This document shows positions 1 to 64,000 of a stretch of 64,000 bases of DNA, piece by piece; position 1 is the stretch's first letter, and each line of letters opens with the position of its first letter. The stretch is from assembly GCA_949292635.1 (NCBI GenBank), contig CASEZY010000001.1, positions 62,001-126,000 on the forward strand, read 5' to 3'. The position numbers were made by a program, and so were the translations under genes. This DNA is from an uncultured Methanomassiliicoccales archaeon. Its GTDB lineage: Archaea; Thermoplasmatota; Thermoplasmata; Methanomassiliicoccales; Methanomethylophilaceae. The notes below the pieces were generated by a model that was not told the origin of the DNA, searched no databases, and worked only from the letters and a program-made list of their open reading frames with translations.

Positions 1-1
1 C

Positions 2-1039
2 ATCGCCACCGGAAGCACCGTCTTCATACCGCCGATAGAGGGCAAGGACCTTCCCGGCGTGTTCGGCGTCAAGACCGTCAGGGACGGGAAGAGATTGGAG
101 AGCGCACTGAAGGATGCCCAGAACGTGGTCATCGGCGGCGCCGGGGTCATCGGATTGGAGATGGCCGTCGCTCTGAGGAACGCCGGCAAGGATGTTACGG
201 TCATAGAGATGATGGGCCAGGCCATCCCCCGCATAGCCGACGCGGACATGGCCGCCAAGGTGCAGGAGCGCCTGGAGTCAATGGGCATCAGGTTCGTGAT
301 GAAGGCGCCGATCCAGAAGGTGCTGGGCACCGACAAGGTCACCGGAGTCACCGCCGCCGGCGTTGACTACCCTGCGGACATCGTCATCTTCGCCACCGGT
401 GTCAGGGCCGACCTGAGGATCCCCAAGATGCTGGAGCTGGACATCGGACAGCTGAACGCCGTGGTCACCGCACCGAACATGCAGACCTACCGCCGCGGAA
501 GGCTGGTCGACGGGGTCTACGCAGCCGGGGACATGGTACAGTGCCAGTCGTCTGTTGTATCCGGACCCACCATGAGCCAGCTGGGCTCCACCGCCGTCAA
601 GCAGGGCCGTGTGGCCGGCAGATGCGCTGCGGGAGGCACGGGTGTCTTCGGAGCCACCGCCAGCCCCTGGGTGAGCGCCCTGGGAGGCATCGAGATCGGC
701 GGTACCGGTATGTCCGCCGGACTGGCCTCCTGGTACGGCATCAGACCCGTCTCGGGAAAGGCCACCGGGCTCACACGTGCCAGATACTATCCCGGAGGAA
801 CCCCGATAACGGTGAAGCTGCTTGCGGACCCGGTGTCCCACCGCATCATCGGCGCACAGATCGTCGCCGGCGAGGATGTGACAGGAAGAATCAACTGGCT
901 CACCGAGATGATCAACCACGGCGTCACCGCCGAGGACTTCGCCGTCCGTGCGGAGAACGCCTACTGCCCGCCCACCAACATGGTCAGGGACGTGGTCCTG
1001 GCGGCCGCGGACGACCTGCTCCGGAACATCGAAGGGTGA
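2..1039 (+). CDS. FAD/NAD(P)-dependent pyridine nucleotide-disulfide oxidoreductase (CoA-disulfide reductase/NADH oxidase type), 5' truncated
   Basis: The reading frame is open from the first bases of the window, so the N-terminus is missing. The visible part starts with the ATGS segment of the FAD-binding fold. It is followed by the Rossmann glycine motif for NAD(P)H (VIGGAGVIGLEMAVAL), the second flavin motif (VYAAGDMVQ) and a C-terminal dimerisation domain (SPWVSALGGIEIGGTGMS). This order is that of the CoA-disulfide reductase/NADH oxidase branch, cytosolic flavoproteins that reduce disulfides, polysulfide or oxygen. The redox-active cysteine expected near residue 40 of the full protein lies outside the window, so the substrate cannot be assigned. 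The next gene follows after 3 bases. Confidence 0.85.
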   Translation: MATGSTVFIPPIEGKDLPGVFGVKTVRDGKRLESALKDAQNVVIGGAGVIGLEMAVALRNAGKDVTVIEMMGQAIPRIADADMAAKVQERLESMGIRFVMKAPIQKVLGTDKVTGVTAAGVDYPADIVIFATGVRADLRIPKMLELDIGQLNAVVTAPNMQTYRRGRLVDGVYAAGDMVQCQSSVVSGPTMSQLGSTAVKQGRVAGRCAAGGTGVFGATASPWVSALGGIEIGGTGMSAGLASWYGIRPVSGKATGLTRARYYPGGTPITVKLLADPVSHRIIGAQIVAGEDVTGRINWLTEMINHGVTAEDFAVRAENAYCPPTNMVRDVVLAAADDLLRNIEG

Positions 1040-1042
1040 ACC

Positions 1043-1807
1043 ATGGAATATCAGCAGTACCGCACCCTCTACAACCGCCTGAACTCCATGGAGGACATCA
1101 GGAAGCTGATCGACGAGGGCTACGACGACCGCCTCGTGCTGACGCTGTACACACAGAAGACAGGCAGGGACGTGAAGAAGCGCTTCTACGTGGTGAAACA
1201 AAATACACCGCGCATGCTCAAGGAATGGCGCAAGGGCGCTTCGATGATGTCCATCGCCAGGAAGTGGAGGTTCCCTCCCGTGCTCACCGCCATGTTCATC
1301 TTCCTGGAGGACGGGGCCAGCAAGAAGGAGTTCTGGTCCTATGTGCAGGACCCCGACAAGCTCAGGCCGGATGTGGCCGCCGAACTGAGGGAGGCCATCG
1401 CCAACGACCCCGTGTACTCCCCGGAGGGCAACGACGCCCAGAGGGAGAGGGGCATATGGGGAGAGACCCTGCTGCAGAACTGGCTGAACGAGCAGGGCAT
1501 CGGCTACCGCACCGAGAAGGACATCCGCGGGGAGTACGAGAAGACCCCGGACGCCCTGCTGGACGAGCCGATGATGTTCGAGGGCAAGAAGATCTACTGG
1601 ATCGAGAGCAAGGCATCCTTCGGCGACAACACCGAGTTCAAGTACAACTCCCGCAAACAATTGATCCCGTACACGAACATCTTCGGTCCGGGGGTGGTCG
1701 TCTACTGGGTCGGCAAGTTGGACGACCTTGAATGCCCCCCGGACGTCTACGTCCAGGACATCTCCATCCTGGAGAAGTGTTTGGAACGCATCGAGCCTAC
1801 TGAATGA
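1043..1807 (+). CDS. CDIN1 (C15orf41)-like predicted PD-(D/E)XK nuclease, TPD motif
   Basis: A 254-residue protein with a basic, helical N-terminal half (residues 1-125, HTH-like) and a C-terminal nuclease-like half. The signature TPD lies at residues 168-170 and the ESK at 188-190, giving D170, E188 and K190 as the likely PD-(D/E)XK metal-binding and catalytic residues; E141 sits in the preceding helix. The TPD motif and layout match the archaeal-eukaryotic family that includes human CDIN1, the codanin-1 partner mutated in congenital dyserythropoietic anaemia. Role in archaea is unknown; DNA or RNA cleavage is inferred from the fold only. It is 3 bases downstream of the flavoprotein and overlaps the end of the convergent leuB by 11 bases. 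Confidence 0.7.
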   Translation: MEYQQYRTLYNRLNSMEDIRKLIDEGYDDRLVLTLYTQKTGRDVKKRFYVVKQNTPRMLKEWRKGASMMSIARKWRFPPVLTAMFIFLEDGASKKEFWSYVQDPDKLRPDVAAELREAIANDPVYSPEGNDAQRERGIWGETLLQNWLNEQGIGYRTEKDIRGEYEKTPDALLDEPMMFEGKKIYWIESKASFGDNTEFKYNSRKQLIPYTNIFGPGVVVYWVGKLDDLECPPDVYVQDISILEKCLERIEPTE

Positions 1808-2909
1808 CCAGTTCGGCCATGCGTGCCGCCATCCCCTTCGTGGAGAGCTTGCCTCCCATGTCGGGGGTGGCGGAACCTTCCGCCAGACATCTCTTCACAG
1901 CGGTTCTGACGGCATCTGCCTCCTTCCTCATCGACAGATTCTCTAGCATCATGGCAAGTGCCAGCACCGTCGCTGTGGGGTTGGCTATGCCTCTGCCGGC
2001 GATGTCCGGCGCGGATCCGTGGATGGGCTCGAACATGCTGACCCCCTTGGGGTTGATGTTGCCGCTGGCACCAAGACCCAGACCTCCTTGGATCTGAGCT
2101 CCCAGGTCGGTGAGGACATCACCGAAGAGATTGGGCACCGCAACGGTGCCGAAGGTCTCCGGACGAACCACCATGGCCATGGCCATGGCATCCGCCAGCA
2201 TGAAGTCCAGGCCCATGCCGTACTCCTCCGCCTTCTCGGCGAAGATCCGGCGCTGCATGCCGTAGATGTCCGTGCACACGTTCGCCTTGTCCACCAGGGT
2301 TATCTTCTCCTCCCCCCGGTCCTTGGCGTACCTGAACACATAGTCGGCGAACCTCTCGGTGCCCTTGGCGGACAGCATGCCGATCTCGTAGGCGAACTCG
2401 CCATCCAGGTCGCCGGTGGCGTGAAGGTCGAGTTCCAGGTTGTACAGCTCCCTGCGGATGCTGACCTTGGAGTCCGGTCCCTTGGACCCGCCGAAGAACC
2501 CGCCGGCACCCATGTAGAAGTCCTCGGTGTTCTCCCTGATGAAGCGGATGTCGAAATCCACCTCATTCTTTAGCGGTACGTAGGGATGCCAGGACTGCAC
2601 CGGACGGAGGTTGATGTATTGGTCCAGGTCGGTGCGCATCCTCAGCAGGATCCCTCTTTCCAACACACCGGGCTCGACTCTGGGGTCCCCCACGGCACCG
2701 AAGAACATGGCATCGCTCTCCCTCATGGTGTCCAGATCCTCGTCGGTGAGGAGCTTGCCCGTCCTGAGGTACCTCTCCGCACCGATGTCCGAGTACTCCA
2801 GATCGAACTGGCCGCCGTAGTTCTCCGAGACGGCCTTCAACACATCCAGTGCCGCATCCACAACCTCGGGACCTATACCGTCCCCCGGGATCACGTCGAT
2901 ATGATACAT
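1797..2909 (-). CDS. leuB: 3-isopropylmalate dehydrogenase
   Basis: A 370-residue NAD-dependent beta-decarboxylating dehydrogenase that converts 3-isopropylmalate to 2-oxoisocaproate, the third step of leucine synthesis. Visible are the N-terminal IPGDGIGPEV, the substrate loop RENTEDFYMG, the catalytic lysine segment LVDKANV, the metal-binding aspartates around LADAMAMAMV and NLFGDVLTDLGA, and the adenine-binding HGSAPDIAGRGIANP. The start ATG shares one base with the leuD stop (TGATG), so the two are translationally coupled. It is the last gene of leuACDB. The same enzyme could act on citramalate-derived substrates of isoleucine synthesis; sequence alone cannot exclude that. Confidence 0.93.
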   Translation of the reverse strand: MYHIDVIPGDGIGPEVVDAALDVLKAVSENYGGQFDLEYSDIGAERYLRTGKLLTDEDLDTMRESDAMFFGAVGDPRVEPGVLERGILLRMRTDLDQYINLRPVQSWHPYVPLKNEVDFDIRFIRENTEDFYMGAGGFFGGSKGPDSKVSIRRELYNLELDLHATGDLDGEFAYEIGMLSAKGTERFADYVFRYAKDRGEEKITLVDKANVCTDIYGMQRRIFAEKAEEYGMGLDFMLADAMAMAMVVRPETFGTVAVPNLFGDVLTDLGAQIQGGLGLGASGNINPKGVSMFEPIHGSAPDIAGRGIANPTATVLALAMMLENLSMRKEADAVRTAVKRCLAEGSATPDMGGKLSTKGMAARMAELVIQ

Positions 2910-3388
2910 CAGAATCTGCCCTCCTTCACCAGGTTCATCAGACCTCCGGCGTCGATCAGCTCCTTGATGAAGCCGGGGTGCTGCTTGAACGTGTACTCCC
3001 TGCCCGCCACACGGACGGTGCCGGCCTCGGTGTCCACCTCCGCAACGTCACCGTCGGAAGCGTCGATCTGGCACTCCACCACCGGCAGCCCTATGTTGAG
3101 GGAGTTGCGGTAGAATATGCGTGCGAACGAAGGCGCTATTATGCATGCGAATCCCGCCTGCCTGAGGGAGATGGGAGCGTGCTCCCTGGATGATCCGCAG
3201 CCGAAGTTCCTTCCGGCGATGAGGATGTCCCCCTGCTGCACCTTCTCCGCGAACCCGGGACGGTACTTCTCGAAGATGTAATCCCCCAGGTGATCCAGAT
3301 TGGCGGCCAGCAATCTCTCCGCCGGTATGATCATGTCCGTGTCCACGTCGTCTCCGAAGACCCAGACCTTCCCTTTTATCACAGTCAT
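2909..3388 (-). CDS. leuD: 3-isopropylmalate dehydratase small subunit
   Basis: A 159-residue swivel-domain subunit of the aconitase superfamily that pairs with LeuC to isomerise 2-isopropylmalate to 3-isopropylmalate. The DDVDTDMIIPAERL start and the NFGCGSSREHAP active-site loop are both present, the latter carrying the substrate-specific residues. The length is that of the archaeal stand-alone small subunit. The gene overlaps leuC by four bases (ATGA) and touches leuB, which shows tight coupling within the operon. Only one leuCD pair occurs in the window, so it may also serve citramalate or, in methanogens, longer 2-oxoacid substrates. Confidence 0.93.
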   Translation of the reverse strand: MTVIKGKVWVFGDDVDTDMIIPAERLLAANLDHLGDYIFEKYRPGFAEKVQQGDILIAGRNFGCGSSREHAPISLRQAGFACIIAPSFARIFYRNSLNIGLPVVECQIDASDGDVAEVDTEAGTVRVAGREYTFKQHPGFIKELIDAGGLMNLVKEGRF

Positions 3389-4644
3389 CCCTTCGCCTCC
3401 AGCATATCGGGGGTGACTATCCTCCCTGCGATGGCGGATGCGGCCACCACCGCCGGACCGGCGAGATACACCTCGGACTCCTTGTGTCCCATGCGTCCCA
3501 GGAAGTTCCTGTTGGTGGAGGACACCGCCCTCTCTCCCGCAGCCAATATTCCCATGTAGCCGCCGAGGCAGGCGCCGCAGGTGGGTCCGGACACGAAGGC
3601 GCCGGCATCCAGGAACACCTGTATGAGCCCTTCCTCGGCCATCTTCCTGTAGACCTCCGGGGAAACCGGCACGACGATGAACCTTACATCCGGATGCACC
3701 TTCCTGCCCCTGACGATCTCCGCCGCCTCCCTCATGTCCTCTATCCTGCCATTGGTGCAGGAGCCCAGGTACGCCTGGTCGATCCTCACGTCAGCCTCCC
3801 TAACCGGGCGGCCATTGGAGGGGAGGTGGGGATACGCCACATAAGCCTCCAATTGGGAGAGATCGTACTCCAGCTCCATGCAGTACTCCGCATCCGGATC
3901 GGCGGACACCGGCTCGTACTCTCCCCTGACCCTTCCCTTGAGGTACTCCTCGGTGAGGGCGTCGCAGGGGAAGATGCCGGCCTTCCCGCCGGCCTCGATG
4001 GCCATGTTCGATATTGCCAAACGGTCACTGACCGGGATGGATGACACATCGCCGCAGAACTCCAGCACCTTGTAGGCGGCACCGTCCACGCCGATGTCGT
4101 GGATTATCCTCAGTATCAGGTCCTTCCCGCCCACGTGCTCCCTGAACTTGCCGGTGACCCTCACACGGATGCTCTCCGGGACCTTGAACCACAGCTTGCC
4201 CGTTGCGAACACTGCGGCGGCCTCGGTAGAACCGATGCCGGTGGAGAATGCGTTCAGGGCGCCGTAGGTGCAGGTGTGCGAGTCCGCACCCACGATCAGC
4301 CTGCCGGGAGCGGCGAATCCGTCCTCCACCATCATCTGGTGGCAGACGCCGCTCCTTCCTATCTCATAATAATTCTCTATACCGTGACGGTGGGCGAACA
4401 CCCTCATCTCCATGGCCTGCTCCGCCGAGGCGGTGTCCTTGGCCGGGACGTAGTGGTCCGGGATCAGCACCATCTTCTCCTTGTACAGTTTATCGGTGCC
4501 CAGGGACTCGTACTGCCTGAAGGCGATGGGGCCGGTGACGTCGTTCACCATCACGTAATCCACCTCCGCCTTCACCAGGTCGCCCGCGTGGGCGTCGGTG
4601 CCGGACTTCTTGGAGAACACCTTCTCTGCGATCGTCTTTCCCAT
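3385..4644 (-). CDS. leuC: 3-isopropylmalate dehydratase large subunit
   Basis: A 419-residue [4Fe-4S] aconitase-family subunit. Cluster ligands are the cysteine in YLGSCTNGR and the pair in GPTCGACLG; the HQMMVEDGF and GADSHTCTYGALNAFSTGIGSTE motifs of the substrate pocket are present. Length matches the archaeal HACN/LeuC family (about 420), shorter than the bacterial form (about 465). With LeuD it forms the dehydratase between LeuA and LeuB. It begins four bases downstream of the leuA stop and overlaps leuD by four bases, so it is transcribed from the leuA promoter. Confidence 0.93.
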   Translation of the reverse strand: MGKTIAEKVFSKKSGTDAHAGDLVKAEVDYVMVNDVTGPIAFRQYESLGTDKLYKEKMVLIPDHYVPAKDTASAEQAMEMRVFAHRHGIENYYEIGRSGVCHQMMVEDGFAAPGRLIVGADSHTCTYGALNAFSTGIGSTEAAAVFATGKLWFKVPESIRVRVTGKFREHVGGKDLILRIIHDIGVDGAAYKVLEFCGDVSSIPVSDRLAISNMAIEAGGKAGIFPCDALTEEYLKGRVRGEYEPVSADPDAEYCMELEYDLSQLEAYVAYPHLPSNGRPVREADVRIDQAYLGSCTNGRIEDMREAAEIVRGRKVHPDVRFIVVPVSPEVYRKMAEEGLIQVFLDAGAFVSGPTCGACLGGYMGILAAGERAVSSTNRNFLGRMGHKESEVYLAGPAVVAASAIAGRIVTPDMLEAKG

Positions 4645-4648
4645 ATGC

Positions 4649-6229
<1,581 letters not shown>

Positions 6230-6344
6230 GCAAAACACCTCGAACCGTCAAAGCCTCCGCTGGGGTCAAAGAAGAATAAGACCGAGGGAAGCGTAGCAGA
6301 TCATTTTGTTGACCTCTGACGGCGATTGGGCGATTGTTTTCGTG

Positions 6345-6351
6345 TATTTAA
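6345..6351 (-). promoter_or_regulatory. TATA box of the leuACDB operon
   Basis: On the minus strand the sequence TTAAATA stands about 115 bases before the leuA start codon. Archaeal spacing would put the transcript start near 6322, leaving a leader of about 90 bases with the GAGGTG ribosome-binding site at its end. The inverted repeat at 6383-6396 lies about 35 bases upstream of this TATA box. Confidence 0.45.
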
Positions 6352-6382
6352 TCATGAAGGTGAGACTGTGTTTTCCACCGTC

Positions 6383-6396
6383 TAGACGTTTGTCTA
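6383..6396. promoter_or_regulatory. Operator-like inverted repeat TAGAC-GTTT-GTCTA (leuA side)
   Basis: A perfect 5-bp inverted repeat with a 4-base spacer in the leuA/amt divergent intergenic region. The same TAGAC-N4-GTCYA pattern is found before amt at 6468-6481 and twice before the Lrp-family gene at 17589-17617. It is therefore a candidate binding site for that regulator. Here it lies upstream of the leuA TATA box. Confidence 0.6.
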
Positions 6397-6458
6397 CCGC
6401 ATATCATGTCAAATGGGTGGAAAAGAGGACATCTAACAGTCAGATGACCAAAATATTC

Positions 6459-6481
6459 ATATAAAATTAGACATTTGTCCA
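6459..6481 (+). promoter_or_regulatory. amt promoter with overlapping operator TAGAC-ATTT-GTCCA
   Basis: The TATA box ATATAAAA (6459-6466) is followed one base later by the inverted repeat at 6468-6481, which differs from a perfect TAGAC/GTCTA pair by one base. A transcript start near 6488 is expected. A protein bound at 6468-6481 would sit between the TATA box and the transcript start, the position of an archaeal repressor site. The centre is 85 bases from the centre of the leuA-side site. Confidence 0.6.
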
Positions 6482-6517
6482 CTTATACGCAACATGATTG
6501 TGTATGTGGTGGAAAAA

Positions 6518-7819
6518 ATGAGAACTTTGAAGTTCGTCACACTGATCATCGCGGCCGTCGCCGCAGCGATGATGCTGGTGTCCGCGGATGCGTCCGCTGT
6601 CCCCGGCACCCTCGACACCGGCAACACCGCATGGATCATGATCTGCACCGCACTGGTATTCATCATGACCCCCGGAGTCGCCATCTTCTACGGCGGCCTG
6701 CTGAGAAAACAGAGTATGACGTCCACGATCGCGCAGACCTGCATCATCATCGCGATCATGTCCCTCTCCTGGTTCGTCGTCGGATTCAGCCTTGCATTCG
6801 GTGCGTCCGGCGGAGTCATCGGAGACTTCAGCCAGATCCTCCTGAGGGGAATGACCTACAGCGATGTCGATGGTCTGCCCAGCATGCTGTTCCCCATGTT
6901 CCAGTGCGCCTTCGCCCTGATCACCGCGGGAATCGTCGTCGGTGCCTCCATCGAGAGGATCAGATTCGGTCCCATGGCCCTGTTCATGCTGATCTGGTCC
7001 ATCATCGTCTACGCCCCCATGGCCCACCTGGTCTGGTCCGGCGGATTCGAGTCCTTCGGCCTCACCGTCCTGGACTTCGCAGGAGGAACCGTCGTCCACA
7101 TCTGTGCCGCAACCACCGGCCTGGCCCTCGCTTACTTCCTCGGCAAGAGGAGCACCCGTATCGTGAAGGACCGCCCCCACAACATCCCCATGGTCTTCCT
7201 GGGCTTCGCCCTGCTGTGGATCGGATGGCTGGGATTCAACGGCGGATCCGGCCTGGCTGCCGACGGAATCGCAGTCAACGCAATCATCGTCACCCAGATC
7301 GCCATGGCGGCCGCAATGGTCTCCTGGGCTGGCGTCCAGTACCTCAAGACCGGCAAGGTCGGTGTGGTCGGTATGGTCACCGGAGGACTGGCTGGACTGG
7401 TCTCCATCACCCCTGCTGCGGGTTACGTCGGTCCTGCCGAGGCCATCGTCATCGGTCTGGTCGGAGGAGCTCTCTGTTACTTCGCCGTCCAGTTCATGAG
7501 GCAGAAATCCGGTGCCGACGATGCTCTGGATGTCTTCGGCGTCCACGGTGTCGGCGGTATCTGGGGATCCATCGCCACCGGTATCTTCGCCATCGAGGGT
7601 ATGGCCCAGGGATCCGGTACCTACGGTCTGATCTACGGCGGTGTCGACCTATTCGTCGGACAGATCATCGCAGTGGTCTTCACCCTGGTGTTCTGTTTCG
7701 CAGTCACCTACGCAGTCATCTGGATTATATCCAAGTTCATGCGTGTCAGGATGGAGGAGAACGAGGAGGTTGTCGGTGCCGACATAGCCGAGCACGGAGA
7801 GCCCGCCTACGACCTGTGA
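6518..7819 (+). CDS. amt: Ammonium transporter Amt
   Basis: A 433-residue integral membrane protein of the Amt/Mep/Rh family that takes up ammonium across the cytoplasmic membrane. It has a cleavable or anchoring N-terminal hydrophobic stretch and about eleven transmembrane helices. Family motifs are present: GVAIFYGGLLR, FAGGTVVHICAA and DVFGVHGVGGIWG with the conserved pore histidine. The ATG at 6518 was chosen because GGTGG lies just before it; an in-frame ATG at 6494 lacks such a site. The PII gene follows after 10 bases, the usual amt-glnK pair in which PII plugs the transporter when nitrogen is plentiful. The operator at the promoter suggests control by an Lrp-type regulator. Confidence 0.95.
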   Translation: MRTLKFVTLIIAAVAAAMMLVSADASAVPGTLDTGNTAWIMICTALVFIMTPGVAIFYGGLLRKQSMTSTIAQTCIIIAIMSLSWFVVGFSLAFGASGGVIGDFSQILLRGMTYSDVDGLPSMLFPMFQCAFALITAGIVVGASIERIRFGPMALFMLIWSIIVYAPMAHLVWSGGFESFGLTVLDFAGGTVVHICAATTGLALAYFLGKRSTRIVKDRPHNIPMVFLGFALLWIGWLGFNGGSGLAADGIAVNAIIVTQIAMAAAMVSWAGVQYLKTGKVGVVGMVTGGLAGLVSITPAAGYVGPAEAIVIGLVGGALCYFAVQFMRQKSGADDALDVFGVHGVGGIWGSIATGIFAIEGMAQGSGTYGLIYGGVDLFVGQIIAVVFTLVFCFAVTYAVIWIISKFMRVRMEENEEVVGADIAEHGEPAYDL

Positions 7820-7829
7820 GGTGAATGAG

Positions 7830-8162
7830 ATGAAAATGATAGTAGCAATAGTCAGACCCGAGAAGACCCAAGAGGTCAAGGAAGCCCTGGATGGGATCGG
7901 CCAGCACGGCATGACCATCACCCCCGTGAAGGGACGCGGTCTCCAATCGGGTGTGAAGCTCACCTCAAGGGTCGGGACCACCGTCATCGACGAGATCGAC
8001 AAGGTGAAATTCGAAGTGGTCGTGGAGGACGACCTCCTCCAAAGCTGCATCGACGCCATCATCAAGGTGGCGGACACCGGACACATGGGAGACGGACGTA
8101 TCTTCGTCCTGCCCGTGGAGTGCTCGATCCGCATCAGGCAGTCCGAGACCTGCGAGTGCTGA
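7830..8162 (+). CDS. glnK: PII nitrogen regulatory protein GlnK
   Basis: A 110-residue PII protein expected to form trimers that bind ATP/ADP and 2-oxoglutarate and block the Amt pore. The start MKMIVAIVRPEK, the KGRGLQ turn with the conserved glutamine and the B-loop TGHMGDGRIFVLPVE are all present, as is the C-terminal IRIRQSE. The T-loop (about residues 37-55, LQSGVKLTSRVGTTVIDEID) has no tyrosine, so uridylylation of the classic site is impossible. ATG 7830 was chosen because GAGGTGA lies five bases upstream; a GTG at 7821 falls within that ribosome-binding site. It is co-transcribed with amt. Confidence 0.93.
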   Translation: MKMIVAIVRPEKTQEVKEALDGIGQHGMTITPVKGRGLQSGVKLTSRVGTTVIDEIDKVKFEVVVEDDLLQSCIDAIIKVADTGHMGDGRIFVLPVECSIRIRQSETCEC

Positions 8163-8184
8163 TCGATTGATTCACCCGGGGTGA

Positions 8185-8218
8185 CCGTCCGCACCGAACA
8201 GTCCGACGGTGCGGACGG
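8185..8218 (+). terminator. 12-bp perfect hairpin after amt-glnK
   Basis: The arms CCGTCCGCACCG and CGGTGCGGACGG pair perfectly around a 10-base loop, starting 22 bases after the glnK stop. There is no T-run behind it, so it is either a weak terminator or a 3' stabiliser. From 8219 to 8430 I see no gene or recognised RNA. Confidence 0.5.
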
Positions 8219-8430
8219 GATCCCAAACCCCTTCCAAACCCATTCCCTCTTCTATTCGAATCCAAAGAGCCAGACCCGTGAATCCTTGAAGATCAGACCA
8301 TAGGCGGTAAATCAAACTACGCGGGTTCGCACAACATCGATCCGCGTTATCACGAACGAAAGGGCCAGGCGTACGAAATATCCAATATGGCGCGAAAGAG
8401 CGGACAGAACACAGAAGCTTGGAGAAAGGA

Positions 8431-8508
8431 TGGTAGCGAGGGATCGATTTGAACGATCGGTCTCCGGGTTATGAGCCCGACGGGATATCCTGGCTACCCT
8501 ACCTCGCT
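8431..8508 (-). tRNA. Initiator tRNA-Met (CAT)
   Basis: A full cloverleaf reads on the minus strand, with CCA encoded at 8433-8431. The acceptor stem is AGCGAGG/CCTCGCT, giving the A1-U72 pair typical of archaeal and eukaryotic initiators. The anticodon stem ends in three G-C pairs (GGG-CTCATAA-CCC), the initiator hallmark; the anticodon CAT is at 8473-8471. The T arm is GATCG-TTCAAAT-CGATC. A TATA-like CTATTAATAG at 8534-8543 lies the right distance upstream. Confidence 0.93.
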
Positions 8509-8563
8509 ATGTTCCGTCCTATTGTGACATCCTATTAATAGATGTCGTATCCGCAACGGCGGT

Positions 8564-8896
8564 TCAGAACAGGCTCTTGAGGTGCATTATGTCCTCGAAC
8601 TTGCCCTTGACCACCAGTTTCTTGGTGACGAAGGCACGCATGGGCCTGAGGGTGCCGTCCACCAGCGCCTGGAAGTTCTCGGGGCTGCAGATGACGGTCA
8701 TGTCCGCTCCGGGGTCCGCCTCGGCCTTGAAGTCCTTGATGGCGGCATCCTCCAGCTTGAAAGAGTAGCGCTCCTCGCCGAGCTCCAGGCTCACGGTCTT
8801 GGTGATGTCCTTCACCTTCTCCCTGGCCTCCTCGTCCTTGGCCATCTTCCTCTCGAACTTCTCGATAAGCGTGTTGATTACGGGCTCCATGCTCAT
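8564..8896 (-). CDS. SCP-2-like sterol/lipid carrier domain protein
   Basis: A 110-residue single-domain protein of the SCP-2 superfamily. The pattern of an N-terminal helix pair, then beta strands (TVSLELGEERYSFKLEDA), then ADMTVICSPENFQALVDGTLRPMRAFVTKKLVVKG is typical: the last segment is the conserved helix and strand that closes the hydrophobic tunnel. Such proteins bind fatty acyl or isoprenoid-like ligands in the cytosol; the ligand here is unknown. It lies 7 bases downstream of rnhB on the same strand and is probably co-transcribed, without an obvious functional link. Confidence 0.8.
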   Translation of the reverse strand: MSMEPVINTLIEKFERKMAKDEEAREKVKDITKTVSLELGEERYSFKLEDAAIKDFKAEADPGADMTVICSPENFQALVDGTLRPMRAFVTKKLVVKGKFEDIMHLKSLF

Positions 8897-8903
8897 GTCC
8901 GTT

Positions 8904-9581
8904 TCACCAATCCGTGATCCTCCTGACGGAGGCGACGGACATCATCCGCCGCACCGTCTCCCAGGAGGTGCGCGTATGCTTCGGAGGACGTCCGTTTTCT
9001 TTTATCCAATTTTCTATGAAGGCTATGGTGACGGGGTCGCTGGGATATCCGCTGCCTATGGGACAACCGAACTCCTCCTCGATCTCCCTGACCAGACGGT
9101 CCCTGGTGACCTTGGCCACGATGGATGCGGCGGACACCACGGGATACGTGTCATCGGCCTTGTGCCGGGCCACGATCTGCGGTCCGGGCACCTTGTCGGC
9201 CAGCCTCCTTCCGAAAGACGTCTCGTTCACGTCAGGACAGTCGGCATAGATGATCTGGCACTTGTGTCTGGAGGTGGCCTCGGCGAAGAGGTCCAACTCC
9301 ACGTCGTTCAGCGACTGGCACTTCCTGCGGGCGTCGATACCCTCTGCCTCCAGTACGATGACCTCCACCGCCTCCGCGACACCCATTATCTTGGGTGCCA
9401 GCGCCTCCCTCTTCTTGGGCGTGAGCTTCTTGGAATCCTTCACCCCCAGGTCAGCCAGCACGGACTCGTCGGAGACATAAACGGCACAGACCACCAGCGG
9501 GCCAAGAACCGGGCCCCTGCCCGCCTCGTCCACACCGCATACGGATCCCTCGAAGTCCATGCCCTTCCATGCAACTACCAT
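8904..9581 (-). CDS. rnhB: Ribonuclease HII
   Basis: A 225-residue type 2 RNase H that cleaves the RNA strand of RNA-DNA hybrids, used in primer removal and ribonucleotide excision. The active-site DEAGRGPVLGPLVV motif is near residue 17, followed by a conserved aspartate in IIYADCPDVN and the ADDTYPVVSAASIVAKVTRD motif. Length is typical of archaea. The ATG at 9581 has no clear ribosome-binding site, and a methionine at residue 8 is an alternative. It is divergent from mptA with 62 bases between the starts. Confidence 0.94.
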   Translation of the reverse strand: MVVAWKGMDFEGSVCGVDEAGRGPVLGPLVVCAVYVSDESVLADLGVKDSKKLTPKKREALAPKIMGVAEAVEVIVLEAEGIDARRKCQSLNDVELDLFAEATSRHKCQIIYADCPDVNETSFGRRLADKVPGPQIVARHKADDTYPVVSAASIVAKVTRDRLVREIEEEFGCPIGSGYPSDPVTIAFIENWIKENGRPPKHTRTSWETVRRMMSVASVRRITDW

Positions 9582-9643
9582 TATTTCAGTTCTTACAGAG
9601 ATTTTTATAGAGACCCTGAGAATCCGCCCCGTGAGTTGTTCAG

Positions 9644-10525
9644 ATGATCCCGAAATGCGACGTTCAGTACAGCGCCGGAGACATCAGCTTCAAGCTGACC
9701 AGGGTCGGAGTCAGGGGCGTCAGGAAGCCCGTCCTCGTCAGGAGGGACATCGACGGTTCCGACCTCAACAGCACAATGTTCTGCACCATAGACGTGTACG
9801 TGGACCTGCCCGCCACCCAGAAGGGCTCCCACCTCTCCAGGAATCCCGAGGCGATCAGAGAGGTCGTGGACTCCACCATCGAGCACCCCACCACCGGTAT
9901 CGAGAACTTCGCGGCGGACATCTGCAAACTGCTGCTGAAGAAGCACGAGTACGCCACCAGGGCGGAGGTGCAGGTCTCCGCCGAATACTTCAAGAGCACC
10001 AAGACCCCCAACGGCAGGGAGACCATGGAGCACTATGAGCTCAAAGGCGCCGCCGTGGGACTCAGGGGAGAGAGCATCCGCAAGACCATCGGCGTGAAGG
10101 TCATCGGGATGACCGCGTGCCCCTGCGCCCAGCAGACCGTCACCGAGATGCTGAACTATCCCGAGGGATGGCCGGTCATGTCCCACAACCAGAGGAACGT
10201 GTGCACCGTCACCATGAGCATGGACGAGCAGTACGACGTGGAGGCCAACGGACTGATCGATCTGATCGAGGCCTCGTTCTCATCCCCCACCTTCGAACTC
10301 CTGAAGAGGGACGACGAGGGCGCGGTTGTCATCAACGCCCACCGCAACCCCCGCTTCGTGGAGGACATGGTCAGGCAGGTGCTGCTCAGGCTGGTGGAGA
10401 GGTACACCGACCTCCCCGATAACGTGGAGGTCACGGTGGAGAGTGACTCCGAGGAGTCCATCCACAAGCACGACGCCTATGCGGAGCGCCATGCCACCCT
10501 GGGCGAGCTCAGGGAAGAGAACTGA
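9644..10525 (+). CDS. mptA: GTP cyclohydrolase MptA (type IB/IV)
   Basis: A 293-residue FolE2/MptA-family enzyme that opens the imidazole ring of GTP to give 7,8-dihydroneopterin 2',3'-cyclic phosphate, the first step of tetrahydromethanopterin synthesis. Metal-site and active-site regions are visible: GSHLSRNPEA, the MTACPCAQQ cysteine motif and MSHNQRN. The cyclic product distinguishes the archaeal Fe(II) enzyme from bacterial FolE. TTTTTATA at 9602-9609 gives a promoter about 35-40 bases before the ATG. A strong hairpin with a T-run follows the stop. Its presence supports a methanogen. Confidence 0.92.
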   Translation: MIPKCDVQYSAGDISFKLTRVGVRGVRKPVLVRRDIDGSDLNSTMFCTIDVYVDLPATQKGSHLSRNPEAIREVVDSTIEHPTTGIENFAADICKLLLKKHEYATRAEVQVSAEYFKSTKTPNGRETMEHYELKGAAVGLRGESIRKTIGVKVIGMTACPCAQQTVTEMLNYPEGWPVMSHNQRNVCTVTMSMDEQYDVEANGLIDLIEASFSSPTFELLKRDDEGAVVINAHRNPRFVEDMVRQVLLRLVERYTDLPDNVEVTVESDSEESIHKHDAYAERHATLGELREEN

Positions 10526-10534
10526 AACCCCAAC

Positions 10535-10567
10535 CCCGGGCATCACCGCCCGGGATCGTTCCGTTTT
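10535..10567 (+). terminator. Terminator after mptA
   Basis: A 7-bp G+C hairpin (CCCGGGC/GCCCGGG, loop CATCAC plus C) starts 9 bases after the mptA stop and is followed by a T-run at 10563-10567. This looks like an intrinsic terminator. Confidence 0.65.
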
Positions 10568-10655
10568 TGAGAAATATCATATGTGCCAGCATGACATGCG
10601 ACACAATCTTGAGAATAAGTGGAGGGGGAATGATCCCCCTGCAATTGTTTGAGGT

Positions 10656-11165
10656 TCAGAGCAGCTGCTTGGCCTCTTCGGCGTCGATGTCCAGCGCCTT
10701 GAGCATGTACTCCAGGGCCTTCTTGGCGTAGGGCGCCCTGGCCTTGGGGTCCTCCATGATCTCACCGTAGGACGCCATGACATTGTCGTAGAACTCCACG
10801 GCGAACTCGGAATACAGGGATGCGGACCTGGACTCGTCGCACTGGGCGGCCTCGTTGTAGGCCTTCTCGGCCTCGTCGTACTTGTTGATGGAGATGCAGA
10901 ACAGACCGTAGGACTGGTAGTAATCGCAGTTCTCGGCATCCAGCTCGATGGCCTTGTTGTATGCTTCCAGGATCTCCTCGTTGGAGACCTTGGCGCCGAA
11001 CATGCCCGAGGCCATGCTGCCGCACTCGGCCTTGTAGTACCAACACTCGGCATTGTCCGGGTTCTCCACGCAGAGCTTCTTGAAGGCGGAGTACGCCTTC
11101 TTGAAGTCTCCCTCGTCCATCGCCTTCATTCCGGCGTTCAACTTCTTCTCGATATCGTCTGCCAT
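10656..11165 (-). CDS. Tetratricopeptide repeat protein
   Basis: A soluble 169-residue all-helical acidic protein with at least three TPR units: AMDEGDFKKAYSAFKKLCVENP, then EILEAYNKAIELDAEN, then NKYDEAEKAYNEAAQ, with a fourth degenerate pair at the C-terminus. TPRs act as protein-binding scaffolds; no catalytic domain is present and the partner is unknown. A TATA-like TTTTAAATG lies about 30 bases before the start, so the message may be nearly leaderless, and an in-frame ATG at 11174 is an alternative start. It is divergent from gatC. Confidence 0.75.
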   Translation of the reverse strand: MADDIEKKLNAGMKAMDEGDFKKAYSAFKKLCVENPDNAECWYYKAECGSMASGMFGAKVSNEEILEAYNKAIELDAENCDYYQSYGLFCISINKYDEAEKAYNEAAQCDESRSASLYSEFAVEFYDNVMASYGEIMEDPKARAPYAKKALEYMLKALDIDAEEAKQLL

Positions 11166-11272
11166 TGGTATCATCGGTGCCTAGATACTCGGTCCATTTA
11201 AAAGGTGCGGTCTCGCGCGGGTGCGCGTGAACAACTAATATAACTGAGCAGGCCATCCTTCGCACGATTCAG

Positions 11273-11545
11273 ATGGACAGGGAGATCGTTGAGAGGGCCG
11301 CCCGCATAGCCCACCTTGACCTCACCGCGGAGGAGCTTGACAGGTACGAGAAGGACCTGTCGGAGATCCTTGACCACTTCCAGATGCTGGACGAGATCCC
11401 CGGAGAGGACACCGAAGGATTCACCCCGGTGCCCGTGGAGGATGTGCTCAGAGACGACGTCCCGAACACAGACATCCCGCCGGAGGACCTGCTACGCGGC
11501 ATGAAGACCTATGACGGATACGTAAGGGGGCCGAGACTGTCATGA
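11273..11545 (+). CDS. gatC: Asp/Glu-tRNA amidotransferase subunit C
   Basis: A 90-residue helical belt subunit of the GatCAB amidotransferase. The start VERAARIAHLDLTAEELDRYEKDLSEIL and the TPVPVEDVLRDDVPN segment are characteristic. It stabilises the GatA-GatB interface. It overlaps gatA by four bases (ATGA) and opens the gatCAB operon; a TATA-like CTAATATAAC lies about 35 bases upstream. Confidence 0.92.
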   Translation: MDREIVERAARIAHLDLTAEELDRYEKDLSEILDHFQMLDEIPGEDTEGFTPVPVEDVLRDDVPNTDIPPEDLLRGMKTYDGYVRGPRLS

Positions 11546-12855
11546 CCTCCCTCCCCGACCTGAAGAGGATCAACGACCGCTACCGCATGTTCACCGCGGT
11601 GACGGATTCCACCGAATACGATGGTGAGTTCGTCTTCTCCGCCAAGGACAACCTGACCACATACGACTTCCCCGCCACCGCCGGGTCCAAGATCCTGGAA
11701 GGCTACAGACCGCCCTTCGACGCCACCCCCGTGAAGAAGATGAGGGAGGCCGGCGGATTCCTGGCGGGCAAGACCAACATGGACGAGTTCGGCTTCGGGA
11801 CATTCTCTGCCAACTCCGCCTTCGGCATCCCCCTGAACCCGTACGACCTGAACCGCTCCTGCGGAGGGTCCTCCGGAGGGGCCGCCTGCGCAGCCGCCGT
11901 GCTGGAAGATCATGTCGCCCTCGGCGTATCCACCGGCGGTTCCATCGTCTGTCCGGCATCTTTCTGCGGCGTGTACGGCATCGCACCCACATACGGCCGC
12001 GTGTCTAGATACGGGCTCATCGACTACGGCAACTCGCTGGACAAGGTAGGTGTGCTCTCCACCAAGGCGTCCGACCTCTCCAGGTATCTAAGGGTCATCG
12101 CCGGGAAGGACCCCAAGGACCCCACATCGTGTGCGCAGCCAGAGATGCCGGAGGCCCTCGGCAAGATCAGGTCCGTTGCAGTACCGAAAGAAGCTGTCCA
12201 GGGCGTCAGCAAGGGCGTGATGGAGTGTTTCAACAAATCCCTCGAGGCCCTGAAGGGCATGGGTGTGGATGTGGAGACGGTGGACATGCCCGTTCTGAAG
12301 TACGCCATGCCCGCATACTATGTGCTGGCGACATCGGAGGCGTCCACCAACCTGGCCAGATACTGCGGGATGCGCTACGGCCAGCAGGACGGGGACCTCA
12401 CGCTCAGATTCGACGATTATTTCACATCATTCCGTTCGCAGTACTTCGGCGACGAGGCCAAGAGGAGGATCCTCCTCGGTACGTTCACCAGGATGGTGGG
12501 CTACGCCGACAGGTACTACAGCAAAGCGCTGAGGGTACGTGCATCCGTCATCTCGGAATACAAAAAGGTATACGAGACCCATGACGCGGTGGCCACACCC
12601 ACCATGCCATTCATTTCCCCTAGATTCGACGAGATCGCGGACATGTCCGCCCTGGACGTCTACAAGGCGGACTTCCTCACCATCCCGCCCAACCTTACGG
12701 GGATGCCCCACATGTCGATGCCCTGCGGATACTCCGAGGGAATGCCCGTGGGACTCATGCTCACCGCGGACCACTGGAGGGAGGACCTCCTGCTAGGCGC
12801 CGCCATCGAGTGGGAGAAGGGATTCCGGATCGTCAAACCGGAGGTGATCGCATGA
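11542..12855 (+). CDS. gatA: Asp/Glu-tRNA amidotransferase subunit A
   Basis: A 437-residue amidase-signature glutaminase that releases ammonia for transfer to misacylated tRNA. The catalytic Ser-cisSer-Lys triad is present: the lysine in FSAKDNL, the serines in GGSSGGAA and in STGGSI. The segment YGIAPTYGRVSRYGL is diagnostic of GatA. It is about 40 residues shorter than most bacterial GatA proteins, mainly at the N-terminus, as in related archaea. It overlaps gatC and gatB by four bases each, so all three are translationally coupled. Confidence 0.94.
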   Translation: MTSLPDLKRINDRYRMFTAVTDSTEYDGEFVFSAKDNLTTYDFPATAGSKILEGYRPPFDATPVKKMREAGGFLAGKTNMDEFGFGTFSANSAFGIPLNPYDLNRSCGGSSGGAACAAAVLEDHVALGVSTGGSIVCPASFCGVYGIAPTYGRVSRYGLIDYGNSLDKVGVLSTKASDLSRYLRVIAGKDPKDPTSCAQPEMPEALGKIRSVAVPKEAVQGVSKGVMECFNKSLEALKGMGVDVETVDMPVLKYAMPAYYVLATSEASTNLARYCGMRYGQQDGDLTLRFDDYFTSFRSQYFGDEAKRRILLGTFTRMVGYADRYYSKALRVRASVISEYKKVYETHDAVATPTMPFISPRFDEIADMSALDVYKADFLTIPPNLTGMPHMSMPCGYSEGMPVGLMLTADHWREDLLLGAAIEWEKGFRIVKPEVIA

Positions 12856-14180
12856 AGATCGGATTGGAGATCCATGTGCAGCTTCCGACTAAGTCGAAGA
12901 TGTTCTGCTCCTGCCCCACCGAGGGCGAGGACGTCCCCAACTCCAGGGTCTGTCCCACCTGCCTGGGCATGCCCGGCTCCAAGCCCGTGCTGAACAAGAG
13001 GGCGGTGGAATTGGGGCTCACACTGGCGAAGATGCTGGGATGCACCATCCCCGAGAGGACCTGGTTCTCCAGGAAGACCTACTTCTACCCGGACCTCTGC
13101 AAGCACTTCCAGATCACACAATACGATACCCCCATCGGCGAGAGGGGCGAGTTCAAGACCGGCAACAAGACCATACGCATCACCCGTGTGCATCTCGAGG
13201 AGGACCCGGGGAAGACCAAGCGCGTGGGCGACGGCTCCGCATTGGTGGACTACAACAGGAGCGGCATCCCCCTGGTAGAGATCGTCACCGAACCCGACAT
13301 CTCATCCCCCGCGGAGGCCAGACAGTTCCTGTCAGACCTCCTGGCGGCCATCCGCAACACCATCGACCTGCCGGATGACGGCACCCGTAGCGTCCGCTGC
13401 GACTGCAACATCTCCGTCGGGAAGGAGAGGGTGGAGGTGAAGAACGTCAGCGGACTCCAGAACGTGGAGAACTGTCTGAAGTACGAGGCCGTGAGGCAGT
13501 TGAAACTTCTGAAGGCCGGCGGCAAGGTGGAGAGGGAGACCAGGCGCTACGACGAGGAGAGGAAGGTCACCCTTCCGGCGAGGAAGAAGGAGTACGAGGC
13601 GGATTACGGCTACATCGGAGAACCGGATCTCGGAACATACCGCATCGCGGAGATGGCCCAGGCCATCAAGGTGAGGGAGACTCCGACTGCCATGACCGCC
13701 AGGATCGCCGATCAGTACGGCATCGGCGAGAAGGCCGCCAAGCAGCTGGTGTCCACGTCCATAGGATTGGCGGAGCTGTTCGAGGATATGGCGAAGGCCA
13801 CCGAACCGCGCACCGCCCTCACATGGTGCACCGGAACAGTGTCCGCATGCTGGAAGCAGTATGTGCCAGAGATGAAGGATGACGTCATCTCCGTTGTCAA
13901 GGAGCTTCACGACGGCAGGATAACCGACACCGAGTGCGGGATCAGGCTCAAATCCCTGATCACCGGAGAGGCCGCAGAGGATCTGGCACAGGCATCCGGG
14001 GACCTTGATGCGCTGGTGGAGAAGGCGGTGGACGAGCACCCCGAGGTGCTGGAGGACTACCGCACCAACGAGAAGGCTGCCAACCGCATAATCGGTGCCG
14101 TCATGAAGTCATCCGGCGGAAGATATTCGTCGGCGGAGGTTGTCTCCGCCGTGAAGAGAATCCTGGATTCCAGGATTTGA
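12852..14180 (+). CDS. gatB: Asp/Glu-tRNA amidotransferase subunit B
   Basis: A 442-residue subunit that phosphorylates the misacylated Asp/Glu-tRNA and receives ammonia from GatA. Visible are GLEIHVQLPTKSKMFC, a zinc-type cysteine set (CSC, CPTC), the YFYPDLCKHFQITQYD motif, and the C-terminal YqeY-like tail that contacts tRNA. The start is the ATG inside the ATGA overlap with gatA. Next to it, on the other strand, lies aspS, which can supply the Asp-tRNA(Asn) substrate if it is non-discriminating. Confidence 0.94.
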   Translation: MKIGLEIHVQLPTKSKMFCSCPTEGEDVPNSRVCPTCLGMPGSKPVLNKRAVELGLTLAKMLGCTIPERTWFSRKTYFYPDLCKHFQITQYDTPIGERGEFKTGNKTIRITRVHLEEDPGKTKRVGDGSALVDYNRSGIPLVEIVTEPDISSPAEARQFLSDLLAAIRNTIDLPDDGTRSVRCDCNISVGKERVEVKNVSGLQNVENCLKYEAVRQLKLLKAGGKVERETRRYDEERKVTLPARKKEYEADYGYIGEPDLGTYRIAEMAQAIKVRETPTAMTARIADQYGIGEKAAKQLVSTSIGLAELFEDMAKATEPRTALTWCTGTVSACWKQYVPEMKDDVISVVKELHDGRITDTECGIRLKSLITGEAAEDLAQASGDLDALVEKAVDEHPEVLEDYRTNEKAANRIIGAVMKSSGGRYSSAEVVSAVKRILDSRI

Positions 14181-14187
14181 ACGAGGA

Positions 14188-15978
14188 TCACTCCAGATCC
14201 TCGAAGTCCGCATCGTCGAAGGCCATGGACATGATCTGGAGCTCCTCCAGCTTCTCGTCGTCCACCTTGGCGGGGGAACCGTCCAGCAGCGAGATGCCCA
14301 CCTTGTTCTTGGGGAACGCGATGGTGTCGCGGATGGAGTCCTTCTCCAGCAGGATGGCGACGAACCTGTCGATACCCAGAGCGATGCCTCCGTGGGGCGG
14401 TGCACCGAGACTGAGGGCCTCCAGGAAGAATCCGAAGTCGGCCTCCATCTTCTCCTCGGACATGCCCAGCATCCTGAACACCTCCCTCTGAACCTCGGCC
14501 TTGTGGATCCTCAAGGACCCGGAGCCGAGCTCGTTGCCGTCCAGGCAGAGGTCGAAGCATGCCCCGCCCTCATAGTTCTCGTCGGGGAGCACGAAGGGGT
14601 GGTGGAACGAGTCCCTCTTGCCGGAGACCGGGTCCACGTCGAACATGGGGCAATCCACCAGCCAAAGGAACTGGTGCACGCCCTGGGGCACAAGACCCAG
14701 ATCCTCCGCCAGCTTCCTCCTCAGGGTGCCTGCACCCTCCAGGGTGGCCTTCCTGGGACCGGCCAACAGGAACAGCAGGTCGCCGTCCTCCGCCCCCATC
14801 TCCTGCTTCAGGGAAGCGATGATCTCGGGGGTGAAGTACTTCACGATGTTGCTCTCAAGAGTGCCGTCCTTGGCACGCATCCAGGTCAGTCCGCCCATGC
14901 CGATCTTCTTCACGTACTCGATGTAGCGGTCCACCTCGTTCCTGCCGATGCTGTCGCCGGCCAGGTCCTTCTTGATGTTGATGCCGGTGATGATACCGCC
15001 GGAAGCGATGACGTTCTGGAAGATCTTGTACGGCGCATCCTTCACCACGTCGGTGAGGGTGTGAAGCTCGAGACCGTACCTCATGTCGGGCTTGTCGCTG
15101 CCGTACTTCTCCATGGCTACCTCGTACGGCACCCTCATGAACGGGGTCTTCAGCTCCTCGCCGTAGAGGCCCTTCCAAACGTATGCCACCAGGCCCTCGA
15201 TGGTGTCCTGGATGTCCTGCATGTCCACGAAGGACATCTCCATATCGAGCTGAGTGAACTCGGGCTGCCTGTCCTTCCTGGAGTCCTCGTCCCTGAAGCA
15301 CCTGGCCACCTGGTAGTAGCGGTCCATGCCTGCCACCATCAGCATCTGCTTGTAGAGCTGGGGTGATTGAGTCAAAGCGTAGAACGTGCCCGGGTGGATA
15401 CGGGAGGGGACGATGAAGTCCCTGGCGCCCTCGGGGGTGCTCCTTCCGAGGATCGGGGTCTCGATCTCCAGGAAGTCCTTGGATTCCAGGTACTGCCTGG
15501 CGAGATGCATGAACTTGCTGCGGAACTCCATGGCGCGGATCATCTCGCTCCTGCGGAGGTCGATGTATCTGTACCTCATGCGCACGTCCTCGCCGGGGAG
15601 GACGCCTTCCTTCTGGTCGCCCACCTCCATGGGAGGGATGCCGGACTTGTTGAGGAGCTCCGCCTGACGGATGAGGACCTCCACCTCGCCGGTGGGGTTG
15701 CGGGCATCCTCGGTGCCCTCCACCCTCCTCCTGACGGTGCCGCGCACCATGACGACGGACTCCCTGGAGAACGATGACATGGTCTCGGAGAGCGCTGCCG
15801 CGTCATTGGCGGAGACGTCCTCGGGGTCGAAGACCACCTGGGTCATGCCGTATCTGTCTGCCAGGTCGATGAAGGCAACGCCTCCGTGGTCCCTGGAGAA
15901 CCTGACCCAACCCTGGAGGCATACCTCCTTGCCGAGATCGGATGCACGCAGGTCGCCGCAAGTGTGTGTTCTCATCAT
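14188..15978 (-). CDS. aspS: Aspartyl-tRNA synthetase, bacterial type
   Basis: A 596-residue class IIb synthetase. It has an N-terminal OB-fold anticodon-binding domain (residues 1-110), motif 2 (RCFRDEDSRKDRQPEFTQLDMEMSF), an inserted GAD domain (about 290-420) and motif 3 (GGIALGIDRFVAILL). The insertion and length are those of the bacterial AspRS; archaeal-type enzymes are about 430 residues and lack it, which suggests horizontal gain. The ATG at 15978 was chosen because GAGG lies seven bases before it. It is convergent with gatCAB, leaving 7 bases, so the pair may form the two-step Asn-tRNA route. Confidence 0.94.
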   Translation of the reverse strand: MMRTHTCGDLRASDLGKEVCLQGWVRFSRDHGGVAFIDLADRYGMTQVVFDPEDVSANDAAALSETMSSFSRESVVMVRGTVRRRVEGTEDARNPTGEVEVLIRQAELLNKSGIPPMEVGDQKEGVLPGEDVRMRYRYIDLRRSEMIRAMEFRSKFMHLARQYLESKDFLEIETPILGRSTPEGARDFIVPSRIHPGTFYALTQSPQLYKQMLMVAGMDRYYQVARCFRDEDSRKDRQPEFTQLDMEMSFVDMQDIQDTIEGLVAYVWKGLYGEELKTPFMRVPYEVAMEKYGSDKPDMRYGLELHTLTDVVKDAPYKIFQNVIASGGIITGINIKKDLAGDSIGRNEVDRYIEYVKKIGMGGLTWMRAKDGTLESNIVKYFTPEIIASLKQEMGAEDGDLLFLLAGPRKATLEGAGTLRRKLAEDLGLVPQGVHQFLWLVDCPMFDVDPVSGKRDSFHHPFVLPDENYEGGACFDLCLDGNELGSGSLRIHKAEVQREVFRMLGMSEEKMEADFGFFLEALSLGAPPHGGIALGIDRFVAILLEKDSIRDTIAFPKNKVGISLLDGSPAKVDDEKLEELQIMSMAFDDADFEDLE

Positions 15979-16050
15979 TTGGAGTCCTCTCCGTCGCTTT
16001 AAGACGCGACAGCCACCGAACATCCCCGTTATATAATTTTGCGGGCGCGT

Positions 16051-17109
16051 TCAGTCGGAGAAGTAGGTGCGACCCTTGCCCATGATACGAACGAAATCCG
16101 AGTCGTCGGGGTCCAACGAGGCCTCCTTGAGCTCTTCGACACACTCCGAGAACACCTTCCAGGCCTCCCGGCTGCCGGCGTTCAGGAACTGGATGTCGTG
16201 ATAGAGCACCGGGTCGTCAAAAGCAACAGAACGGTTGGCGTCCAGGCTCTTGCGGAATGTTGTGGAGGCCACAGCCTTCATCTCGTCGTAGGAAAGACCG
16301 CTGCGGGACAGGGTGTCGAAGAACACGATGTTTACCGCGTGGCTCATCCCCAAAACGTAGGACATGTAACGGTCGTGCTCCGCCGCGCTCATGCGCTTGA
16401 TGTTCGCCCCCCGGTCTCCGAAAAGCCTCTCGGCTGCGTCCGCCGCCTCCGAGCAGCCGCAGTCGCAGATGATTATGTTCCTGTCGTACAGCGAGCGGTC
16501 GTTGGAGGAGAACATGGGGTGCACGGAACACACGCGCCTGCCTCTGGAGGCCATGTCCCGCATAAGACCCAGGAACGGTGATTTGATGGATGCTATGTCG
16601 AAGATCAGGGTGTCCTGCCTGCACACGCCGTCCAACTGCGACAGCACGTTCCTGGTCACCGGGATCGGTACCGACACGATCGCCACGTCCACGTTCGTGC
16701 AGTCGGTGACCCTCATGTCGGTGTCGATGTCAACGTTGATCACCTTGTGGCCGTCCCCTTCGAAAAGAAGCCTGAGCCAGCGTCCCATGCGGCCGTTACC
16801 GCCGATGACGGCTATGCTCATGGGTTCCACCGACGGTCCGAACAATGCCGCCTGCTCATCCACCGACTCCTTGATCAGGAGACGGCAGACCTGCTCCGCG
16901 ATACCCGGGTCCATATGACGCTCCTCCGCCATGGTGCGGAAGCGCATGACCACGTCCTCCTCGCGAGCGACGTCCCTCACCGGTGCGCCGGCGTCTATCT
17001 TGTACTCGCCGATCTGTCTGGCTATGTCGAGACGCTCCGCCAGAAGATCCATTATCCTGCGGTCCGCCTCGTTGATGCGACCCCGCAGGACCGAGATGTC
17101 CTCGACCAT
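16051..17109 (-). CDS. tyrA: Bifunctional chorismate mutase-prephenate dehydrogenase (T-protein type)
   Basis: A 352-residue fusion. Residues 1-85 form an AroQ-type chorismate mutase (LRGRINEADRRIMDLLAERLDIARQIGEYK). From about residue 97 a Rossmann domain (SIAVIGGNGRMGRWLRLLF) and the helical prephenate dehydrogenase domain follow, with the substrate motif SVHPMFSSNDRSL. It converts chorismate to prephenate and then to 4-hydroxyphenylpyruvate for tyrosine. It begins one base after the end of the Lrp-family gene and is probably co-transcribed with it. Confidence 0.92.
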   Translation of the reverse strand: MVEDISVLRGRINEADRRIMDLLAERLDIARQIGEYKIDAGAPVRDVAREEDVVMRFRTMAEERHMDPGIAEQVCRLLIKESVDEQAALFGPSVEPMSIAVIGGNGRMGRWLRLLFEGDGHKVINVDIDTDMRVTDCTNVDVAIVSVPIPVTRNVLSQLDGVCRQDTLIFDIASIKSPFLGLMRDMASRGRRVCSVHPMFSSNDRSLYDRNIIICDCGCSEAADAAERLFGDRGANIKRMSAAEHDRYMSYVLGMSHAVNIVFFDTLSRSGLSYDEMKAVASTTFRKSLDANRSVAFDDPVLYHDIQFLNAGSREAWKVFSECVEELKEASLDPDDSDFVRIMGKGRTYFSD

Positions 17110-17110
17110 C

Positions 17111-17575
17111 TCACATCACGTCCGGAACGAAATCAAGGGGGTCCTTGATCATGTTTAGGACCACGGATGTGTTGGTCTTCTTGACCCCTTCCATGGATAG
17201 GATGGTCTTGACCACCTTGGAGAACTCGTCCCTGTCCTTGCAGGCGATCCATGCGATGGCATCGCAATCCCCGGTGACGTCGAACACCGCCATCACCTGG
17301 GGGAGGTCCTTGATGGAATCCTGAGCGTTGGCTATCGTGCCTTCCAGATAGATCTGCACGATGCCCATGTAGCCGAAGCCCAAGCGCATGTAGTCTATCT
17401 TCGCACGATATCCGCCGATGACACCCTTCGCCTGCAGGTTCTTCACCCTCTGGATCAATGTGGTGGGGTGGACGCCAAGCTGCTTGGCGATCTGCCTGAA
17501 CGAACCCTCGCTTGACCTGGACATAAGCTCGATTATGCGCCTGTCGAGCTCATCGAATTCGTTTATGTCAGCCAT
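17111..17575 (-). CDS. Lrp/AsnC-family transcriptional regulator
   Basis: A 154-residue regulator with an N-terminal HTH (DELDRRIIELMSRSSEGSFRQIAKQLGVHPTTLIQRVKNLQAKGVIGGYRA) and a C-terminal RAM ligand-binding domain (AVFDVTGDCDAIAWIACKDRDEFSKVVKTIL). Such proteins form octamers that sense amino acids. GAGGT precedes the ATG. Two tandem copies of TAGAC-N4-GTCYA lie 14-42 bases upstream, and the same motif occurs in the leuA-amt region. I infer autoregulation and control of leucine synthesis, ammonium uptake and the downstream tyrA. The bound amino acid is unknown. Confidence 0.92.
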   Translation of the reverse strand: MADINEFDELDRRIIELMSRSSEGSFRQIAKQLGVHPTTLIQRVKNLQAKGVIGGYRAKIDYMRLGFGYMGIVQIYLEGTIANAQDSIKDLPQVMAVFDVTGDCDAIAWIACKDRDEFSKVVKTILSMEGVKKTNTSVVLNMIKDPLDFVPDVM

Positions 17576-17588
17576 CTCATACCTCGAT

Positions 17589-17617
17589 TAGACAAATGTC
17601 CATTAGACAAATGTCTA
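17589..17617. promoter_or_regulatory. Tandem operator, two TAGAC-AAAT-GTCYA repeats
   Basis: Copies at 17589-17602 (one mismatch in the right arm) and 17604-17617 (perfect) are 15 bases apart, so dimers would bind about one and a half helical turns apart. They lie between the Lrp start and the TATATATTA box (17631-17639) that can serve alaX rightwards and possibly the Lrp gene leftwards. The predicted leftward transcript start falls inside this block, as expected for self-repression. Confidence 0.65.
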
Positions 17618-17664
17618 ATCACCAACCTGGTATATATTAGGTCACCAATCCTCGACCGTTCGAC

Positions 17665-18831
17665 ATGACCGAGGAGCTCTTCAGACAGGACGGATACGCA
17701 TCGGAATTCGAATCCATAGTCACCGCGGTGGACGGTGACTGGGTGACCCTGGAGGGCACCTTCTTCTACCCCGGCGGCGGAGGCCAGGTCTGCGACACGG
17801 GCAGCATCGGCGGTGTGAAGGTCACCGAGACCCGCCACAGCGGGGAGGACATACAGCACAAGGTCCCCGGCCACGAGTTCGTTGTGGGCGACAAGGTCTG
17901 GTGCAGCGTTGACTGGGACAGACGCTACGATCTGATGAAGGGACACACCGCCGAGCACATCCTGTTCAATTCGTTGCAGAGGCAGGTGCCCGAACTTGGC
18001 ATAGTGAAGATCTTCATCTCCCCCGAGAGCAAGTACGTCATCGTGGACCGGGACATCTCCCTAGAGGCCATCGGTGCCGCCGTCGATTTCGCCAACTCCG
18101 TCATCGACGACAACCTGCCGGTCACCAGGAGCATGATGGACCGCGACGATCCCGAGATGGAGCGTGTCAGGGTGCACCTGGAGAGGATCGAGGGGGACGA
18201 GATCTCGGTGGTGGAGATCGGCGATGTCGACATAGCGGCATGCAGCGGCATCCATGTGATGGAGACCAGCGAGGTGGGCGCTCTCTTCGTGGACCGGAAG
18301 GTCTCCGCCGGCAAGGACGGCGTGGCCATCCACTTCAGGATCGGCGAGGATGCCAGGAAGGCGGCGAACCAACTGGCCAACACCTGCCTGAGGGTGATCG
18401 AGGAGCTTGGTAGCAAGCCCGAGGATGTCGTACACACGGCGGCCAACATGAAGGCCGAGCTGGAGACATCCAAGGCCCTGCTGAAGAAGGCCGCCTCCGC
18501 CATCCTGGACGCTCAAGTCCCCGAGGACGTGAACGGCGTCAATGTCTACCAAACCATAGTGCCAGCGGATGACAGGAAGGTGGTCTCCGACGCCGCCGAG
18601 AAGAGGAAGGCGGAAGGGGCCGTGTGCATCTACGTGTTCGGTCCCGGATCCGCGCTGATAGCCTCCGGCGACAAGCGTGTGGACTGCCGCACCATCCTCT
18701 CCGAGACCGCTCAGGAGCTGGGCGGAAGGGGCGGAGGGAAACCCGACTTCGCTCAGGGCGGTTTCCCTGACGCGGATCCGGAGAAGGTCATCGCGGCCAT
18801 GAGGGCCCACGTAGAGGCCGCGCTCAAGTGA
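17665..18831 (+). CDS. alaX: Alanyl-tRNA editing protein AlaX with DHHA1 domain
   Basis: A 388-residue trans-editing enzyme that hydrolyses Ser- or Gly-tRNA(Ala). It contains the N-terminal glycine-rich FYPGGGGQVCDTG, the zinc-binding HTAEH (about residue 94) and CSGIH (about residue 193), and a C-terminal DHHA1 domain ending with GGRGGGKPDFAQGG. This is the long AlaX form, equal to the editing and C-terminal parts of AlaRS without the catalytic core. The ATG is about 26 bases after the TATATATTA box, so the transcript is probably leaderless. It shares its regulatory region with the Lrp gene. Confidence 0.9.
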   Translation: MTEELFRQDGYASEFESIVTAVDGDWVTLEGTFFYPGGGGQVCDTGSIGGVKVTETRHSGEDIQHKVPGHEFVVGDKVWCSVDWDRRYDLMKGHTAEHILFNSLQRQVPELGIVKIFISPESKYVIVDRDISLEAIGAAVDFANSVIDDNLPVTRSMMDRDDPEMERVRVHLERIEGDEISVVEIGDVDIAACSGIHVMETSEVGALFVDRKVSAGKDGVAIHFRIGEDARKAANQLANTCLRVIEELGSKPEDVVHTAANMKAELETSKALLKKAASAILDAQVPEDVNGVNVYQTIVPADDRKVVSDAAEKRKAEGAVCIYVFGPGSALIASGDKRVDCRTILSETAQELGGRGGGKPDFAQGGFPDADPEKVIAAMRAHVEAALK

Positions 18832-18865
18832 ATCTTATTAAGAGGGCACAGCATCGGGGGACCCC

Positions 18866-19234
18866 ATGGCAGGAATGAGGGGCGGGATAAGTCCCCGTCA
18901 GATGCAGCAGGCTATGAAGAAGATGGGGATCACCAACGAGGTCATCTCCAACGCCACCGAAGTGGTCATCAGGCTGCCTGACAAGGAGATAGTCATCCCC
19001 AATCCCAGCATCAACGTCATGACCATGAAGGGTCAGAAGTCCTATCAGATCGACGGCGAGAGCTTCGAGAGGCCCCTGGGCGCCGCCCCGGCGGAGGCCA
19101 CCGCACCCGGCTTCCCTGAGGAGGACGTCACCATCGTCATGGAGCAGGCGGGATGCGACAGGGAGAAGGCCGTTGAGGCCCTGGCTTCCTGCGACGGCAA
19201 CATCGCTGAGGCGATCGTCAAACTGATGGGGTGA
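18866..19234 (+). CDS. nac: Archaeal nascent polypeptide-associated complex protein (alpha-NAC)
   Basis: A 122-residue ribosome-associated chaperone. It begins with MAGMRGGISPRQMQQAMKKMGI, then a NAC beta-barrel domain (residues 25-70) that dimerises, and a C-terminal UBA domain (EEDVTIVMEQAGCDREKAVEALASCDGNIAEAIVKLM). Archaea have only this homodimeric form. Length and domain order are as usual. hypC follows after 5 bases, so the two are probably one transcription unit. Confidence 0.94.
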   Translation: MAGMRGGISPRQMQQAMKKMGITNEVISNATEVVIRLPDKEIVIPNPSINVMTMKGQKSYQIDGESFERPLGAAPAEATAPGFPEEDVTIVMEQAGCDREKAVEALASCDGNIAEAIVKLMG

Positions 19235-19239
19235 AATCA

Positions 19240-19470
19240 ATGTGCTTGGCAGTTCCCGGTAAGATCGTCGCCATCAACGGCGACACCGCTGACGTGGACT
19301 TCGGCGGAGTGATCAGGCAGGCTAACATCTCCATGGTGGAGGCGAACGTTGGGGAGTGGGCGGTCATCCACGCCGGCTTCGCCATCGAGATCATGGATGA
19401 CGAGGAGGCCGAGGAGACCCTGAAGCTCTGGAACGAGGTCCTGGACCACGAGGAGACCAGCTTCCAATAA
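19240..19470 (+). CDS. hypC: Hydrogenase maturation chaperone HypC
   Basis: A 76-residue HypC/HupF protein starting MCLAVPGKIV, where Cys2 is the residue that binds the Fe(CN)2CO precursor during [NiFe]-hydrogenase assembly. The second half is the acidic tail common to the family. The ATG at 19240 is required to place the cysteine at position 2; an in-frame GTG three codons earlier is rejected. It follows the NAC gene by 5 bases. No other hyp gene is in the window. Confidence 0.92.
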   Translation: MCLAVPGKIVAINGDTADVDFGGVIRQANISMVEANVGEWAVIHAGFAIEIMDDEEAEETLKLWNEVLDHEETSFQ

Positions 19471-19472
19471 AC

Positions 19473-19480
19473 TATTTATA
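19473..19480 (+). promoter_or_regulatory. TATA box of the 5S rRNA gene
   Basis: TATTTATA just after the hypC stop lies about 25 bases before the predicted 5' end of 5S rRNA, the expected archaeal spacing. Confidence 0.6.
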
Positions 19481-19502
19481 CCTTGTAAGTATCGCATGTC
19501 TC

Positions 19503-19637
19503 GGCATGACGGCCATAGCGGCGGGGTCACACCCGGTCCCATTCCGAACCCGGCAGTAAAGTCCGCCCGCGTACCCGTCTGTACTGTATTGCGCAAGCGT
19601 ACCTATGTACTCGCGTGTGGATGTTCGCGTGCGTGCC
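19503..19637 (+). rRNA. rrf: 5S ribosomal RNA, unlinked
   Basis: The conserved core GGTCCCATTCCGAACCCGGCAG (helix II-III and loops B-C) is present, preceded by GGCATGACGGCCATAGCGG. The ends GGCATG and CGTGCC pair as helix I, giving about 135 bases; a typical archaeal 5S is about 120-125, so the 3' domain (helix IV-V) appears extended. No 16S or 23S gene is in the window, and protein genes flank it on both sides. Unlinked rRNA genes are known in Thermoplasmata. The exact 3' end is an inference from helix I. Confidence 0.85.
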
Positions 19638-19672
19638 AATGAAGATATAGTTCCACGCCATAGCGCGGGAAG

Positions 19673-20449
19673 ATGATACTCATCAAGCTCGGCGGAAGCG
19701 TCATCACCGACAAGAGGGAGTACCGCAGGTTCAACGAGGAGGCTGTGGCCCGTCTCTGCGGCGAGATCGCCGAGGCCGGCAAGCAGGCGGTAATCGTCCA
19801 CGGGGCCGGTTCCTTCGGTCACGTGCTGGCCAAGAGGCACCGCCTGAACGACGGATACATCGACGAATCCCAGATACCCGCGGTGGCCCAGGTGGCATAC
19901 GACGTCAGGGAGCTGAGCTCCATGGTGGTGGCCCAGCTGATGAAGGCGGGCATACCCGCGGTGTCCATGCCTCCGGGATCCTGCATGGTCATGGAGGACC
20001 GCAGCCTGGACATGGACCGCCAGGAGGTCGTCAGCAGGTTCCTGGACAAGGGCATCGTCCCGGTAATGTTCGGGGATGTGCTCATGGACCGCAAGCTGGG
20101 ATTCGCCATCCTCTCCGGGGACCAGATCATGGAGAGGCTCACCGAGTTCATCAATTTCGAGAAGGTCATCTTCGTATCGGACATCGACGGCCTCTTCGAC
20201 TGCGACCCCAAGAAGAACAAGGACGCGGCCATGTACGACGTGGTCACCGCAGAGACGCTGGAGAGCATCGACGCCGAGAGCTCGGTGGACGACGTCACCG
20301 GCGGCGTGGCGGAGAAGATGCGCTGGATGCTGGAGATGAGCCGCGGGGACCGGGAGTGCATACTGATAAACGGTACCGTCCCCGGAAGACTGAAGGCGGC
20401 CATCCTGGGAGAGGATACCGTCTGCACCAAGGCCCTGGGAGGGATCTGA
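19673..20449 (+). CDS. ipk: Isopentenyl phosphate kinase
   Basis: A 258-residue amino-acid-kinase-fold enzyme that phosphorylates isopentenyl phosphate to isopentenyl diphosphate in the archaeal mevalonate pathway. The N-terminal ILIKLGGSVITDK and the VHGAGSFGHVLAKRHRL motif with the family-specific active-site histidine are present, as are DIDGLF and DVTGGVAEKM near the nucleotide site. It overlaps the type 2 isomerase gene by one base (TGATG) and heads an isoprenoid operon with a prenyl synthase. Confidence 0.93.
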   Translation: MILIKLGGSVITDKREYRRFNEEAVARLCGEIAEAGKQAVIVHGAGSFGHVLAKRHRLNDGYIDESQIPAVAQVAYDVRELSSMVVAQLMKAGIPAVSMPPGSCMVMEDRSLDMDRQEVVSRFLDKGIVPVMFGDVLMDRKLGFAILSGDQIMERLTEFINFEKVIFVSDIDGLFDCDPKKNKDAAMYDVVTAETLESIDAESSVDDVTGGVAEKMRWMLEMSRGDRECILINGTVPGRLKAAILGEDTVCTKALGGI

Positions 20450-21510
20450 TGGCACTCATCGAAGGACGCAAGGCCGATCACATCAACATCTGCCTCAACG
20501 AGCGCACCGAGCCCGGACATGACTATTGGAATGACGTGAAGATCATCCATGAGGCGCTGCCCGAGGTGGATTACGACGACATCGACACATCATGCGTCGT
20601 CCTGGGGAAAAAGCTGGAATTCCCGTTCATGGTCACCGCCATCACAGGCGGGTTCGAGGGCGCCCGCAATGTCAACCGCAACATCGCCGAGGCCTGCGCC
20701 GAGCTGGGCGTGGGGATGGGGATCGGCAGCCAGCGTGCCGGGATCGAGGGCGTGGAGACCGAGAGCTACCGGATAATCAAGGATGCGGGGGTGCCCCTGG
20801 TCATAGGCAACGTGGGCGCACCGCAGCTGATCCCGCAGAAGGGCAAGCGTGCGTTCACGTCCGAGGACATCGTCGCCGCCAAGGAGCTCATCGATGCAGA
20901 CTATGTGGCAATCCATCTAAACTTCCTGCAGGAGGTCGTGCAGCCGGAGGGCGACAAGAACGGCAGAGGATGCCTGGACGCCATCCGCGACGCCGCCAGG
21001 GATGTTCCCGTTATCGTCAAAGAGACCGGCGCCGGGATCTCCCGGGACACCATCCGCAGGATCGAGGGCATCGGCATCAGAGGCATCGACCTGGCGGGCA
21101 TGGGAGGCACCAGCTTCTCGGCGGTAGAGCTCTACAGGGCCAGGAACGGGGACCCCGTGAAGGCCAGGCTGGGGGAGACGTTCTTCGACTGGGGGATACC
21201 GACGCCGGTGTCCCTGTACTTCGCTGACACGACGCTCCCGCTGATCGCCTCCGGAGGCGTGCGCACCGGATTGGACGTGGCAAGGGCCATCGTCATGGGT
21301 GCGTCCATGGCGGGTGCGGCGGTGCCGGTGCTGGAGGCAGCCACCGAATCCGCGGATGCGGTGAAACAGGTACTCATGACAATCAAGGAGGAGCTGAAGG
21401 CGGCCATGATGCTGACCGGCTCCCCGGACATCAAATCACTTTCAAGAGCAAAGGCCGTTATAATCGGCGAGACACAGCAGTGGATCGGAGGAATGAAGGA
21501 ATGGATGTGA
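20449..21510 (+). CDS. fni: Isopentenyl-diphosphate delta-isomerase, type 2
   Basis: A 353-residue FMN-dependent enzyme interconverting isopentenyl and dimethylallyl diphosphate. Visible are RKADHINICLNE, the FMN-binding VTAITGG and the GSQRAGIE motif, VKETGAGIS, and GGTSFSAVELYR. The ATG at 20449 overlaps the kinase stop by one base. The product of the kinase is its substrate, and its product feeds the prenyl synthase downstream, so this operon supplies C20 chains for membrane lipids. Confidence 0.93.
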   Translation: MALIEGRKADHINICLNERTEPGHDYWNDVKIIHEALPEVDYDDIDTSCVVLGKKLEFPFMVTAITGGFEGARNVNRNIAEACAELGVGMGIGSQRAGIEGVETESYRIIKDAGVPLVIGNVGAPQLIPQKGKRAFTSEDIVAAKELIDADYVAIHLNFLQEVVQPEGDKNGRGCLDAIRDAARDVPVIVKETGAGISRDTIRRIEGIGIRGIDLAGMGGTSFSAVELYRARNGDPVKARLGETFFDWGIPTPVSLYFADTTLPLIASGGVRTGLDVARAIVMGASMAGAAVPVLEAATESADAVKQVLMTIKEELKAAMMLTGSPDIKSLSRAKAVIIGETQQWIGGMKEWM

Positions 21511-22487
21511 AGATCGAGCTCAAGAAGAGGGCGGATGAACTGGACGGACCTATCAGGTCGTACATCGGCGACGAGAGTCCCTCCAACCTCATAGAGGCCA
21601 CCCGCCAGTACCCCTACGCCGGCGGAAAGAGGATGAGACCCTGCATGGTGGTCTCCGCCTGTCGCGCTGTCGGAGGGGACGGGGAGAAGGCCATCCCGTT
21701 GGCGGTGGCCATCGAGTACATCCACAACTTCACCCTGATCCACGACGACCTGATGGACGGGGACGTGAAACGCAGGGGCATGGACACCTCCCACGTGGTC
21801 TACGGCATGCCCACCGCCATATTGGCGGGAGACGCGCTGTTCGCCAAGGCCTTCGAGATCATTGCCGCCCTGGACATACCCTCCGACGACATGCGCAGGG
21901 TGCTCAAGTCCACCGGCACCGCCGTCTGGGACCTGGCCAGGGGCCAGCAGATGGACATCAACAACGAGAACAGCGGCACCGTGTCCATGGAGGATTACAT
22001 CGAGACCATCAGGCTCAAGACCAGCGTGCTGTTCGCCGCCGGTGTCGCCGGCGGGGCCATCATCGGCGGCGCGGACGAGAGGACGGTCGAGGCCATGCAC
22101 GGCTACGCCATGAACATGGGCGTCGCGTTCCAGATGTTCGACGACATCCTGGGCATCTACGGCGATCCCAAGAAGACCGGCAAGTCCGCGGGCAACGACA
22201 TCCGCAAGGGCAAGAACACCGTCATGGTCTGCCGCTTCAGGGACACCATCGGCGAGGGCGCCCTCATGGACGAGTTCATGGCCGTCTTCGGCAAGGAGGA
22301 TGCGGCGGACTCCGAGATCGAGACCGCCCGCAGGATCCTGAAGGAGACGGGATGCTACGCCTACGCCATGGACATGGCGGAGGAGTACACCAACAAGGCC
22401 ATCGCCTGCCTGGACGTCCTTCCCGACGGCCAGGAGAAGGAGTTCATGAAGGCCCTGGCGGAATACGCCATGGACAGGGACGTCTAA
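21501..22487 (+). CDS. idsA: Polyprenyl (geranylgeranyl) diphosphate synthase
   Basis: A 328-residue trans-prenyltransferase. The first aspartate-rich motif HDDLMDGDVKRRG and the second FDDILGIYGDPKKTGK bind Mg-diphosphate; GGKRMRPCMV is the substrate loop. In archaea this enzyme usually makes geranylgeranyl diphosphate for ether lipids; chain length cannot be read with confidence. ATG 21501 is preceded by GGAGG and overlaps the isomerase by 10 bases. It overlaps the convergent radB by four bases. Confidence 0.91.
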   Translation: MDVKIELKKRADELDGPIRSYIGDESPSNLIEATRQYPYAGGKRMRPCMVVSACRAVGGDGEKAIPLAVAIEYIHNFTLIHDDLMDGDVKRRGMDTSHVVYGMPTAILAGDALFAKAFEIIAALDIPSDDMRRVLKSTGTAVWDLARGQQMDINNENSGTVSMEDYIETIRLKTSVLFAAGVAGGAIIGGADERTVEAMHGYAMNMGVAFQMFDDILGIYGDPKKTGKSAGNDIRKGKNTVMVCRFRDTIGEGALMDEFMAVFGKEDAADSEIETARRILKETGCYAYAMDMAEEYTNKAIACLDVLPDGQEKEFMKALAEYAMDRDV

Positions 22488-23143
22488 TCGCTCTCGATAC
22501 CGGAAGCGACGATCCTGTAGTTCACATACCTCCCCTCGGGGAGGCTCCTGTGCTTCATTATGACGGCGGCGCGCCTGCCGTTGGGCCGCTTGTCTAGACG
22601 CACTATCGTCTTGGCGTTGTGATGTAGCGCATGCCCGCCCAGGAACTCTATGCTGCCGGTGCCGATGTTGGTGTACACCTGCGAGGTGATCATCACCGGC
22701 ACGTCGTTCCTCCTGGCGGCGGACAGCAGCATCTCCGACTCTTTCGTCAACTCGTTCCTCACGGACACGTCGTCGGAGTTCAGACGGTAGAACATGGTGA
22801 GCGAATCTATCACGATCAGACCGATCTTGTCGTTGGCGTCGGAGAGCCTCACCGCCTTGGCTATGCGGTCGGACTGCTCCTCGAAGCTGTGAACCTGGAA
22901 GACCAGGAGGTTGCGGATTGCGTCCTTGTCGGCGAAGACCTGCTCCACCCTATCCGAGGACAGTCCCTCGGTGTCCAGGTAGGCCACCTTCATGCCGGTG
23001 CGGGCGATGTTGTACGCGGTCTGCAGGCAGATGTTGGTCTTGCCGGTGCCGGCCTCGCCGTAGAACAATGTCACGCTGCCGCACTCGATCCCTCCGCCGA
23101 GCATGTCGTCGAAGGCCTTGCAGCCCGTTGGGATCCGCTTCAC
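22484..23143 (-). CDS. radB: DNA repair/recombination protein RadB
   Basis: A 219-residue archaeal RecA-fold protein with only the core ATPase domain. It has Walker A GEAGTGKTN, Walker B IGLIVIDSLT, and lacks the N-terminal helix-hairpin-helix domain of RadA, as expected for RadB. It begins IPTGCKAFDDMLGGGIECGSVTLFYG. RadB is a recombination mediator that modulates RadA and the Hjc resolvase. It is convergent with idsA. Confidence 0.92.
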   Translation of the reverse strand: MKRIPTGCKAFDDMLGGGIECGSVTLFYGEAGTGKTNICLQTAYNIARTGMKVAYLDTEGLSSDRVEQVFADKDAIRNLLVFQVHSFEEQSDRIAKAVRLSDANDKIGLIVIDSLTMFYRLNSDDVSVRNELTKESEMLLSAARRNDVPVMITSQVYTNIGTGSIEFLGGHALHHNAKTIVRLDKRPNGRRAAVIMKHRSLPEGRYVNYRIVASGIESD

Positions 23144-23185
23144 GCGGACGTGATAAAAGGAGGATGAAAAATAGTTTCCCCCGCC

Positions 23186-23518
23186 TCACTGGGCGGGGCG
23201 GTCCTCGTCAGCGGAATCCTTCCCCTTGACGGCCTCCACATCGTCGATGTCGTAGGACATCTCGGTCTGGTAGGTCTCGCCTTTGTAAGCGTACATGGGG
23301 ATGGAGATGATGCCGATGATTAGGGCCGCGGCGACGGCGATGACCACAATGGCGATGATGATCATCACTATGACGTTGACCAGGCTCTGGGTGATGTCGG
23401 GGTTGCTTATCAGTATGTAAGCGACGGCGGCGATCACCGCGATTATCAGCACCGCGCCGATCACCAATCCGATGGCGGACTTGGTTGTGCTGTTCCTCTG
23501 AACCTTTAACGGATCCAT
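23186..23518 (-). CDS. Small membrane protein of unknown function
   Basis: A 110-residue protein with two long hydrophobic helices (about residues 14-38 and 43-74, rich in Ile/Val/Ala) and an acidic, charged C-terminal tail likely facing the cytosol. No family was recognised. It starts 12 bases after the AIM24-family gene on the same strand and is probably in the same unit; a membrane-associated role beside that protein is only a guess. Confidence 0.6.
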   Translation of the reverse strand: MDPLKVQRNSTTKSAIGLVIGAVLIIAVIAAVAYILISNPDITQSLVNVIVMIIIAIVVIAVAAALIIGIISIPMYAYKGETYQTEMSYDIDDVEAVKGKDSADEDRPAQ

Positions 23519-23530
23519 ATTGATCTCACC

Positions 23531-24211
23531 TCACTGGTTGTTTACGGGCAGGTACGGGATCAGTGCTCCCGCCAGCTCTCCCAGGGACATGGACTGTATG
23601 ACTATCTTGCCGGGTCCGGTCAGGGTGGTGACGAACAGTCCCTCCCCTCCGAAGAGAGCGGTCTTGAAGTTGCCCGCGGAACTGATGTCGTACTTGACGG
23701 TGTCCTGCCAGGCCACTGCGTTGGACGATGATACCTTGTAGACCTCTCCGGGCTTGAGGTCCACCACGTTGAAGTCTCCGCAGGCGCTGATGAATGCGAT
23801 CCCCGTGCCGGAGAGCTTCTGGATGATCAGACCCTCTCCGCCGAAGAGGATGTTGCCCAGCTTCTTCTGGAACGCCATGTCCAGGTCGACGGTCTCCTCG
23901 GAGCAGAGATATCCGGTCTTCTGCACCAGCCATGAACCCTTGGACAGGTCCAGGTCCAGGATCTTCCCGGGCACACCTCCGCCGAAGCCTACCACGCCGC
24001 TCCCGCCGTGGGAGTTGTACTCCAGCAGGAACAGGGACTCGCCCATAAGGGACCTCTTGAGTCCATTGAGGAACCCGCCCTTCATCTTGGCCTCCATGGT
24101 CATGTTCCCGGACATGTACTTCATGGCGCCGGCCGCGGACTGGAACTTCTCCCCCTCATCCAACTGTACGTTGACGAACTGGAGATTGTCCCCCGTGATC
24201 GTGTACTTCAT
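23531..24211 (-). CDS. AIM24/TIGR00266-family protein
   Basis: A 226-residue beta-rich protein with internal repeats of the type ESLFLLEYNSHGGSGVVGFGGG and NILFGGEGLIIQKLSGTGIAFI and ALFGGEGLFVTTLTGPGKIVIQ, the signature of the AIM24 (altered inheritance of mitochondria 24) family. Starts with MKYTITGDNLQFVNVQL. Members are widespread in bacteria, archaea and fungi, with no defined biochemical role. A small two-helix membrane protein gene follows. Confidence 0.8.
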   Translation of the reverse strand: MKYTITGDNLQFVNVQLDEGEKFQSAAGAMKYMSGNMTMEAKMKGGFLNGLKRSLMGESLFLLEYNSHGGSGVVGFGGGVPGKILDLDLSKGSWLVQKTGYLCSEETVDLDMAFQKKLGNILFGGEGLIIQKLSGTGIAFISACGDFNVVDLKPGEVYKVSSSNAVAWQDTVKYDISSAGNFKTALFGGEGLFVTTLTGPGKIVIQSMSLGELAGALIPYLPVNNQ

Positions 24212-24276
24212 ATTGCACCTCTTGAGTATATCATCCGAACATCCATTAATATAATATCGGCCTTCTACGAGGACTC

Positions 24277-24894
24277 ATGAGCACAGGGGGCGACGCCGGA
24301 GCGGAGGCCGTGGTGACGGAGACCGAGTATCTGGGTCTTCCGTCCGTCACCAAGACCAGGGCCGTCAAGGGCTACCGCCATCCCGAACTGGACAGGGGCC
24401 TGAGGACCCACCGCACCCGCAACGAGGTGAGGGTGATGAGGGAGGCCCGCAGGGCGGGGGTCAGGACCCCGGCGGTGTACGACGTAGACATGTGCCAGTG
24501 CGCCATAACCATGGAACGCGCCGACGGCGAGAAGGTCCGCGACATCATCGATGCGCACCCGGAGATGCTCCCCGGGATCTGCGACGCCATCGGCACATCT
24601 GTGGGCAGGATGCACAGAGCCAGGATATGCCACGGCGACCTGACCACGTCCAACATGTTCCTGTCGAAGGACGGGGAACTGTGCATATTCGACTTCTCCC
24701 TGGGTTCCGTGAGAGCGGATGTGGAGATGATGGGGGTGGACCTCCATCTCCTGGAGCGGGCGCTGACCTCCGCACACTCGGAGCACCCCGAGGCTTACGC
24801 CATGATCCTGGAATCCTACCGCAGGGAGATGCCGGATGCGGAAGCGGTCATATCCAGGGTGGAGACCATCAAGAAGAGGGCGAGATACACATGA
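24277..24894 (+). CDS. bud32: KEOPS complex kinase/ATPase Bud32
   Basis: A 205-residue minimal protein kinase. The catalytic loop HGDLTTSNMF and the DFG-equivalent DFSLGS are present, as is a lysine-rich N-lobe (TKTRAVKGYRHPELDRGLRTHRTRNE) that is typical of Bud32. It supports the t6A37 tRNA modification made by Kae1. In many euryarchaea Bud32 is fused to Kae1; here it stands alone. It overlaps the downstream XTP pyrophosphatase gene by four bases. Confidence 0.93.
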   Translation: MSTGGDAGAEAVVTETEYLGLPSVTKTRAVKGYRHPELDRGLRTHRTRNEVRVMREARRAGVRTPAVYDVDMCQCAITMERADGEKVRDIIDAHPEMLPGICDAIGTSVGRMHRARICHGDLTTSNMFLSKDGELCIFDFSLGSVRADVEMMGVDLHLLERALTSAHSEHPEAYAMILESYRREMPDAEAVISRVETIKKRARYT

Positions 24895-25457
24895 TATTGA
24901 AGGTCATCACATCGAATCCCGGCAAGGTGGAGGAGTTCCGCCGGGAGTTCGCGGACTGGGGCGTGGAGATGGAGCACGCCAGGATACCATATGAGGAGAT
25001 ACAGACCTCCGAGTTGGAGGAGGTGGTCAAAGCGGGCATGGAGGAGCTCAGGTCCAAAGGGTTGAGGGACTTCATCATCGACGATTCAGGCATGTTCGTG
25101 GACGGCCTCGGAGGATTCCCCGGCGTTTACTCATCCTACGTTCAGAAGACCGTTGGCAACAAGGGCGTCCTCAAGCTCATGGAGGGCAGGGAGGACAGGG
25201 GCGCGGTCTTCAAGTGCTGCATAGGCTGCGACATCCGCGGCGAGACCGTCATCGTCACCGGCGAATGCAGAGGGGTGATACTCTCGGAGGAGAGGGGCGA
25301 CGGCGGATTCGGATACGACCCCATCTTCTCACAGGACGGCAAGCTGTCGTTCGCGGAGATGCCGCTGGACGACAAGAACGCGATATCCCACAGGGGCAAC
25401 GCCTTCAGGCTGCTGAAGGACCGTCTGAGGGAGGTGGGCATCTCCGATAGCGATTAA
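24891..25457 (+). CDS. rdgB: XTP/dITP pyrophosphatase (Ham1/RdgB family)
   Basis: A 188-residue house-cleaning enzyme that hydrolyses ITP, XTP and their deoxy forms to monophosphates. It begins with ILKVITSNPGKVEEF and contains FIIDDSGMFVDGLGGFPGVYSSY, GDGGFGYDPIF and ISHRGNAF, all family signatures. It starts at an ATG inside the ATGA overlap with bud32. The stop codon lies just before the promoter of tRNA-Pro. Confidence 0.94.
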   Translation: MILKVITSNPGKVEEFRREFADWGVEMEHARIPYEEIQTSELEEVVKAGMEELRSKGLRDFIIDDSGMFVDGLGGFPGVYSSYVQKTVGNKGVLKLMEGREDRGAVFKCCIGCDIRGETVIVTGECRGVILSEERGDGGFGYDPIFSQDGKLSFAEMPLDDKNAISHRGNAFRLLKDRLREVGISDSD

Positions 25458-25483
25458 TAACTAGGTCGCCTTGGACCGCACAG

Positions 25484-25556
25484 GGGCCTGTGGGCTAGCT
25501 TGGTATACTTGTGGCTTTGGGAGCCATTGACTCCGGTTCAAATCCGGGCAGGCCCA
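25484..25556 (+). tRNA. tRNA-Pro (TGG)
   Basis: A 73-base cloverleaf with acceptor GGGCCTG/CAGGCCC, D arm GGGCTAGCTTGGTATACTT, anticodon stem GTGGC/GCCAT, 7-base loop TTTGGGA with anticodon TGG at 25518-25520, and T arm CCCGG-type stem around TTCAAAT. The CCA end is not encoded. Directly behind it begins a lower-GC block with two DUF4143 ATPases. Confidence 0.93.
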
Positions 25557-25557
25557 C

Positions 25558-25827
25558 TCACTGGAGTTTTGACCAGGATATTTTGACTGGCACATCGCAT
25601 ATAAGGGGCGAAGGTGTTTTCGAATGACCATACGATCGTTCTATCTGGAAATCATACTGAAACCTAAGAAGGTCGACATATTTGTCACGGTCTTCGAAGA
25701 GGCCTATTGACGCAAGCCCATCTTTTCTAGAATTTTTAGAAAAAGAATGTTCTTCTAAAAAGTATAGAATTTGATCGGTCCCTCGTTGCACAGATCCCGG
25801 TAGCAATGTTACAGTAACAATGATCAA
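25558..25827 (-). CDS. Doubtful small ORF downstream of DUF4143 ATPase
   Basis: An 89-residue open frame with a TTG start that overlaps the stop of the upstream ATPase by four bases and ends right beside tRNA-Pro. It matches no family I know, has no clear ribosome-binding site and lies in AT-richer DNA. It may be the remnant of a gene lost at the tRNA junction or simply chance. Confidence 0.25.
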   Translation of the reverse strand: MIIVTVTLLPGSVQRGTDQILYFLEEHSFSKNSRKDGLASIGLFEDRDKYVDLLRFQYDFQIERSYGHSKTPSPLICDVPVKISWSKLQ

Positions 25828-27125
25828 TTCCTCAGACAGGAGAGCGGTACCACGTGCACACCGTCGGGTCTGGTGTATGCAGAACCTGACGGGATGACCA
25901 CCATGAGAAATGAAGGAGGGTTCATGGAGTCGAGGTCCACCTTGTTCCTGAGCCTTTTGAGGGATTCTGCCCCATTTTCTACCCAGGACATGCCCAGCTT
26001 CACCTCTACAGCCCCCCAGCGACCATCCCAGAGATGAATGATGGCGTCCACCTCCAGACCGTCCTCGTCACGATAGTGGAAGACCCCTCCGTCAATAGTC
26101 TGAGCATACACCCTAAGATCCCTGATGACCATGGACTCGAACAAAAGACCCAGAGTCTCAGTGTCATAAAGCAGGTCGTCCTTTCCGGCATTCAAGAAAT
26201 ACGCAGCGATCGCCGGATCGGTCAGATGCCTGGTATCCGATGTACGGACTGCGGTTTTCGAACGTAGTCTGGGAGTCCATGCCTGCAGATCATCGGTTAC
26301 GCACAAGTCCTTCAGCACTCTCAGATAATCGTATACGGTGTTGATGGAAACGGAGGTGTTCTCCGACTCCGCCATGTCTGCCCTTATCGTAGACGCCTTC
26401 GCAGCCATTGCTGAATTCCTTGACAGGGAGCGCATCATCGCCCTCATCCTGTTCGCATCACGCTGCTTCCCGTCCACCGATCTGACCTCGGCATTGACGA
26501 TAGTGTCGCAATATGCCTTCAATACCCTGTAGGACTCCTTCCGACCGAGACCCACGGTCTCAGGCCAACCTCCACGCACCAGTTCGTCAACCACTGCCTC
26601 CAGATTCATTTCGGACAGGCCCGTCACGCTGGTATTGCCATCGAACAGACTGCCCAGACTGACATCTCCGGTGGAATGTCCGGACTCGAACAGTGACATG
26701 GTCCGCATCCGCACATGCTTGAATCTCCCGGCACCAGAATGGTGAATTCTTTCATATGCCGCATCCATTGTCACGGATCCAGTGAATATAAGTTGGCCCT
26801 TGGTGTGCGAGTTGCAATCGACATAGTATCTTGCGGCATCCCAAAGTTCCGGGATCCTCTGCCACTCGTCGATGAGTAACGGTTTCTCACCTCTGAACAA
26901 TAACTGAGGGTCCATTTGAGCAGTACCGGCATACCGCTCATACTGTGACTTGTCCTGCAAAGAGATGATAGTCTTCGCGAACCGTTTGCATGTAGTGGTC
27001 TTACCACACCATTTCACCCCCGATACGATCACCGCTCCGAACAGCCTCATATCGTCTTGGATCACCGTATCCAAAAGGCGAGGAATGTACCACTCATCCA
27101 TATGTTTGAAAATATATTCTGGCAT
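25824..27125 (-). CDS. AAA_14/DUF4143 ATPase with PD-(D/E)XK-like C-terminal domain (copy 1)
   Basis: A 433-residue protein. The N-terminal AAA domain has Walker A GVKWCGKT (36-43) and Walker B LLIDEW (83-88); IFTGSV is sensor-like. The C-terminal DUF4143 half keeps EVD (358-360) and EVK (374-376), the metal-site pattern of restriction-like nuclease folds. Function is unknown. ATG 27125 is used; an ATG at 27101 is about 25 bases from a TATATG box and would make a leaderless start. Four 24-base repeats lie just upstream. The gene is AT-richer than its neighbours, consistent with transfer. Confidence 0.85.
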   Translation of the reverse strand: MPEYIFKHMDEWYIPRLLDTVIQDDMRLFGAVIVSGVKWCGKTTTCKRFAKTIISLQDKSQYERYAGTAQMDPQLLFRGEKPLLIDEWQRIPELWDAARYYVDCNSHTKGQLIFTGSVTMDAAYERIHHSGAGRFKHVRMRTMSLFESGHSTGDVSLGSLFDGNTSVTGLSEMNLEAVVDELVRGGWPETVGLGRKESYRVLKAYCDTIVNAEVRSVDGKQRDANRMRAMMRSLSRNSAMAAKASTIRADMAESENTSVSINTVYDYLRVLKDLCVTDDLQAWTPRLRSKTAVRTSDTRHLTDPAIAAYFLNAGKDDLLYDTETLGLLFESMVIRDLRVYAQTIDGGVFHYRDEDGLEVDAIIHLWDGRWGAVEVKLGMSWVENGAESLKRLRNKVDLDSMNPPSFLMVVIPSGSAYTRPDGVHVVPLSCLRN

Positions 27126-27133
27126 ATAATCGT

Positions 27134-27229
27134 ATTGGAGGTTTTATCGATGATTCCGTTGGAGGTTTTACCGATGATTCCGTTGGAGGTTTTACCGATG
27201 ATTCCGTTGGAGGTTTTACCGACATGCCG
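27134..27229. repeat. Four tandem 24-base repeats between two DUF4143 genes
   Basis: Units at 27134-27157, 27158-27181, 27182-27205 and 27206-27229, each of the form (A/G)TTGGAGGTTTTA(C/T)CGATGATTCC; the second and third are identical and the last diverges at its end. There are no spacers. They stand right before the promoter of the downstream ATPase gene and 36 bases after the stop of the upstream one. Unit length is eight codons, but no convincing gene reads through. Confidence 0.9.
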
Positions 27230-27264
27230 TAACCGAACGGCCACCTGCGCCCCGCCGTGATTCC

Positions 27265-28494
27265 TCAGACCCCCTCCAGAAGCCAATCGACCACCTGTAC
27301 CACCTTGATTCCGCCGATATCCTTGATCGGATACCTGTCGTATGTCACGATGGTCTTGGGGTAATTGTCCTTCAGAGCCCTCAACGGCTTCAGTTCCCGT
27401 TCGCGGGTCACATCGTCGATTATGCTCACGGCAACCTGATAATACGACAATTCCCCATCTGACGAAACGACGAAATCCACCTCTCTACCGTCCACATCCA
27501 AAGTGGCGGCGGACCCGAATCTGTACAGAAGTTCGTTGTATACCACATTCTCCAACAGACCGGACAGTCCTCCATCCTTCATGGGTGCCACATGATTCCT
27601 GATCCCCAGATCGGTGGCGTAGAACTTGTCGGTAGTTTCCATATACCCTCCGGTCGCGGAACTGACCCTCTCAGACCTGGACATCAGAAGCGCATCGTCG
27701 ATGGCAACCATGTATTCCGATATCGTGGCGGCTGTGACCTTCTGCCCTTTGCTCGTCAGGAAGCCGGCGATGTTCTTCGGAGATGTGCGATTGCCGATGT
27801 TCCTCATCAGATACAATATAAAATTCTCCATGACAGCAGGGTTACGAATGCTATGACGTCCGAAGATGTCCTTGGAATAAACCGTCCGGTAGATCCCTTC
27901 CAACACCGCCGGGATCAACGGTCTTGCTGACAGGCCCTCCGCCACCGCTATGGCAGGCATGCCGCCATGGACCAGATATGTGTCGAACAGCTCGTGTGGA
28001 GACAGACCGCTATCCTCCCTGAAGGACACATATTCCGAGAAGGACAGTGGCCGGACCCTGACCTCTATGTACCTTCCGGAGAGACGGGTCGAAAGATCCG
28101 TGGACAGCATCTGCGAATTGGAACCGGTTATGTAGATGTCCACACCCTTCCCGTAGAGCGAAGCCACAGGTATCTCCCACCCCTGTACCGTCTGAACCTC
28201 GTCTATGAAGAGATACGACCCTCTCTCGGTAGGAATCTTGGATGAGACATACTTGGACAGAGACGACCCGTCCCGCGGAAGTTCCGGGTCATCCGATTCC
28301 AGGTTCAGGTAGAGCACCCGCTCGGCAGGAATCCCCGAGTCCATCAGTTCCTGGATGAATTGCTTCATCAGAGTGGACTTGCCGCATCTGCGGATGCCCG
28401 TTATGACCTTGATGAAGGGAGTACCCTTTGCGAGTCGTAACAGATTCGTGTACTTCTCACGAGGTCTTATCGGCCAATCGTCGCCATCTGCCAT
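27265..28494 (-). CDS. AAA_14/DUF4143 ATPase (copy 2, nuclease-like lysine lost)
   Basis: A 409-residue member of the same family as its neighbour but of a different subgroup. Walker A is GIRRCGKS, Walker B SYLFIDEVQ, and ITGSNSQMLS is the sensor segment; LSGRYIEVRVRPLSFSEY marks the winged-helix boundary. In the C-terminal domain EVD (338-340) is kept, but the expected E-x-K is QVAVS (353-357), so nuclease activity is unlikely. It is preceded by AT-rich inverted repeats. Likely a tandem mobile-type cassette with copy 1. Confidence 0.87.
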   Translation of the reverse strand: MADGDDWPIRPREKYTNLLRLAKGTPFIKVITGIRRCGKSTLMKQFIQELMDSGIPAERVLYLNLESDDPELPRDGSSLSKYVSSKIPTERGSYLFIDEVQTVQGWEIPVASLYGKGVDIYITGSNSQMLSTDLSTRLSGRYIEVRVRPLSFSEYVSFREDSGLSPHELFDTYLVHGGMPAIAVAEGLSARPLIPAVLEGIYRTVYSKDIFGRHSIRNPAVMENFILYLMRNIGNRTSPKNIAGFLTSKGQKVTAATISEYMVAIDDALLMSRSERVSSATGGYMETTDKFYATDLGIRNHVAPMKDGGLSGLLENVVYNELLYRFGSAATLDVDGREVDFVVSSDGELSYYQVAVSIIDDVTRERELKPLRALKDNYPKTIVTYDRYPIKDIGGIKVVQVVDWLLEGV

Positions 28495-28498
28495 ATGA

Positions 28499-28593
28499 CA
28501 TAGTATACTTTGTTCTTTTATAAATACTTTAGAAAATAGATAATTACAATTACCTATTTTGTAAAAATATAGTAATTAATCAACCATACTATG
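28499..28593. repeat. AT-rich inverted repeats upstream of DUF4143 copy 2
   Basis: CATAGTAT (28499-28506) and ATACTATG (28586-28593) form an 8-bp inverted pair about 80 bases apart. Inside them AAAATAG (28533-28539) and CTATTTT (28554-28560) form a second pair. The block is much richer in A+T than the flanks and must contain the promoter of copy 2 and may have regulatory or structural roles. Confidence 0.5.
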
Positions 28594-28699
28594 CTATTTT
28601 TAATCATCTCTGTGGAAAGGACAACACACCTCGAGGAAGAGCACATTCCGATTGTGAGGTTCTTCTACCCCCAAAGCGTTGGTCCCCCGGAGGAATGAG

Positions 28700-29518
28700 A
28701 TGCCTGAACTGCCTGAGGTCGAGACGGTCAGAAGGGCGATAGGTCCGCTGATCCAAGGAAGGAGGGTCATATCCGCTGAGATCCGCAACGACAAGATCGT
28801 CGCATTCCCCAATGCCGGCTCATTCGCCGAACATATTGTAGGGAAGAGATTCGGGGAGCTGCGCCGCAGAGGGAAGTTCCTCATCGCGGACATGGACGAC
28901 GGATGGAGACTGATCATCCATCTCCGCATGACCGGATGCCTCACGTTCTGCGACCCGTCGTATCCGGAAGAGAAGCACACCCATATCGTCATCCGCACCG
29001 ACGACGGGGAGCTCAGGTTCTCCGACATGCGCCGCTTCGGCAGGATGTGGTTGCTGTCACCGGATGACGAGGACGTCACCGGCGTGGAGAGACTTGGCCC
29101 CGAACCTGACGATCCCGCCATGTGCGGCCCCTATCTCAAGGATGCCGTAGGCGGGAGCAGACGTGCGATCAAGGAGTGCATTTTGGATCAGAGCACTATC
29201 GCCGGCGTTGGCAACATCTACGCTGACGAGAGCCTCTACTCCGCGGGGATACGCCCGTCAAGACCAGCCTGCAGTCTAAATGACGAAGAATACGACAGAC
29301 TGGCACATACCATATGCGACACCATCTTGTTCTTCACGGAGAAGAACACCGTCACCCCGGAGGAGTATCTCGAGAGCAAAGGCCGCGACTATCATAACAC
29401 CCCCTATCTAAGGGTCTACGGCCACGCCGGCGAGCCATGCCGGAGATGCGGCACCATCCTGGAGCGCACGGTGATCGGCGGCAGGGGGAGCGTGTACTGT
29501 CCCGGATGCCAAAGATGA
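28700..29518 (+). CDS. mutM: Formamidopyrimidine-DNA glycosylase (Fpg/MutM)
   Basis: A 272-residue bifunctional glycosylase/AP lyase that removes 8-oxoguanine and ring-opened purines. The N-terminal PELPEVETVRRAI gives the catalytic Pro2-Glu3; RRRGKFLI holds the DNA-contacting lysine; a helix-two-turn-helix (IKECILDQSTIAGVGNIYADESLY) and a C-terminal zinc finger with CRRCG...CPGC follow. The start must be the ATG at 28700, because Pro2 is the nucleophile. Fpg is a bacterial family that is rare in archaea, so transfer is likely. Confidence 0.95.
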   Translation: MPELPEVETVRRAIGPLIQGRRVISAEIRNDKIVAFPNAGSFAEHIVGKRFGELRRRGKFLIADMDDGWRLIIHLRMTGCLTFCDPSYPEEKHTHIVIRTDDGELRFSDMRRFGRMWLLSPDDEDVTGVERLGPEPDDPAMCGPYLKDAVGGSRRAIKECILDQSTIAGVGNIYADESLYSAGIRPSRPACSLNDEEYDRLAHTICDTILFFTEKNTVTPEEYLESKGRDYHNTPYLRVYGHAGEPCRRCGTILERTVIGGRGSVYCPGCQR

Positions 29519-29549
29519 TGCAGTAACGTCTGAGATTACAGCAAAATAC

Positions 29550-29582
29550 GTGCCTACGGTACGCATACCGTATAACTGGCAC
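29550..29582 (+). other. Structured element before the SMR pair
   Basis: TACGGTA (29555-29561) and TACCGTA (29566-29572) form a perfect 7-bp stem around CGCA, enclosed by a second stem GTGCC (29550-29554)/GGCAC (29578-29582), with a 5-base bulge. It lies about 50 bases before the first SMR gene. It could be an operator or an RNA leader. It does not match the guanidine riboswitch loops that I know. Confidence 0.45.
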
Positions 29583-29632
29583 ATGGAATGATTGAAATAT
29601 CCTGTAACCAACTGACATGCATGGACGCTACA

Positions 29633-29956
29633 ATGGCTTGGATCCTCATCATCATAGCGGGACTCATGGAGCCCTGCTGGGTGTACACATTGGAGAGATC
29701 CGAGAACTTCAAGCAACTGCAGTGGGCGGCGCTCACCGTGGTCCTGGTGGTCATCGACATAATCCTGCTGTCGCAGGCCATGACCGTCCTCGGTCCCGGC
29801 ACGTCGTACGCCATCTGGGTGGGAATCGGTGCCGTGTGCACGTTGATCATGGGGATCCTGATCTTCGACGACAGCGCATCCTGGCTGAGGATCGCGTTCG
29901 TGATGCTGATCATCGTGGGCATCGCGGGAATACACATAACCGCCGGAGGTGCCTGA
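29633..29956 (+). CDS. Small multidrug resistance (SMR) family subunit 1
   Basis: A 107-residue protein with four transmembrane helices. The essential membrane glutamate is E13 in AGLMEPCW; the loop GPGTSYAIWVGIGAV is the SMR signature. The ATG at 29633 places E13 as in the Gdx/SugE branch; an ATG 12 bases earlier is possible. It is paired with a second, different SMR gene one base downstream, so the two probably form a heterodimer of the YkkCD type. Substrate is a small cation, possibly guanidinium, by family analogy. Confidence 0.85.
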   Translation: MAWILIIIAGLMEPCWVYTLERSENFKQLQWAALTVVLVVIDIILLSQAMTVLGPGTSYAIWVGIGAVCTLIMGILIFDDSASWLRIAFVMLIIVGIAGIHITAGGA

Positions 29957-29957
29957 T

Positions 29958-30305
29958 ATGGACACTCACAAACAAGGCTGGGTCATATTGATCGTGGCCG
30001 GTCTGATGGAGGTGGTCTGGGCGGTGGCCATGGGCCAGTCCGACGGTTTCACCATATGGTACTACGACATCATCGTGGCGGTGTTCCTGGTGCTCAGCAT
30101 GTACCTGCTGTCCAAGGCGTTCTCCGCCGGTGTGCCGGTGGGGACCGGATACGCTGTGTGGACCGGCGTGGGTGCCGTGGGCACCATGGCGGTCTCCCTG
30201 TTCATGGGTACCGAGACGGCATCCGCCATCCGCCTGATGTTCGTGGCACTGATCATCATCGGTATCGTGGGCCTGCAGCTCACCTCCCAGCCCAAGGAGG
30301 AATGA
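29958..30305 (+). CDS. Small multidrug resistance (SMR) family subunit 2, SugE/Gdx-like
   Basis: A 115-residue, four-helix membrane protein with AGLMEVVWAVAMGQSDGF and GVPVGTGYAVWTGVGAVGT, a close match to the Gdx/SugE subtype, which exports guanidinium. The conserved glutamate is in GLMEVVW. GGAGGTG lies six bases before the ATG at 29958, within the end of the partner gene. The head-to-tail pair of unequal SMR subunits suggests an antiparallel heterodimer. Confidence 0.87.
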   Translation: MDTHKQGWVILIVAGLMEVVWAVAMGQSDGFTIWYYDIIVAVFLVLSMYLLSKAFSAGVPVGTGYAVWTGVGAVGTMAVSLFMGTETASAIRLMFVALIIIGIVGLQLTSQPKEE

Positions 30306-30391
30306 CCAAGGGGGCGCTCCGGCGCCCCATCTTACCCTTTCTACCGTTTCGACTGCCAGTGGTTTATACCCCGCACGCACATTACCCGACC

Positions 30392-30865
30392 ATGGCGATA
30401 GAGAAAGGCGACACCGCTCCCGACTTCACGGTCAAGAGCACCGACAAGTCCGATTTCACCCTCAGCGAGCACCTGAAGAAGAACCCCGTGCTGCTGAACT
30501 TCTACGCCGGGGACTTCGGCATCAACTGCACCATCTACATGACCAAGTTCGCCGAGAGGTACGAGGAGATCCTGGCCACCGGAGTGGAGTTCGTTGCCAT
30601 CAACCCCGACAGCATGGACATGCACGAATCGTTCAAGAGCAGGGTCAGGCTGCCCTGGGAGTTCCTCCACGACAAGGACCAGGAGGTCAGCAAGGCCTTC
30701 GGTGCCATCGTGGGTCCGGGACACATGACCACCGGCTTCACCAACCGCGAGTTCTTCCTCATCGGACAGGACGGGAAGGTGCTGTGGACCTGGAAGGCCC
30801 CGGTGCCGAAGACCCTGCCGGACTTCGACGAGACCCTGAACGCGATCAAGGAAGCGCTTCAGTGA
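30392..30865 (+). CDS. Peroxiredoxin-like (AhpC/TSA) protein with altered active site
   Basis: A 157-residue thioredoxin-fold protein. It begins AIEKGDTAPDFTVKSTDKSDFTLSEHL, typical of peroxiredoxins, but the catalytic motif P-x3-(T/S)-x2-C is degenerate: FYAGDFGINCT keeps the cysteine while the proline is alanine and the Thr/Ser is glycine. Peroxide reduction may therefore be weak or replaced by another thiol function. TTTATA at 30363-30368 is about 25 bases before the ATG, so the message is leaderless. Its 3' end overlaps the convergent gene by 7 bases. Confidence 0.8.
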   Translation: MAIEKGDTAPDFTVKSTDKSDFTLSEHLKKNPVLLNFYAGDFGINCTIYMTKFAERYEEILATGVEFVAINPDSMDMHESFKSRVRLPWEFLHDKDQEVSKAFGAIVGPGHMTTGFTNREFFLIGQDGKVLWTWKAPVPKTLPDFDETLNAIKEALQ

Positions 30866-31530
30866 TCCACAAGGCGGACGCCGGTGACCTCCAGGGTGCC
30901 GGCGTTCCGCTCCGTCATCCTTTCCGATGATGACATCTCCACTTTTTTGAGATGCATCGGCGAGTCCAGGGTCATGGATTCGTACTCCCCTCCCTCGCCC
31001 ATCACGCTTATCCCGTACCTGTCGCGGATCTTCTTCAGGTCCTTCAGAGCGTCAGCGTCCAACTCCCGGCCCAGCCATTCCGGGCCCAATCCCTCGGCGG
31101 CCACACCCGCCACCACGGCCTTGACGCCGGCAGAGACGAACTCTCCGTAGAGCATGTCCTGGTCCTTCCTCCATAGAGGTGCCAGCACCACCAGGTCCAG
31201 GTCTCCGCAGACACCGTTGATGCGCTCCCACTGGTAGTCCGACCACAGAGCGCCGACCACCACGCCGTCGATGTCCAGACCCTCCAGGGCTCTGCGCAGT
31301 GCATCGAGATCACCGGACTCGGTGCCGTCGCTGTCCTCGGCTATGAGCTCCTTCCCCATGGCCTCCGCCATCTTCGGCACCACCGACAGGTTGGGGGTAT
31401 GGAAGACCCAGGACGCACGGTCCGCAGGGCGAACGGTGACCAGGTAAGGCACGACATGACCCATCTGCTCCGCCACGTACATGGCGAAGGTGGAGTCCTT
31501 CCCTCCCGAATACAGGGCGGCGAGACGCAT
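30859..31530 (-). CDS. Dph6/MJ0570-type ATP-binding protein (diphthine-ammonia ligase family)
   Basis: A 223-residue adenine-nucleotide alpha-hydrolase with the PP-loop LYSGGKDSTFAMY at the N-terminus and the conserved GEGGEYESMTLDSP near the C-terminus. The family amidates diphthine on elongation factor 2, completing diphthamide, in eukaryotes and probably archaea. The ATG at 31530 is preceded by a GGCGGGGG run. It is divergent from arfB with 53 bases between them. Confidence 0.87.
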   Translation of the reverse strand: MRLAALYSGGKDSTFAMYVAEQMGHVVPYLVTVRPADRASWVFHTPNLSVVPKMAEAMGKELIAEDSDGTESGDLDALRRALEGLDIDGVVVGALWSDYQWERINGVCGDLDLVVLAPLWRKDQDMLYGEFVSAGVKAVVAGVAAEGLGPEWLGRELDADALKDLKKIRDRYGISVMGEGGEYESMTLDSPMHLKKVEMSSSERMTERNAGTLEVTGVRLVDH

Positions 31531-31583
31531 GCCCCCGCCATGGCACAGGTTAAAATTAATGTCTTGCACGCCGTTGACGGGCT

Positions 31584-32294
31584 ATGCGCATGGACGAGAT
31601 GACCTCCGACGGATTCGCCTCTTTGATTTCCAGGGGTGCGGCGGTCATCCTGCCCTACGGGGGCACCGAGGCCCACGCCCATCACCTCCCTCTCGGAACG
31701 GATTCCTTCCAGCCGGAGAGGGTGGCCGAGCTGGTGGCAGAGGCCACGGGATCGATAATCGCACCTACCATGCCCTACGCCCACCACTCCTCGATGAAGA
31801 CGGTGCCTGGCACTGTGGCCATGGGCTTCGATACCGTCCGTTCCTTCACCCGGGACTTCCTGGACTCCATGGAGAGGCACGGGGTGAGTATGGCCGTGAT
31901 CGTGTGCGGCCACGCCGGCGCCTCCCACCTCTCCGCGGTGGCGGAGGCCTGCCGCTCCTTCAAGGAGTCCGGCGGGAGGATGACCACCATCGCTGTGTGC
32001 GACTACATCATCGGCGAGGAGTTGGACGTGGGCGCACCGGAGGGCGACGGACACGCCGGCATGGCGGAGACCTCCCGCATCATGGCGATCCGCCCGGAAC
32101 TGGTGGTGAACGGACGGCACACGGGCAGACTCACCGGCGACGACGGCATCGTGATCGCCAGGGGATGCGACCGGTTCGAAGGACTCATGCAGGGCGACAC
32201 CCTCAACGCATCCGCCGATAAGGGTGATGCGCTCAACAGATTCATAGCGGAGAGGATCATCCGCATCATGGGAGAAGCAGGAAATGGCCAATGA
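31584..32294 (+). CDS. arfB: Creatininase-family deformylase ArfB
   Basis: A 236-residue metal-dependent amidohydrolase. PYGGTEAHAHHLPLGTDSF supplies the glutamate, histidine and aspartate ligands, and VCGHAGASH and GDGHAGMAETS the remaining ones. In methanogens ArfB removes the formyl group from the product of ArfA (GTP cyclohydrolase III) in the riboflavin/F420 deazaflavin route. The creatininase family also includes other amidases, so the assignment rests on family plus organism. It overlaps rpiA by 11 bases. Confidence 0.78.
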   Translation: MRMDEMTSDGFASLISRGAAVILPYGGTEAHAHHLPLGTDSFQPERVAELVAEATGSIIAPTMPYAHHSSMKTVPGTVAMGFDTVRSFTRDFLDSMERHGVSMAVIVCGHAGASHLSAVAEACRSFKESGGRMTTIAVCDYIIGEELDVGAPEGDGHAGMAETSRIMAIRPELVVNGRHTGRLTGDDGIVIARGCDRFEGLMQGDTLNASADKGDALNRFIAERIIRIMGEAGNGQ

Positions 32295-32976
32295 CGAGAT
32301 GAAGAAGGCGGTGGCCGTCAGGGCCGTGGACGAATACGTCAAGGACGGGATGACCGTGGGCCTCGGTACGGGCTCCACGGCGTACCACGCCATCAACCGC
32401 ATCGGCGAGCTGGTGAACGACAAGGGATACAACCTCAGATTCGTGGCCACCTCCGTCAGGAGCGAGGAGCAGGCCAAGAGCCTCGGGCTGGAGGTCCTGG
32501 ACGTGAACGACGTGGAAAGGGTCGACCTCACCATCGACGGCGCTGACGAGGTGGATCCCAACATGCAGCTCGTGAAGGGTCTCGGCGGTGCACTGATCCG
32601 CGAGAAGATCATCGCCGCCGCATCCGTGGCCGAGGTGATCATCGTCGACGACAGCAAACTGGTGGAGAAGCTGGGCACCAAGGCACCGCTGCCGGTGGAG
32701 GTCCTCAGGTTCGGCCATCTGAAGACCAAGTACGCCCTGGAGCTGCAGGGGTGCAAGGCGGAGCTCCGCATGGGCGCCGACGGGAAGCCCTTCGTCACCG
32801 ACAACGGGAACTACATCTACGACTGCAGGTTCCCCGACGGCATCGACAACCCGTTCTTCCTGGAGTCCAGGATCAACGTCATCCCGGGTACGGTGGACAA
32901 CGGCCTCTTCCTGAACACCGCCACCACGGTGCTGATATCCCATCCCGACGGGACCATCGACAAGATGGGGGCATGA
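32284..32976 (+). CDS. rpiA: Ribose-5-phosphate isomerase A
   Basis: A 230-residue enzyme interconverting ribose 5-phosphate and ribulose 5-phosphate. The motifs GLGTGSTAYHAI, DLTIDGADEVDP, KGLGGALIREKI and PVEVLRFG are all present and in order. In archaea it supplies ribose from the ribulose monophosphate or related routes. Its start lies within the end of arfB, so it is coupled to it. An AT-rich inverted repeat follows the stop. Confidence 0.95.
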   Translation: MANDEMKKAVAVRAVDEYVKDGMTVGLGTGSTAYHAINRIGELVNDKGYNLRFVATSVRSEEQAKSLGLEVLDVNDVERVDLTIDGADEVDPNMQLVKGLGGALIREKIIAAASVAEVIIVDDSKLVEKLGTKAPLPVEVLRFGHLKTKYALELQGCKAELRMGADGKPFVTDNGNYIYDCRFPDGIDNPFFLESRINVIPGTVDNGLFLNTATTVLISHPDGTIDKMGA

Positions 32977-33085
32977 CCCCCTCCCTTCCTCTTATATTAT
33001 AAGGAAAGATAGAAACACGATGTGATGTGTTTTTATATGACCTCGATATTAGGCAACCCCTGCTCAGATTAACGGGTGATTATTA

Positions 33086-33361
33086 ATGAAGATGCCCAGG
33101 ACGATCAAGACATACTGCCCCTACTGTCAGACCCACACGGTCCATGACGTTGAGAGGGTCAAGAAGAAGAAGGCCAGCGAGCTCAAGTGGGGTCAGAGGA
33201 GATTCAGAAAGGTCACCGCAGGTTACGGTGGATTCCCCAGGCCCAAGCCCGACAGAGACAAGCCCACCAAGAGGGTCAACATCAGATACAGGTGCACCAC
33301 CTGCAAGAAGGCACACCTGACCGCCTGCATCAGGGCAAAGAAGTTCGAGCTCACGGAGTGA
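33086..33361 (+). CDS. rpl44e: 50S ribosomal protein L44e
   Basis: A 91-residue basic zinc-binding ribosomal protein with CPYC near the N-terminus and CTTC near the C-terminus. It begins [18 protein letters not shown]. It opens a conserved archaeal operon with S27e, aIF2-alpha, Nop10 and a PAC2 protein. A TTTTTATATG promoter stands at about 33030-33039. Confidence 0.96.
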
Positions 33362-33366
33362 TCACA

Positions 33367-33534
33367 ATGGCTAGCGGTTTCATCAAGGTCAAGTGCAAGG
33401 ACTGCGGAAACGAGCAGATCGCGTTCAGCAAGCCCGCCACCACCGTGTCCTGCACAGTGTGCAGCGCCACCCTGGTCCGCTCCACCGGCGGAAAGGGCGA
33501 CGTGAAGGGCGAGATCATCGAGGAACTCAACTGA
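33367..33534 (+). CDS. rps27e: 30S ribosomal protein S27e
   Basis: A 55-residue zinc-ribbon protein with CKDCG and CTVC ligand pairs, separated by the expected beta-hairpin. It starts 5 bases after the L44e stop, and its stop overlaps the aIF2-alpha start by one base (TGATG). Confidence 0.95.
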
Positions 33535-34319
33535 TGTCCCGCGACAGAGGGTTCCCCGAGAACGGGGAACTGGTCGTCTGCACCGTAACGTCGGTGAAGA
33601 ACTACGGTGCGTTCGTCACACTCGACGAATACGACGGCAAGGAGGGCTTCGTCCACGTCAGGGACGTGGCCACCGGGTGGGTCAAGTACATCAGGGACTA
33701 CGTGAGGGAAGGGCAGAAGATTGTCTGCAAGGTCCTGGGCGTGGACTCCTCCAAGGGTCACATCGACCTGTCCCTGAAGTCCGTCAACGACCACCAGAAG
33801 CGGGAGAAGATCCAGCAGTGGAAGAACGAGAACAAGGCGGAGAAGCTGATGGAGATCGTCGCCGAGAGGCTGTCGATCCCCCTGGACGACGCCTACGACA
33901 GGTTCGGCAACGAGCTCATCGACACCTACGAGACCCTCTACGGAGCGTTCGAGGGCGTCGCCTCCTCCCCCGATGAACTGAGGGAGGACTACGACGGCCA
34001 GGACTGGGTGGAGACCTTCATCGACGTGGCGACGGAGAACATCACCCCGCCCTACGTGCAGATCGACGGCATCCTCGAGCTCACCACCATGGCCCCCGAC
34101 GGCGTGGAGCTGATCCGCAGCGCCCTGACGAAGGGCATCGAGGCCGCGGACGGCGCCAACGTGGAGATTGCCAGCGTGGGATCCCCCAGATACAGGGTGG
34201 TCATCACCGCCGACGAGTACAAGGACGCCGAGGATATCCTGAGGAAGGTGTCCAACGCGGTCATCAACGATTTCACCGCCGCGGGCGGCACCGCCGCCCT
34301 GAAGCGCGAGAGCAAGTGA
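33534..34319 (+). CDS. Translation initiation factor aIF2 subunit alpha
   Basis: A 261-residue factor. Residues 8-83 form an S1/OB domain (GELVVCTVTSVKNYGAFVTLDEYDGKEGFVHVRDV), followed by a helical domain (WKNENKAEKLMEIVAERL) and a C-terminal alpha/beta domain that binds aIF2-gamma. With the beta and gamma subunits it brings initiator tRNA to the ribosome. It sits between S27e and Nop10 in the usual archaeal order. Confidence 0.95.
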   Translation: MSRDRGFPENGELVVCTVTSVKNYGAFVTLDEYDGKEGFVHVRDVATGWVKYIRDYVREGQKIVCKVLGVDSSKGHIDLSLKSVNDHQKREKIQQWKNENKAEKLMEIVAERLSIPLDDAYDRFGNELIDTYETLYGAFEGVASSPDELREDYDGQDWVETFIDVATENITPPYVQIDGILELTTMAPDGVELIRSALTKGIEAADGANVEIASVGSPRYRVVITADEYKDAEDILRKVSNAVINDFTAAGGTAALKRESK

Positions 34320-34320
34320 C

Positions 34321-34521
34321 ATGAGGTCACGCCTTCTGCGCTGCCGGGAATGCGGGACATACACCATGAGGGGCACCTGTCCCCAATGCGGTCATCCCGC
34401 CTCCCCGCCCTCTCCTCCGAGATATTCCCCGGAGGACAGGTACGGCGAATACAGGAGAAGAACGATTCTGGAGGCATACGGTGAGAACGGAAAGTACGAT
34501 AGTGTTCAGCGCAAGGCCTGA
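34321..34521 (+). CDS. nop10: H/ACA ribonucleoprotein subunit Nop10
   Basis: A 66-residue protein. The CRECGTYTM and CPQCG zinc ribbon is followed by the conserved PSPPRYSPEDRYGEYRR linker and helix that bind Cbf5. It takes part in H/ACA-guided pseudouridylation of rRNA. Its last 41 bases overlap the PAC2 gene in another frame. Confidence 0.95.
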   Translation: MRSRLLRCRECGTYTMRGTCPQCGHPASPPSPPRYSPEDRYGEYRRRTILEAYGENGKYDSVQRKA

Positions 34522-35242
34522 ACTGGACCGTCCGATACTCATCGAGGGCCTTCCCGGCGTGGGGAATGTGGGCAAGATCGCCGCGGACTTCCTCGCCAAC
34601 AAGCTCAAGGCTGAGCATCTGGCAACACTGACGTCCCACCACCTGCCGCCGCAGGTGCTGGTGGACGGTGACGGGGTGGCGGTCATGCCCTCCAACGAGA
34701 TGTACTATCTGAAGGACGTGGGCACCAGCCACCTGGACGTGATCTTCCTTATCGGGGAGTTCCAGGCCACCACTCCCGACGGGCAGTACATCATCTGCGA
34801 GGACATGATGAAGAAGGTGTTCCTGCCCTACGACGTGTCCACCGTCTTCACCCTGGGAGGCTTCGGCACCGGACAGGTGAAGGAGGACGGCAGGGTGCTG
34901 GGCGTCGCCAGCGACACCGACATGAAGGAGCGTCTGGAGCCCTACGGCGTCACGTTCTCCCCCCACGAGCCCCCGGCGGGGATCGTAGGTGCCAGCGGCA
35001 TACTGGTGGGACTGTCCCAGCAGTACGGGATCGACGCCGCCTGCATCATCGGCGAGACCTCCGGATTCTTCGTGGACTACCGGGCGGGCATGCGCCTGAT
35101 CGAGGTGCTGGAGAGACTGCTGGGCCTCGAGCTGGACCTCTCCGAGCTGGAGGCCATGGCCAAGCAGATGGACGAGATCAACTCCAAGGTCATGAAGTAC
35201 GCCTCCCAGCAGCGCTCGGACAACCTGGGCTACATCGGCTGA
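34481..35242 (+). CDS. PAC2-family proteasome assembly chaperone homologue
   Basis: A 253-residue protein of the archaeal PAC2/PbaB family. The segment PILIEGLPGVGNVGKIAADFL is characteristic, as is GEFQATTPDGQY. Members resemble eukaryotic proteasome assembly chaperones and are often next to aIF2-alpha and nop10. It uses a GTG start at 34481 with GGAGG ten bases upstream; no other plausible start exists. The long overlap with nop10 indicates coupled translation. Confidence 0.87.
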   Translation: MRTESTIVFSARPELDRPILIEGLPGVGNVGKIAADFLANKLKAEHLATLTSHHLPPQVLVDGDGVAVMPSNEMYYLKDVGTSHLDVIFLIGEFQATTPDGQYIICEDMMKKVFLPYDVSTVFTLGGFGTGQVKEDGRVLGVASDTDMKERLEPYGVTFSPHEPPAGIVGASGILVGLSQQYGIDAACIIGETSGFFVDYRAGMRLIEVLERLLGLELDLSELEAMAKQMDEINSKVMKYASQQRSDNLGYIG

Positions 35243-35339
35243 TCTGGCACATATCGTATTCGAATGCTTTCGACGATACGGGCGCATTCTCGTATGACTT
35301 CGCGGGACCGCCGGTATAAACTATGGCGGATGCACCCGA

Positions 35340-36073
35340 ATGTCGATGAGCGGGATGTTCATGGAGCGCGACGGAGCCTACATACGTCGCGCGGTATGCA
35401 CATTCATAGCGACCTTCATCATCTCCGCCTCCTTCTAACTCGTGGGAGAGACCATGCCTGTGAACTTGCACCCCGGCTTGGTCAGCGGTGTCGTGATGGG
35501 GCTTCTCTTCGGACCCTTCGCCTGTCTCGGATACGACGCGTTCAGCCTGATATTCAACATCCGTGGCGGAATGCTCCCGGAGATGTGTTGGATTGTCTGA
35601 CCGCCTTCACGGTCTCGTACGTACCCTACAGGATCTGGTACAGCCACAGGCTGGGCTGCGATCCCGCCAACCCTCCTGACATGAACACCGTCGGGAACAT
35701 CACCAAGTTCATGCTCATCGCCGTGGCCGCAGCCGCCGTGTACACGATCCTCTACAACCTGTTGTATGCGATATACTGGATGGCGATAGGGTTCACGGAG
35801 GCGGAATCGTTCGCCCTGAGCTACGGCGACCTTTACGACTTCCTGAGAGCGATATCGTTCACCATACTTCTGGGCCCGGGAGGTTCGGTCGTGACCAGGT
35901 ATCTGGGCATCAGATACTGTCTGCCGCATCCCAGATTCTCCCTTGCGGACCGGCGCCGCCGAAGTATGTCGGTCAACACGACCTTCTGCGTCTCCCTGCA
36001 CGCGGAGCACATGGCTTCCAACGCGGAGATCATCCCCTGGGGCGTACCCGCGATCTGCCGGAAAGGCGGTTGA
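35340..36073 (+). pseudogene. Decayed multi-pass membrane protein gene
   Basis: From ATG 35340 the frame gives MSMSGMFMERDGAYIRRAVCTFIATFII, stops at TAA 35436-35438, resumes in the same frame with membrane-like sequence (VSGVVMGLLFGPFACLGYDAF), then shifts frame near 35584 into another long hydrophobic segment (KFMLIAVAAAAVYTILYNLLYAIYWMAIGF). The parts join into one plausible membrane protein with a stop and a frameshift. I did not recognise the family. A sequencing error could explain the frameshift but not easily both lesions. Confidence 0.6.
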
Positions 36074-36203
36074 ACTGACTTATCGGCTGTCATGTTCGAC
36101 GGAATGGGCATGATTTATCCTTTGATAAATTGAGCGAAGTTCGGATCCGCCCGCGATGCCTCCTAAGTTAGTTTTAAATAACACCGGGGCATCCTCTGTC
36201 CGT

Positions 36204-36315
36204 CCTCACTTAGCTTAGCCTGGCTAGAGCGGCTGACTGTAGAGTGTTCCCGGAGAAATCCGGTACAGCCGCTGAAATCAGCAGATCCCCTGTTCAAATC
36301 AGGGAGTGGGGACCA
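36204..36315 (+). tRNA. tRNA-Tyr (GTA) with intron
   Basis: Acceptor CCTCACT/AGTGGGG with the archaeal C1-G72 identity pair, discriminator A and encoded CCA (36313-36315). The anticodon stem GCTGA/TCAGC is split by a 34-base intron (36243-36276) at the canonical position 37/38; the anticodon GTA is at 36239-36241. The T arm is CCCTG-TTCAAAT-CAGGG. A TTTTAAATA box lies about 25 bases upstream of the 5' end. Confidence 0.92.
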
Positions 36316-36471
36316 TCCTTATCCAGCATCTTCGAAATTTGGGAATTTAAGGGGTGGTCAAACCCTCTTAAGAAGTTATATTTCACGGATACGTCCTTGA
36401 AATCAGCCTGATACATATCGTCAAAAAGAGATAGCCTGCCTACGATGGCTCTGACCAAGACTGCTTAAAAC

Positions 36472-36551
36472 TCAGAAAATCTGATAAACTACCGAAAATA
36501 ATGTCAGAAAATCTGATAAACTCCTTGTAAAAGAGCTCAGAAAATCTGATA
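36472..36551. repeat. Three palindromic repeats before DUF4143 copy 3
   Basis: TCAGAAAATCTGATA is found at 36472-36486, 36504-36518 and 36537-36551. Each contains a 13-base palindrome TCAGA-AAA-TCTGA. The spacing is 32 and 33 bases, about three helical turns, so all copies face the same side of the DNA. They end 24 bases before the ATG of the ATPase gene. The stretch 36316-36471 is AT-rich and holds no convincing gene; a minus-strand frame of about 55 codons there could be a gene remnant. Confidence 0.9.
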
Positions 36552-36575
36552 TATCCTCAGAACGTACGACTGCCG

Positions 36576-37985
36576 ATGCGTAGGAAGATTGATGAGATCA
36601 TCGAGAGATGGGATGATTCCAAGGTCAGGAAGGCCCTTCTCATAACCGGATCCCGCCAGGTTGGGAAGACCTACTCCATCAGAGAATTCGGACGGCGCAG
36701 ATATCCCGGCCGCTTCCTAGAGATCAACTTCAAGGACTCCCCGGACGCCTGCTCGCTCTTCGACGGCGACCTCTCTGTCGACCGCCTCATCACCAGACTA
36801 AGCATCAGATACCCGGAGTTCGAATTTGAACCCGGCAACACACTGATCTTCCTGGATGAGATACAGGATTGTCCCAATGCCCGCACCGCCCTGAAACCAT
36901 TGGCCGATGACGGCAGATATCGGGTGATCGCGTCAGGATCACTGATGGGCATCCGCATGAAGGACGTGGGACTTCACCCCATGGGATATCTGGTAAGACG
37001 CCGCATGTTCCCCATGGACTTCGAGGAGTTTCTGTGGGCGCTGAATCTTCCCCAAGCGGCGATAGATGATGTCAAGGGAAGCATATCAAAAACAGAACCG
37101 ATCGATAACTACCTGTTCCGCTCTTTCTCGGAACTTCATTCGATGTACATGGCAGTGGGAGGAATGCCGGCCGCTGTCGCGTCATTCGCAGTCAACAGGA
37201 CGTTCTCGGGACTAAGAGACATCTTCGATGACCTCCTGGAAGGATATGCGGAAGACATAGCCTCATACGCATCCCGATCCACAAAGAAACTGGCGAGCAG
37301 TTGCCTCAGATCGATTCCAAGGATGCTCGCCGCCGAGAACAAGAAGTTCATGTACAGCAAAGTGGAGATGGATGAGGGCATCCGCGAAGGCAGCAAGAGC
37401 ACAGGTTTCAGATACTTCGCGCCGGCACTCGAATGGTTGGAGATGGCGAACATCACTCTGACCTGCAACTGTGTGTCAGAACCGGTATCTCCCTTGGAGG
37501 AGAGGTTGCAGACGGACAGATTCAGGCTGTACATGTTGGATACCGGCGTTCTCGTGCACATGTACGGCAGCCAAGTCCTCACATCCATAGGAGAGGGCAG
37601 GACCGATGTGAACATGGGTGCAGTGGCAGAGAATGCGGTGGCCCAGGCATTTCATTCCCAAGGGCGCAGTCTGATGTATCTGTCGAAGGACGACCCGCGG
37701 GCCGAAGTGGACTTCATCACCATGATCGACGGACGTGTGTGCTGTGTGGAGGTCAAATCCGGAAAAGAGAGGAGCTGCAGATCCCTGAACCGCATCATGG
37801 ACATGTATGGTACGGACGGACTGATGTTCGAGACCCGGAACGTGTTCGTGGACGAGAAAGGTGTACGTCACTACCCATTGTTCGCCTCATCATTCATGGA
37901 TTCCATAGATCCGGAGAAGATGATCGAATGTGACCTGTCGATGATCGACTCGCTCGTGAGAAGGTATGGCGACCCTCGAGTCTAA
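36576..37985 (+). CDS. AAA_14/DUF4143 ATPase with PD-(D/E)XK-like domain (copy 3)
   Basis: A 469-residue protein. The AAA domain has Walker A GSRQVGKT (25-32), Walker B LIFLDE (90-95) and sensor IASGSLMG. The C-terminal DUF4143 domain retains EVD (377-379) and EVK (392-394). The family is abundant in gut microbes and methanogens but has no established function; stress, phage defence and mobile-element roles have been guessed. It follows tRNA-Tyr and three palindromes, which makes autoregulation plausible. Confidence 0.87.
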   Translation: MRRKIDEIIERWDDSKVRKALLITGSRQVGKTYSIREFGRRRYPGRFLEINFKDSPDACSLFDGDLSVDRLITRLSIRYPEFEFEPGNTLIFLDEIQDCPNARTALKPLADDGRYRVIASGSLMGIRMKDVGLHPMGYLVRRRMFPMDFEEFLWALNLPQAAIDDVKGSISKTEPIDNYLFRSFSELHSMYMAVGGMPAAVASFAVNRTFSGLRDIFDDLLEGYAEDIASYASRSTKKLASSCLRSIPRMLAAENKKFMYSKVEMDEGIREGSKSTGFRYFAPALEWLEMANITLTCNCVSEPVSPLEERLQTDRFRLYMLDTGVLVHMYGSQVLTSIGEGRTDVNMGAVAENAVAQAFHSQGRSLMYLSKDDPRAEVDFITMIDGRVCCVEVKSGKERSCRSLNRIMDMYGTDGLMFETRNVFVDEKGVRHYPLFASSFMDSIDPEKMIECDLSMIDSLVRRYGDPRV

Positions 37986-38057
37986 CATCATCGGATTGTC
38001 GTGACTGGGTCATGCGGATCCCACATCATCTTTCGCTTCTTTGTGGCGGCGATGCAT

Positions 38058-39041
38058 TCAGACGAAGGGCACCTGGATCCTGTGGACCTTCAGGGACACC
38101 GTATCACCGAAGGCCCATGCCACCAGTTCCGCCAGGTGCATGGACGGCTTCCCTCCCGGAACAAGATCGTACTGCTTCTGGCACATCGGACATCCGACAA
38201 CAATCACCTCGGCCTCTGCGGCAGCCTCCTGCCTCTCCCCCATCAATGCGGTGCCCACGTTCCTGTTGCCCTTGCCGCAGCACCCTGGTTGATTGCCCAC
38301 GGGTTCGCACCCCACCGCACGGATGATGTCCTCCATCTCGGCCATCCGATGCAGCATGGTGCACCCGGGTTCCACCGAGACCCTCAGACTCTTGGATATC
38401 TTCGGCAATTCCGCGATCCTCGGATGCAGGAAGTCGATCAGATGCTCCGCGGCCACAGCGTTCCTGTTCATGATCTCGCTGCATCCGCCGCAGAGGGTGA
38501 CCAGTTCCCTCCCTCCGGCGGTCTCGCCCATCTGGGTAAGATATCCCCAACGTTCCTCGTCCTCCATGGTGCCGAACTGGATGGGATACATGCAGCAGGT
38601 GAAGTCCGGAAGCTCGGACGCTTCGATCCCCAGGCCGTTCATCATGGACGCCGCGGCGTACACCACATAGGGCACGTCACATTTGGCCACACAGCCGGGC
38701 ATCACGTAGAGGTCGTCTCCGGACCACTGCGGCACCATTTGGGCGCCGGGAGCATCCTTGTCCGGATATCTGGAGAGGCCGGTGTCCAAGAAGGCCTGGG
38801 AGACGGGGGTGTTCAGCATGATGCTGTACGCCGCCAGCATCACCGTCTTAGGATCCGTGTGCTCGCACACCCGTGAACAGGACCCGCATCCCACACAGCC
38901 AAACACCTTCGCGTAGTCGCCCTCCATCACGGCCAGGGGGTCGCAGCCTCCGTGTCTATACGACGGACAGGCGTCCCTGCATCTGCCGCATCCGATGCAT
39001 TGGTCGCGATACCTGTCGATCTCGTCGCGGATCCTGGTCAT
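38058..39041 (-). CDS. HdrD/GlpC-like iron-sulfur protein with two CCG domains
   Basis: A 327-residue protein. Two [4Fe-4S] ferredoxin motifs lie at the N-terminus (CIGCGRCRDACPS and CVGCGSCSRVCEHTDPK). Two cysteine-rich CCG-type domains follow, with FTCCMYPIQFG and GCCGKGNRNVG...GCPMC. This layout is that of HdrD, GlpC and related heterodisulfide-reductase-like subunits. It is shorter than HdrD (about 400). No flavin partner adjoins it, so the substrate is unknown; thiol-disulfide or lactate/glycolate-type electron transfer are options. The start at 39041 places the first cluster near residue 16. Confidence 0.8.
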   Translation of the reverse strand: MTRIRDEIDRYRDQCIGCGRCRDACPSYRHGGCDPLAVMEGDYAKVFGCVGCGSCSRVCEHTDPKTVMLAAYSIMLNTPVSQAFLDTGLSRYPDKDAPGAQMVPQWSGDDLYVMPGCVAKCDVPYVVYAAASMMNGLGIEASELPDFTCCMYPIQFGTMEDEERWGYLTQMGETAGGRELVTLCGGCSEIMNRNAVAAEHLIDFLHPRIAELPKISKSLRVSVEPGCTMLHRMAEMEDIIRAVGCEPVGNQPGCCGKGNRNVGTALMGERQEAAAEAEVIVVGCPMCQKQYDLVPGGKPSMHLAELVAWAFGDTVSLKVHRIQVPFV

Positions 39042-39191
39042 GCCCTGTGTATGGAAAGACGGGCATAAGAAATCGCCAGACGGCGATTGGGTCATCCCCG
39101 CCTCTGCGACGACATGATAGGACCTGTGATCTTCAACAAGGAACGCAACGACGATGATCGACCAGAGGAAATTGTGTATGCCTGGCTATAT

Positions 39192-39249
39192 GCGTTCCAC
39201 GAAATGGAACGCTGACCGTTCCATTCCATGGAATGGAATCGTATAAAAA
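39192..39249. promoter_or_regulatory. Adjacent hairpin and 20-base palindrome with TATA box, no gene
   Basis: GCGTTCCA/TGGAACGC (39192-39212, 5-base loop) is followed by the perfect palindrome TTCCATTCCATGGAATGGAA (39219-39238) and by GTATAAAAA (39241-39249) reading rightwards. Both inverted repeats share TTCCA/TGGAA. No convincing gene starts downstream before the terminator at 39317-39344. The 39042-39316 stretch therefore holds only this element and the upstream promoter region of the Fe-S protein. Confidence 0.55.
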
Positions 39250-39316
39250 CACACCTCACAAGGCAACCTCCAGAATGAGGGAGGGCAGAATCGACTTCAT
39301 AATCGGGAAAGAGAGA

Positions 39317-39344
39317 GGCGGGCCCCTTGTGACCGGGACCCGCC
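39317..39344 (-). terminator. Hairpin after the PEBP gene
   Basis: GGCGGG-C-CCC pairs with GGG-A-CCCGCC around an 8-base loop, 14 bases after the PEBP stop on the minus strand. A pyrimidine-rich run follows in the direction of transcription. Confidence 0.45.
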
Positions 39345-39357
39345 GGGAATTGTGTTC

Positions 39358-39852
39358 TTACGGAGCGTACCTTCCGATCAGCTTCGCATGTGCCAGCACA
39401 TGACCGTCCATGGCGAAGAACAGCTCGTTGAGCCTGAATCCGGGCTTCAGGTCCAGCACGGTGTCCAGAGCGAACACCTTCAGTGTGTACCTGTGCTCCT
39501 TGTCCGGGGGAGCCGGTCCGCCGTATCCGGTGGCCTGCTCGATGGTGTTCTTGCTCGCCACGCTGTGCCAGCTGTTGCAGCCCTCGGTGAAGTCCGGGGA
39601 GTTGTGGGATTCCCCCGCCTCCACCTTCGTCTTCCTCAGGTCGCTGATGGTCCAGTGCAGCCAGTTGAAGCCGCACACGGGGACGGCATCGTAGTCATCA
39701 AAGATGACCGCATAGCTCTTGGTGCCCTCAGGGGCGCCCTCGATCTCGAAGGGGATCGACAGACCCGGCATGCCGTTGACGAACACCTCGCCTCTGCACC
39801 CGTATTCAGTCGGGATCACGCCGTCGGTTATCGCCTTGCTCGTTACCTTCAT
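39358..39852 (-). CDS. YbhB/YbcL-type phosphatidylethanolamine-binding protein (PEBP)
   Basis: A 164-residue PEBP-fold protein. Key segments are KSYAVIFDDYDAVPVCGFNWLHWTISDL and YGGPAPPDKEHRYTLKVFALDTVLDL. These form the conserved anion-binding pocket (the D-x-D and GP-P-P motifs). Its function is unknown in prokaryotes. No signal peptide is visible. It is divergent from the MFS exporter. Confidence 0.9.
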   Translation of the reverse strand: MKVTSKAITDGVIPTEYGCRGEVFVNGMPGLSIPFEIEGAPEGTKSYAVIFDDYDAVPVCGFNWLHWTISDLRKTKVEAGESHNSPDFTEGCNSWHSVASKNTIEQATGYGGPAPPDKEHRYTLKVFALDTVLDLKPGFRLNELFFAMDGHVLAHAKLIGRYAP

Positions 39853-39987
39853 TCGGATGTCCTCCTCCGCCGTACACGGATGACATCTCTATTAATGATG
39901 CCGAAATCATGGGCAAAAGGGCGCTGTCCAGATATCCGACGGTGACAAAAATGCCGTCGATGCGCGGAAATCGTCACCCAACGGATT

Positions 39988-40010
39988 GTTTACATGTAAA
40001 CCTTATATAC
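39988..40010 (+). promoter_or_regulatory. MFS exporter promoter with perfect 14-base palindrome
   Basis: GTTTACATGTAAAC (39988-40001) is directly followed by CTTATATAC (40002-40010), a TATA box. The palindrome would cover the BRE region. It is a good candidate operator for the MarR regulator encoded downstream. Confidence 0.6.
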
Positions 40011-40044
40011 GTCCTCACTTTGCACGGGAAAACTAGGTGAGACC

Positions 40045-41610
40045 ATTACTCAGGCTCAAGAAGAGATCACATGGAGGAACATCGATCCCCGGGTACGTAC
40101 CGTCTCGATGATCGGTATCTTCCTGGCGATGCTGATCGCATGCTTCGACGGAACCATCGTCGGGACCTGCGGTCCATTAATTGCCGCCGACCTCAAAGGG
40201 ACGGATCTTTACTCGTGGATGATCACGGCGTATCTGCTGTGTGAGACCATCATGATCCCCATCGCGGGAAAGCTCTCGGACATGTTCGGAAGGAAGCCCC
40301 TGTTCCTGCTGGGACTGGGACTGTTCATCGTCGGATCCGTCATCGCCGGACTGTCCGTTAACATGCCAATGCTCATCGTCTGCCGTGGCATTCAGGGTAT
40401 CGGCGGAGGTATCCTGATACCCGTGGCCACCGCTGCGGTGGCCGACTTCTATGCGCCGTCCCAGCGTGCCAGGATCCAGGGTGTCATGGGTGCCATCTTC
40501 GGTATCGGAAGCGGTATCGGCCCCCTCATCGGCGGATACATCAACGAGGCCCTCTCCTGGCACTGGATATTCTACATCAACGTCCCCCTGGCCATCGCCA
40601 GCATCCTGCTCACAGTCAAGGAGTTCCCTGCTCCCGCCATCAAGGCCAACCAGCAGGTGGACACCGCCGGGATCTGTCTGCTGACCGTGATGCTGCTGGA
40701 CATCCTGCTGTTCATCGAACTCGGAGGCAAGGAGTTCGAGTGGGTCAGCCCCATAAGCGCGGTGATGATCGCCGTCGCCATAGTGCTGCTGTTCCTGTTC
40801 GTCAAGAGGGAGCGCGTCGCCAGGGACCCCATCCTGGCGCCTCACCTGCTGAAGAATCGCACGGTGGTCATGTCCGCCATGTTCATGGCCATCTACGGTA
40901 TCGGCATGATGGGCGCCATGACGTACTCGTCCATGTTCGCCATCTACATCTTCGGACTCACCGCACTGGAGGCAGGATTCTACTCGCTGGCCCTCGTCGC
41001 AGGCATGATGATAACGTCCATGCTCAGCGGCCACCTGGTGAACCGCACCGGCTACCGCCCCTGGCTGATGATGGGTCCGATACTCTGCTTCATCGGACTG
41101 TACATGATGAGCACCATGGGACTTGGGACCAGCATCGCGTTCTATTGTGCCAGCATCTTCCTGCTCGGTCTTGGACTGGGTTCCATGATGTCTGTGATCA
41201 TGACCGCTGTGCAGAACAGTTCCAAGCCCAGGGAGATGGGTATGACCACCTCCTCCGTCAACCTCATCAGGTCCATCGGCGCCACCATGGGTACCGCCAT
41301 ATTCTCCATGATCATCACTGCGGTGATCACCGGACAGCTGCAGAGCCTGCTGCCTGCGGAGATCTTCGCCATGGTGCCCCATGACACCGGTGTGCTCGAC
41401 ATCGTGGCTGCTGTCCAGGCGGGTGTGCCCGGCTTCGAGGCCTTCGCACCCTACGTCGACAGCATCCTCACCGCCTTCGCCAACAGCGTGGACATGTCCT
41501 TCCTGATTGGCGGAATACTCCTGCTGTTGCTTGTGGTGATCGGTGTGGCCTTCAAGGTCAAGGTTCCCACCGTGGAGGATCTGGAGCACATGGAGGACTC
41601 GGAGGATTGA
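40045..41610 (+). CDS. Drug:H+ antiporter, EmrB/QacA (DHA2) MFS family
   Basis: A 14-helix exporter. Motifs include FDGTIVGTCGPLIAADL, GKLSDMFGRKPLFLLGLGLF (MFS motif A) and GPLIGGYINEALSWHWIFYINVPL (DHA2 motif C/B). AGGTGA at 40035-40040 lies five bases before an ATT codon, and the frame from there (TQAQEEITWRNIDPRVRTVS) looks like a true N-terminus. The first ATG, at 40108, has no ribosome-binding site. I therefore take ATT 40045 as the likely start; ATG 40108 is the conventional alternative. It forms a unit with the MarR gene. Confidence 0.88.
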   Translation: MTQAQEEITWRNIDPRVRTVSMIGIFLAMLIACFDGTIVGTCGPLIAADLKGTDLYSWMITAYLLCETIMIPIAGKLSDMFGRKPLFLLGLGLFIVGSVIAGLSVNMPMLIVCRGIQGIGGGILIPVATAAVADFYAPSQRARIQGVMGAIFGIGSGIGPLIGGYINEALSWHWIFYINVPLAIASILLTVKEFPAPAIKANQQVDTAGICLLTVMLLDILLFIELGGKEFEWVSPISAVMIAVAIVLLFLFVKRERVARDPILAPHLLKNRTVVMSAMFMAIYGIGMMGAMTYSSMFAIYIFGLTALEAGFYSLALVAGMMITSMLSGHLVNRTGYRPWLMMGPILCFIGLYMMSTMGLGTSIAFYCASIFLLGLGLGSMMSVIMTAVQNSSKPREMGMTTSSVNLIRSIGATMGTAIFSMIITAVITGQLQSLLPAEIFAMVPHDTGVLDIVAAVQAGVPGFEAFAPYVDSILTAFANSVDMSFLIGGILLLLLVVIGVAFKVKVPTVEDLEHMEDSED

Positions 41611-41614
41611 TCCT

Positions 41615-41634
41615 CCCGCCGCCCCGGCGGCGGG
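41615..41634 (+). terminator. 9-bp G+C hairpin between exporter and MarR gene
   Basis: CCCGCCGCC and GGCGGCGGG pair around two bases just after the exporter stop. There is no T-run. It could reduce read-through into the marR gene or stabilise the exporter message. Confidence 0.4.
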
Positions 41635-41655
41635 TACCCTCCCAACGAAGAAGAC

Positions 41656-42108
41656 ATGAAAATGGGCTGTGACTGCACCATCGGGGCCAAGCACCCCTCG
41701 GAGTTCAAGAAGTTCGTCCATGCGGCCATGGAGAAGAAGCTGAAGGGCACTGGCATCAGCGTGTCCGCCGCCATGTTCCTCGCGGAATTGGAGGAGGACC
41801 GCGGCATGACCAACCGGGAGCTCACCGAGAGGGTGGGGTTCACCAAGGCCCTCACCACCAGGGTGACCCGGCAGCTGGAGGAGAAGGGGCTGGTGGAGAT
41901 CACCCCCTCCGGCAGGGAATGCAGCATCTCCCTCACCCCCAAGGGAAGGGAGACTAGGGCCATGGCCAGGAGATGCCAGGCGGAGGTTATGGATTACATC
42001 TTCTCAGGTCTCACCGAGGAGGAGCTGGAGTTCCTGAACCACATCCACCGGAAGATGGACGAGCGCATCGACGCCTTCTACGAGGAACAGCGCAGGAAGA
42101 AGGAGTAA
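41656..42108 (+). CDS. MarR-family transcriptional regulator
   Basis: A 150-residue winged-helix regulator. The recognition region is MTNRELTERVGFTKALTTRVTRQLEEKGLVEITPSGRECSISLTPKGRE, a typical MarR wHTH with wing. The N-terminus has a CDC pair, possibly redox-sensitive. It lies downstream of the exporter, and the 14-base palindrome at the exporter promoter is its likely target. It is followed immediately by dus, one base away. Confidence 0.9.
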   Translation: MKMGCDCTIGAKHPSEFKKFVHAAMEKKLKGTGISVSAAMFLAELEEDRGMTNRELTERVGFTKALTTRVTRQLEEKGLVEITPSGRECSISLTPKGRETRAMARRCQAEVMDYIFSGLTEEELEFLNHIHRKMDERIDAFYEEQRRKKE

Positions 42109-42109
42109 C

Positions 42110-43126
42110 ATGTGGAGCCTGGGCGGCCTGAGATTGAACGGCAGGGTCGTCCTGGCCCCCATGTCCGGATACACGTCAGCGGGATATCGGAACTTCATGT
42201 CCCGCTTCGGCGCCGGAGCCTGCGTCACCGAGATGGTGTCGGATGCGGCGGTGCTGAGGAACCCTTCCTGCGAATCCGAGTTCCTTAGATTCGAACCGCT
42301 GACCCCCACCGGCCTGCAGCTGTACGGTCATGACCCGGAGGTCATGGCGGATGCCGCATCCAGGGCGCTGGAGATCAATCCCAAGATAGCATTCGTTGAT
42401 GTGAACCTCTGCTGTCCCGCCAAGAAGGTGGTGAGGAAGGGAGAGGGGTCGTCGCTGATGGCCGACCCGGGGCTCTGCGGCAGGATCGTGGAGAGGATCA
42501 AGGGGTCGGTGGACGTTCCCGTCACGGCGAAGATCCGTCTGGGCATCGACGGGAAAAGTGTGAACTTCCGCGATGTGATAGATGCCCTGGAATCATCGGG
42601 GGCGGACGCGATATCGCTGCACGTGCGCACCGCCGCGGACATGTATTCCGGAAGACCCAGATACGATCTTGTCAAAGGTCTCGGAGATGAGATGGATGTT
42701 CCGCTGATCATCTCCGGGAACATCTATTCCCCTGAGGACGCCGGCAGGGCGCTGGATATCTCCGGGGCGGAGGCGGTGATGGTCGCCAGGGGCGGCATCG
42801 GGAACCCGTTCCTATTGACCCAGATGGACACTTTCCTACGTACCGGTGAGTACCCGGACGACCCCACAGTGGGACAACAGGTGCAATGGTGCCTGGAGCT
42901 TTTCGACATACTTGCGGAAGAGTTGGGCGAGCGTCCGGCGGTGCGCCGCATGCGCAGCATAGCGCCGAGGTTCGTGGCCGGCTGCGACGGATGCAGGGAA
43001 TACCGCAGGAGATTGGCCCAGGGGATCGACGACCGGGATTCACTGATCGCGATCCTGGACGACGTGACGGCGGAGATGGGGGATGCCAGGGCGGAATGCA
43101 GCCACAGGGTGGGCATCCGCCAATGA
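42110..43126 (+). CDS. dus: tRNA-dihydrouridine synthase
   Basis: A 338-residue FMN enzyme that reduces uridines in the tRNA D-loop. The TIM barrel starts with VVLAPMSGYTSAGYRNF, has the catalytic cysteine motif DVNLCCPAKKVVRKGEG, SLHVRTAADMYSG and GNIYSPEDAGRAL. A cysteine-rich C-terminal segment (CDGCREYRR) precedes the helical RNA-binding domain. The gene overlaps the following membrane protein gene by four bases. Confidence 0.93.
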   Translation: MWSLGGLRLNGRVVLAPMSGYTSAGYRNFMSRFGAGACVTEMVSDAAVLRNPSCESEFLRFEPLTPTGLQLYGHDPEVMADAASRALEINPKIAFVDVNLCCPAKKVVRKGEGSSLMADPGLCGRIVERIKGSVDVPVTAKIRLGIDGKSVNFRDVIDALESSGADAISLHVRTAADMYSGRPRYDLVKGLGDEMDVPLIISGNIYSPEDAGRALDISGAEAVMVARGGIGNPFLLTQMDTFLRTGEYPDDPTVGQQVQWCLELFDILAEELGERPAVRRMRSIAPRFVAGCDGCREYRRRLAQGIDDRDSLIAILDDVTAEMGDARAECSHRVGIRQ

Positions 43127-43617
43127 CCGAAAAAAAAAGGTCGGTATGCGATGACACCCGCATGTACGAGACCGTGGTTCGCAGAGGCGCCATCGGCAGA
43201 CTGTCGGCATCCATGGCTGCGGTATCCGTAGTCGCGGGCATCGCTGTGATCCTGGCAGTCGACGGCCCGTTATCGATCCTCATCGGACTCCTGCTGTTCG
43301 TCGTGGCCGCATCCCTCATCCTGTACCCTCTGACCACCAGGTACACATTCGACCACGAGAAGCTGAGCATCCTGGACCTCTCGTTCCAAGAACCTCCTGC
43401 GTACTACGGGAACATAATCTCTGTGACAGACTCCGACAAGATGATGGCGGGCAGCCACTGCACCGCCGCCGAATGCATCGTCATCGAATACACCGTCCCG
43501 GATACCGAGAGGCGGCACAAGGTCGCCATATCCCCCACGGACAAGGCCGGGGCCATAGGACTCCTGAAGGAGAGATGCCCCCAGGCATCGTTCTCCGTGT
43601 CACGCCGCTCCCTATAA
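43123..43617 (+). CDS. Membrane protein with two helices and PH-like C-terminal domain
   Basis: A 164-residue protein. Two hydrophobic helices (about residues 25-48 and 49-70) are followed by a beta-rich soluble part (RYTFDHEKLSILDLSFQEPPAYYGNIISV) that resembles bacterial PH (YdbS/T-like) domains. The function is unknown. The start overlaps dus by four bases. A run of nine A's at 43130-43138, directly after the start, is a place where slippage or phase variation could occur. A later ATG (MYETVV) is an alternative start. Confidence 0.6.
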   Translation: MTEKKRSVCDDTRMYETVVRRGAIGRLSASMAAVSVVAGIAVILAVDGPLSILIGLLLFVVAASLILYPLTTRYTFDHEKLSILDLSFQEPPAYYGNIISVTDSDKMMAGSHCTAAECIVIEYTVPDTERRHKVAISPTDKAGAIGLLKERCPQASFSVSRRSL

Positions 43618-43623
43618 TGGGGC

Positions 43624-43635
43624 CGAACATGTTCG
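43624..43635. promoter_or_regulatory. Palindrome CGAACATGTTCG before the methyltransferase gene
   Basis: A perfect 12-base palindrome 74 bases before the ATG of the methylcobamide methyltransferase. The identical palindrome stands at 45504-45515 before the MFS gene. Candidate operator for the HTH regulator between them. Confidence 0.65.
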
Positions 43636-43709
43636 TAATGTCTGTTAAGCCATCATAAGCCGTGCTAATGTGTGGCAAAGACAGAGGGATCGACCCGGAG
43701 TGATGTGAT

Positions 43710-44741
43710 ATGGCAGAATACACACCAAAGGAGAGATTCCAAATCGCAATCAAGGGCCAGAAGGCGGACCGTCCCCCGGTCTGCGGTATGACCACGGCCG
43801 GTACCACCGAACTCATGGACTTCACCGGCGCGGCATGGCCCGAGGTCCACGTGGACGCCAAACTGATGGCGAAACTTGGACTGGGGATGTACCCCTTCGT
43901 TGGACTCGAGTCCATAAGGATCCCGTACTGCCTCACCTACGAGGTCGAGGCACTGGGCGGAACGGTGGATCTTGGAAAGAAGAACTCCACGCCCATGGTA
44001 AAGGGAAGCCCGTTCCACGGGAACCCGGATCCGGATTTCGAGCTGATGAGCCCGGAGGAGATGCTGAAGATCCCCAGAAACAAGGTCATCCTGGATGCCG
44101 CGGAGATCATCAACAAGGACCCGCTGTCCAAGGAGCTGCCCACCCTGCTGGGAGTCACCGGACCGTTCACCATCGCCGGACACCTGGCCGGGACCGAGTC
44201 CCTGATCCTGTGGACCATCACCGAGCCCGACGTCACCAAGACGTTCACCAAGTTCACCAGCGAGTACGAGAGGATGTGGCTGGAGCACGTGGAGACCATC
44301 GGGTTCGATTCGATCCAGATGTCCGAACCCACCGCCTCCTACGACATGATCTCCCCGGAGATGTTCGAGGAGTTCGCCGCCCCCAACCTGCGCTGGGTCT
44401 ACGAGCCGCTGAAGGAGACCAAGAAGGTCCTGCACATCTGCGGCAACATGCTCCCCATGCTGGACGAGATGATATCTTCCAACGCGGACGGATTGTCCCT
44501 GGAGGAGAAGACCGACCCCTACAAAGCGGTGGAGAAGAACGCCGGAAGGTGCGCCCTGGTCGGAAACGTGGGTGTCGTGAGCCCGCTGCTGCAGGGAACT
44601 CCTGAGGATGTTGCCAGGGACGCGGTAAGAAGCGCGGATGCCGGATTCAACATCATCTCCGCAGGATGCGGACTGTCCGCACTGATCAAGAAGGAGAACC
44701 TGAAAGCGATGGCGGATGCCATCAAGGCCTACAGGTACTGA
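43710..44741 (+). CDS. Methylcobamide:CoM methyltransferase (MtaA/MtbA family)
   Basis: A 343-residue member of the uroporphyrinogen decarboxylase superfamily that moves a methyl group from a corrinoid protein to coenzyme M. The zinc ligands H242-x-C244 (LHICGN) and C320 (SAGCGLS) match the H-x-C-xn-C site of MtaA/MtbA. GGAGTGATGTGAT precedes the ATG. Whether the corrinoid partner is for methanol (MtaA), methylamines (MtbA) or another substrate cannot be told; no MtxB or MtxC gene is nearby. A regulator and a transporter adjoin it. Confidence 0.87.
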   Translation: MAEYTPKERFQIAIKGQKADRPPVCGMTTAGTTELMDFTGAAWPEVHVDAKLMAKLGLGMYPFVGLESIRIPYCLTYEVEALGGTVDLGKKNSTPMVKGSPFHGNPDPDFELMSPEEMLKIPRNKVILDAAEIINKDPLSKELPTLLGVTGPFTIAGHLAGTESLILWTITEPDVTKTFTKFTSEYERMWLEHVETIGFDSIQMSEPTASYDMISPEMFEEFAAPNLRWVYEPLKETKKVLHICGNMLPMLDEMISSNADGLSLEEKTDPYKAVEKNAGRCALVGNVGVVSPLLQGTPEDVARDAVRSADAGFNIISAGCGLSALIKKENLKAMADAIKAYRY

Positions 44742-44774
44742 GGGTCACACCCATGATTCTCCCGCAAACCCCTT

Positions 44775-45464
44775 TCACCCTATCTTTTCTATGTCCGGTG
44801 CGTGGTTCAGGAACGAGTTGATCACCTTCCGCTCCGCGCTACGGATGATCACGGACATCGTGGATTTGGATAATTCGAAGCTCTCCGCCAGCTGGTCCAC
44901 GCCGATCCTCCTGGGCACGTCGTAGTAGCCGCTGTCGAAGGCGAAGCGCAACACCTCGTACTGCTTGGGAGTGAGCACCCCCTCAGTCTCCACTGAGGTT
45001 GACTGGCACTTGTCGACATTGAACCCTGCGTGGCGGATCCTCTCCACCAGCTTGTTGATCATGATGCTATTGGGGGCCAGCAGATGCCATTCGGTCACGT
45101 AGTCATTGTACGGCACGGCGCGGATCATGAACACCCCGGACTCCGCTATCAGCTGTGCCAGACGGCAGTTGTTGTTGAGGACGATGGCCAGGTAGTGGTT
45201 GTTTGAAACCTTGGTTATGGCGTACTCGCCGAGCAGACTGGCAGTGGTGTTCATGGTGATCTTGGACCCGTTGGTGCCCTTGGGGTCGGTGATGCGGATC
45301 AGCGAACGGCCCATGCCGTCACCGAGATATGAGCAGCGGATTACCTCCACCTTCACCCCCCCCCCTCCATCCCACACCTGGATGGGCAGGAGCATATGGC
45401 AGGCGTTACCCACCGGCCTCTTCCCCTCTATCCTCCTGTCCACCACGATACGCGCGAAATGCAT
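44775..45464 (-). CDS. HTH_10 (bacterioopsin-activator type) transcriptional regulator
   Basis: A 229-residue protein. Residues 1-160 are a sensor-like region without a recognised domain (MHFARIVVDRRIEG onward). The C-terminus LTPKQYEVLRFAFDSGYYDVPRRIGVDQLAESFELSKSTMSVIIRSAERKVI is the Bat-type HTH_10. Such regulators in methyl-using methanogens often control nearby methyltransferase genes. ATG 45464 was chosen because upstream in-frame sequence lacks coding character. It lies between the methyltransferase and the MFS gene, both of which carry the same palindrome. Confidence 0.88.
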   Translation of the reverse strand: MHFARIVVDRRIEGKRPVGNACHMLLPIQVWDGGGGVKVEVIRCSYLGDGMGRSLIRITDPKGTNGSKITMNTTASLLGEYAITKVSNNHYLAIVLNNNCRLAQLIAESGVFMIRAVPYNDYVTEWHLLAPNSIMINKLVERIRHAGFNVDKCQSTSVETEGVLTPKQYEVLRFAFDSGYYDVPRRIGVDQLAESFELSKSTMSVIIRSAERKVINSFLNHAPDIEKIG

Positions 45465-45503
45465 TGCAATCACTAAATGACCAGTCCTAAAAATAGGATG
45501 ATA

Positions 45504-45515
45504 CGAACATGTTCG
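45504..45515. promoter_or_regulatory. Palindrome CGAACATGTTCG before the MFS gene
   Basis: Identical to the element at 43624-43635. It lies between the divergent regulator and MFS genes, 12 bases upstream of a rightward TATA-like CTTATACAT (45525-45533 region) and about 10 bases from a leftward CTATTTTTAG box that could serve the regulator. Confidence 0.65.
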
Positions 45516-45595
45516 CGGTCTCCGCCTTATACATAGCAACCCCATGTGAACCCAAGGTTTGCTTCCCCTGTCTTTGCCGTGATAGAGGGATACAA

Positions 45596-46900
45596 ATGAC
45601 AATCAACCCAGAAGAGAAGAAGAAGGTGTTCAGCTACCGCTGGATCATCTTCATCGTGCTGGCGATAGCCTACTTCTTCGTATACTTCCACAGGACCACC
45701 GGAGGTGCGATCTCCGGTATGATGCAGGACGCATTCAGCGTCGGTCCTGCGGCGGTGGCATTGCTGGCATCGGCATATCTCTATGCATACACGCTGATGC
45801 AGTTACCCAGCGGTATCCTCACCGACAAGTTCGGACCGAGGAAGGCCGCTTCCGTGTTCATCATCCTGCTCGCGATCGGTTCGGTGCTCTGCGCCCTGGC
45901 GGAGCCGATGAACAACTTCAACATAATGATCGCAGGAAAGTTCGTCATCGGTATCGGTGCGGCGGTCATCTACATCCCGATTATGAAGGTGCTGGCCGTC
46001 TGGTACAAGAAGGACGAATTCGCATCCATGAGCGGCATCCTGCTACTGGTGGGTAACGTCGGAGGAATCGCCGCCGCCACCCCCATGGTCATCATGATGG
46101 AGAACCTGGGCATCGACGGCACCTACTACGTGCTCGCGGCCATCACCGCCATCATCGGTGTGCTGACCTATGTCCTCGTACGCAACCACCCCAAAGAGAT
46201 GGGTCTGCCCTCCATCGAGGAGATCGTCTCCGAGGAGACCGGAGAGCCCATCACCGAGTCCACCTCCGAGAAGATCCCCATGATGGTGGCACTGAAGAAG
46301 ACCTTCTCCAGCGGACTGAACTTCTGGCCCCTGGCCATCTGGTTCTTCTGCATATACGGGACCATCATGCTCTGGCAGGCCTCCCAGGCCGGCGGATTCT
46401 ACTTCAACGTGGGCGGATACGCCACCGGCGAATACGCACTGTTCATCACCATGGTGGGTGTGGGAATGGTCTTCGGATGCCCCCTGGCGGGTATGCTGTC
46501 AGATAAGGTCCTCAAATCCAGGAAGAAGGTGCTGATCGTCGGTACCGTTATGTACACGATCATCTGGGCAGTGATATGGCTGACAGCCGGCAACGCGGAC
46601 ATCTTGCAGAACAACATAATCCAGATGGCGATCAACTTCCTCTTCGGATTCTTCGGCGGATTCTTCGTGGTGTCCTACGCCCAGATCAAGGAGCTGTTCC
46701 CGGTGGGTATGGCAGGTACGTCCACGGCGGCACTCAACCTGTTCCCCTTCGCCGGAGGCGCCATCCTGATCACCATCGCCGGATTCATGGTGTCCAACAG
46801 CACCCTGGCCGAGTATCAAACGGTGTGGATGATGGCCTTCATCCTGATGGTCATCGGCTGCGTCTGCGCATTCCTATCAAAAGAGAAAGCAAGGAACTGA
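45596..46900 (+). CDS. MFS transporter (12 helices)
   Basis: A 434-residue major facilitator with motif A variant GILTDKFGPRKAASVFI after helix 2, a central loop (residues 205-235) and a second half beginning at FWPLAIWFFCIYG. It resembles organic-anion/sugar-phosphate type MFS carriers. GAGGGATACAA precedes ATG 45596. Its palindrome and the neighbouring methyltransferase and regulator suggest that it imports the methylated substrate, or a related compound. It is closed by an intrinsic terminator. Confidence 0.87.
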   Translation: MTINPEEKKKVFSYRWIIFIVLAIAYFFVYFHRTTGGAISGMMQDAFSVGPAAVALLASAYLYAYTLMQLPSGILTDKFGPRKAASVFIILLAIGSVLCALAEPMNNFNIMIAGKFVIGIGAAVIYIPIMKVLAVWYKKDEFASMSGILLLVGNVGGIAAATPMVIMMENLGIDGTYYVLAAITAIIGVLTYVLVRNHPKEMGLPSIEEIVSEETGEPITESTSEKIPMMVALKKTFSSGLNFWPLAIWFFCIYGTIMLWQASQAGGFYFNVGGYATGEYALFITMVGVGMVFGCPLAGMLSDKVLKSRKKVLIVGTVMYTIIWAVIWLTAGNADILQNNIIQMAINFLFGFFGGFFVVSYAQIKELFPVGMAGTSTAALNLFPFAGGAILITIAGFMVSNSTLAEYQTVWMMAFILMVIGCVCAFLSKEKARN

Positions 46901-46910
46901 TGCCAAAACC

Positions 46911-46944
46911 GCGGACGGGAGACCGTCCGCTTCTTCCCTTTTTT
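46911..46944 (+). terminator. Intrinsic terminator after MFS
   Basis: GCGGACGG and CCGTCCGC pair around GAGA (46911-46930), followed by a pyrimidine-rich tract with six T's at 46939-46944. Confidence 0.75.
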
Positions 46945-47021
46945 ACACCTGAAAGAGCCCGGTTTCAAGGGTTTTTCCGCATTCCGTCAGTTATTTGTGA
47001 TGATATCGGTGTGCCCCACCC

Positions 47022-47414
47022 ATGAGTACCATCGTCATCTATGCGTCAACCGCGGGCAACACCAAGGCCGCCGCGGAGTACATCGCATCCAAGACCGGGG
47101 GCAGGGCGATCCCCGTATCCGACGTGAAGACATCCGACATCGATTGGGCGGACACCGTGGTCTTCGGCAGCCGCATCCACGCCGGCGGTGTCTCCAAGGA
47201 CATCCTCCGCTGCATGGAGGACAACAAGGACCTGCTGTCCGGGAAGAAGGTGGCCATGTACATCTGCTGCATGTTCGACGGATGCAAGGGCGACGACCAG
47301 TGCAAGACCGTCTCCGGCAAGGTGGGCATGGAGTGCACCTACTTCACCTCCATGAAGAAGAAGCTGAAGAACAACGACACCTTGGAGTTGGACGCATTCA
47401 TCGCCAAACTCTGA
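47022..47414 (+). CDS. Flavodoxin-domain protein (HemG-like)
   Basis: A 130-residue flavodoxin fold. The phosphate-binding loop YASTAGNTKAAAEYI is at the N-terminus, and VVFGSRIHAGGV and VAMYICCMFDGCKGD are the second and third flavin loops. The short form resembles flavodoxin-type protoporphyrinogen oxidase (HemG-like). In methanogens such proteins are electron carriers of unknown partner. Two cysteine pairs in the third loop are unusual and could be redox-active. Confidence 0.8.
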   Translation: MSTIVIYASTAGNTKAAAEYIASKTGGRAIPVSDVKTSDIDWADTVVFGSRIHAGGVSKDILRCMEDNKDLLSGKKVAMYICCMFDGCKGDDQCKTVSGKVGMECTYFTSMKKKLKNNDTLELDAFIAKL

Positions 47415-47468
47415 AACGGCTTACCCAACCCCCTTACCTTTATTGCCTTTCCTTTATTGTATATATTT

Positions 47469-47520
47469 TCTATATATCACTATATAGATTCTATATTGAT
47501 ATATTCTAATCAATATAATA
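47469..47520 (+). promoter_or_regulatory. AT-rich promoter with two inverted repeats before pstS
   Basis: CTATATA/TATATAG (47470-47476, 47481-47487) and ATATTGAT/ATCAATAT (47493-47500, 47509-47516) are perfect pairs. TCTATATATC (47469-47478) and CTATATAG (47480-47487) occur again at 52127-52136 and 52096-52103 before the AbrB-PhoU gene. The block probably holds the TATA box and a phosphate-responsive operator. Confidence 0.55.
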
Positions 47521-47574
47521 CATCGAGCAACTATATACGCAGAATCGGAAAGTCAACCTCCGAGGTGCAAAACC

Positions 47575-48468
47575 TTGGACAACAAGATAATCGCAATCAT
47601 CGTCGTGGCGATCGTCGCCGTTGCGGGAGTGGGAGCATTCTTCCTGCTCAACAACAACGGCGGGGACAACTCCGGTGCCTACGCAGTGAATGTGGACGGC
47701 GTCGAGGCCACCGAGGCCCACGTCACCGACGGCACATACACCATCCAGAGGAATCTGATCGTCTGCATCAAGGGCGAGCTGACCGCTGCCCCCTACGATG
47801 TTCAGCACTTCCTGAACTACATCACCAGCACCGAGGGACAGGCTGTCCTGGGCGAGGAGTTCGTTCCCCTCGCATCATCCCAGATGACCACCGTCCCCGG
47901 CAATCCCACTGAGGCCATCACCCTCACCATCACCGGCTCCACCACCATCGAGCCCATCATGAACGAGCTTGCCGAGGCCTACGAGGCCAAGTACTCCGGC
48001 AGCGGACAGACCATCAACATCAGCATCTCCGGCGGGGGATCCGGTGTCGGAGCCTCCAACGTGGCCGCCGACACATCCGACATCGGCATGTGCTCCAGGG
48101 ACCTGAAGGCCAGCGAGATCGACCAGGGCCTCAGCTCCGTGCAGATCGGCAGGGACGGTGTGGCCGTCATCGTCAACGGTGCCGGTGTCGAGAACCTGAC
48201 CCTCGAGCAGATCGCCAAGATCTACAGCGGCGAGTACACCAACTGGAACCAGGTCGGCGGTGCGGACAAGACCATCGCCGTCTTCGCCAGGGACGACTCC
48301 TCCGGAACCAGGGAGTGCTTCGATGGAAAGATGGGAGAGGCCGTCTCCGGTTGGGATATGAAGACCGGTGTCGTCGAACACAACTCCACCAACGCCGTGC
48401 TGAACGCCGTGAAGACCACCGACGGCGGTATCGGGTACGTGAGCATCGGCGCCCTGAAGGACCTCTGA
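47575..48468 (+). CDS. pstS: Phosphate-binding protein PstS, apparently circularly permuted
   Basis: A 297-residue extracellular solute-binding protein with an N-terminal hydrophobic anchor (residues 5-25). Residues 36-100 (VNVDGVEATEAHVTDGTYTIQR ... EGQAVLGEEFVPLA) correspond to the C-terminal end of normal PstS. Residues 115-297 then give the canonical N-terminal start (TLTITGSTTIEPIMNEL), SGGGSGVG, DIGMCSRDL, DDSSGTRE and end at GIGYVSIGALKDL, where the normal protein would continue. Domain order is thus rotated. Start is TTG with GAGGTG seven bases upstream. It heads the pst operon. Confidence 0.88.
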   Translation: MDNKIIAIIVVAIVAVAGVGAFFLLNNNGGDNSGAYAVNVDGVEATEAHVTDGTYTIQRNLIVCIKGELTAAPYDVQHFLNYITSTEGQAVLGEEFVPLASSQMTTVPGNPTEAITLTITGSTTIEPIMNELAEAYEAKYSGSGQTINISISGGGSGVGASNVAADTSDIGMCSRDLKASEIDQGLSSVQIGRDGVAVIVNGAGVENLTLEQIAKIYSGEYTNWNQVGGADKTIAVFARDDSSGTRECFDGKMGEAVSGWDMKTGVVEHNSTNAVLNAVKTTDGGIGYVSIGALKDL

Positions 48469-48477
48469 AACCTTTCT

Positions 48478-48497
48478 GCGGGGGATCCGTCCCCCGC
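48478..48497 (+). terminator. Hairpin between pstS and pstCA
   Basis: GCGGGGG and CCCCCGC pair around ATCCGT, 9 bases after the pstS stop and followed by TTTCCC. A partial terminator here would give more binding protein than permease. Confidence 0.55.
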
Positions 48498-48520
48498 TTT
48501 CCCTTCGAACCGGTGATATC

Positions 48521-50524
48521 ATGGAGGCATATCAGCACGGCCTTGCCAAGAGGAGCAGCGCTGAAAAGGACCAGATAATCAAGTACATACTGACCGCCGT
48601 ATCGGCCGTGGCCGTGCTGGCGATCTTTCTAATCATCCTGTTCATAGCATACAACAGCGCGGATGCCTTCGCCAACGTGGGCATCCTGGAGTTCCTGTTC
48701 GGCACCACCTGGGATCCCGCGGACGGCATCTACGGCGCGGTGCCGGTGATCACGGGAACCATACTCGTCACATTGGGCGCGGTGGCATTCGCCGTACCCG
48801 TTGGTGTCGGATGTGCCATCTACATATCCGAGGTGGCCCCCGTCAAGTACCGCAACATACTCAAACCCGTCTGCGAGGTGTTCGCGGGCATCCCCTCCGT
48901 GGTCTACGGTTTCATCGGCCTGGTGGTGATGGTGCCCATCATCCAGGACATCTTCAGCGGACAGACCGTCTACGGCTCCTCGTGGCTGGCTGGATCGCTC
49001 CTCCTCGGGGTGATGGCGCTGCCCACGGTCATCTCCGTGTCCGAGGACGCCATACACGCAGTGCCCCAGTCATACAGGGAGGCATCCCTGGCAATGGGCG
49101 CATCCAAGTGGGAGACCACCATCAAGGTGATCGTCCCCGCAGCCATATCCGGCATATCCGCCGCAGCCATCCTGGGGATCGGGAGGGCGATCGGCGAGAC
49201 CATGGCGGTGATGATGGTCACCGGCAACAACCCGGTGTTCCCCGACCCGCTGTGGAACATATTCTCCGTCATAACAACGATCACGGGAACCCTGGCATCC
49301 GAGATGCCCGAGGTCGTCTTCGGAAGCGTACACTACTCCGCGCTCTTCGCACTGGCACTTATCCTCATGATCATGGTGCTGTTCATCAACTACTGCGCCC
49401 GCGTGGTGATCAGGCGCACCAGGAGGAGGTTCGGCGAGGACGGCGACAAGAATGGAAGGCTCTCCGCCATCATCGGACGCGCCGCCGACCGCTTGATGGA
49501 GAGCCCCGCCTTCAGGAAGATGGCTGCCAGGAAACAGGAGATCCTCCGGGCGGTGGGAGCGGTGCTGCTCTTCGTCTTCGCCTGGATGATGCTGTCCCTG
49601 TTCACCGACGGCCTGATCGCCATGGTCGCCGGGATCGCGGTCACCGTGGCCGTAATCGGAATCATAAGGTATCTTCAGACAGGGGACTCCAAGACAACGC
49701 AGGAACTGTGCCACGGGAGCCTGGGGATACTCATGGCCATGGTCGTGATGATCCTGGTGATCATCATCGGGTACATCTTCATCAACGGCATCCCCGCCCT
49801 CTCCTGGGAGTTCCTCACCGAGTCCCCCAGCAGGATGGGCCGCGAGGGAGGCATCTTCCCCGCGATCGTCGGAACCCTCGAGCTCATGGCCGGGACCATA
49901 GCCATCGCCCTGCCCCTGGGCATAATCGCCGGGGTCTACCTGGCGGAGTACTCCGCCGACAACAGGTGGACCCGCATCATACGCGAAGCCATCGACATCC
50001 TGAACGGCACGCCGTCCATCGTCTTCGGACTGTTCGGCATGGCCATGTTCGTGCAGATGATGGGCTGGGGCAGGTCGATGATCGCCGGATGGATAACGCT
50101 GGCACTGATGATCCTGCCCGTCATAATCAGGACCACGGAGGAGGCCGTGATCACGGTCCCCCACGAGCTGAGGGAGGCGTCCAGGGCGATGGGGGCGTCC
50201 AAGTGGCAGACCACCGTGAAGGTGGTCCTGCCCGCCGCCATCAGCGGCATAGTAACCGGTTCCATTCTGGCACTGGGCCGTGCCGCCGGAGAGACCGCCC
50301 CGATTATGTTCACTGCGGCGGTGGGATTCTCCACCAGCATGGCGGGCAGCATATTCGAACCCGTGATGGCGCTGCCGTACCACCTGTACTACCTCTCCAT
50401 GGAGGTCACGGGCGCAACGACCCAGCAGTACGGAACCGCCTGCGTTCTGCTGATCATCGTGCTGAGCATGTTCCTGTTCGCATCCTGGATCAGATACCGC
50501 AGCAACAAGAAGATCAGATGGTGA
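48521..50524 (+). CDS. pstCA: Fused phosphate permease PstC-PstA
   Basis: A 667-residue membrane protein made of two ABC permease units. Residues 1-305 match PstC ([14 protein letters not shown], then [28 protein letters not shown]). A helical linker with further membrane spans (about 340-420) leads to PstA (residues 420-667, with [28 protein letters not shown] and [14 protein letters not shown]). Normally these are separate genes. The two EAA loops bind the PstB dimer. It sits between pstS and pstB. Confidence 0.92.
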
Positions 50525-50529
50525 TAACA

Positions 50530-51321
50530 ATGGATACCGAAACAATCAACACCGCCGTCCCCAAGGACGACGTCGTCGTGGACATCAGGAACATCAACCT
50601 GTGGTACGGCGAGAAGCAGGCCCTGTTCGATGTCTCCATGCCGGTAAGGAAGAACCGCATCACCGCCCTCATCGGGCCGTCCGGATGCGGGAAGTCCACC
50701 CTGCTCAGGAGCATCAACAGGATGAACGACCTGGTGGAGGGATGCAGGATCGAGGGGCAGATGCTCTTCGACGGGGACGACCTCTACGCCCCGGACGTGG
50801 ACATCAACGCCCTGAGGACGAGGATCGGCATGATCTTCCAGAAGCCCAACCCCTTCCCCATGTCCATCAGGGACAACATAACCTACGGACCGAGGATCCA
50901 CGGCATCCGTGACAAGGCGGAGCTGGACGAGATCGTGGAGTCCTGCCTGCAGAAGGCGGCCCTCTACGACGAGGTGGCGGACCGTCTGGACAAATCGGCG
51001 CTAGGCCTCTCCGGCGGACAGCAACAGAGGCTGTGCATCGCACGCGCGCTCTCCGTCAATCCGGAGGTGCTGCTGATGGACGAGCCTACCTCCGCCTTGG
51101 ATCCGATCGCCACATCCAAGATCGAGGACCTGGCCATCGAGCTGAAGAAGGATTACACAGTGGCCATCGTGACCCACAACATGCAGCAGGCGTCCCGCAT
51201 CAGCGACTACACCGGGTTCATGTATCTGGGCAAGATGATCGAGTTCGGCGACACCGAACCCATGTTCAACAAGCCCAAGGAAGAGATGACCGAGAGATAC
51301 CTCACGGGAAGGTTCGGGTGA
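50530..51321 (+). CDS. pstB: Phosphate ABC transporter ATP-binding protein PstB
   Basis: A 263-residue ATPase. Walker A is GPSGCGKS, the Q-loop is [13 protein letters not shown] (PstB-specific), the signature is LSGGQQQR, Walker B is [12 protein letters not shown], and the switch histidine is in VTHNMQQA. It powers phosphate import through the fused PstCA. ATG 50530 is the first start after the pstCA stop, five bases downstream. Confidence 0.96.
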
Positions 51322-51325
51322 TAGC

Positions 51326-51973
51326 ATGCAGAGATTCGTAGAAGACATAGACGCCATGACGGCGGAGACCGTGGAGATGGGAAGGCTGGCGGCGAAGATG
51401 ATCGCCATGTCCATAGACGCGGTGACCAACAACGACCTGAGGAAGGCGGAGGAGGTCATCGGCGACTTCGAGACCATGAGCCGCTACGACACAGAGATCG
51501 AGGACATGGCCACCAGGATCCTCACCCTGTATCAGCCCACAGCGATGGACACCAGGACCATCGTAGCCGTATTGAAGTCGATCACGTACCTGGAGAGGAT
51601 CGGCAAGTACAGCAAGAACATCGCCATCGCCACGGAGTACCTGTCGGGCAAGGAATCCTATCCCCCGCTGAATCTGATAAGGCCTATGGGTGACACCGTG
51701 GTGAAGATGGTGAACATCGTCACCAAGGGATTCGAGGAGAGGTCGGTGGACGACTTCGGCAGCATAGTGGAGATGGACGACTTCCTGGACGAGACCATGA
51801 GGAAGAGCCTGATCGAGATCGTGGGATTCATCAACACCAACGAGAACAGCGCCGATGTGTGCACCTACTACATCTCCATCCTCAAGTTCCTCGAGAGGGT
51901 GGGGGACCACGCCTGCAAGATGGCCGAGAAGATCAACTTCATGGTCACCGGCATGCACGCAGTCATCCGCTGA
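51326..51973 (+). CDS. phoU: Phosphate uptake regulator PhoU
   Basis: A 215-residue protein of two three-helix PhoU repeats. Metal-cluster motifs E/D-xxx-D are seen in ETMSRYDTEIEDMATRIL and LERIGKYSKNIA, and again in FLERVGDHACKMAEKI. It begins 4 bases after pstB. PhoU dampens Pst activity when phosphate is plentiful. A terminator follows it. Confidence 0.94.
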   Translation: MQRFVEDIDAMTAETVEMGRLAAKMIAMSIDAVTNNDLRKAEEVIGDFETMSRYDTEIEDMATRILTLYQPTAMDTRTIVAVLKSITYLERIGKYSKNIAIATEYLSGKESYPPLNLIRPMGDTVVKMVNIVTKGFEERSVDDFGSIVEMDDFLDETMRKSLIEIVGFINTNENSADVCTYYISILKFLERVGDHACKMAEKINFMVTGMHAVIR

Positions 51974-51979
51974 ACAAAC

Positions 51980-52010
51980 CGGGGGAACATCCCCCGTCTT
52001 CGATTTTTCC
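51980..52010 (+). terminator. Terminator after phoU
   Basis: CGGGGG and CCCCCG pair around AACAT (51980-51996), followed by TCTTCGATTTTT. It separates the pst operon from the AbrB-PhoU gene, which has its own promoter. Confidence 0.65.
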
Positions 52011-52077
52011 TACTTCTCAAAGGCTTTCGAGAACGTTCACATACCGAGAACTGTGGAAGTCTGGCACTTGTACGATC

Positions 52078-52136
52078 GAACGTTCTGTATGTATTCTATA
52101 TAGAACTATATTCTTTATATGGATTATCTATATATC
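52078..52136 (+). promoter_or_regulatory. Promoter of AbrB-PhoU gene with motifs shared with pstS
   Basis: GAACGTTC appears at 52031-52038 and 52078-52085. TTCTATATAGAA (52094-52105) is a perfect 12-base palindrome, and TCTATATATC (52127-52136) and CTATATAG match elements in the pstS promoter. TTTATATG near 52114-52121 is the likely TATA box, about 26-30 bases before the ATG, so the message would be leaderless. Confidence 0.5.
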
Positions 52137-52146
52137 CAATCCGATT

Positions 52147-53148
52147 ATGGCAAGACGCATGGAGAGCCGGAAGCTGCAGATGACGGGTGGTTCGTCATAC
52201 ATCGTCACTCTGCCGAAGGAGTGGATAGAGAGCTCCAACCTGAAGAAGAACGACACCGTCTACCTTGAGACCGGCACAGACGGAAGCCTGATCATCAACT
52301 CCAAGGGGGACGGTACGCCCGGCTCCAAGGACAAGCGCCACATCGACGTCACCGACGACATGGACACCGACCTGGTGTACAGACTGCTCGTGGGAGCGTA
52401 TATGGCCGGTTACGACACCATCGAGCTCACCTCCAAGACCGACATGGACCCTTCGATCTCCAACGCCGCCGAGGATTTCACACAGACCTCCATAGGTTTC
52501 GAGATCCTGGAGGAGGACGGCAGATGCATCGTCATCAAGGACCTCATGGACCCGGCGGAGATGAGGCCCAGGAAGAGCCTGGAAAGGATGCGGATCCTGG
52601 TGAAGAACATGATCTCCGAGGTGCTGGCGGCCATGAGGAACTGCACCACCGCCCCGGACCTGGACAAGAGGGACAAGGATATTGACCGTTTAGACTGGCT
52701 CATCGCCAGGCAGAACCACATCTTCCAGAGCCGCCCCGCCCTCTACCGCAAGATAGGCATCTCCCCGGAGGAGATGACCGACTACTACATAGTCTCCCGC
52801 GTCATCGAGAGGATCGGGGACCACAGCGTCACCCTCAATCAGAATCTCGACGCCGTCAACGACCTGGAGGCCCTGCGTTCCATGGCATCCATCATAGAAG
52901 GCATGGGCATCGTGGCACTCTTCAACGAGTCCATCGAGACCCTGCTGGCCAAGGACGCCATAGCGGCCAACGCATGCATCACCAGGTGCAGGTCCGCCTT
53001 GGACGGGATAATCAAGCTGCATGCCATCGGCACCGGCCTGGAGGCCGGGGCGGCGGTGGCGGTGAGCATGATGTCCAGCAACGTTAAGAGAATACTGGAG
53101 TATTCCATCGACATCGCGGAGATCGCCATCAACTCCGCCATGGATTGA
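52147..53148 (+). CDS. AbrB/SpoVT domain-PhoU fusion, phosphate-type regulator
   Basis: A 333-residue protein. Residues 1-50 (MESRKLQMTGGSSYIVTLPKEWIESSNLKKNDTVYLE) form a SpoVT/AbrB swapped-hairpin DNA-binding domain; from about residue 120 come PhoU-like helices (DYYIVSRVIERIGDHSVTLNQNL). This is a common archaeal architecture next to pst genes. It likely binds the AT-rich motifs shared by its own promoter and that of pstS, with PhoU as the signal input. The ferredoxin gene begins at its stop codon. Confidence 0.9.
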   Translation: MARRMESRKLQMTGGSSYIVTLPKEWIESSNLKKNDTVYLETGTDGSLIINSKGDGTPGSKDKRHIDVTDDMDTDLVYRLLVGAYMAGYDTIELTSKTDMDPSISNAAEDFTQTSIGFEILEEDGRCIVIKDLMDPAEMRPRKSLERMRILVKNMISEVLAAMRNCTTAPDLDKRDKDIDRLDWLIARQNHIFQSRPALYRKIGISPEEMTDYYIVSRVIERIGDHSVTLNQNLDAVNDLEALRSMASIIEGMGIVALFNESIETLLAKDAIAANACITRCRSALDGIIKLHAIGTGLEAGAAVAVSMMSSNVKRILEYSIDIAEIAINSAMD

Positions 53149-53711
53149 TGTTCATGAAGACGGTCATCATCGACAAGGAGAGATGCGACGGCTGCGGCCT
53201 TTGCGTCAACGCGTGCCACGAGGGCGTCATAGAACTCATCGACGGTAAGGCGGAAGTGACCAAGCCCTGGCTCTGCGACGGCATCGGCGACTGCCTGCCC
53301 GCCTGCCCCCAGGGAGCGGTATCCTTCAAAGAAGAGTCTAAACCGATGATGTTCCAGAGCGTGGGTGGGCCTCAGTGGCCCATCAAGCTCGAGTTGGTGG
53401 GTACTCGCAACCCCTCCTTCGACGGGAAACGGCTGCTCATAGCCGCGGACTGCTCCGCCTTCAAGGCCGACGTGATGAAACAATACGGAGAAGGTCGGGT
53501 GATCATAGCCTGCCCCAAGCTGGGCAAGGTGGACGAGGAGAAGCTCAAGACCATCATGACCCAGAACGATATCAGAGAGGTCACGGTGGTGCGTATGGAA
53601 GTGCCCTGCTGCTCCCCACTGGCCGCCAAGGCGGAGTATGCGGTGAGGGAATCGGGCAAGGACATCCCGCTGAAGGTGGTCGTCCTCAGAAGGGACGGTT
53701 CTCCGCAATGA
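53148..53711 (+). CDS. 4Fe-4S ferredoxin-domain protein
   Basis: A 187-residue protein. An N-terminal two-cluster ferredoxin unit (CDGCGLCVNACHEG and CDGIGDCLPACPQG) is followed by a domain of about 100 residues with further cysteines (DCSAFKAD, ACPKLGK, PCCSPLA). In methanogens this type is common near iron-sulfur oxidoreductases and may bind an extra cluster, but the role is unknown. The start ATG overlaps the preceding stop (TGATG); an ATG two codons later is possible. Confidence 0.82.
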   Translation: MFMKTVIIDKERCDGCGLCVNACHEGVIELIDGKAEVTKPWLCDGIGDCLPACPQGAVSFKEESKPMMFQSVGGPQWPIKLELVGTRNPSFDGKRLLIAADCSAFKADVMKQYGEGRVIIACPKLGKVDEEKLKTIMTQNDIREVTVVRMEVPCCSPLAAKAEYAVRESGKDIPLKVVVLRRDGSPQ

Positions 53712-53741
53712 TTCATATCTGTTGAGCGACGTCGGGCGGGT

Positions 53742-54131
53742 ATGATCGAACCCGGACTGAAGCACAGCCTGTCCATGGACGTCACCGACGAACGCCTGGC
53801 GAACGCCGTGGGCAGCGGCACGCTACCCGTCTTCGCCACCCCCATGATGATCCTGCTCACGGAGATGACCGCCATGGAGTGCGTCCGCCCCCATCTCGGA
53901 GAGGGACAATCCACCGTGGGCACCCTGGTGAACATGGCCCACAGCGATTCCACCCCCGCAGGGCTCACCGCCACCTGCACTGTCGAGCTCATAGAGGTGG
54001 ACAGGCGCAGACTGGTGTTCAAGGCCGAGGTGAGGGATGACTTTGGGATAATCGGCAGCGGGACCCACGAGAGGTTCATCGTCGATGATGAGAAATTCAT
54101 GGCCAAGGCCGGTAAGAAACTGAAAGAATGA
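53742..54131 (+). CDS. Thioesterase, FlK-like hot-dog fold
   Basis: A 129-residue protein of the fluoroacetyl-CoA thioesterase-like family. The helix TPMMILLTEMTAMECVRP carries the conserved Thr and Glu, and VNMAHSDSTPAG holds the catalytic His, equivalent to the T-E-H set of FlK. It hydrolyses an acyl-CoA; the natural substrate in archaea is unknown. No fluoro-metabolism genes are nearby. Confidence 0.85.
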   Translation: MIEPGLKHSLSMDVTDERLANAVGSGTLPVFATPMMILLTEMTAMECVRPHLGEGQSTVGTLVNMAHSDSTPAGLTATCTVELIEVDRRRLVFKAEVRDDFGIIGSGTHERFIVDDEKFMAKAGKKLKE

Positions 54132-54138
54132 ATTTTTG

Positions 54139-54159
54139 AGGAGGGGGGTCACCCCTCCT
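54139..54159. terminator. Convergent hairpin between thioesterase and AGCS genes
   Basis: AGGAGGGG and CCCCTCCT pair perfectly around GGTCA in the 32-base gap between two convergent genes. It could end both transcripts, though a long T-run is absent on either side. Confidence 0.5.
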
Positions 54160-54163
54160 TGGT

Positions 54164-55708
54164 TTATTCGCGATCCCACACGGTGATACCGCTGGTATCC
54201 AGGCCAGAGTCTTTTATGTTATCCACATAGAACTCTGGTACCTCCGTTCCCGCATCCTTCTGCTTACGATAGTCGTCATGCACGGCAACGACGTACTTAT
54301 ACAGATGGAACAGGGCGTAGATGTTCATGATCGCCATGACGGCCATGAACAGATCCATCAGGTTCCAGACAAGGGTGACAGGAACGATGCATGCGACAAA
54401 TACCGCTGCTACCACCAGGATTCTGAGAACCAGGAGATTCTTCGGGGAATCCTTGATAAACCGGAGGTTGGCCTCGGACATGGAGTAGTAGGAGATCAGA
54501 CTGCTGAACGCGAACACGAACATGAAGATGGCCAGCAGATAACTGGTCCAGCTTCCGCCGAGGGTGGCGGCAAGTGCCTCCCGGACGGGCTCCAGGGGCG
54601 TGGTGTCGTACATACCGCCCTTGATTGCCTCGCCTATGGGGACGTGCAGTCCGCCCTCGACCAATCCATCGGGGAAGTAGGTCAGCAGCAGGAACGCGGT
54701 TGCGGAACAGACCACCAGGGTGTCGATCAGCACACCGATGGACTGCAGATAACCCTGACGAACGGGGTGCTCCACGTGAGCGGAGGAGGCGATGTTCGCA
54801 ACGGAACCGATACCGGCCTCGTTGGAGAACACACCCCTGCGCAGACCGTACATGATGCAGCTTCCGGTGAATCCTGCAATGATCTTCTGGAAGTCGAAGG
54901 CGTCGGTGACTATCAGAGCGATGGCGTCGTCGATGTAGCCGAAGTTCAGGACGATGGCCGCGAGAGCGAAGACCATCCATGCCACGGCCATCACGGGCAC
55001 CAGGATCTCGGAGAACTTGGCGATGCGCACAATACCGCCGAAGACCAGGAACGCAGTCATGGCGGCAAACACGATGGCGAGAACTATGGGTAACCAATCA
55101 GCCTCCGGAGCAAGAGCAGTAAAAGCATCGGCGGAATTGGCCGCCTGGTTGGCGACGAAACCGATGCCATAGGTCAGAATGATCCAGAACGCGATGAACA
55201 CGGCGAACTTGTGGTTCTTCATACCGTTCTTGATGTAGTAGGCGGGGCCGCCGTGGTACTGTCCGTCGGACTTCTTCTCCTTGAACAGCTGTCCCAGTGT
55301 GGACTCCACGAAGGATGTGCATGCTCCGATGAGAGCGAAGATCCACATCCACATGATGGCTCCTGCACCTCCCATGAAGATGGCGGTGGCCACTCCCGCG
55401 ATGTTACCGACGCCGATACGGGCGCCCATTCCTACACAAAACGCCTGGAAGGACGAGATGACACTGGTCTCTCCCTTCCTCTTCTTCTGCTTCTTGGGCC
55501 TGAGGAGCTTGATGTGCTCGGGCAGCCTGACGACCTGCATCCCCTTGAACTTGTAGAGGAAGAACAGTCCGGCTATCAAGATGATCGCGAGACCGACGTA
55601 CCATATCGCATTGTCGGCCGCCACGATGACATCGTTGACAGGTTCCAAGAAGTTGTTTACATCATCCGTAAAGCTGATTGTATCACCACCTTGCCCGAAG
55701 GCAAGCAC
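54164..55708 (-). CDS. Sodium:alanine/glycine symporter (AGCS family)
   Basis: A 514-residue membrane transporter. The AGCS motifs GARIGVGNIAGVATAIFMGGAGAIMWMW (family signature) and GGPAYYIKNGMK are clear, as is GIGSVANIASSAHVEHPVRQG. It imports alanine or glycine with sodium. It has about 11 helices. The gene is followed by a hairpin and is divergent from cls, with a GTTTTAC-n5-GTAAAC-like imperfect repeat in the AT-rich intergenic region. Confidence 0.94.
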   Translation of the reverse strand: MLAFGQGGDTISFTDDVNNFLEPVNDVIVAADNAIWYVGLAIILIAGLFFLYKFKGMQVVRLPEHIKLLRPKKQKKRKGETSVISSFQAFCVGMGARIGVGNIAGVATAIFMGGAGAIMWMWIFALIGACTSFVESTLGQLFKEKKSDGQYHGGPAYYIKNGMKNHKFAVFIAFWIILTYGIGFVANQAANSADAFTALAPEADWLPIVLAIVFAAMTAFLVFGGIVRIAKFSEILVPVMAVAWMVFALAAIVLNFGYIDDAIALIVTDAFDFQKIIAGFTGSCIMYGLRRGVFSNEAGIGSVANIASSAHVEHPVRQGYLQSIGVLIDTLVVCSATAFLLLTYFPDGLVEGGLHVPIGEAIKGGMYDTTPLEPVREALAATLGGSWTSYLLAIFMFVFAFSSLISYYSMSEANLRFIKDSPKNLLVLRILVVAAVFVACIVPVTLVWNLMDLFMAVMAIMNIYALFHLYKYVVAVHDDYRKQKDAGTEVPEFYVDNIKDSGLDTSGITVWDRE

Positions 55709-55875
55709 CCGGGAGAGTTCATCGCCCGGGCGAACAGTTGGCGAGGTACCGGCAAAAACGAATAAATAGTTTTACAGAAGGTAAACTACTGTTTATGTGC
55801 CGAATGCGGTGAAAGCCAGATATTTGGCCGTTTTTCATGGTCTCCCATAAATATGGTGTACGGTGTTGGACATCC

Positions 55876-57330
55876 ATGCATTCCCTGCTGGACCTGTTGC
55901 TCGGATACCCGCTGGTCATCGCCTTCGTGGTCAACATAGTCCTGATGATAGTGATGCTCTTCATGGAGAAACAGGACCCCAAGAGCTTCCTGCTGTGGAT
56001 CATCGTGATGATCTTCCTGCCGGTGATAGGTTTCCTCCTTTACCTGTTCATCGGACAGACCTTCTACATGCGCAGGGTCTTCCGGATCAAAGGTGCCAGC
56101 GACGAGGATCTGAGGGAAGCTCTGGAACTGGAGACCGACGCCATCGAACGTATCAGGAACTCGGGACCGGAGGGGAAAGAGATCGCGGAGTTCGCCGACT
56201 ACATCCGTAACTCCGGCGGCATAGGATTCACCTCCGGGAACCGCATGGAACTGTTCACAGACGGCAACGAGAAGTTCGCCAGGCTCTTCGAGGATATCCG
56301 CAACGCGAAGAGCTACGTGTTCCTGGAATACTACATCATCCGCAACGACCGGCTGGGCAACGAGCTGATGGACCTGCTGACCCAGAAGGTCGAGGAAGGA
56401 GTGGAGGTCAGATTGCTGACGGACGCCTTCGGCAACGGCAAAGGTCCCAAGGAAGGGATCAAGAAGTTCAAGGCCGCCGGCGGGAAGTTTGCCCTGTTCC
56501 ACAAGACCATAACCCTTCTGCTCAGTCCCAAGAAGAACAACCGCAACCACAGGAAGATCGCCATAATTGACGGAGGCACCTCCTACGTGGGAGGGTTCAA
56601 CATCGGCGACGAGTACCTCGGAAAGGGAAAGCTGGGTCATTGGAGGGACACCGCCGTGAGGATCGAGGGCCCGGCTCACCTTGTATGCATGTTCAGATTC
56701 ATCGCGGACTGGAACTACTGCAGCCTGGACCAGATAAAGGAGTACTGGAAGTACCTCGGCGACCTTGATGCGAAGGGCAATGACTGCATGCAGCTGATCT
56801 CAGGCGGACCGGACGTGCCCTCGGACAACCCCGTGCAATTCCAATATGAGGGCATCGCCCACTACGCCAAGGAGAGACTGTACATCCACACCCCCTATCT
56901 GGCACCCAACGACGCCATGAACGAGTTCATCCGCACCGCCGCCCTGAGAGGTGTGGATGTCCGCATAATCATCCCGGACAAACCGGACCACCCGTTCGTG
57001 TATTGGAACAACATGTCCTGCGCCAACAGGCTCATGCGCCACGGCGTGAGGGTGTACCTCTACAACAACGGATTCATCCACTCCAAGGCCCTGGTGGCGG
57101 ACGGGAAGGTGGGTTCGGTGGGCTCGGCCAACATGGATGACCGTTCACTGAGGCTGAACTTCGAGACCAACGCCATGATCTACTCCGAGGGCATCTGCTC
57201 GAAGATGGAGGAGGAGTTCCTCAAGGACCTTGAGGATTGCACGGAATACTCCTGCGAGGAGTACTCCAAGAAGGGACTCTTCAACACCTTCAAGGTCGTC
57301 GTATCCAGCTTCTTCAGGGGCCTTGCCTAG
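55876..57330 (+). CDS. cls: Cardiolipin synthase-type phospholipase D enzyme
   Basis: A 484-residue protein. Two N-terminal transmembrane helices and the PLDN-like LLYLFIGQTFYMRR precede two PLD domains, with NHRKIAIIDGGTSYVGGFN and IHSKALVADGKVGSVGSANMD as HKD motifs. It matches bacterial ClsA-type enzymes and, in archaea, could make archaetidyl-type glycerocardiolipins. The ATG at 55876 was preferred over an in-frame one 39 bases before. The stop is TAG, otherwise rare here; the gene overlaps the PHP gene by 17 bases. Confidence 0.93.
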   Translation: MHSLLDLLLGYPLVIAFVVNIVLMIVMLFMEKQDPKSFLLWIIVMIFLPVIGFLLYLFIGQTFYMRRVFRIKGASDEDLREALELETDAIERIRNSGPEGKEIAEFADYIRNSGGIGFTSGNRMELFTDGNEKFARLFEDIRNAKSYVFLEYYIIRNDRLGNELMDLLTQKVEEGVEVRLLTDAFGNGKGPKEGIKKFKAAGGKFALFHKTITLLLSPKKNNRNHRKIAIIDGGTSYVGGFNIGDEYLGKGKLGHWRDTAVRIEGPAHLVCMFRFIADWNYCSLDQIKEYWKYLGDLDAKGNDCMQLISGGPDVPSDNPVQFQYEGIAHYAKERLYIHTPYLAPNDAMNEFIRTAALRGVDVRIIIPDKPDHPFVYWNNMSCANRLMRHGVRVYLYNNGFIHSKALVADGKVGSVGSANMDDRSLRLNFETNAMIYSEGICSKMEEEFLKDLEDCTEYSCEEYSKKGLFNTFKVVVSSFFRGLA

Positions 57331-58174
57331 GCCTGCGGAAACCGCTGTAGCCCTGTGCCAAATGCACCGCCAATGCAGACGGTATGTGAGGTGCGAAGCG
57401 CATGAAACAGGCGATGCCCATGGCCAGCTTTTGAGGGAGGGGCTTCTCCCTGCCGATGACCTTGCTGTTGCCTTTGCGAACGGCATCCAACAGGTCCCCG
57501 GCGGTCTCCCCTTCCGCGTAGGTTAACACATGACCCAACTCCGTGCAGAGATGTCCATCGGTGCCGCCGGTTATGCCCAATCCGTGACGCTCCGCGTTCT
57601 CGATCGCCCGCAGATTGTTGCGGCGGGTCATGCCGCTGCATATGACCTCGTAGGCATCCAAGGAATCGCAGATGTCGTCCCGCAGGATGCCCTTGGAGAT
57701 GCATTTCTCCACCCCCTTGTTCCCGGAGGGATACCCCATGGGGTGGGCGGCGGAGATCACGCATGACTCTCCGTCCAAAGAGTCCAGGATCCACGGCGTA
57801 TCCTTGGATATGGCTAGCCAGGGATTCACGGACATGTTCGGCTCTATGCATCTGTGCCAATATGATTCGAGATCCTTCCAGTCGTAGAAGTACACCAGTA
57901 TGTGAGGCCCGTCCCAGGCACTGACCTCCATCCCCGGGATCACCACATCCTCGGGACCGGCATCCCTGCAGATGCTCACCGCAGAGGCGATGAGATTGTG
58001 GTCTGTTACCGCGAATCCCACGCCCCTGGCCCTCGCCAGCCTCACCGCCTCCTCCGGCTTGGTGAAGGAATCGGAGCAGCGGGTATGGAAGTGCATGTCC
58101 GCACAGACCATCCCCTGCTCCCTGAGCGCCCCGGGATCCGGGACCCCGAACGTGACACGATCGGCGATGCTCAT
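57314..58174 (-). CDS. PHP-domain phosphoesterase
   Basis: A 286-residue protein. DMHFHTRCSDSFTKPEEAVRLARARGVGFAVTDHNL is the first PHP motif; VIPGMEVSAWDG, SAAHP and GGTDGH are the others and supply metal ligands. These metal-dependent enzymes hydrolyse phosphate esters or 3',5'-bisphosphates. Substrate unknown. It overlaps dadD by four bases (ATGA), so the two are coupled. Confidence 0.88.
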   Translation of the reverse strand: MSIADRVTFGVPDPGALREQGMVCADMHFHTRCSDSFTKPEEAVRLARARGVGFAVTDHNLIASAVSICRDAGPEDVVIPGMEVSAWDGPHILVYFYDWKDLESYWHRCIEPNMSVNPWLAISKDTPWILDSLDGESCVISAAHPMGYPSGNKGVEKCISKGILRDDICDSLDAYEVICSGMTRRNNLRAIENAERHGLGITGGTDGHLCTELGHVLTYAEGETAGDLLDAVRKGNSKVIGREKPLPQKLAMGIACFMRFAPHIPSALAVHLAQGYSGFRRPRQGP

Positions 58175-59460
58175 CTCCTGCAGAGGGACTCCCACATCTC
58201 CTCGGAACGGGAGACAACATCCTCGGTGTCCAACGTCGTGATGCGTCCGTCATCCACCACGGTATCACCCTGGCACATCACCGTCTTGACGTTCAGGCAG
58301 TTGCCGGAGTAGACGATGTTCGCTATGATGTTGTCCGGCAGCAGCGGGCGCAGGTTGGGGGCTTTGCCATCAAGGATCACGATGTCCGCATACTTCCCGG
58401 ACTCGATGGATCCGATGGAATCTGCCATCCCGACGGCCTTGGCGCCGTTGATGGTGACGAAGTCCAACAGCTGCTGCGCGTTGGTGATCCTGGCGTCCCA
58501 CCTGCTGGACTTCTGCAGCAGACCGCAGATCTTCATCTCCGAGAACATGTCCAGGGAGTTGTTGGTGGTGTTGCCGTCGGTACCCAGGGAGACGTTGACT
58601 CCGTTCTCCATGAACTCGGGCACCGGTGCCACCCCGCCCGTGGCAAGCTTCATGTTCGATACGGGGCACAATGACACGGACATCCCCGCCCTGCCCATGA
58701 TGCGGACCTCGTTCATGGTCAGCCATGCGGAATGGGCGGCGATCACGTTCGGCGAGAGCACGCCTATCTTGTCCAGCCACTCCGCCGGACGCAGCCCGGT
58801 CTCCTTCTTGTGAGTGTTCACCTCGCCGCGTGTCTCGGACAGGTGCATGTTCAGCGGGATGTTCTCCTGCACCGCGTACTCGTGGGCGCGGACGCAGGTG
58901 TCCTCGTTGCACACGTACACACCCTGCAACCCTATGGACGGGAGGATCTTCCTCTCGCCCTTGAACTTGGAACGGAAATGCTTGGCGTTGTCCACGGGGT
59001 CGCCGTTCTGCGTTGTCTTATCGGGATCCAGGGCGCACCAGCAGAGCACCCCGCGGATGCCAGCATCCTTCACCGCCTTGGCGATCACGTCCTCCGAGTA
59101 GTAGAGGTCCACGAACGTGGTGGTGCCTCCGCGCATCATCTCCATGCAGCCCAGGCGGGCGCCGATGTCCAGGTCGTCGTCGGTACGGTCCGCGTCGATG
59201 CGGAACACCTTGTCCAGGAAATCCGGGAAGGACAGGTCGTCCACCACGCCCTTCATCACCGACATCGCAACGTGGGTATGGGTGTTCACCATACCGGGCA
59301 TGACGATGTCGCCGGAGGCGTCGATCTCCTCGTCCGCGGAGCCTTGGTAGGTCCCTCCCACGGAGACAATGCGTTCGTCCTCGACCACCACGTCCCCCCT
59401 CAGTACCCTGCGCTGAGGGTCCTGGGTGACGATCCAACCGTCGCGGATGACCTTGAGCAT
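58171..59460 (-). CDS. dadD: 5'-deoxyadenosine/S-adenosylhomocysteine/MTA deaminase
   Basis: A 429-residue amidohydrolase. VMPGMVNTHTHVAMSVMKG is the first metal motif, HLSETRGEVN and AHSAW supply further ligands, and SLGTDGNTTNNSLD the last aspartate. The methanogen enzyme deaminates 5'-deoxyadenosine, SAH and MTA, and so recycles radical-SAM and methylation by-products. It heads a two-gene unit with the PHP protein; divergent from the metallo-hydrolase. Confidence 0.9.
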   Translation of the reverse strand: MLKVIRDGWIVTQDPQRRVLRGDVVVEDERIVSVGGTYQGSADEEIDASGDIVMPGMVNTHTHVAMSVMKGVVDDLSFPDFLDKVFRIDADRTDDDLDIGARLGCMEMMRGGTTTFVDLYYSEDVIAKAVKDAGIRGVLCWCALDPDKTTQNGDPVDNAKHFRSKFKGERKILPSIGLQGVYVCNEDTCVRAHEYAVQENIPLNMHLSETRGEVNTHKKETGLRPAEWLDKIGVLSPNVIAAHSAWLTMNEVRIMGRAGMSVSLCPVSNMKLATGGVAPVPEFMENGVNVSLGTDGNTTNNSLDMFSEMKICGLLQKSSRWDARITNAQQLLDFVTINGAKAVGMADSIGSIESGKYADIVILDGKAPNLRPLLPDNIIANIVYSGNCLNVKTVMCQGDTVVDDGRITTLDTEDVVSRSEEMWESLCRR

Positions 59461-59536
59461 GTATCGGGCCAGGGTTTGCCACTATTTATCTGGTATCCGA
59501 ACAAAGGGTTATACCTCGGACGTATAAGGGGGGAGC

Positions 59537-60370
59537 ATGACCGCCGTGATGACGCTGCTCGGTACCGGTGGCGGGAGGCACACCACCATGTTCCAGGCCC
59601 GCAGCACCGGAGGTTTCCTGCTGGACGCCGGCGGCGGCACCGTGCATGTGGACCCGGGACCCGGAGCGCTGACGGCCATGTGCGGCATCTCCTACGACCT
59701 GAGGGAGACGGATGCTGTGATCGTCTCTCACTGCCACCCCGACCATTATTCAGATGCGGCGTCGGTGATCGAGGGCATGACCTTCGGCGGATGGGTAAAG
59801 CGCGGTGAATTCTACGGAACGGAGAGCGTGATCTCCGGGTTCAAGGGATTGGGGCCGTGCATATCGCAATATCACCTCACAAGACCGGAGAAGGTGCGGA
59901 CCATCAAGGCCGGCGACGTCCTGGACATCTGCGGCATGCGGGTCGACATAACCAAGGCGGACCACAGCGACCCCTGCAACGTGGGGTTCAGGTTCCACAC
60001 CGGCAACGGTATGATCTCCTACGTCAGCGACACCGCCTACTCCGACGAGATCGCCGACCAGTACATGGGGTCCAGGTTGCTCCTGCTGCCGGTTACCACC
60101 CCGGACGACAACCGCATAGCCGGGCACCTCTGCACCGACGATGCCATCGAATTCGTCAAGAGGGTGAGGCCGGAGCTCACGGTGTTCGTGCATCTGGGCA
60201 TCGTCATCCTCAAGCACGACGAGAACGCCCAGGCCGCCAAGGCGGAGAGGGCCACCGGATGCAGGGTCATCGCAGGCCGGGACCTGATGCGTCTGACGGT
60301 GGACAAATCCATCGATATCGAGGACCTGAGATGGTCGCGCCCCCAATGGAGCCCGGCTTGGGAATTATAA
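59537..60370 (+). CDS. Metallo-beta-lactamase-fold hydrolase
   Basis: A 277-residue protein. SHCHPDHYSDAASVIEGM contains the HxHxDH metal motif, with ADHSDPCNVGF and FVHLGI supplying the later ligands. The N-terminus TLLGTGGGRHTTMFQARSTGGFLLDAGGG is like RNase Z-related MBL proteins, but the exosite of RNase Z is not apparent. Substrate is unknown. It starts 76 bases from dadD, divergent. Confidence 0.82.
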   Translation: MTAVMTLLGTGGGRHTTMFQARSTGGFLLDAGGGTVHVDPGPGALTAMCGISYDLRETDAVIVSHCHPDHYSDAASVIEGMTFGGWVKRGEFYGTESVISGFKGLGPCISQYHLTRPEKVRTIKAGDVLDICGMRVDITKADHSDPCNVGFRFHTGNGMISYVSDTAYSDEIADQYMGSRLLLLPVTTPDDNRIAGHLCTDDAIEFVKRVRPELTVFVHLGIVILKHDENAQAAKAERATGCRVIAGRDLMRLTVDKSIDIEDLRWSRPQWSPAWEL

Positions 60371-60394
60371 ATATCCGCTCATTGATGGGGAACC

Positions 60395-61075
60395 ATGGGA
60401 TTCTGCGGCAGATGCGGTGCCAACGTTCGCGACGACGCGACCTATTGCCCCGTCTGCGGCGCTCAGCTGCGTACCGCTGGATCGCCCCCTCCCAAGAAGA
60501 GAGGCGGCATCAACTGGGTCATCGTCATCATCGTGGCGGCGATAGTTGCCTTGGGCTCGTACTACGTGGTGTTCAACCTCACCCACGAGGATCAGAGCAC
60601 ACCCGCAGAAGGGTACACCATCACCATCGGCGTTCGCGATCTTGTCGTATATTCCGATACCGGCACCCTATACACGGTCATGAATGACGGGAAGTACTAC
60701 AACCCCGAGAACGAACGGTTCGACCTGGATTCTCCCGCCACTACGGCCTACCTCTGCCTGAACGTCACCGTCAACGGCGTGGAACAGAAGAGCCGGACCT
60801 TCACCGTGACGTTCAACGGGAACGAGACGACGGCTGTGACGGATCGGTCCCTCATAAGCATCAACGTGGACAACGTATCCTCCGTGTCCATCCTAATCTA
60901 TCTGGAGACAGAGGCGGGCAGCTTGATCAGCATAATGCCCGACGATCAGGGTCAGACGGGTATGATCGTCAACTACAACACCTCGATTACCAGTCAAGAT
61001 CAGAGGGTATCCGCCAGTGCGGATCCCCACGCCACGGGATATCTCACGTTCACCTGCACCCCGATCACCGCCTGA
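60395..61075 (+). CDS. Zinc-ribbon membrane protein with extracellular beta domain
   Basis: A 226-residue protein. A zinc ribbon (CGRCG...CPVCG) at the N-terminus, a basic linker, one transmembrane helix (residues 39-60), and a beta-rich exterior domain of about 160 residues with DUF4352-like features (NGVEQKSRTFTVTFNGNET). The topology puts the ribbon inside. Function unknown. It is convergent with a second zinc-ribbon membrane protein. Confidence 0.7.
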   Translation: MGFCGRCGANVRDDATYCPVCGAQLRTAGSPPPKKRGGINWVIVIIVAAIVALGSYYVVFNLTHEDQSTPAEGYTITIGVRDLVVYSDTGTLYTVMNDGKYYNPENERFDLDSPATTAYLCLNVTVNGVEQKSRTFTVTFNGNETTAVTDRSLISINVDNVSSVSILIYLETEAGSLISIMPDDQGQTGMIVNYNTSITSQDQRVSASADPHATGYLTFTCTPITA

Positions 61076-61081
61076 CCGCGG

Positions 61082-62050
61082 TCAGACATAGGTGCTCACA
61101 TAACCGAGGAATGGCTGTGCGTTGGCACCGTAAAGATCGGAGTGGAGGCCCCCTATGCTCCATCCGGGGGCTGTGGTCTCGCAGAAGTAGTATGTCGCAC
61201 CCCCCTTCATGACGGAAAAGACCGAGGTACCGCTGACCGTAGATGAAAGACTGACGCCCGCCATGGCATGTGACGGCATGAGAATGATGCAAGCCCCGGT
61301 GATGTAGTCGGCGGGAGCGAAGACCCTGTCATCCTGATATGTGAGCGTGCTCATACAGTCGTAGACCGCCGCCAACAGGAGGGAGGAATCCTCGCAGTCC
61401 CCCTTGCCGATATAGAGGGACTCCACAGGCAAGCACCAGTATTCACCCTGGCCGTGAGTCACCACATCATCCTCGTATTCGATAGCGTTGGAGACGAAGG
61501 ACAGCAGATAGTTCGCGAAGGACTCGGCGTTGCCGTAGCGCTGCATGTTCTGAGTACTCGAACTCAAGAAGTCCGAATACTCCTTCCACAAAGCGTCGCA
61601 CAGTTTCGTCACCGTTCTTCCGACCACCACGTACTCCGAAACGGCATGCGTGGTGGAACTGCTCTGCTCGAATGCCGACCCCTCACGGGGGAGGGTGCTG
61701 GAGTTGGCGGCGTTCAGATCTGCCTCGTCGATGGTCAGCGATATCGAGAACGTATGCGCCTGCGTCGACGGATCGGTGATTCCGGGCACGGTCCATGAAT
61801 ATGATTTGTCCAGGTCGGTGTGCTGAGGTGTGGGGGATACCGGGTTCAAGAACCCGGTGACCATGGGCACCACCAGCATCACGCAGAGTGCCAGTATCAG
61901 CAGGGTAATCAGCGAACCGCCGCGGCCCTGTTCCTGCGGAGACGCCTGATTGGGGTCCACCCAATCCGAATCGGACAGCGTACGCCCGCAACGACGACAG
62001 AAGCTGTCGGTGTCGTCCCAGAGGGATCCGCATTCGGGGCACCTGCGCAT
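61082..62050 (-). CDS. Zinc-ribbon membrane protein with transglutaminase-like domain
   Basis: A 322-residue protein with an N-terminal zinc ribbon (CPECG...CRRCG), one membrane helix (about residues 46-67) and a C-terminal domain. GKGDCEDSSLLLAAVYD has the cysteine and acidic pattern of transglutaminase-like cysteine proteases; PSHAMAGV gives a later histidine. It is probably an extracellular domain anchored in the membrane. Start at the ATG 62050; it is divergent from cca. Confidence 0.78.
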   Translation of the reverse strand: MRRCPECGSLWDDTDSFCRRCGRTLSDSDWVDPNQASPQEQGRGGSLITLLILALCVMLVVPMVTGFLNPVSPTPQHTDLDKSYSWTVPGITDPSTQAHTFSISLTIDEADLNAANSSTLPREGSAFEQSSSTTHAVSEYVVVGRTVTKLCDALWKEYSDFLSSSTQNMQRYGNAESFANYLLSFVSNAIEYEDDVVTHGQGEYWCLPVESLYIGKGDCEDSSLLLAAVYDCMSTLTYQDDRVFAPADYITGACIILMPSHAMAGVSLSSTVSGTSVFSVMKGGATYYFCETTAPGWSIGGLHSDLYGANAQPFLGYVSTYV

Positions 62051-62126
62051 GTTCCACAATCTACGGCGTGATATTAAAACGTGGCACGACGAACGTATAA
62101 TTATCGTGAACCGCATCGCGTGGGAC

Positions 62127-63449
62127 ATGGAGCCCGAGGATGAGGTGCTCAGACGCATCGTCCCCACCCCCGAGGAGTGTGGGGAGATCGTCGGCACGGC
62201 GGAGAGCCTGAAGAAGGCCGCAGAGGAGTATTTCGCGGCCAAGGGCATCGACGTCTCCGTCAGATACGTGGGCTCGGTGGCCAAGGGCACCTTCCTCAGG
62301 GACCCCGATGTCGATCTGTTCATCATGTTCCCGGAGTCCGTGCCCAAGACGGATATGGAGCGCCTGGGCATCGAGGCGGGCATCGACCTCATCGACGGCC
62401 GCATGATGTATGCGGAACACCCGTACACCACCGGCAACTATCGGGGGCTCTCAGTGGATCTTGTTCCCTGCTATGCCGTGGATTCCGCTGAGCACCTGCA
62501 GACCTCGGTGGACCGCACCCCGTTCCATACCGATTACATACTGTCGCACACGGACCCCACCCTCAGGGACCAGATGAGACTGACCAAGAAGTTCATGAAG
62601 GGCATCGGCACCTACGGCGCCGAACCCGATGTGAGGGGATTCTCGGGATACCTGTGCGAGGTGCTCACCCTGCACTACGGAGGATTCAGGGAACTGCTGA
62701 AGGCCGCGTCGTCCTGGAGGGAAGGCACGGTCATCGTCCAGGAGAAAAGGGGCCCGGACATGGACGCTCCGCTGGTGCTGTACGACCCGGTGGACCGCAA
62801 GAGGAATGTGGCATCCGCGGTGCACCTGGACACCATGTGCCGCTTCATCATGGCCGCACGCGAGTATCTGGCACATCCTGACCTCAAGTTCTTCTTCCCC
62901 TCACCCCGCAAACTGATGGACAGGGAGGAGGTCATGAGGACCATAGAGGAACGTGGCACAAGATTCCTGACGGTCACCTTCTCCAACCCCGGCATAATAG
63001 AGGAGAACCTGCAGGCCCAGATCTGGAAGAGCCAGTACGCACTGCTTCGCAGGTTGGGGGAGAACGGCTTCGGTCCGCTGATGGCCGCCCACGGCTACGA
63101 CAACGACCGCGTGACCATCATCTTCGAGATGGAGAGGGACGTTCTGTCCAAGCTCCACCGCCACGCAGGCCCGCCTGTGTGGATCGGCACGTCATCCAAC
63201 TTCCTGGAGAAGTGGAAGGACAACCCCTGCGGCCAGCCCTTCATAGAGGCTGGCAGATGGAACGTCGTCGCCGAACGCGGTCTTCGCACCGCCCCGGAGG
63301 TATTGGCGTCGGAGATACACAGGTCCGGCATCGGCAAGGACCTGGATCAGAGCTCTGTATGCTTCACCGGCCACGATGGAACGGTGGCGGAAGGGGATCT
63401 GGCACTCCTCACCGAGATACTCGATCCCAGGGAACCCTGGGAGTTCTGA
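62127..63449 (+). CDS. cca: CCA-adding enzyme, archaeal class I tRNA nucleotidyltransferase
   Basis: A 440-residue enzyme adding or repairing the 3' CCA of tRNA. RYVGSVAKGTFLRDPDVDLFIMFP has the nucleotidyltransferase GS...DxD motif; the third carboxylate is in LSVDLVPCY. The neck and tail domains follow. ATG 62127 fits a TATA box (GTATAATTA) about 26 bases upstream; a GTG at 62106 is the alternative. Some tRNA genes here (tRNA-Pro) lack an encoded CCA and depend on it. Confidence 0.94.
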   Translation: MEPEDEVLRRIVPTPEECGEIVGTAESLKKAAEEYFAAKGIDVSVRYVGSVAKGTFLRDPDVDLFIMFPESVPKTDMERLGIEAGIDLIDGRMMYAEHPYTTGNYRGLSVDLVPCYAVDSAEHLQTSVDRTPFHTDYILSHTDPTLRDQMRLTKKFMKGIGTYGAEPDVRGFSGYLCEVLTLHYGGFRELLKAASSWREGTVIVQEKRGPDMDAPLVLYDPVDRKRNVASAVHLDTMCRFIMAAREYLAHPDLKFFFPSPRKLMDREEVMRTIEERGTRFLTVTFSNPGIIEENLQAQIWKSQYALLRRLGENGFGPLMAAHGYDNDRVTIIFEMERDVLSKLHRHAGPPVWIGTSSNFLEKWKDNPCGQPFIEAGRWNVVAERGLRTAPEVLASEIHRSGIGKDLDQSSVCFTGHDGTVAEGDLALLTEILDPREPWEF

Positions 63450-63491
63450 ACGAAATCTAGAATCGGGGTAAGATGTTTGATCCATCCCCCT

Positions 63492-63848
63492 TCAGATGAA
63501 GGGAGGGTTGATCACGAGGGTCCAGACACCAATGGTCAGCAGGAGATACAGGATGTAGTTCCCCAGCATGGTCTTGGTCTCCACCAGGTCGGTGTCGAAC
63601 CTGATCAGGCGCAGGAATGGCTTCATGCCGGCCAGCACGACGAACATCAGAACGAGACCGCCGACCCAGTTCCAGATGTTGGTGATGCATCCGGCGCATA
63701 CGCCCACGACAACGGCCAATATGGCGATGATGATGGTGACCTTCGTCCCGTACAGATCCTTGTAGATGTACTCCTTCTCATCGAACTCGGGGGGTACGAA
63801 CTCGTACTCGGGCTCCTTGGGCTCCCCTACCTTCCTCTTCTTGGCCAT
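63492..63848 (-). CDS. Small membrane protein of unknown function
   Basis: A 118-residue protein. The first 35 residues are charged and cytosolic-like (KKRKVGEPKEPEYEFVPPEF). Two or three hydrophobic helices follow (KVTIIIAILAVVVGVCAGCI, VGGLVLMFVVLAGM, YILYLLLTIGVWTLVI). No family was recognised. A TTTATATG box lies just before the start. Confidence 0.6.
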   Translation of the reverse strand: MAKKRKVGEPKEPEYEFVPPEFDEKEYIYKDLYGTKVTIIIAILAVVVGVCAGCITNIWNWVGGLVLMFVVLAGMKPFLRLIRFDTDLVETKTMLGNYILYLLLTIGVWTLVINPPFI

Positions 63849-63970
63849 CGCGCATGAATCCTACCCTTTCATATAAAGGCTTTGGGAGAAGCGAATTCGG
63901 CGGTATTCGGTCACCCCTCCCGAATCGGTTTAAATAACGCGAACCACTGACATGGGATGGAGGTCATAAT

Positions 63971-64000
63971 ATGGTCGCAGAGAAAACCCTCGAAGATATA
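63971..64000 (+). CDS. Start of a gene cut by the window end
   Basis: ATG 63971 is preceded by GGAGGTCATAAT, and TTTAAATAA at about 63929-63937 is a TATA box. Only MVAEKTLEDI is visible, so the product cannot be named. Confidence 0.55.
   Translation, partial: MVAEKTLEDI

Follow-up and report, generated by a model that had tools for sequence, protein, structure and literature searches.

Do two identical palindromes around a methyltransferase, a regulator and a transporter gene mark a small regulon, and if so, which protein would read them? The question is raised by a locus in the genome of an uncultured Methanomassiliicoccales archaeon, of which we analysed a stretch of 64,000 nucleotides (the window; coordinates below are positions in it). 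A preliminary description had proposed such a regulon, with the regulator gene in its middle and a link to methyl metabolism. That observation is right and stronger than was claimed, and the same locus holds, beyond what was described, a second, covarying pair of leader elements (E and E').

Genes of the locus

Domain and family searches bore out the three gene identities proposed earlier. The first gene (43710..44741, + strand, 343 aa) encodes a methylcobamide:CoM methyltransferase of the MtaA/CmuA family (URO-D family), for which the nearest solved structure is 4ay7. The enzyme belongs to the same family as MtaA, the methanol methylcobamide:CoM methyltransferase, and passes the PRK06252 subfamily cut-off, but unlike MtaA it falls below the cut-off of 400 for the MtaA equivalog NF040654 of NCBIfam, with 290.6 bits. 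The other close family member in the genome (L199 on contig C5, a few kb from a corrinoid gene) likewise falls below 400, with 302.7 bits. The genome has eight URO-D and four B12-binding_2 matches, and in the window no corrinoid gene adjoining the methyltransferase was found. On contig C6 of this genome (G000), at ~61400-63150, a corrinoid protein gene is followed by a divergent URO-D gene (L210), a possible further methyltransferase pair.

The regulator gene (44775..45464, - strand) encodes 229 aa that match PF04967 (HTH_10) with 68.0 bits (cut-off 23.1), the sole domain found by Pfam, and a family search of the genome gave no HTH_10 gene beyond this one. Alignments of 16 and of 18 sequences show three cysteines (C22, C44 and C100) without any substitution, a hint that the protein may sense a metal or a thiol. 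A fold search with the predicted structure (pLDDT 83.7, pTM 0.65) returned no convincing N-terminal match; its five matches with E<0.001 all have TM-scores of at most 0.25, and we draw no function from them. Inside the gene lies a run of ten C at 45356-45365 (ten G on the coding strand), where the protein exceeds 14 of 15 aligned relatives by one to three residues; the run could be a slippage off-switch or a spot of sequencing error. The third gene (45596..46900, + strand, 434 aa) encodes an MFS transporter that is kin to the MFS gene of the Methanosarcina corrinoid-methyltransferase-MFS operon. Elsewhere in the window, 40108-42108 holds a gene for an EmrB-type DHA2 efflux transporter, which scores above the cut-off of TIGR00711, and after it a regulator gene of the MarR family.

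Distribution of the palindrome

The 12-base palindrome CGAACATGTTCG, which is given without strand, occurs upstream of the methyltransferase promoter (43624..43635) and again at a place common to the divergent regulator and MFS promoters (45504..45515), confirming two exact copies, each near a promoter. A scan of the organism's own genome (1,482,705 bases in 21 contigs) found these two exact copies, both at the methyltransferase-regulator-MFS locus, and none of the reversed control pattern. Many unrelated copies, which the preliminary description had taken as the sign of a mistaken reading, were looked for in this genome and are not there, and the lack of any exact copy elsewhere in it supports the small regulon, regulator in the middle, with its methyl-metabolism link. 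Sites with one mismatch number 12, of which 11 are within open frames of at least 250 aa and the last (L195) could not be placed in or between genes. In the window, 15 matches with up to two mismatches stand against 2.5 expected; we give this excess little weight, because placement was checked for the one-mismatch genome sites alone, nearly all of which are in genes.

Across the family, 42 of 100 genomes have the exact 12-mer and none has the reversed control. All 63 exact sites in family genomes other than the organism's own were retrieved, with genes called by a mechanical caller. For 26 of them the locus has a strong match for the MFS transporter or the regulator. Of these 26, 22 stand between genes, and four fall within reading frames that we doubt: one in a regulator-MFS read-through, one in a frame of 62 aa and two in an extended regulator frame. 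The remaining 37 are unlinked, 29 inside genes and eight intergenic; among the eight, the site in L068 lies ahead of a permease/URO-D operon that has a regulator relative next to it, and that in L078 lies ahead of a methyltransferase gene. On the counts in the organism's own genome, in the family genomes and of intergenic placement, we reject a chance origin of the twin palindromes. An SOS-box-like identity was also rejected, as the spacing differs from that of the SOS-box-like site GAAC-N4-GTTC.

Promoter anatomy

When 28 promoters hand-chosen from linked loci were aligned on the palindrome, A+T content at +10 to +16 was 86, 79, 96, 100, 79, 86 and 71%, and a TATA-like word starts +10 to +13 after the palindrome in 25 of them (at 8, 15 and 15 in the rest). 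This set leaves out L084, three Methanothrix loci, the promoters of L079 and the regulator-facing sides; TATA spacing in L084 and the three Methanothrix promoters is unlike that of the 28. In the window, the putative TATA-like word of the methyltransferase unit, assigned by its position 10 bases after the palindrome, is the weak TTAAGCC (43645..43651, + strand), in whose place a relative (L082) has TTATACC. The predicted words of the other two genes are at 45488..45495 (- strand) for the regulator, 9 bases from the shared palindrome, and at 45527..45535 (+ strand; TTATACATA) for the MFS gene. Archaeal activators commonly sit just upstream of the TATA region, and by its placement the palindrome can be read as an upstream-of-TATA, activator-type element, able to serve the methyltransferase, MFS and regulator promoters. 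Because the copy at 45504 also lies so near the regulator's own TATA-like word, the regulator is likely to be autoregulated, and the locus would be a small autoregulated HTH_10 regulon.

Palindrome and regulator in relatives

A relative of the regulator was found in 33 of the 100 family genomes. Among 80 named MFS loci, 21 have the regulator (>140 bits), all of them together with a methyltransferase, and the exact palindrome is present in 11 of these 21 versus six of the other 59. Three arrangements occur. The first is that of the window, with the methyltransferase, the regulator on the opposite strand and the MFS gene; the second runs regulator, MFS, corrinoid protein, methyltransferase; and in both, palindromes are found ahead of the MFS gene and also ahead of the unit that encodes the methyltransferase or the corrinoid protein. 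In the third, found with more distant regulators (L068, L088-L092 and L094), an amino-acid permease and another URO-D protein replace the MFS pair, the URO-D gene being beside the permease in most. The site before the permease operon is the exact palindrome in L068, GGACATGTTCG (one or two copies) in L088-L091, CGGACATGTCCG in L092 and TTGACATGTCAA in L094. Since palindromes of the same core thus stand beside permease operons of regulator relatives, the ACATGT core tracks the regulator family, not one transporter, and the permease loci may form a sister regulon with a swapped transporter.

The association has its exceptions. Methanomassiliicoccus-type MFS/methyltransferase/regulator loci (L127-L129, L136, L151, L154 and L160) have no exact palindrome; near copies, which may be chance matches, precede the MFS gene in L129 (AAACATGTTCG) and L136 (CGAACATGTACG), and the other five have a half site at most. 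When up to two mismatches were allowed, 14 of the 34 loci that carry the regulator had no intergenic site listed. Three of these do hold a site (L079 in the extended frame, L087 with CGAACATATTCG, and L094), and in 11 of the 34 no near palindrome could be linked to the locus. One locus with the genes present (L096) is without the exact palindrome and without E/E'.

Relation to known systems

A system that invites comparison is the four-gene mtpCAP-msrH locus of Methanosarcina acetivorans, for which the primary paper is reportedly that of Fu and Metcalf in 2015. A passage of PMC7374477 describes this locus as required for growth on methylmercaptopropionate. Like it, the window has an MFS transporter and a linked regulator, together with a CoM methyltransferase that is a possible but distant counterpart of MtpA, and other members of the family, those with regulator-MFS-corrinoid-methyltransferase loci, also encode a corrinoid protein. 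In contrast to it, the window has no adjacent corrinoid protein (MtpC), and its regulator is of the HTH_10 family, whereas in L144 the Methanosarcina operon is followed by a FilR1/ArsR-like gene (FilR1_middle), which we infer from its place to be that of MsrH. In an alignment search with the window protein first, the Methanosarcina MFS genes (L143-L146) were 47-49% identical, an MtpP-like feature, and in these four loci the genes run corrinoid, methyltransferase, MFS. The kinship of the methyltransferases is distant, with the Methanosarcina genes matching at 145-174 bits versus >500 for most family members. Of the 80 named MFS loci, ten have the order corrinoid-methyltransferase-MFS, and every one of these belongs to a Methanosarcina-type genome. 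In the MFS tree the ten group together inside a clade of 27 rows (support 97/88), which also includes Methanothrix MFS genes and Methanomassiliicoccus MFS genes with an HTH_10 regulator and methyltransferase; the window protein is outside this clade. By analogy, the window locus may work like mtpCAP with another regulator, while departing from membership in its regulator family and in the adjacent corrinoid gene.

The resemblance to mtpCAP makes methylmercaptopropionate or another methylthio compound our best guess for the substrate. The ISO4-H5 pathway figure includes MtsA/MtsB for methyl-3-methylthiopropionate (PMC5011839), and Methanomethylophilus alvi has mtsAB homologues but does not use dimethylsulfide (PMC10673518).

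The palindrome as probable operator of the HTH_10 protein

With a probability of roughly 0.75, we read the palindrome as the operator of the HTH_10 protein, which would activate the methyltransferase gene, the MFS gene and its own gene for the use of a methylated substrate. From the sites, genes, conservation and spacing we infer a course in which an HTH_10 dimer would bind the palindrome about 10 bases upstream of the TATA box, recruit the transcription machinery and so turn on transcription of all three. The trigger would be the methylated substrate, or a thiol or redox signal, at the cysteine-bearing N-terminal domain of the regulator. The MFS transporter would then import the substrate, and its methyl group would pass to coenzyme M through the methyltransferase and a corrinoid protein whose gene lies elsewhere.

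Two other readings of the palindrome compete with this one. That another, more widely shared DNA-binding protein binds it, the HTH_10 protein acting elsewhere, would account for three Methanothrix loci (L130, L132 and L156) in which the exact palindrome stands ~90 bases before the start of an MFS relative. No HTH_10 gene was found in these genomes, which may be incomplete, nor was a methyltransferase found near their MFS genes. In the Methanothrix loci, however, the spacing to the TATA-like word differs, and in the family the site occurs with the HTH_10 gene in three arrangements of the locus and beside transporters of two families, and it has decayed where a regulator relative is present in the genome but not adjacent (L240). 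We consider binding by another protein improbable, and the least probable of the readings weighed here. Slightly less improbable, and still unlikely, is that the HTH_10 protein is the reader but works as a repressor lifted by the substrate, since autoregulation at a common divergent promoter is also typical of repressors. Against this, in 25 of the 28 promoters the site stands upstream of the TATA-like word at a constant gap and overlaps neither the word nor the predicted start. An activator precedent also exists in the upstream activator sequence of Halobacterium bop, which is regulated by Bat, the bacterio-opsin activator. The window regulator resembles Bat in its HTH_10 family and in a site upstream of the TATA box; Bat carries a sensory PAS/GAF domain, whereas Pfam finds no PAS or GAF domain in the window regulator.

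Covarying leader elements

Besides the putative operator, the locus has two elements that may form a second, RNA-level link between the methyltransferase and MFS mRNAs. Element E (GGCAAAGACAG; 43674..43684, + strand) is placed where the methyltransferase mRNA is predicted to begin, and E' (CTGTCTTTGCC; 45568..45578, + strand), its exact reverse complement, lies shortly before the ribosome-binding region of the MFS leader. The genome has a third exact GGCAAAGACAG on C5, about one being expected at that length. Across loci, E begins ~37-41 bases downstream of the palindrome, at the point where transcription would be expected to start given the TATA spacing, and E' ends 11-27 bases (mostly 11-21) before the MFS start codon, with a purine-rich ribosome-binding stretch just downstream. 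Both elements differ between genera while their complementarity is kept, as in L073 (GGGCAAAGACTTC / GAAGTCTTTGCCC), L066 (GGCAATCGGAGGC / GCCTCCGATTGCC), L084 (GGGCAAGGGTAGG / CCTACCCTTGCCC) and L240 (GGCAGAATAGGA / TCCTATTCTGCC).

The leader pairing score over 19 loci averages 10.9 for own pairs versus 6.6 for swapped ones, and none of 20000 permutations scored as high; nor did any of 100000, either for 22 loci or for 17 representatives. A locus's own pair is the unique best in just eight of the 22 rows, the ties being largely with near relatives that have the same element. Weak rows in this ungapped score are L080 (a bulge), L121, L096 and L070, the last of which is low owing to a shortened leader, the whole leader having been used in the 19-locus test. 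A count of paired cells, taken at 13 positions in each of 19 loci, gave 222 out of 247 (216 Watson-Crick, six G-U), against a mean of 144.5 and a maximum of 184 in 5000 permutations of the rows; for this count the 13-base windows were placed by hand, and L096 (score 8, at chance level, with no pairing found) and the near-duplicates L074 and L087 were left out. Thirteen loci were searched for further 13-mers of their own that pair as well as E/E', and eight of them have none; the window locus has 14, and L077 has 1009, a one-base bulge breaking its ungapped count.

Direct pairing of the two mRNAs, presumably made together, is suggested as the simplest cause of this covariation. We give about even odds to a model in which the methyltransferase mRNA, through its first 11-15 bases, pairs just upstream of the ribosome-binding site in the transporter mRNA, so that the methyltransferase message would tune transporter synthesis, the pair being kept by compensatory change across genera and in two gene orders. 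Three observations speak against RNA pairing: A-C mismatches outnumber G-U pairs, L096 lacks the elements, and no pairing was found in non-neighbouring or divergent units. The MFS leaders of G033 and G072, with no methyltransferase nearby, do not match a distant corrinoid leader (7 bp), the divergent pair of L242 has no leader match (8 bp), and the window MFS leader does not match the C6 corrinoid leader (6 bp). As these trans tests were negative, E/E' pairing is seen solely where the units neighbour each other in one direction, presumably also in L075/L245, where a contig end places the two leaders on different contigs of the assembly. A possible variant is therefore pairing in cis within a read-through transcript instead of between two mRNAs.

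The elements could also be a DNA site that a second regulator binds, present in two copies of opposite orientation, with no RNA duplex formed, an explanation that we hold to be possible though rather doubtful. It draws on the mismatches, whose bias is not towards pairs that RNA tolerates (13 A-C versus only six G-U). It fits less well with the strong differences in E among loci of a single genus label (L059, L061, L066 and L070 of g4), each pair of which is complementary, or with the sister genomes L073 and L075/L245, which differ by compensatory changes in both partners at two positions and by a G-U pair at a third. The positions of E at the predicted mRNA 5' end and of E' shortly before the MFS start codon likewise speak against a DNA site. 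Regulatory mRNA-mRNA pairs are named in PMC12559287, namely irvA-gbpC, hly-prsA2 and vigR-folD. These too are two mRNAs with complementary stretches, but they are bacterial, while the covariation seen here links, across genera, two leaders that belong to a single archaeal regulon.

Significance for methyl-compound use

A literature search found no description of this operator or leader pair, and nothing on the regulation of methyl-compound use in gut and rumen Methanomassiliicoccales, most subscription papers having been outside its reach; such regulation appears to be little described. For these archaea, the locus brings together a regulator, its predicted operator and targets and a likely substrate class as one testable package. 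If the covarying leader pair does reflect RNA pairing, it would provide a comparative-genomic case for an archaeal mRNA-mRNA switch.

Follow-up and report, generated by a model that had tools for sequence, protein, structure and literature searches.

The gene at the centre of this study raises the question of whether a phosphate-binding protein, PstS, can carry its C-terminal block ahead of its N-terminal block, and of how such an order came about. It lies within the window, the whole 64,000-nucleotide stretch of contig CASEZY010000001.1 from an uncultured Methanomassiliicoccales archaeon that was analysed. The original prediction was that the gene encodes a circularly permuted PstS, with the block that normally comes last placed first, right after the membrane anchor. 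The features of the gene and its surroundings are collected in Table 1. The C-block carries the motifs VDGVEAT, GTYTIQR, EGQ and EEFVPL, in this order, and the final residues of the N-block are GIGYVSIGALKDL. The TTG start codon is common to the window gene and its relatives L003 and L081. N-termini similar to the anchor stretch (47575-47673, residues 1-33) were found on many other ORFs of the family, and short matches to residues 1-35 recur in these ORFs as if a single anchor module had been reused.

Table 1. Features of the pstS gene and the downstream operon in the window (positions are those of the window).
Feature	Position	Strand	Details and basis
pstS CDS, permuted order C-N	47575..48468	+	297 aa, TTG start, stop 48466-48468
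N-terminal membrane anchor (residues 3-25)	47581..47649	+	One hydrophobic helix, lipobox Cys absent; sequence, AF2 helix H3-25
C-block (residues 35-99), C-terminal part of canonical PstS	47677..47871	+	TIGR02136 231-294; 4q8r chain 182-241; profile
Linker (residues 100-114), old C terminus to old N terminus	47872..47916	+	HMM-defined spacing in CN/CNCN genes
N-block (residues 115-297), N-terminal part of canonical PstS	47917..48465	+	PF12849; TIGR02136 33-221
GSTT motif (residues 121-124), phosphate loop	47935..47946	+	G121, S122, T123 invariant
SGGGSG motif (residues 152-157), phosphate loop	48028..48045	+	G155, S156 invariant
DIGMCSRD motif (residues 169-176)	48079..48102	+	S174 invariant, R175 nearly
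RDDSSGTRE motif (residues 239-247), phosphate loop	48289..48315	+	R239, S243, G244 invariant, T245 nearly
PstC-PstA fusion permease	48521..50524	+	667 aa; TIGR02138 442 bits, TIGR00974 458 bits, both above cut-off
pstB, ATP-binding subunit	50518..51321	+	TIGR00972 406 bits, cut-off 343
phoU	51326..51973	+	TIGR02135 156 bits, cut-off 130
AbrB-like N-terminal stretch and PhoU-like part	52153..53148	+	Weak, sub-threshold matches to TIGR02609 and TIGR02135

The two parts of the protein were identified by separate profile searches. Residues 112-297 matched PF12849 (PBP_like_2) with 132.9 bits, meeting the gathering cut-off of 27, and this N-terminal-type part covered positions 33-221 of TIGR02136, corresponding to the initial two-thirds of a PstS. 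Residues 34-108, when searched alone, aligned with positions 231-294 of the 295 in the same profile (E 2.4e-6). The canonical chains 4q8r and 4gd5 were matched in two swapped pieces, query residues 116-294 corresponding to chain residues 5-178 and query residues 35-96 to chain residues 182-241, and a profile built from 13 permuted homologues located the C piece in 4q8r with an i-E of 1.5e-12. After the blocks were re-ordered in silico, TIGR02136 was matched in one stretch (positions 40-294) and 4q8r in a single continuous alignment (chain residues 5-241, E 2.5e-37); the latter indicates that the last PstS block truly stands first. The curated cut-off of TIGR02136, 206.6 bits, was not met by the window protein (162.2 bits) and its re-ordered form scored 177.5. 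This cut-off fails to distinguish permuted from canonical proteins, because the canonical relative L082 misses it (193.3 bits) and the permuted L040 passes it (235.7 bits). With its C-block ahead of its N-block, the window PstS does not meet the canonical N-to-C order. The same C-N order was found by block HMMs on fetched loci in about two dozen further genomes, and such recurrence excludes chance and assembly error as explanations of the order. The rotated block order was thus confirmed, and both the circular permutation and the position claimed for the moved block, right after the anchor, were borne out, the block being placed at residues ~35-99.

HMMs of the N-block and C-block were run on all fetched loci, and again with the N-block split in two. 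The search of Methanomassiliicoccales covered 147 genomes and revealed four architectures: NC, CN, and the tandem forms NCNC (L045-L049) and CNCN (L003, L011, L012, L013 and L016). The survey of related methanogen genomes called for by the original prediction therefore found the C-N order again, alongside the other three. The genes pstC, pstA and pstB were located downstream in 13 of the 13 neighbourhoods compared, taken across genomes with all four architectures, and these constant neighbours indicate that the block orders are replacements at one locus. Among the matches listed, no CN order was found in Methanobacteriota (152 genomes), in Halobacteriota (295 genomes) or in a class-wide sample outside Methanomassiliicoccales. 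The best 80 named relatives included no CN gene except that of one Methanomethylophilaceae archaeon (L081), and no permuted PstS was found in the viral contigs searched. Four NCNC genes (L209-L212) were present among the matches listed for Halobacteriota. Their products, of 566-593 aa, consist of closely similar units fused in frame, and two of the genomes also possess an ordinary pstS. A further arrangement, b-C-a, in which the chain starts within the N-block, was found in nine Bacillota proteins (L197-L205). A candidate from genome G757, apparently permuted by its Bacillota profile matches, was rejected, since it has the canonical order with an extra N-terminal part. Forms with three blocks (CNC or NCN) were absent from the roughly 200 genes analysed.

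The AlphaFold2 model of the window PstS was obtained from a 38-row alignment restricted to complete CN proteins and fragments of the N-block, because MAFFT misplaced separate canonical C-block fragments. The model is two-lobed, with a mean pLDDT of 90.7 and values of 83-95 in ten-residue blocks across residues 41-100, through the moved block. It has the two-lobed fold of type II substrate-binding proteins (SBPs), as a prediction and not as a solved structure. Its secondary-structure elements are those of the canonical control model, L082 (pLDDT 90.5), in rotated order. Rotated elements and joined old termini, the marks of a circularly permuted SBP, are met at the level of element lists and of the run shared with 4h1x described below, with no coordinate-level superposition. 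All Foldseek matches of the permuted model with E below 1e-6 were phosphate-binding proteins. Foldseek matching depends on chain order. The L082 control aligned with the canonical 4gd5 over 248 columns (TMt 0.90), and the permuted model aligned with the closest canonical PstS structures over 177-199 columns (TMt 0.53-0.59). Its best match was 4h1x (E 7.6e-18, TMt 0.67, 204 columns), which is explained by 4h1x being itself permuted, with the same C-linker-N run: profile positions 35-220 fall contiguously on residues 79-264 of its chain, the best contiguous match obtained. A crystal structure with the junction of the window protein therefore already exists. Taken as modelling evidence, these data support an intact PstS fold with new termini, as had been proposed; the prediction is confident through the moved block.

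The predicted monomer may instead be one half of a domain-swapped dimer in which two molecules exchange C-blocks. The CNCN proteins would then be the covalent form, with a canonical central N1-C2 and a pair formed by the outer C1 and N2. In support of this idea, the N1-to-C2 spacing in CNCN genes (10-13 aa) resembles that between the N- and C-blocks of canonical genes (mostly 5-15 aa), so that the central part of a CNCN gene amounts to a canonical PstS on its own. However, the C-to-N linker of the 24 CN genes, 8-20 aa by HMM-defined spacing, resembles the 9-11 aa linker of the b-C-a group, to which the solved 4h1x belongs, and the monomer is modelled with confidence in the absence of a partner chain. 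For CNCN genes the linker spacing is 10-13 aa. We regard the exchange as unlikely.

Another possibility is that the window gene is in reality a CNCN double whose near-identical units were collapsed by short-read assembly. The units inside one CNCN gene are mostly mutual closest relatives on the tree. In L016, which belongs to the single-contig genome G058, they are identical at the DNA level over the compared blocks, as expected if the duplication is very recent, if gene conversion is ongoing or if recombination between units is frequent. Near-identical units of this kind may collapse in short-read assemblies. Besides the example of L016, the nearest relative of the window genome (G005) carries the double, and the contigs of several relatives (G080 and G081) end at the gene. 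Against these points, the window gene is internal to a 286-kb contig, and two genomes assembled as one contig, G017 and G135, have single CN genes (L023 and L040, respectively). Some single CN genes in metagenome-assembled genomes, possibly including that of the window, may be doubles; for the window gene itself we think this quite improbable, and its permuted order stands whether it is single or double.

The identity of the protein as PstS was supported by its partners and by its ligand loops. The gene is encoded with pstC, pstA, pstB and phoU, and the conserved loops GST, GS(S/G)G, SR and SGT are present. The contact role of the conserved PstS loop residues is general knowledge derived from PstS structures. 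Conservation was scored across the 38-sequence alignment, where the GST, GS, SR and SGT residues are invariant or nearly so; the expectation that the usual phosphate-site motifs are kept was met. PstC and PstA are fused in frame also in L081 and L082, and are encoded in different frames, as separate genes, in L221 and L223. A protein of the type encoded at 52153-53148 adjoins the pst operon in most relatives; its gene is divergent from pstS in many of them, and the protein is a candidate regulator of the operon. Since the SBP superfamily holds binders of other oxyanions with the same fold, the permutation could reflect a change of specificity towards, for example, phosphite, arsenate or tungstate. 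This is very unlikely in view of the PstCA, PstB and PhoU genes downstream, the conserved PstS loops and the close canonical relatives that occupy the same locus.

A second full-length pstS, which would have refuted the permutation, was sought. The genome (1.48 Mb, 99.9% complete) contains no second PBP_like_2 protein or other match to the window PstS, so the C-block is not a leftover accompanying a complete pstS. Neither within the gene nor next to it was any repeat found that could be the residue of a second pstS copy. The dN/dS ratio was below 1 in both blocks for every pair of relatives with a calculable ratio (0.05-0.55), and these pairwise comparisons show that both blocks are under purifying selection. 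That the block order is a functionless remnant, a pseudogene or gene debris, is barely tenable: nothing but the odd order speaks for it, against an open frame with conserved contact residues, the dN/dS ratios of both blocks, an intact operon with the sole PstS of the genome and the identical order in many genomes.

The history of the order changes was reconstructed on a tree of 82 units, each re-ordered to the canonical order. The order label needs six changes on this tree, six on a tree of the N-block only and seven on a tree of the C-block only. Permuted genes occupy four separate places: clade A, which is the clade of the window gene (genera g1 and g10); genus g14; genus g7, where L022 and L023 are sister to the canonical L032 (100/97); and a clade of families f5 and f6 (98/93). 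A single clade of all permuted genes was rejected (AU p 9e-39), as was the union of clade A with g14 (AU p 1.6e-4). The canonical L021 sits inside clade A with the CNCN gene L011 (100/92), and holding it outside was rejected with an AU p of 0.01. These p values are somewhat weakened because the groups were defined after the tree was seen. When bacterial rows were added the picture held, and the b-C-a proteins formed one separate Bacillota clade. The permuted L064, on a long branch, was left out of the count of origins. From the trees and AU tests, there were at least four independent permutations in Methanomassiliicoccales, and apparently one return to the canonical order (L021, genome G069), the latter resting on the AU p of 0.01. 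In the Methanomassiliicoccus-like genome G117, a canonical PstS (L036/L082) that groups with Methanomethylophilaceae occurs together with a permuted PstS (L044) of the f5/f6 clade, which suggests lateral transfer of a pst operon.

The best explanation, which we hold with high confidence, is that the window gene encodes the working, phosphate-binding and sole PstS of its genome, permuted by tandem duplication and trimming. What the analysis established is the order of the blocks, the conserved residues, the purifying selection in pairwise comparisons, the operon, the single copy, the recurrence on the tree, the living doubles and a confident model; binding, the exact steps and any benefit from the anchor are inferred. 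The protein would be the membrane-anchored binding protein of a PstSCAB importer. We infer that the chain adopts the usual two-lobed fold of PstS; its new ends fall in the loop that connects the GIGYVS and VDGV strands. Phosphate would be bound in the cleft by the GSTT, SGGGSG, SR and SGTRE loops and then handed to the fused PstCA permease, although there are no binding or transport data. As for the route, an in-frame head-to-tail duplication would give NCNC, and loss of the first N and the last C would leave CN. Duplication and trimming could also proceed in the alternative phase via CNCN, which would yield NC again upon loss of the outer blocks. By inference, such routes were taken no fewer than four times within Methanomassiliicoccales, and apparently once in reverse. 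The NCNC and CNCN doubles are the intermediates that a duplication route predicts. Tandem NCNC proteins (L045-L049 and L209-L212) have the same blocks fused head-to-tail in frame, like the expected intermediate; unlike the window PstS, they are in the canonical phase and consist of two complete domains. The original interpretation was largely right as a whole, and its tandem-duplication route was supported by the head-to-tail NCNC genes and the CNCN genes present at the same locus in relatives, as that route predicts. Physically, the clear effect is that the anchor, which in the canonical order is attached ahead of the GSTT strand, now joins the chain at the loop preceding the VDGV strand. A benefit from this anchor position and a neutral by-product of frequent duplication are equally possible explanations of the permutation, and the literature shows no clear benefit of being permuted.

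As a protein, the window PstS has precedents. It shares blocks, loops and operon partners with canonical PstS (Clostridium 4q8r and 4gd5, E. coli 2abh), in which the order is N then C; when the window model is aligned sequentially to 4gd5, the C-block drops out and 180 columns remain, against 248 for the canonical control. Natural permutation was already present in S. pneumoniae PstS2 (SP_2084), whose structure 4h1x, released in 2012, has a C-linker-N junction like that of the window protein; a permuted PstS as such is thus no novelty. However, 4h1x is cut elsewhere and begins with the SGTR half of the N-block (b-C-a), which places its termini before that strand, unlike those of the window PstS; it is bacterial, with homologues that form a separate Bacillota clade, and the window PstS is archaeal. 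No paper on permuted PstS or naming 4h1x was found, which is weak evidence because the search was short on subscription journals. MglB-2 of Treponema pallidum (Tp0684) is also a natural permutation of a membrane-tethered substrate-binding protein, although it has a type I fold, glucose as ligand and a different cut (PMC4990184). Its authors considered tethering as a possible reason for the permutation; they observed poor conservation in the permuted part and could not demonstrate a same-gene origin for it (PMC4990184). The blocks of the window PstS, in contrast, are clearly homologous to the canonical ones.

What is notable is the evolution: at a single locus, permutation has recurred and has apparently been reversible, and the intermediates still exist. 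As a rule, a natural circular permutation is deduced from one ancient event that has left no intermediates behind. Here, canonical, permuted and both doubled forms are found at one operon position in one archaeal order, which makes the duplication route directly testable. We consider it reasonably likely that the order of PstS flips repeatedly and reversibly in Methanomassiliicoccales, with at least four permutations and one return, and with NCNC and CNCN way-stations kept fluid by recombination between units. If true, this would be the clearest natural series of permutation by duplication known to us. Annotation based on profiles hides the block order, since the name PstS is given even though about a quarter of the chain is displaced. 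The several independent transitions and the apparent reversal at the pst locus provide matched permuted and canonical pairs that can be compared, and the relocation of the anchor raises the question of its effect on phosphate capture.
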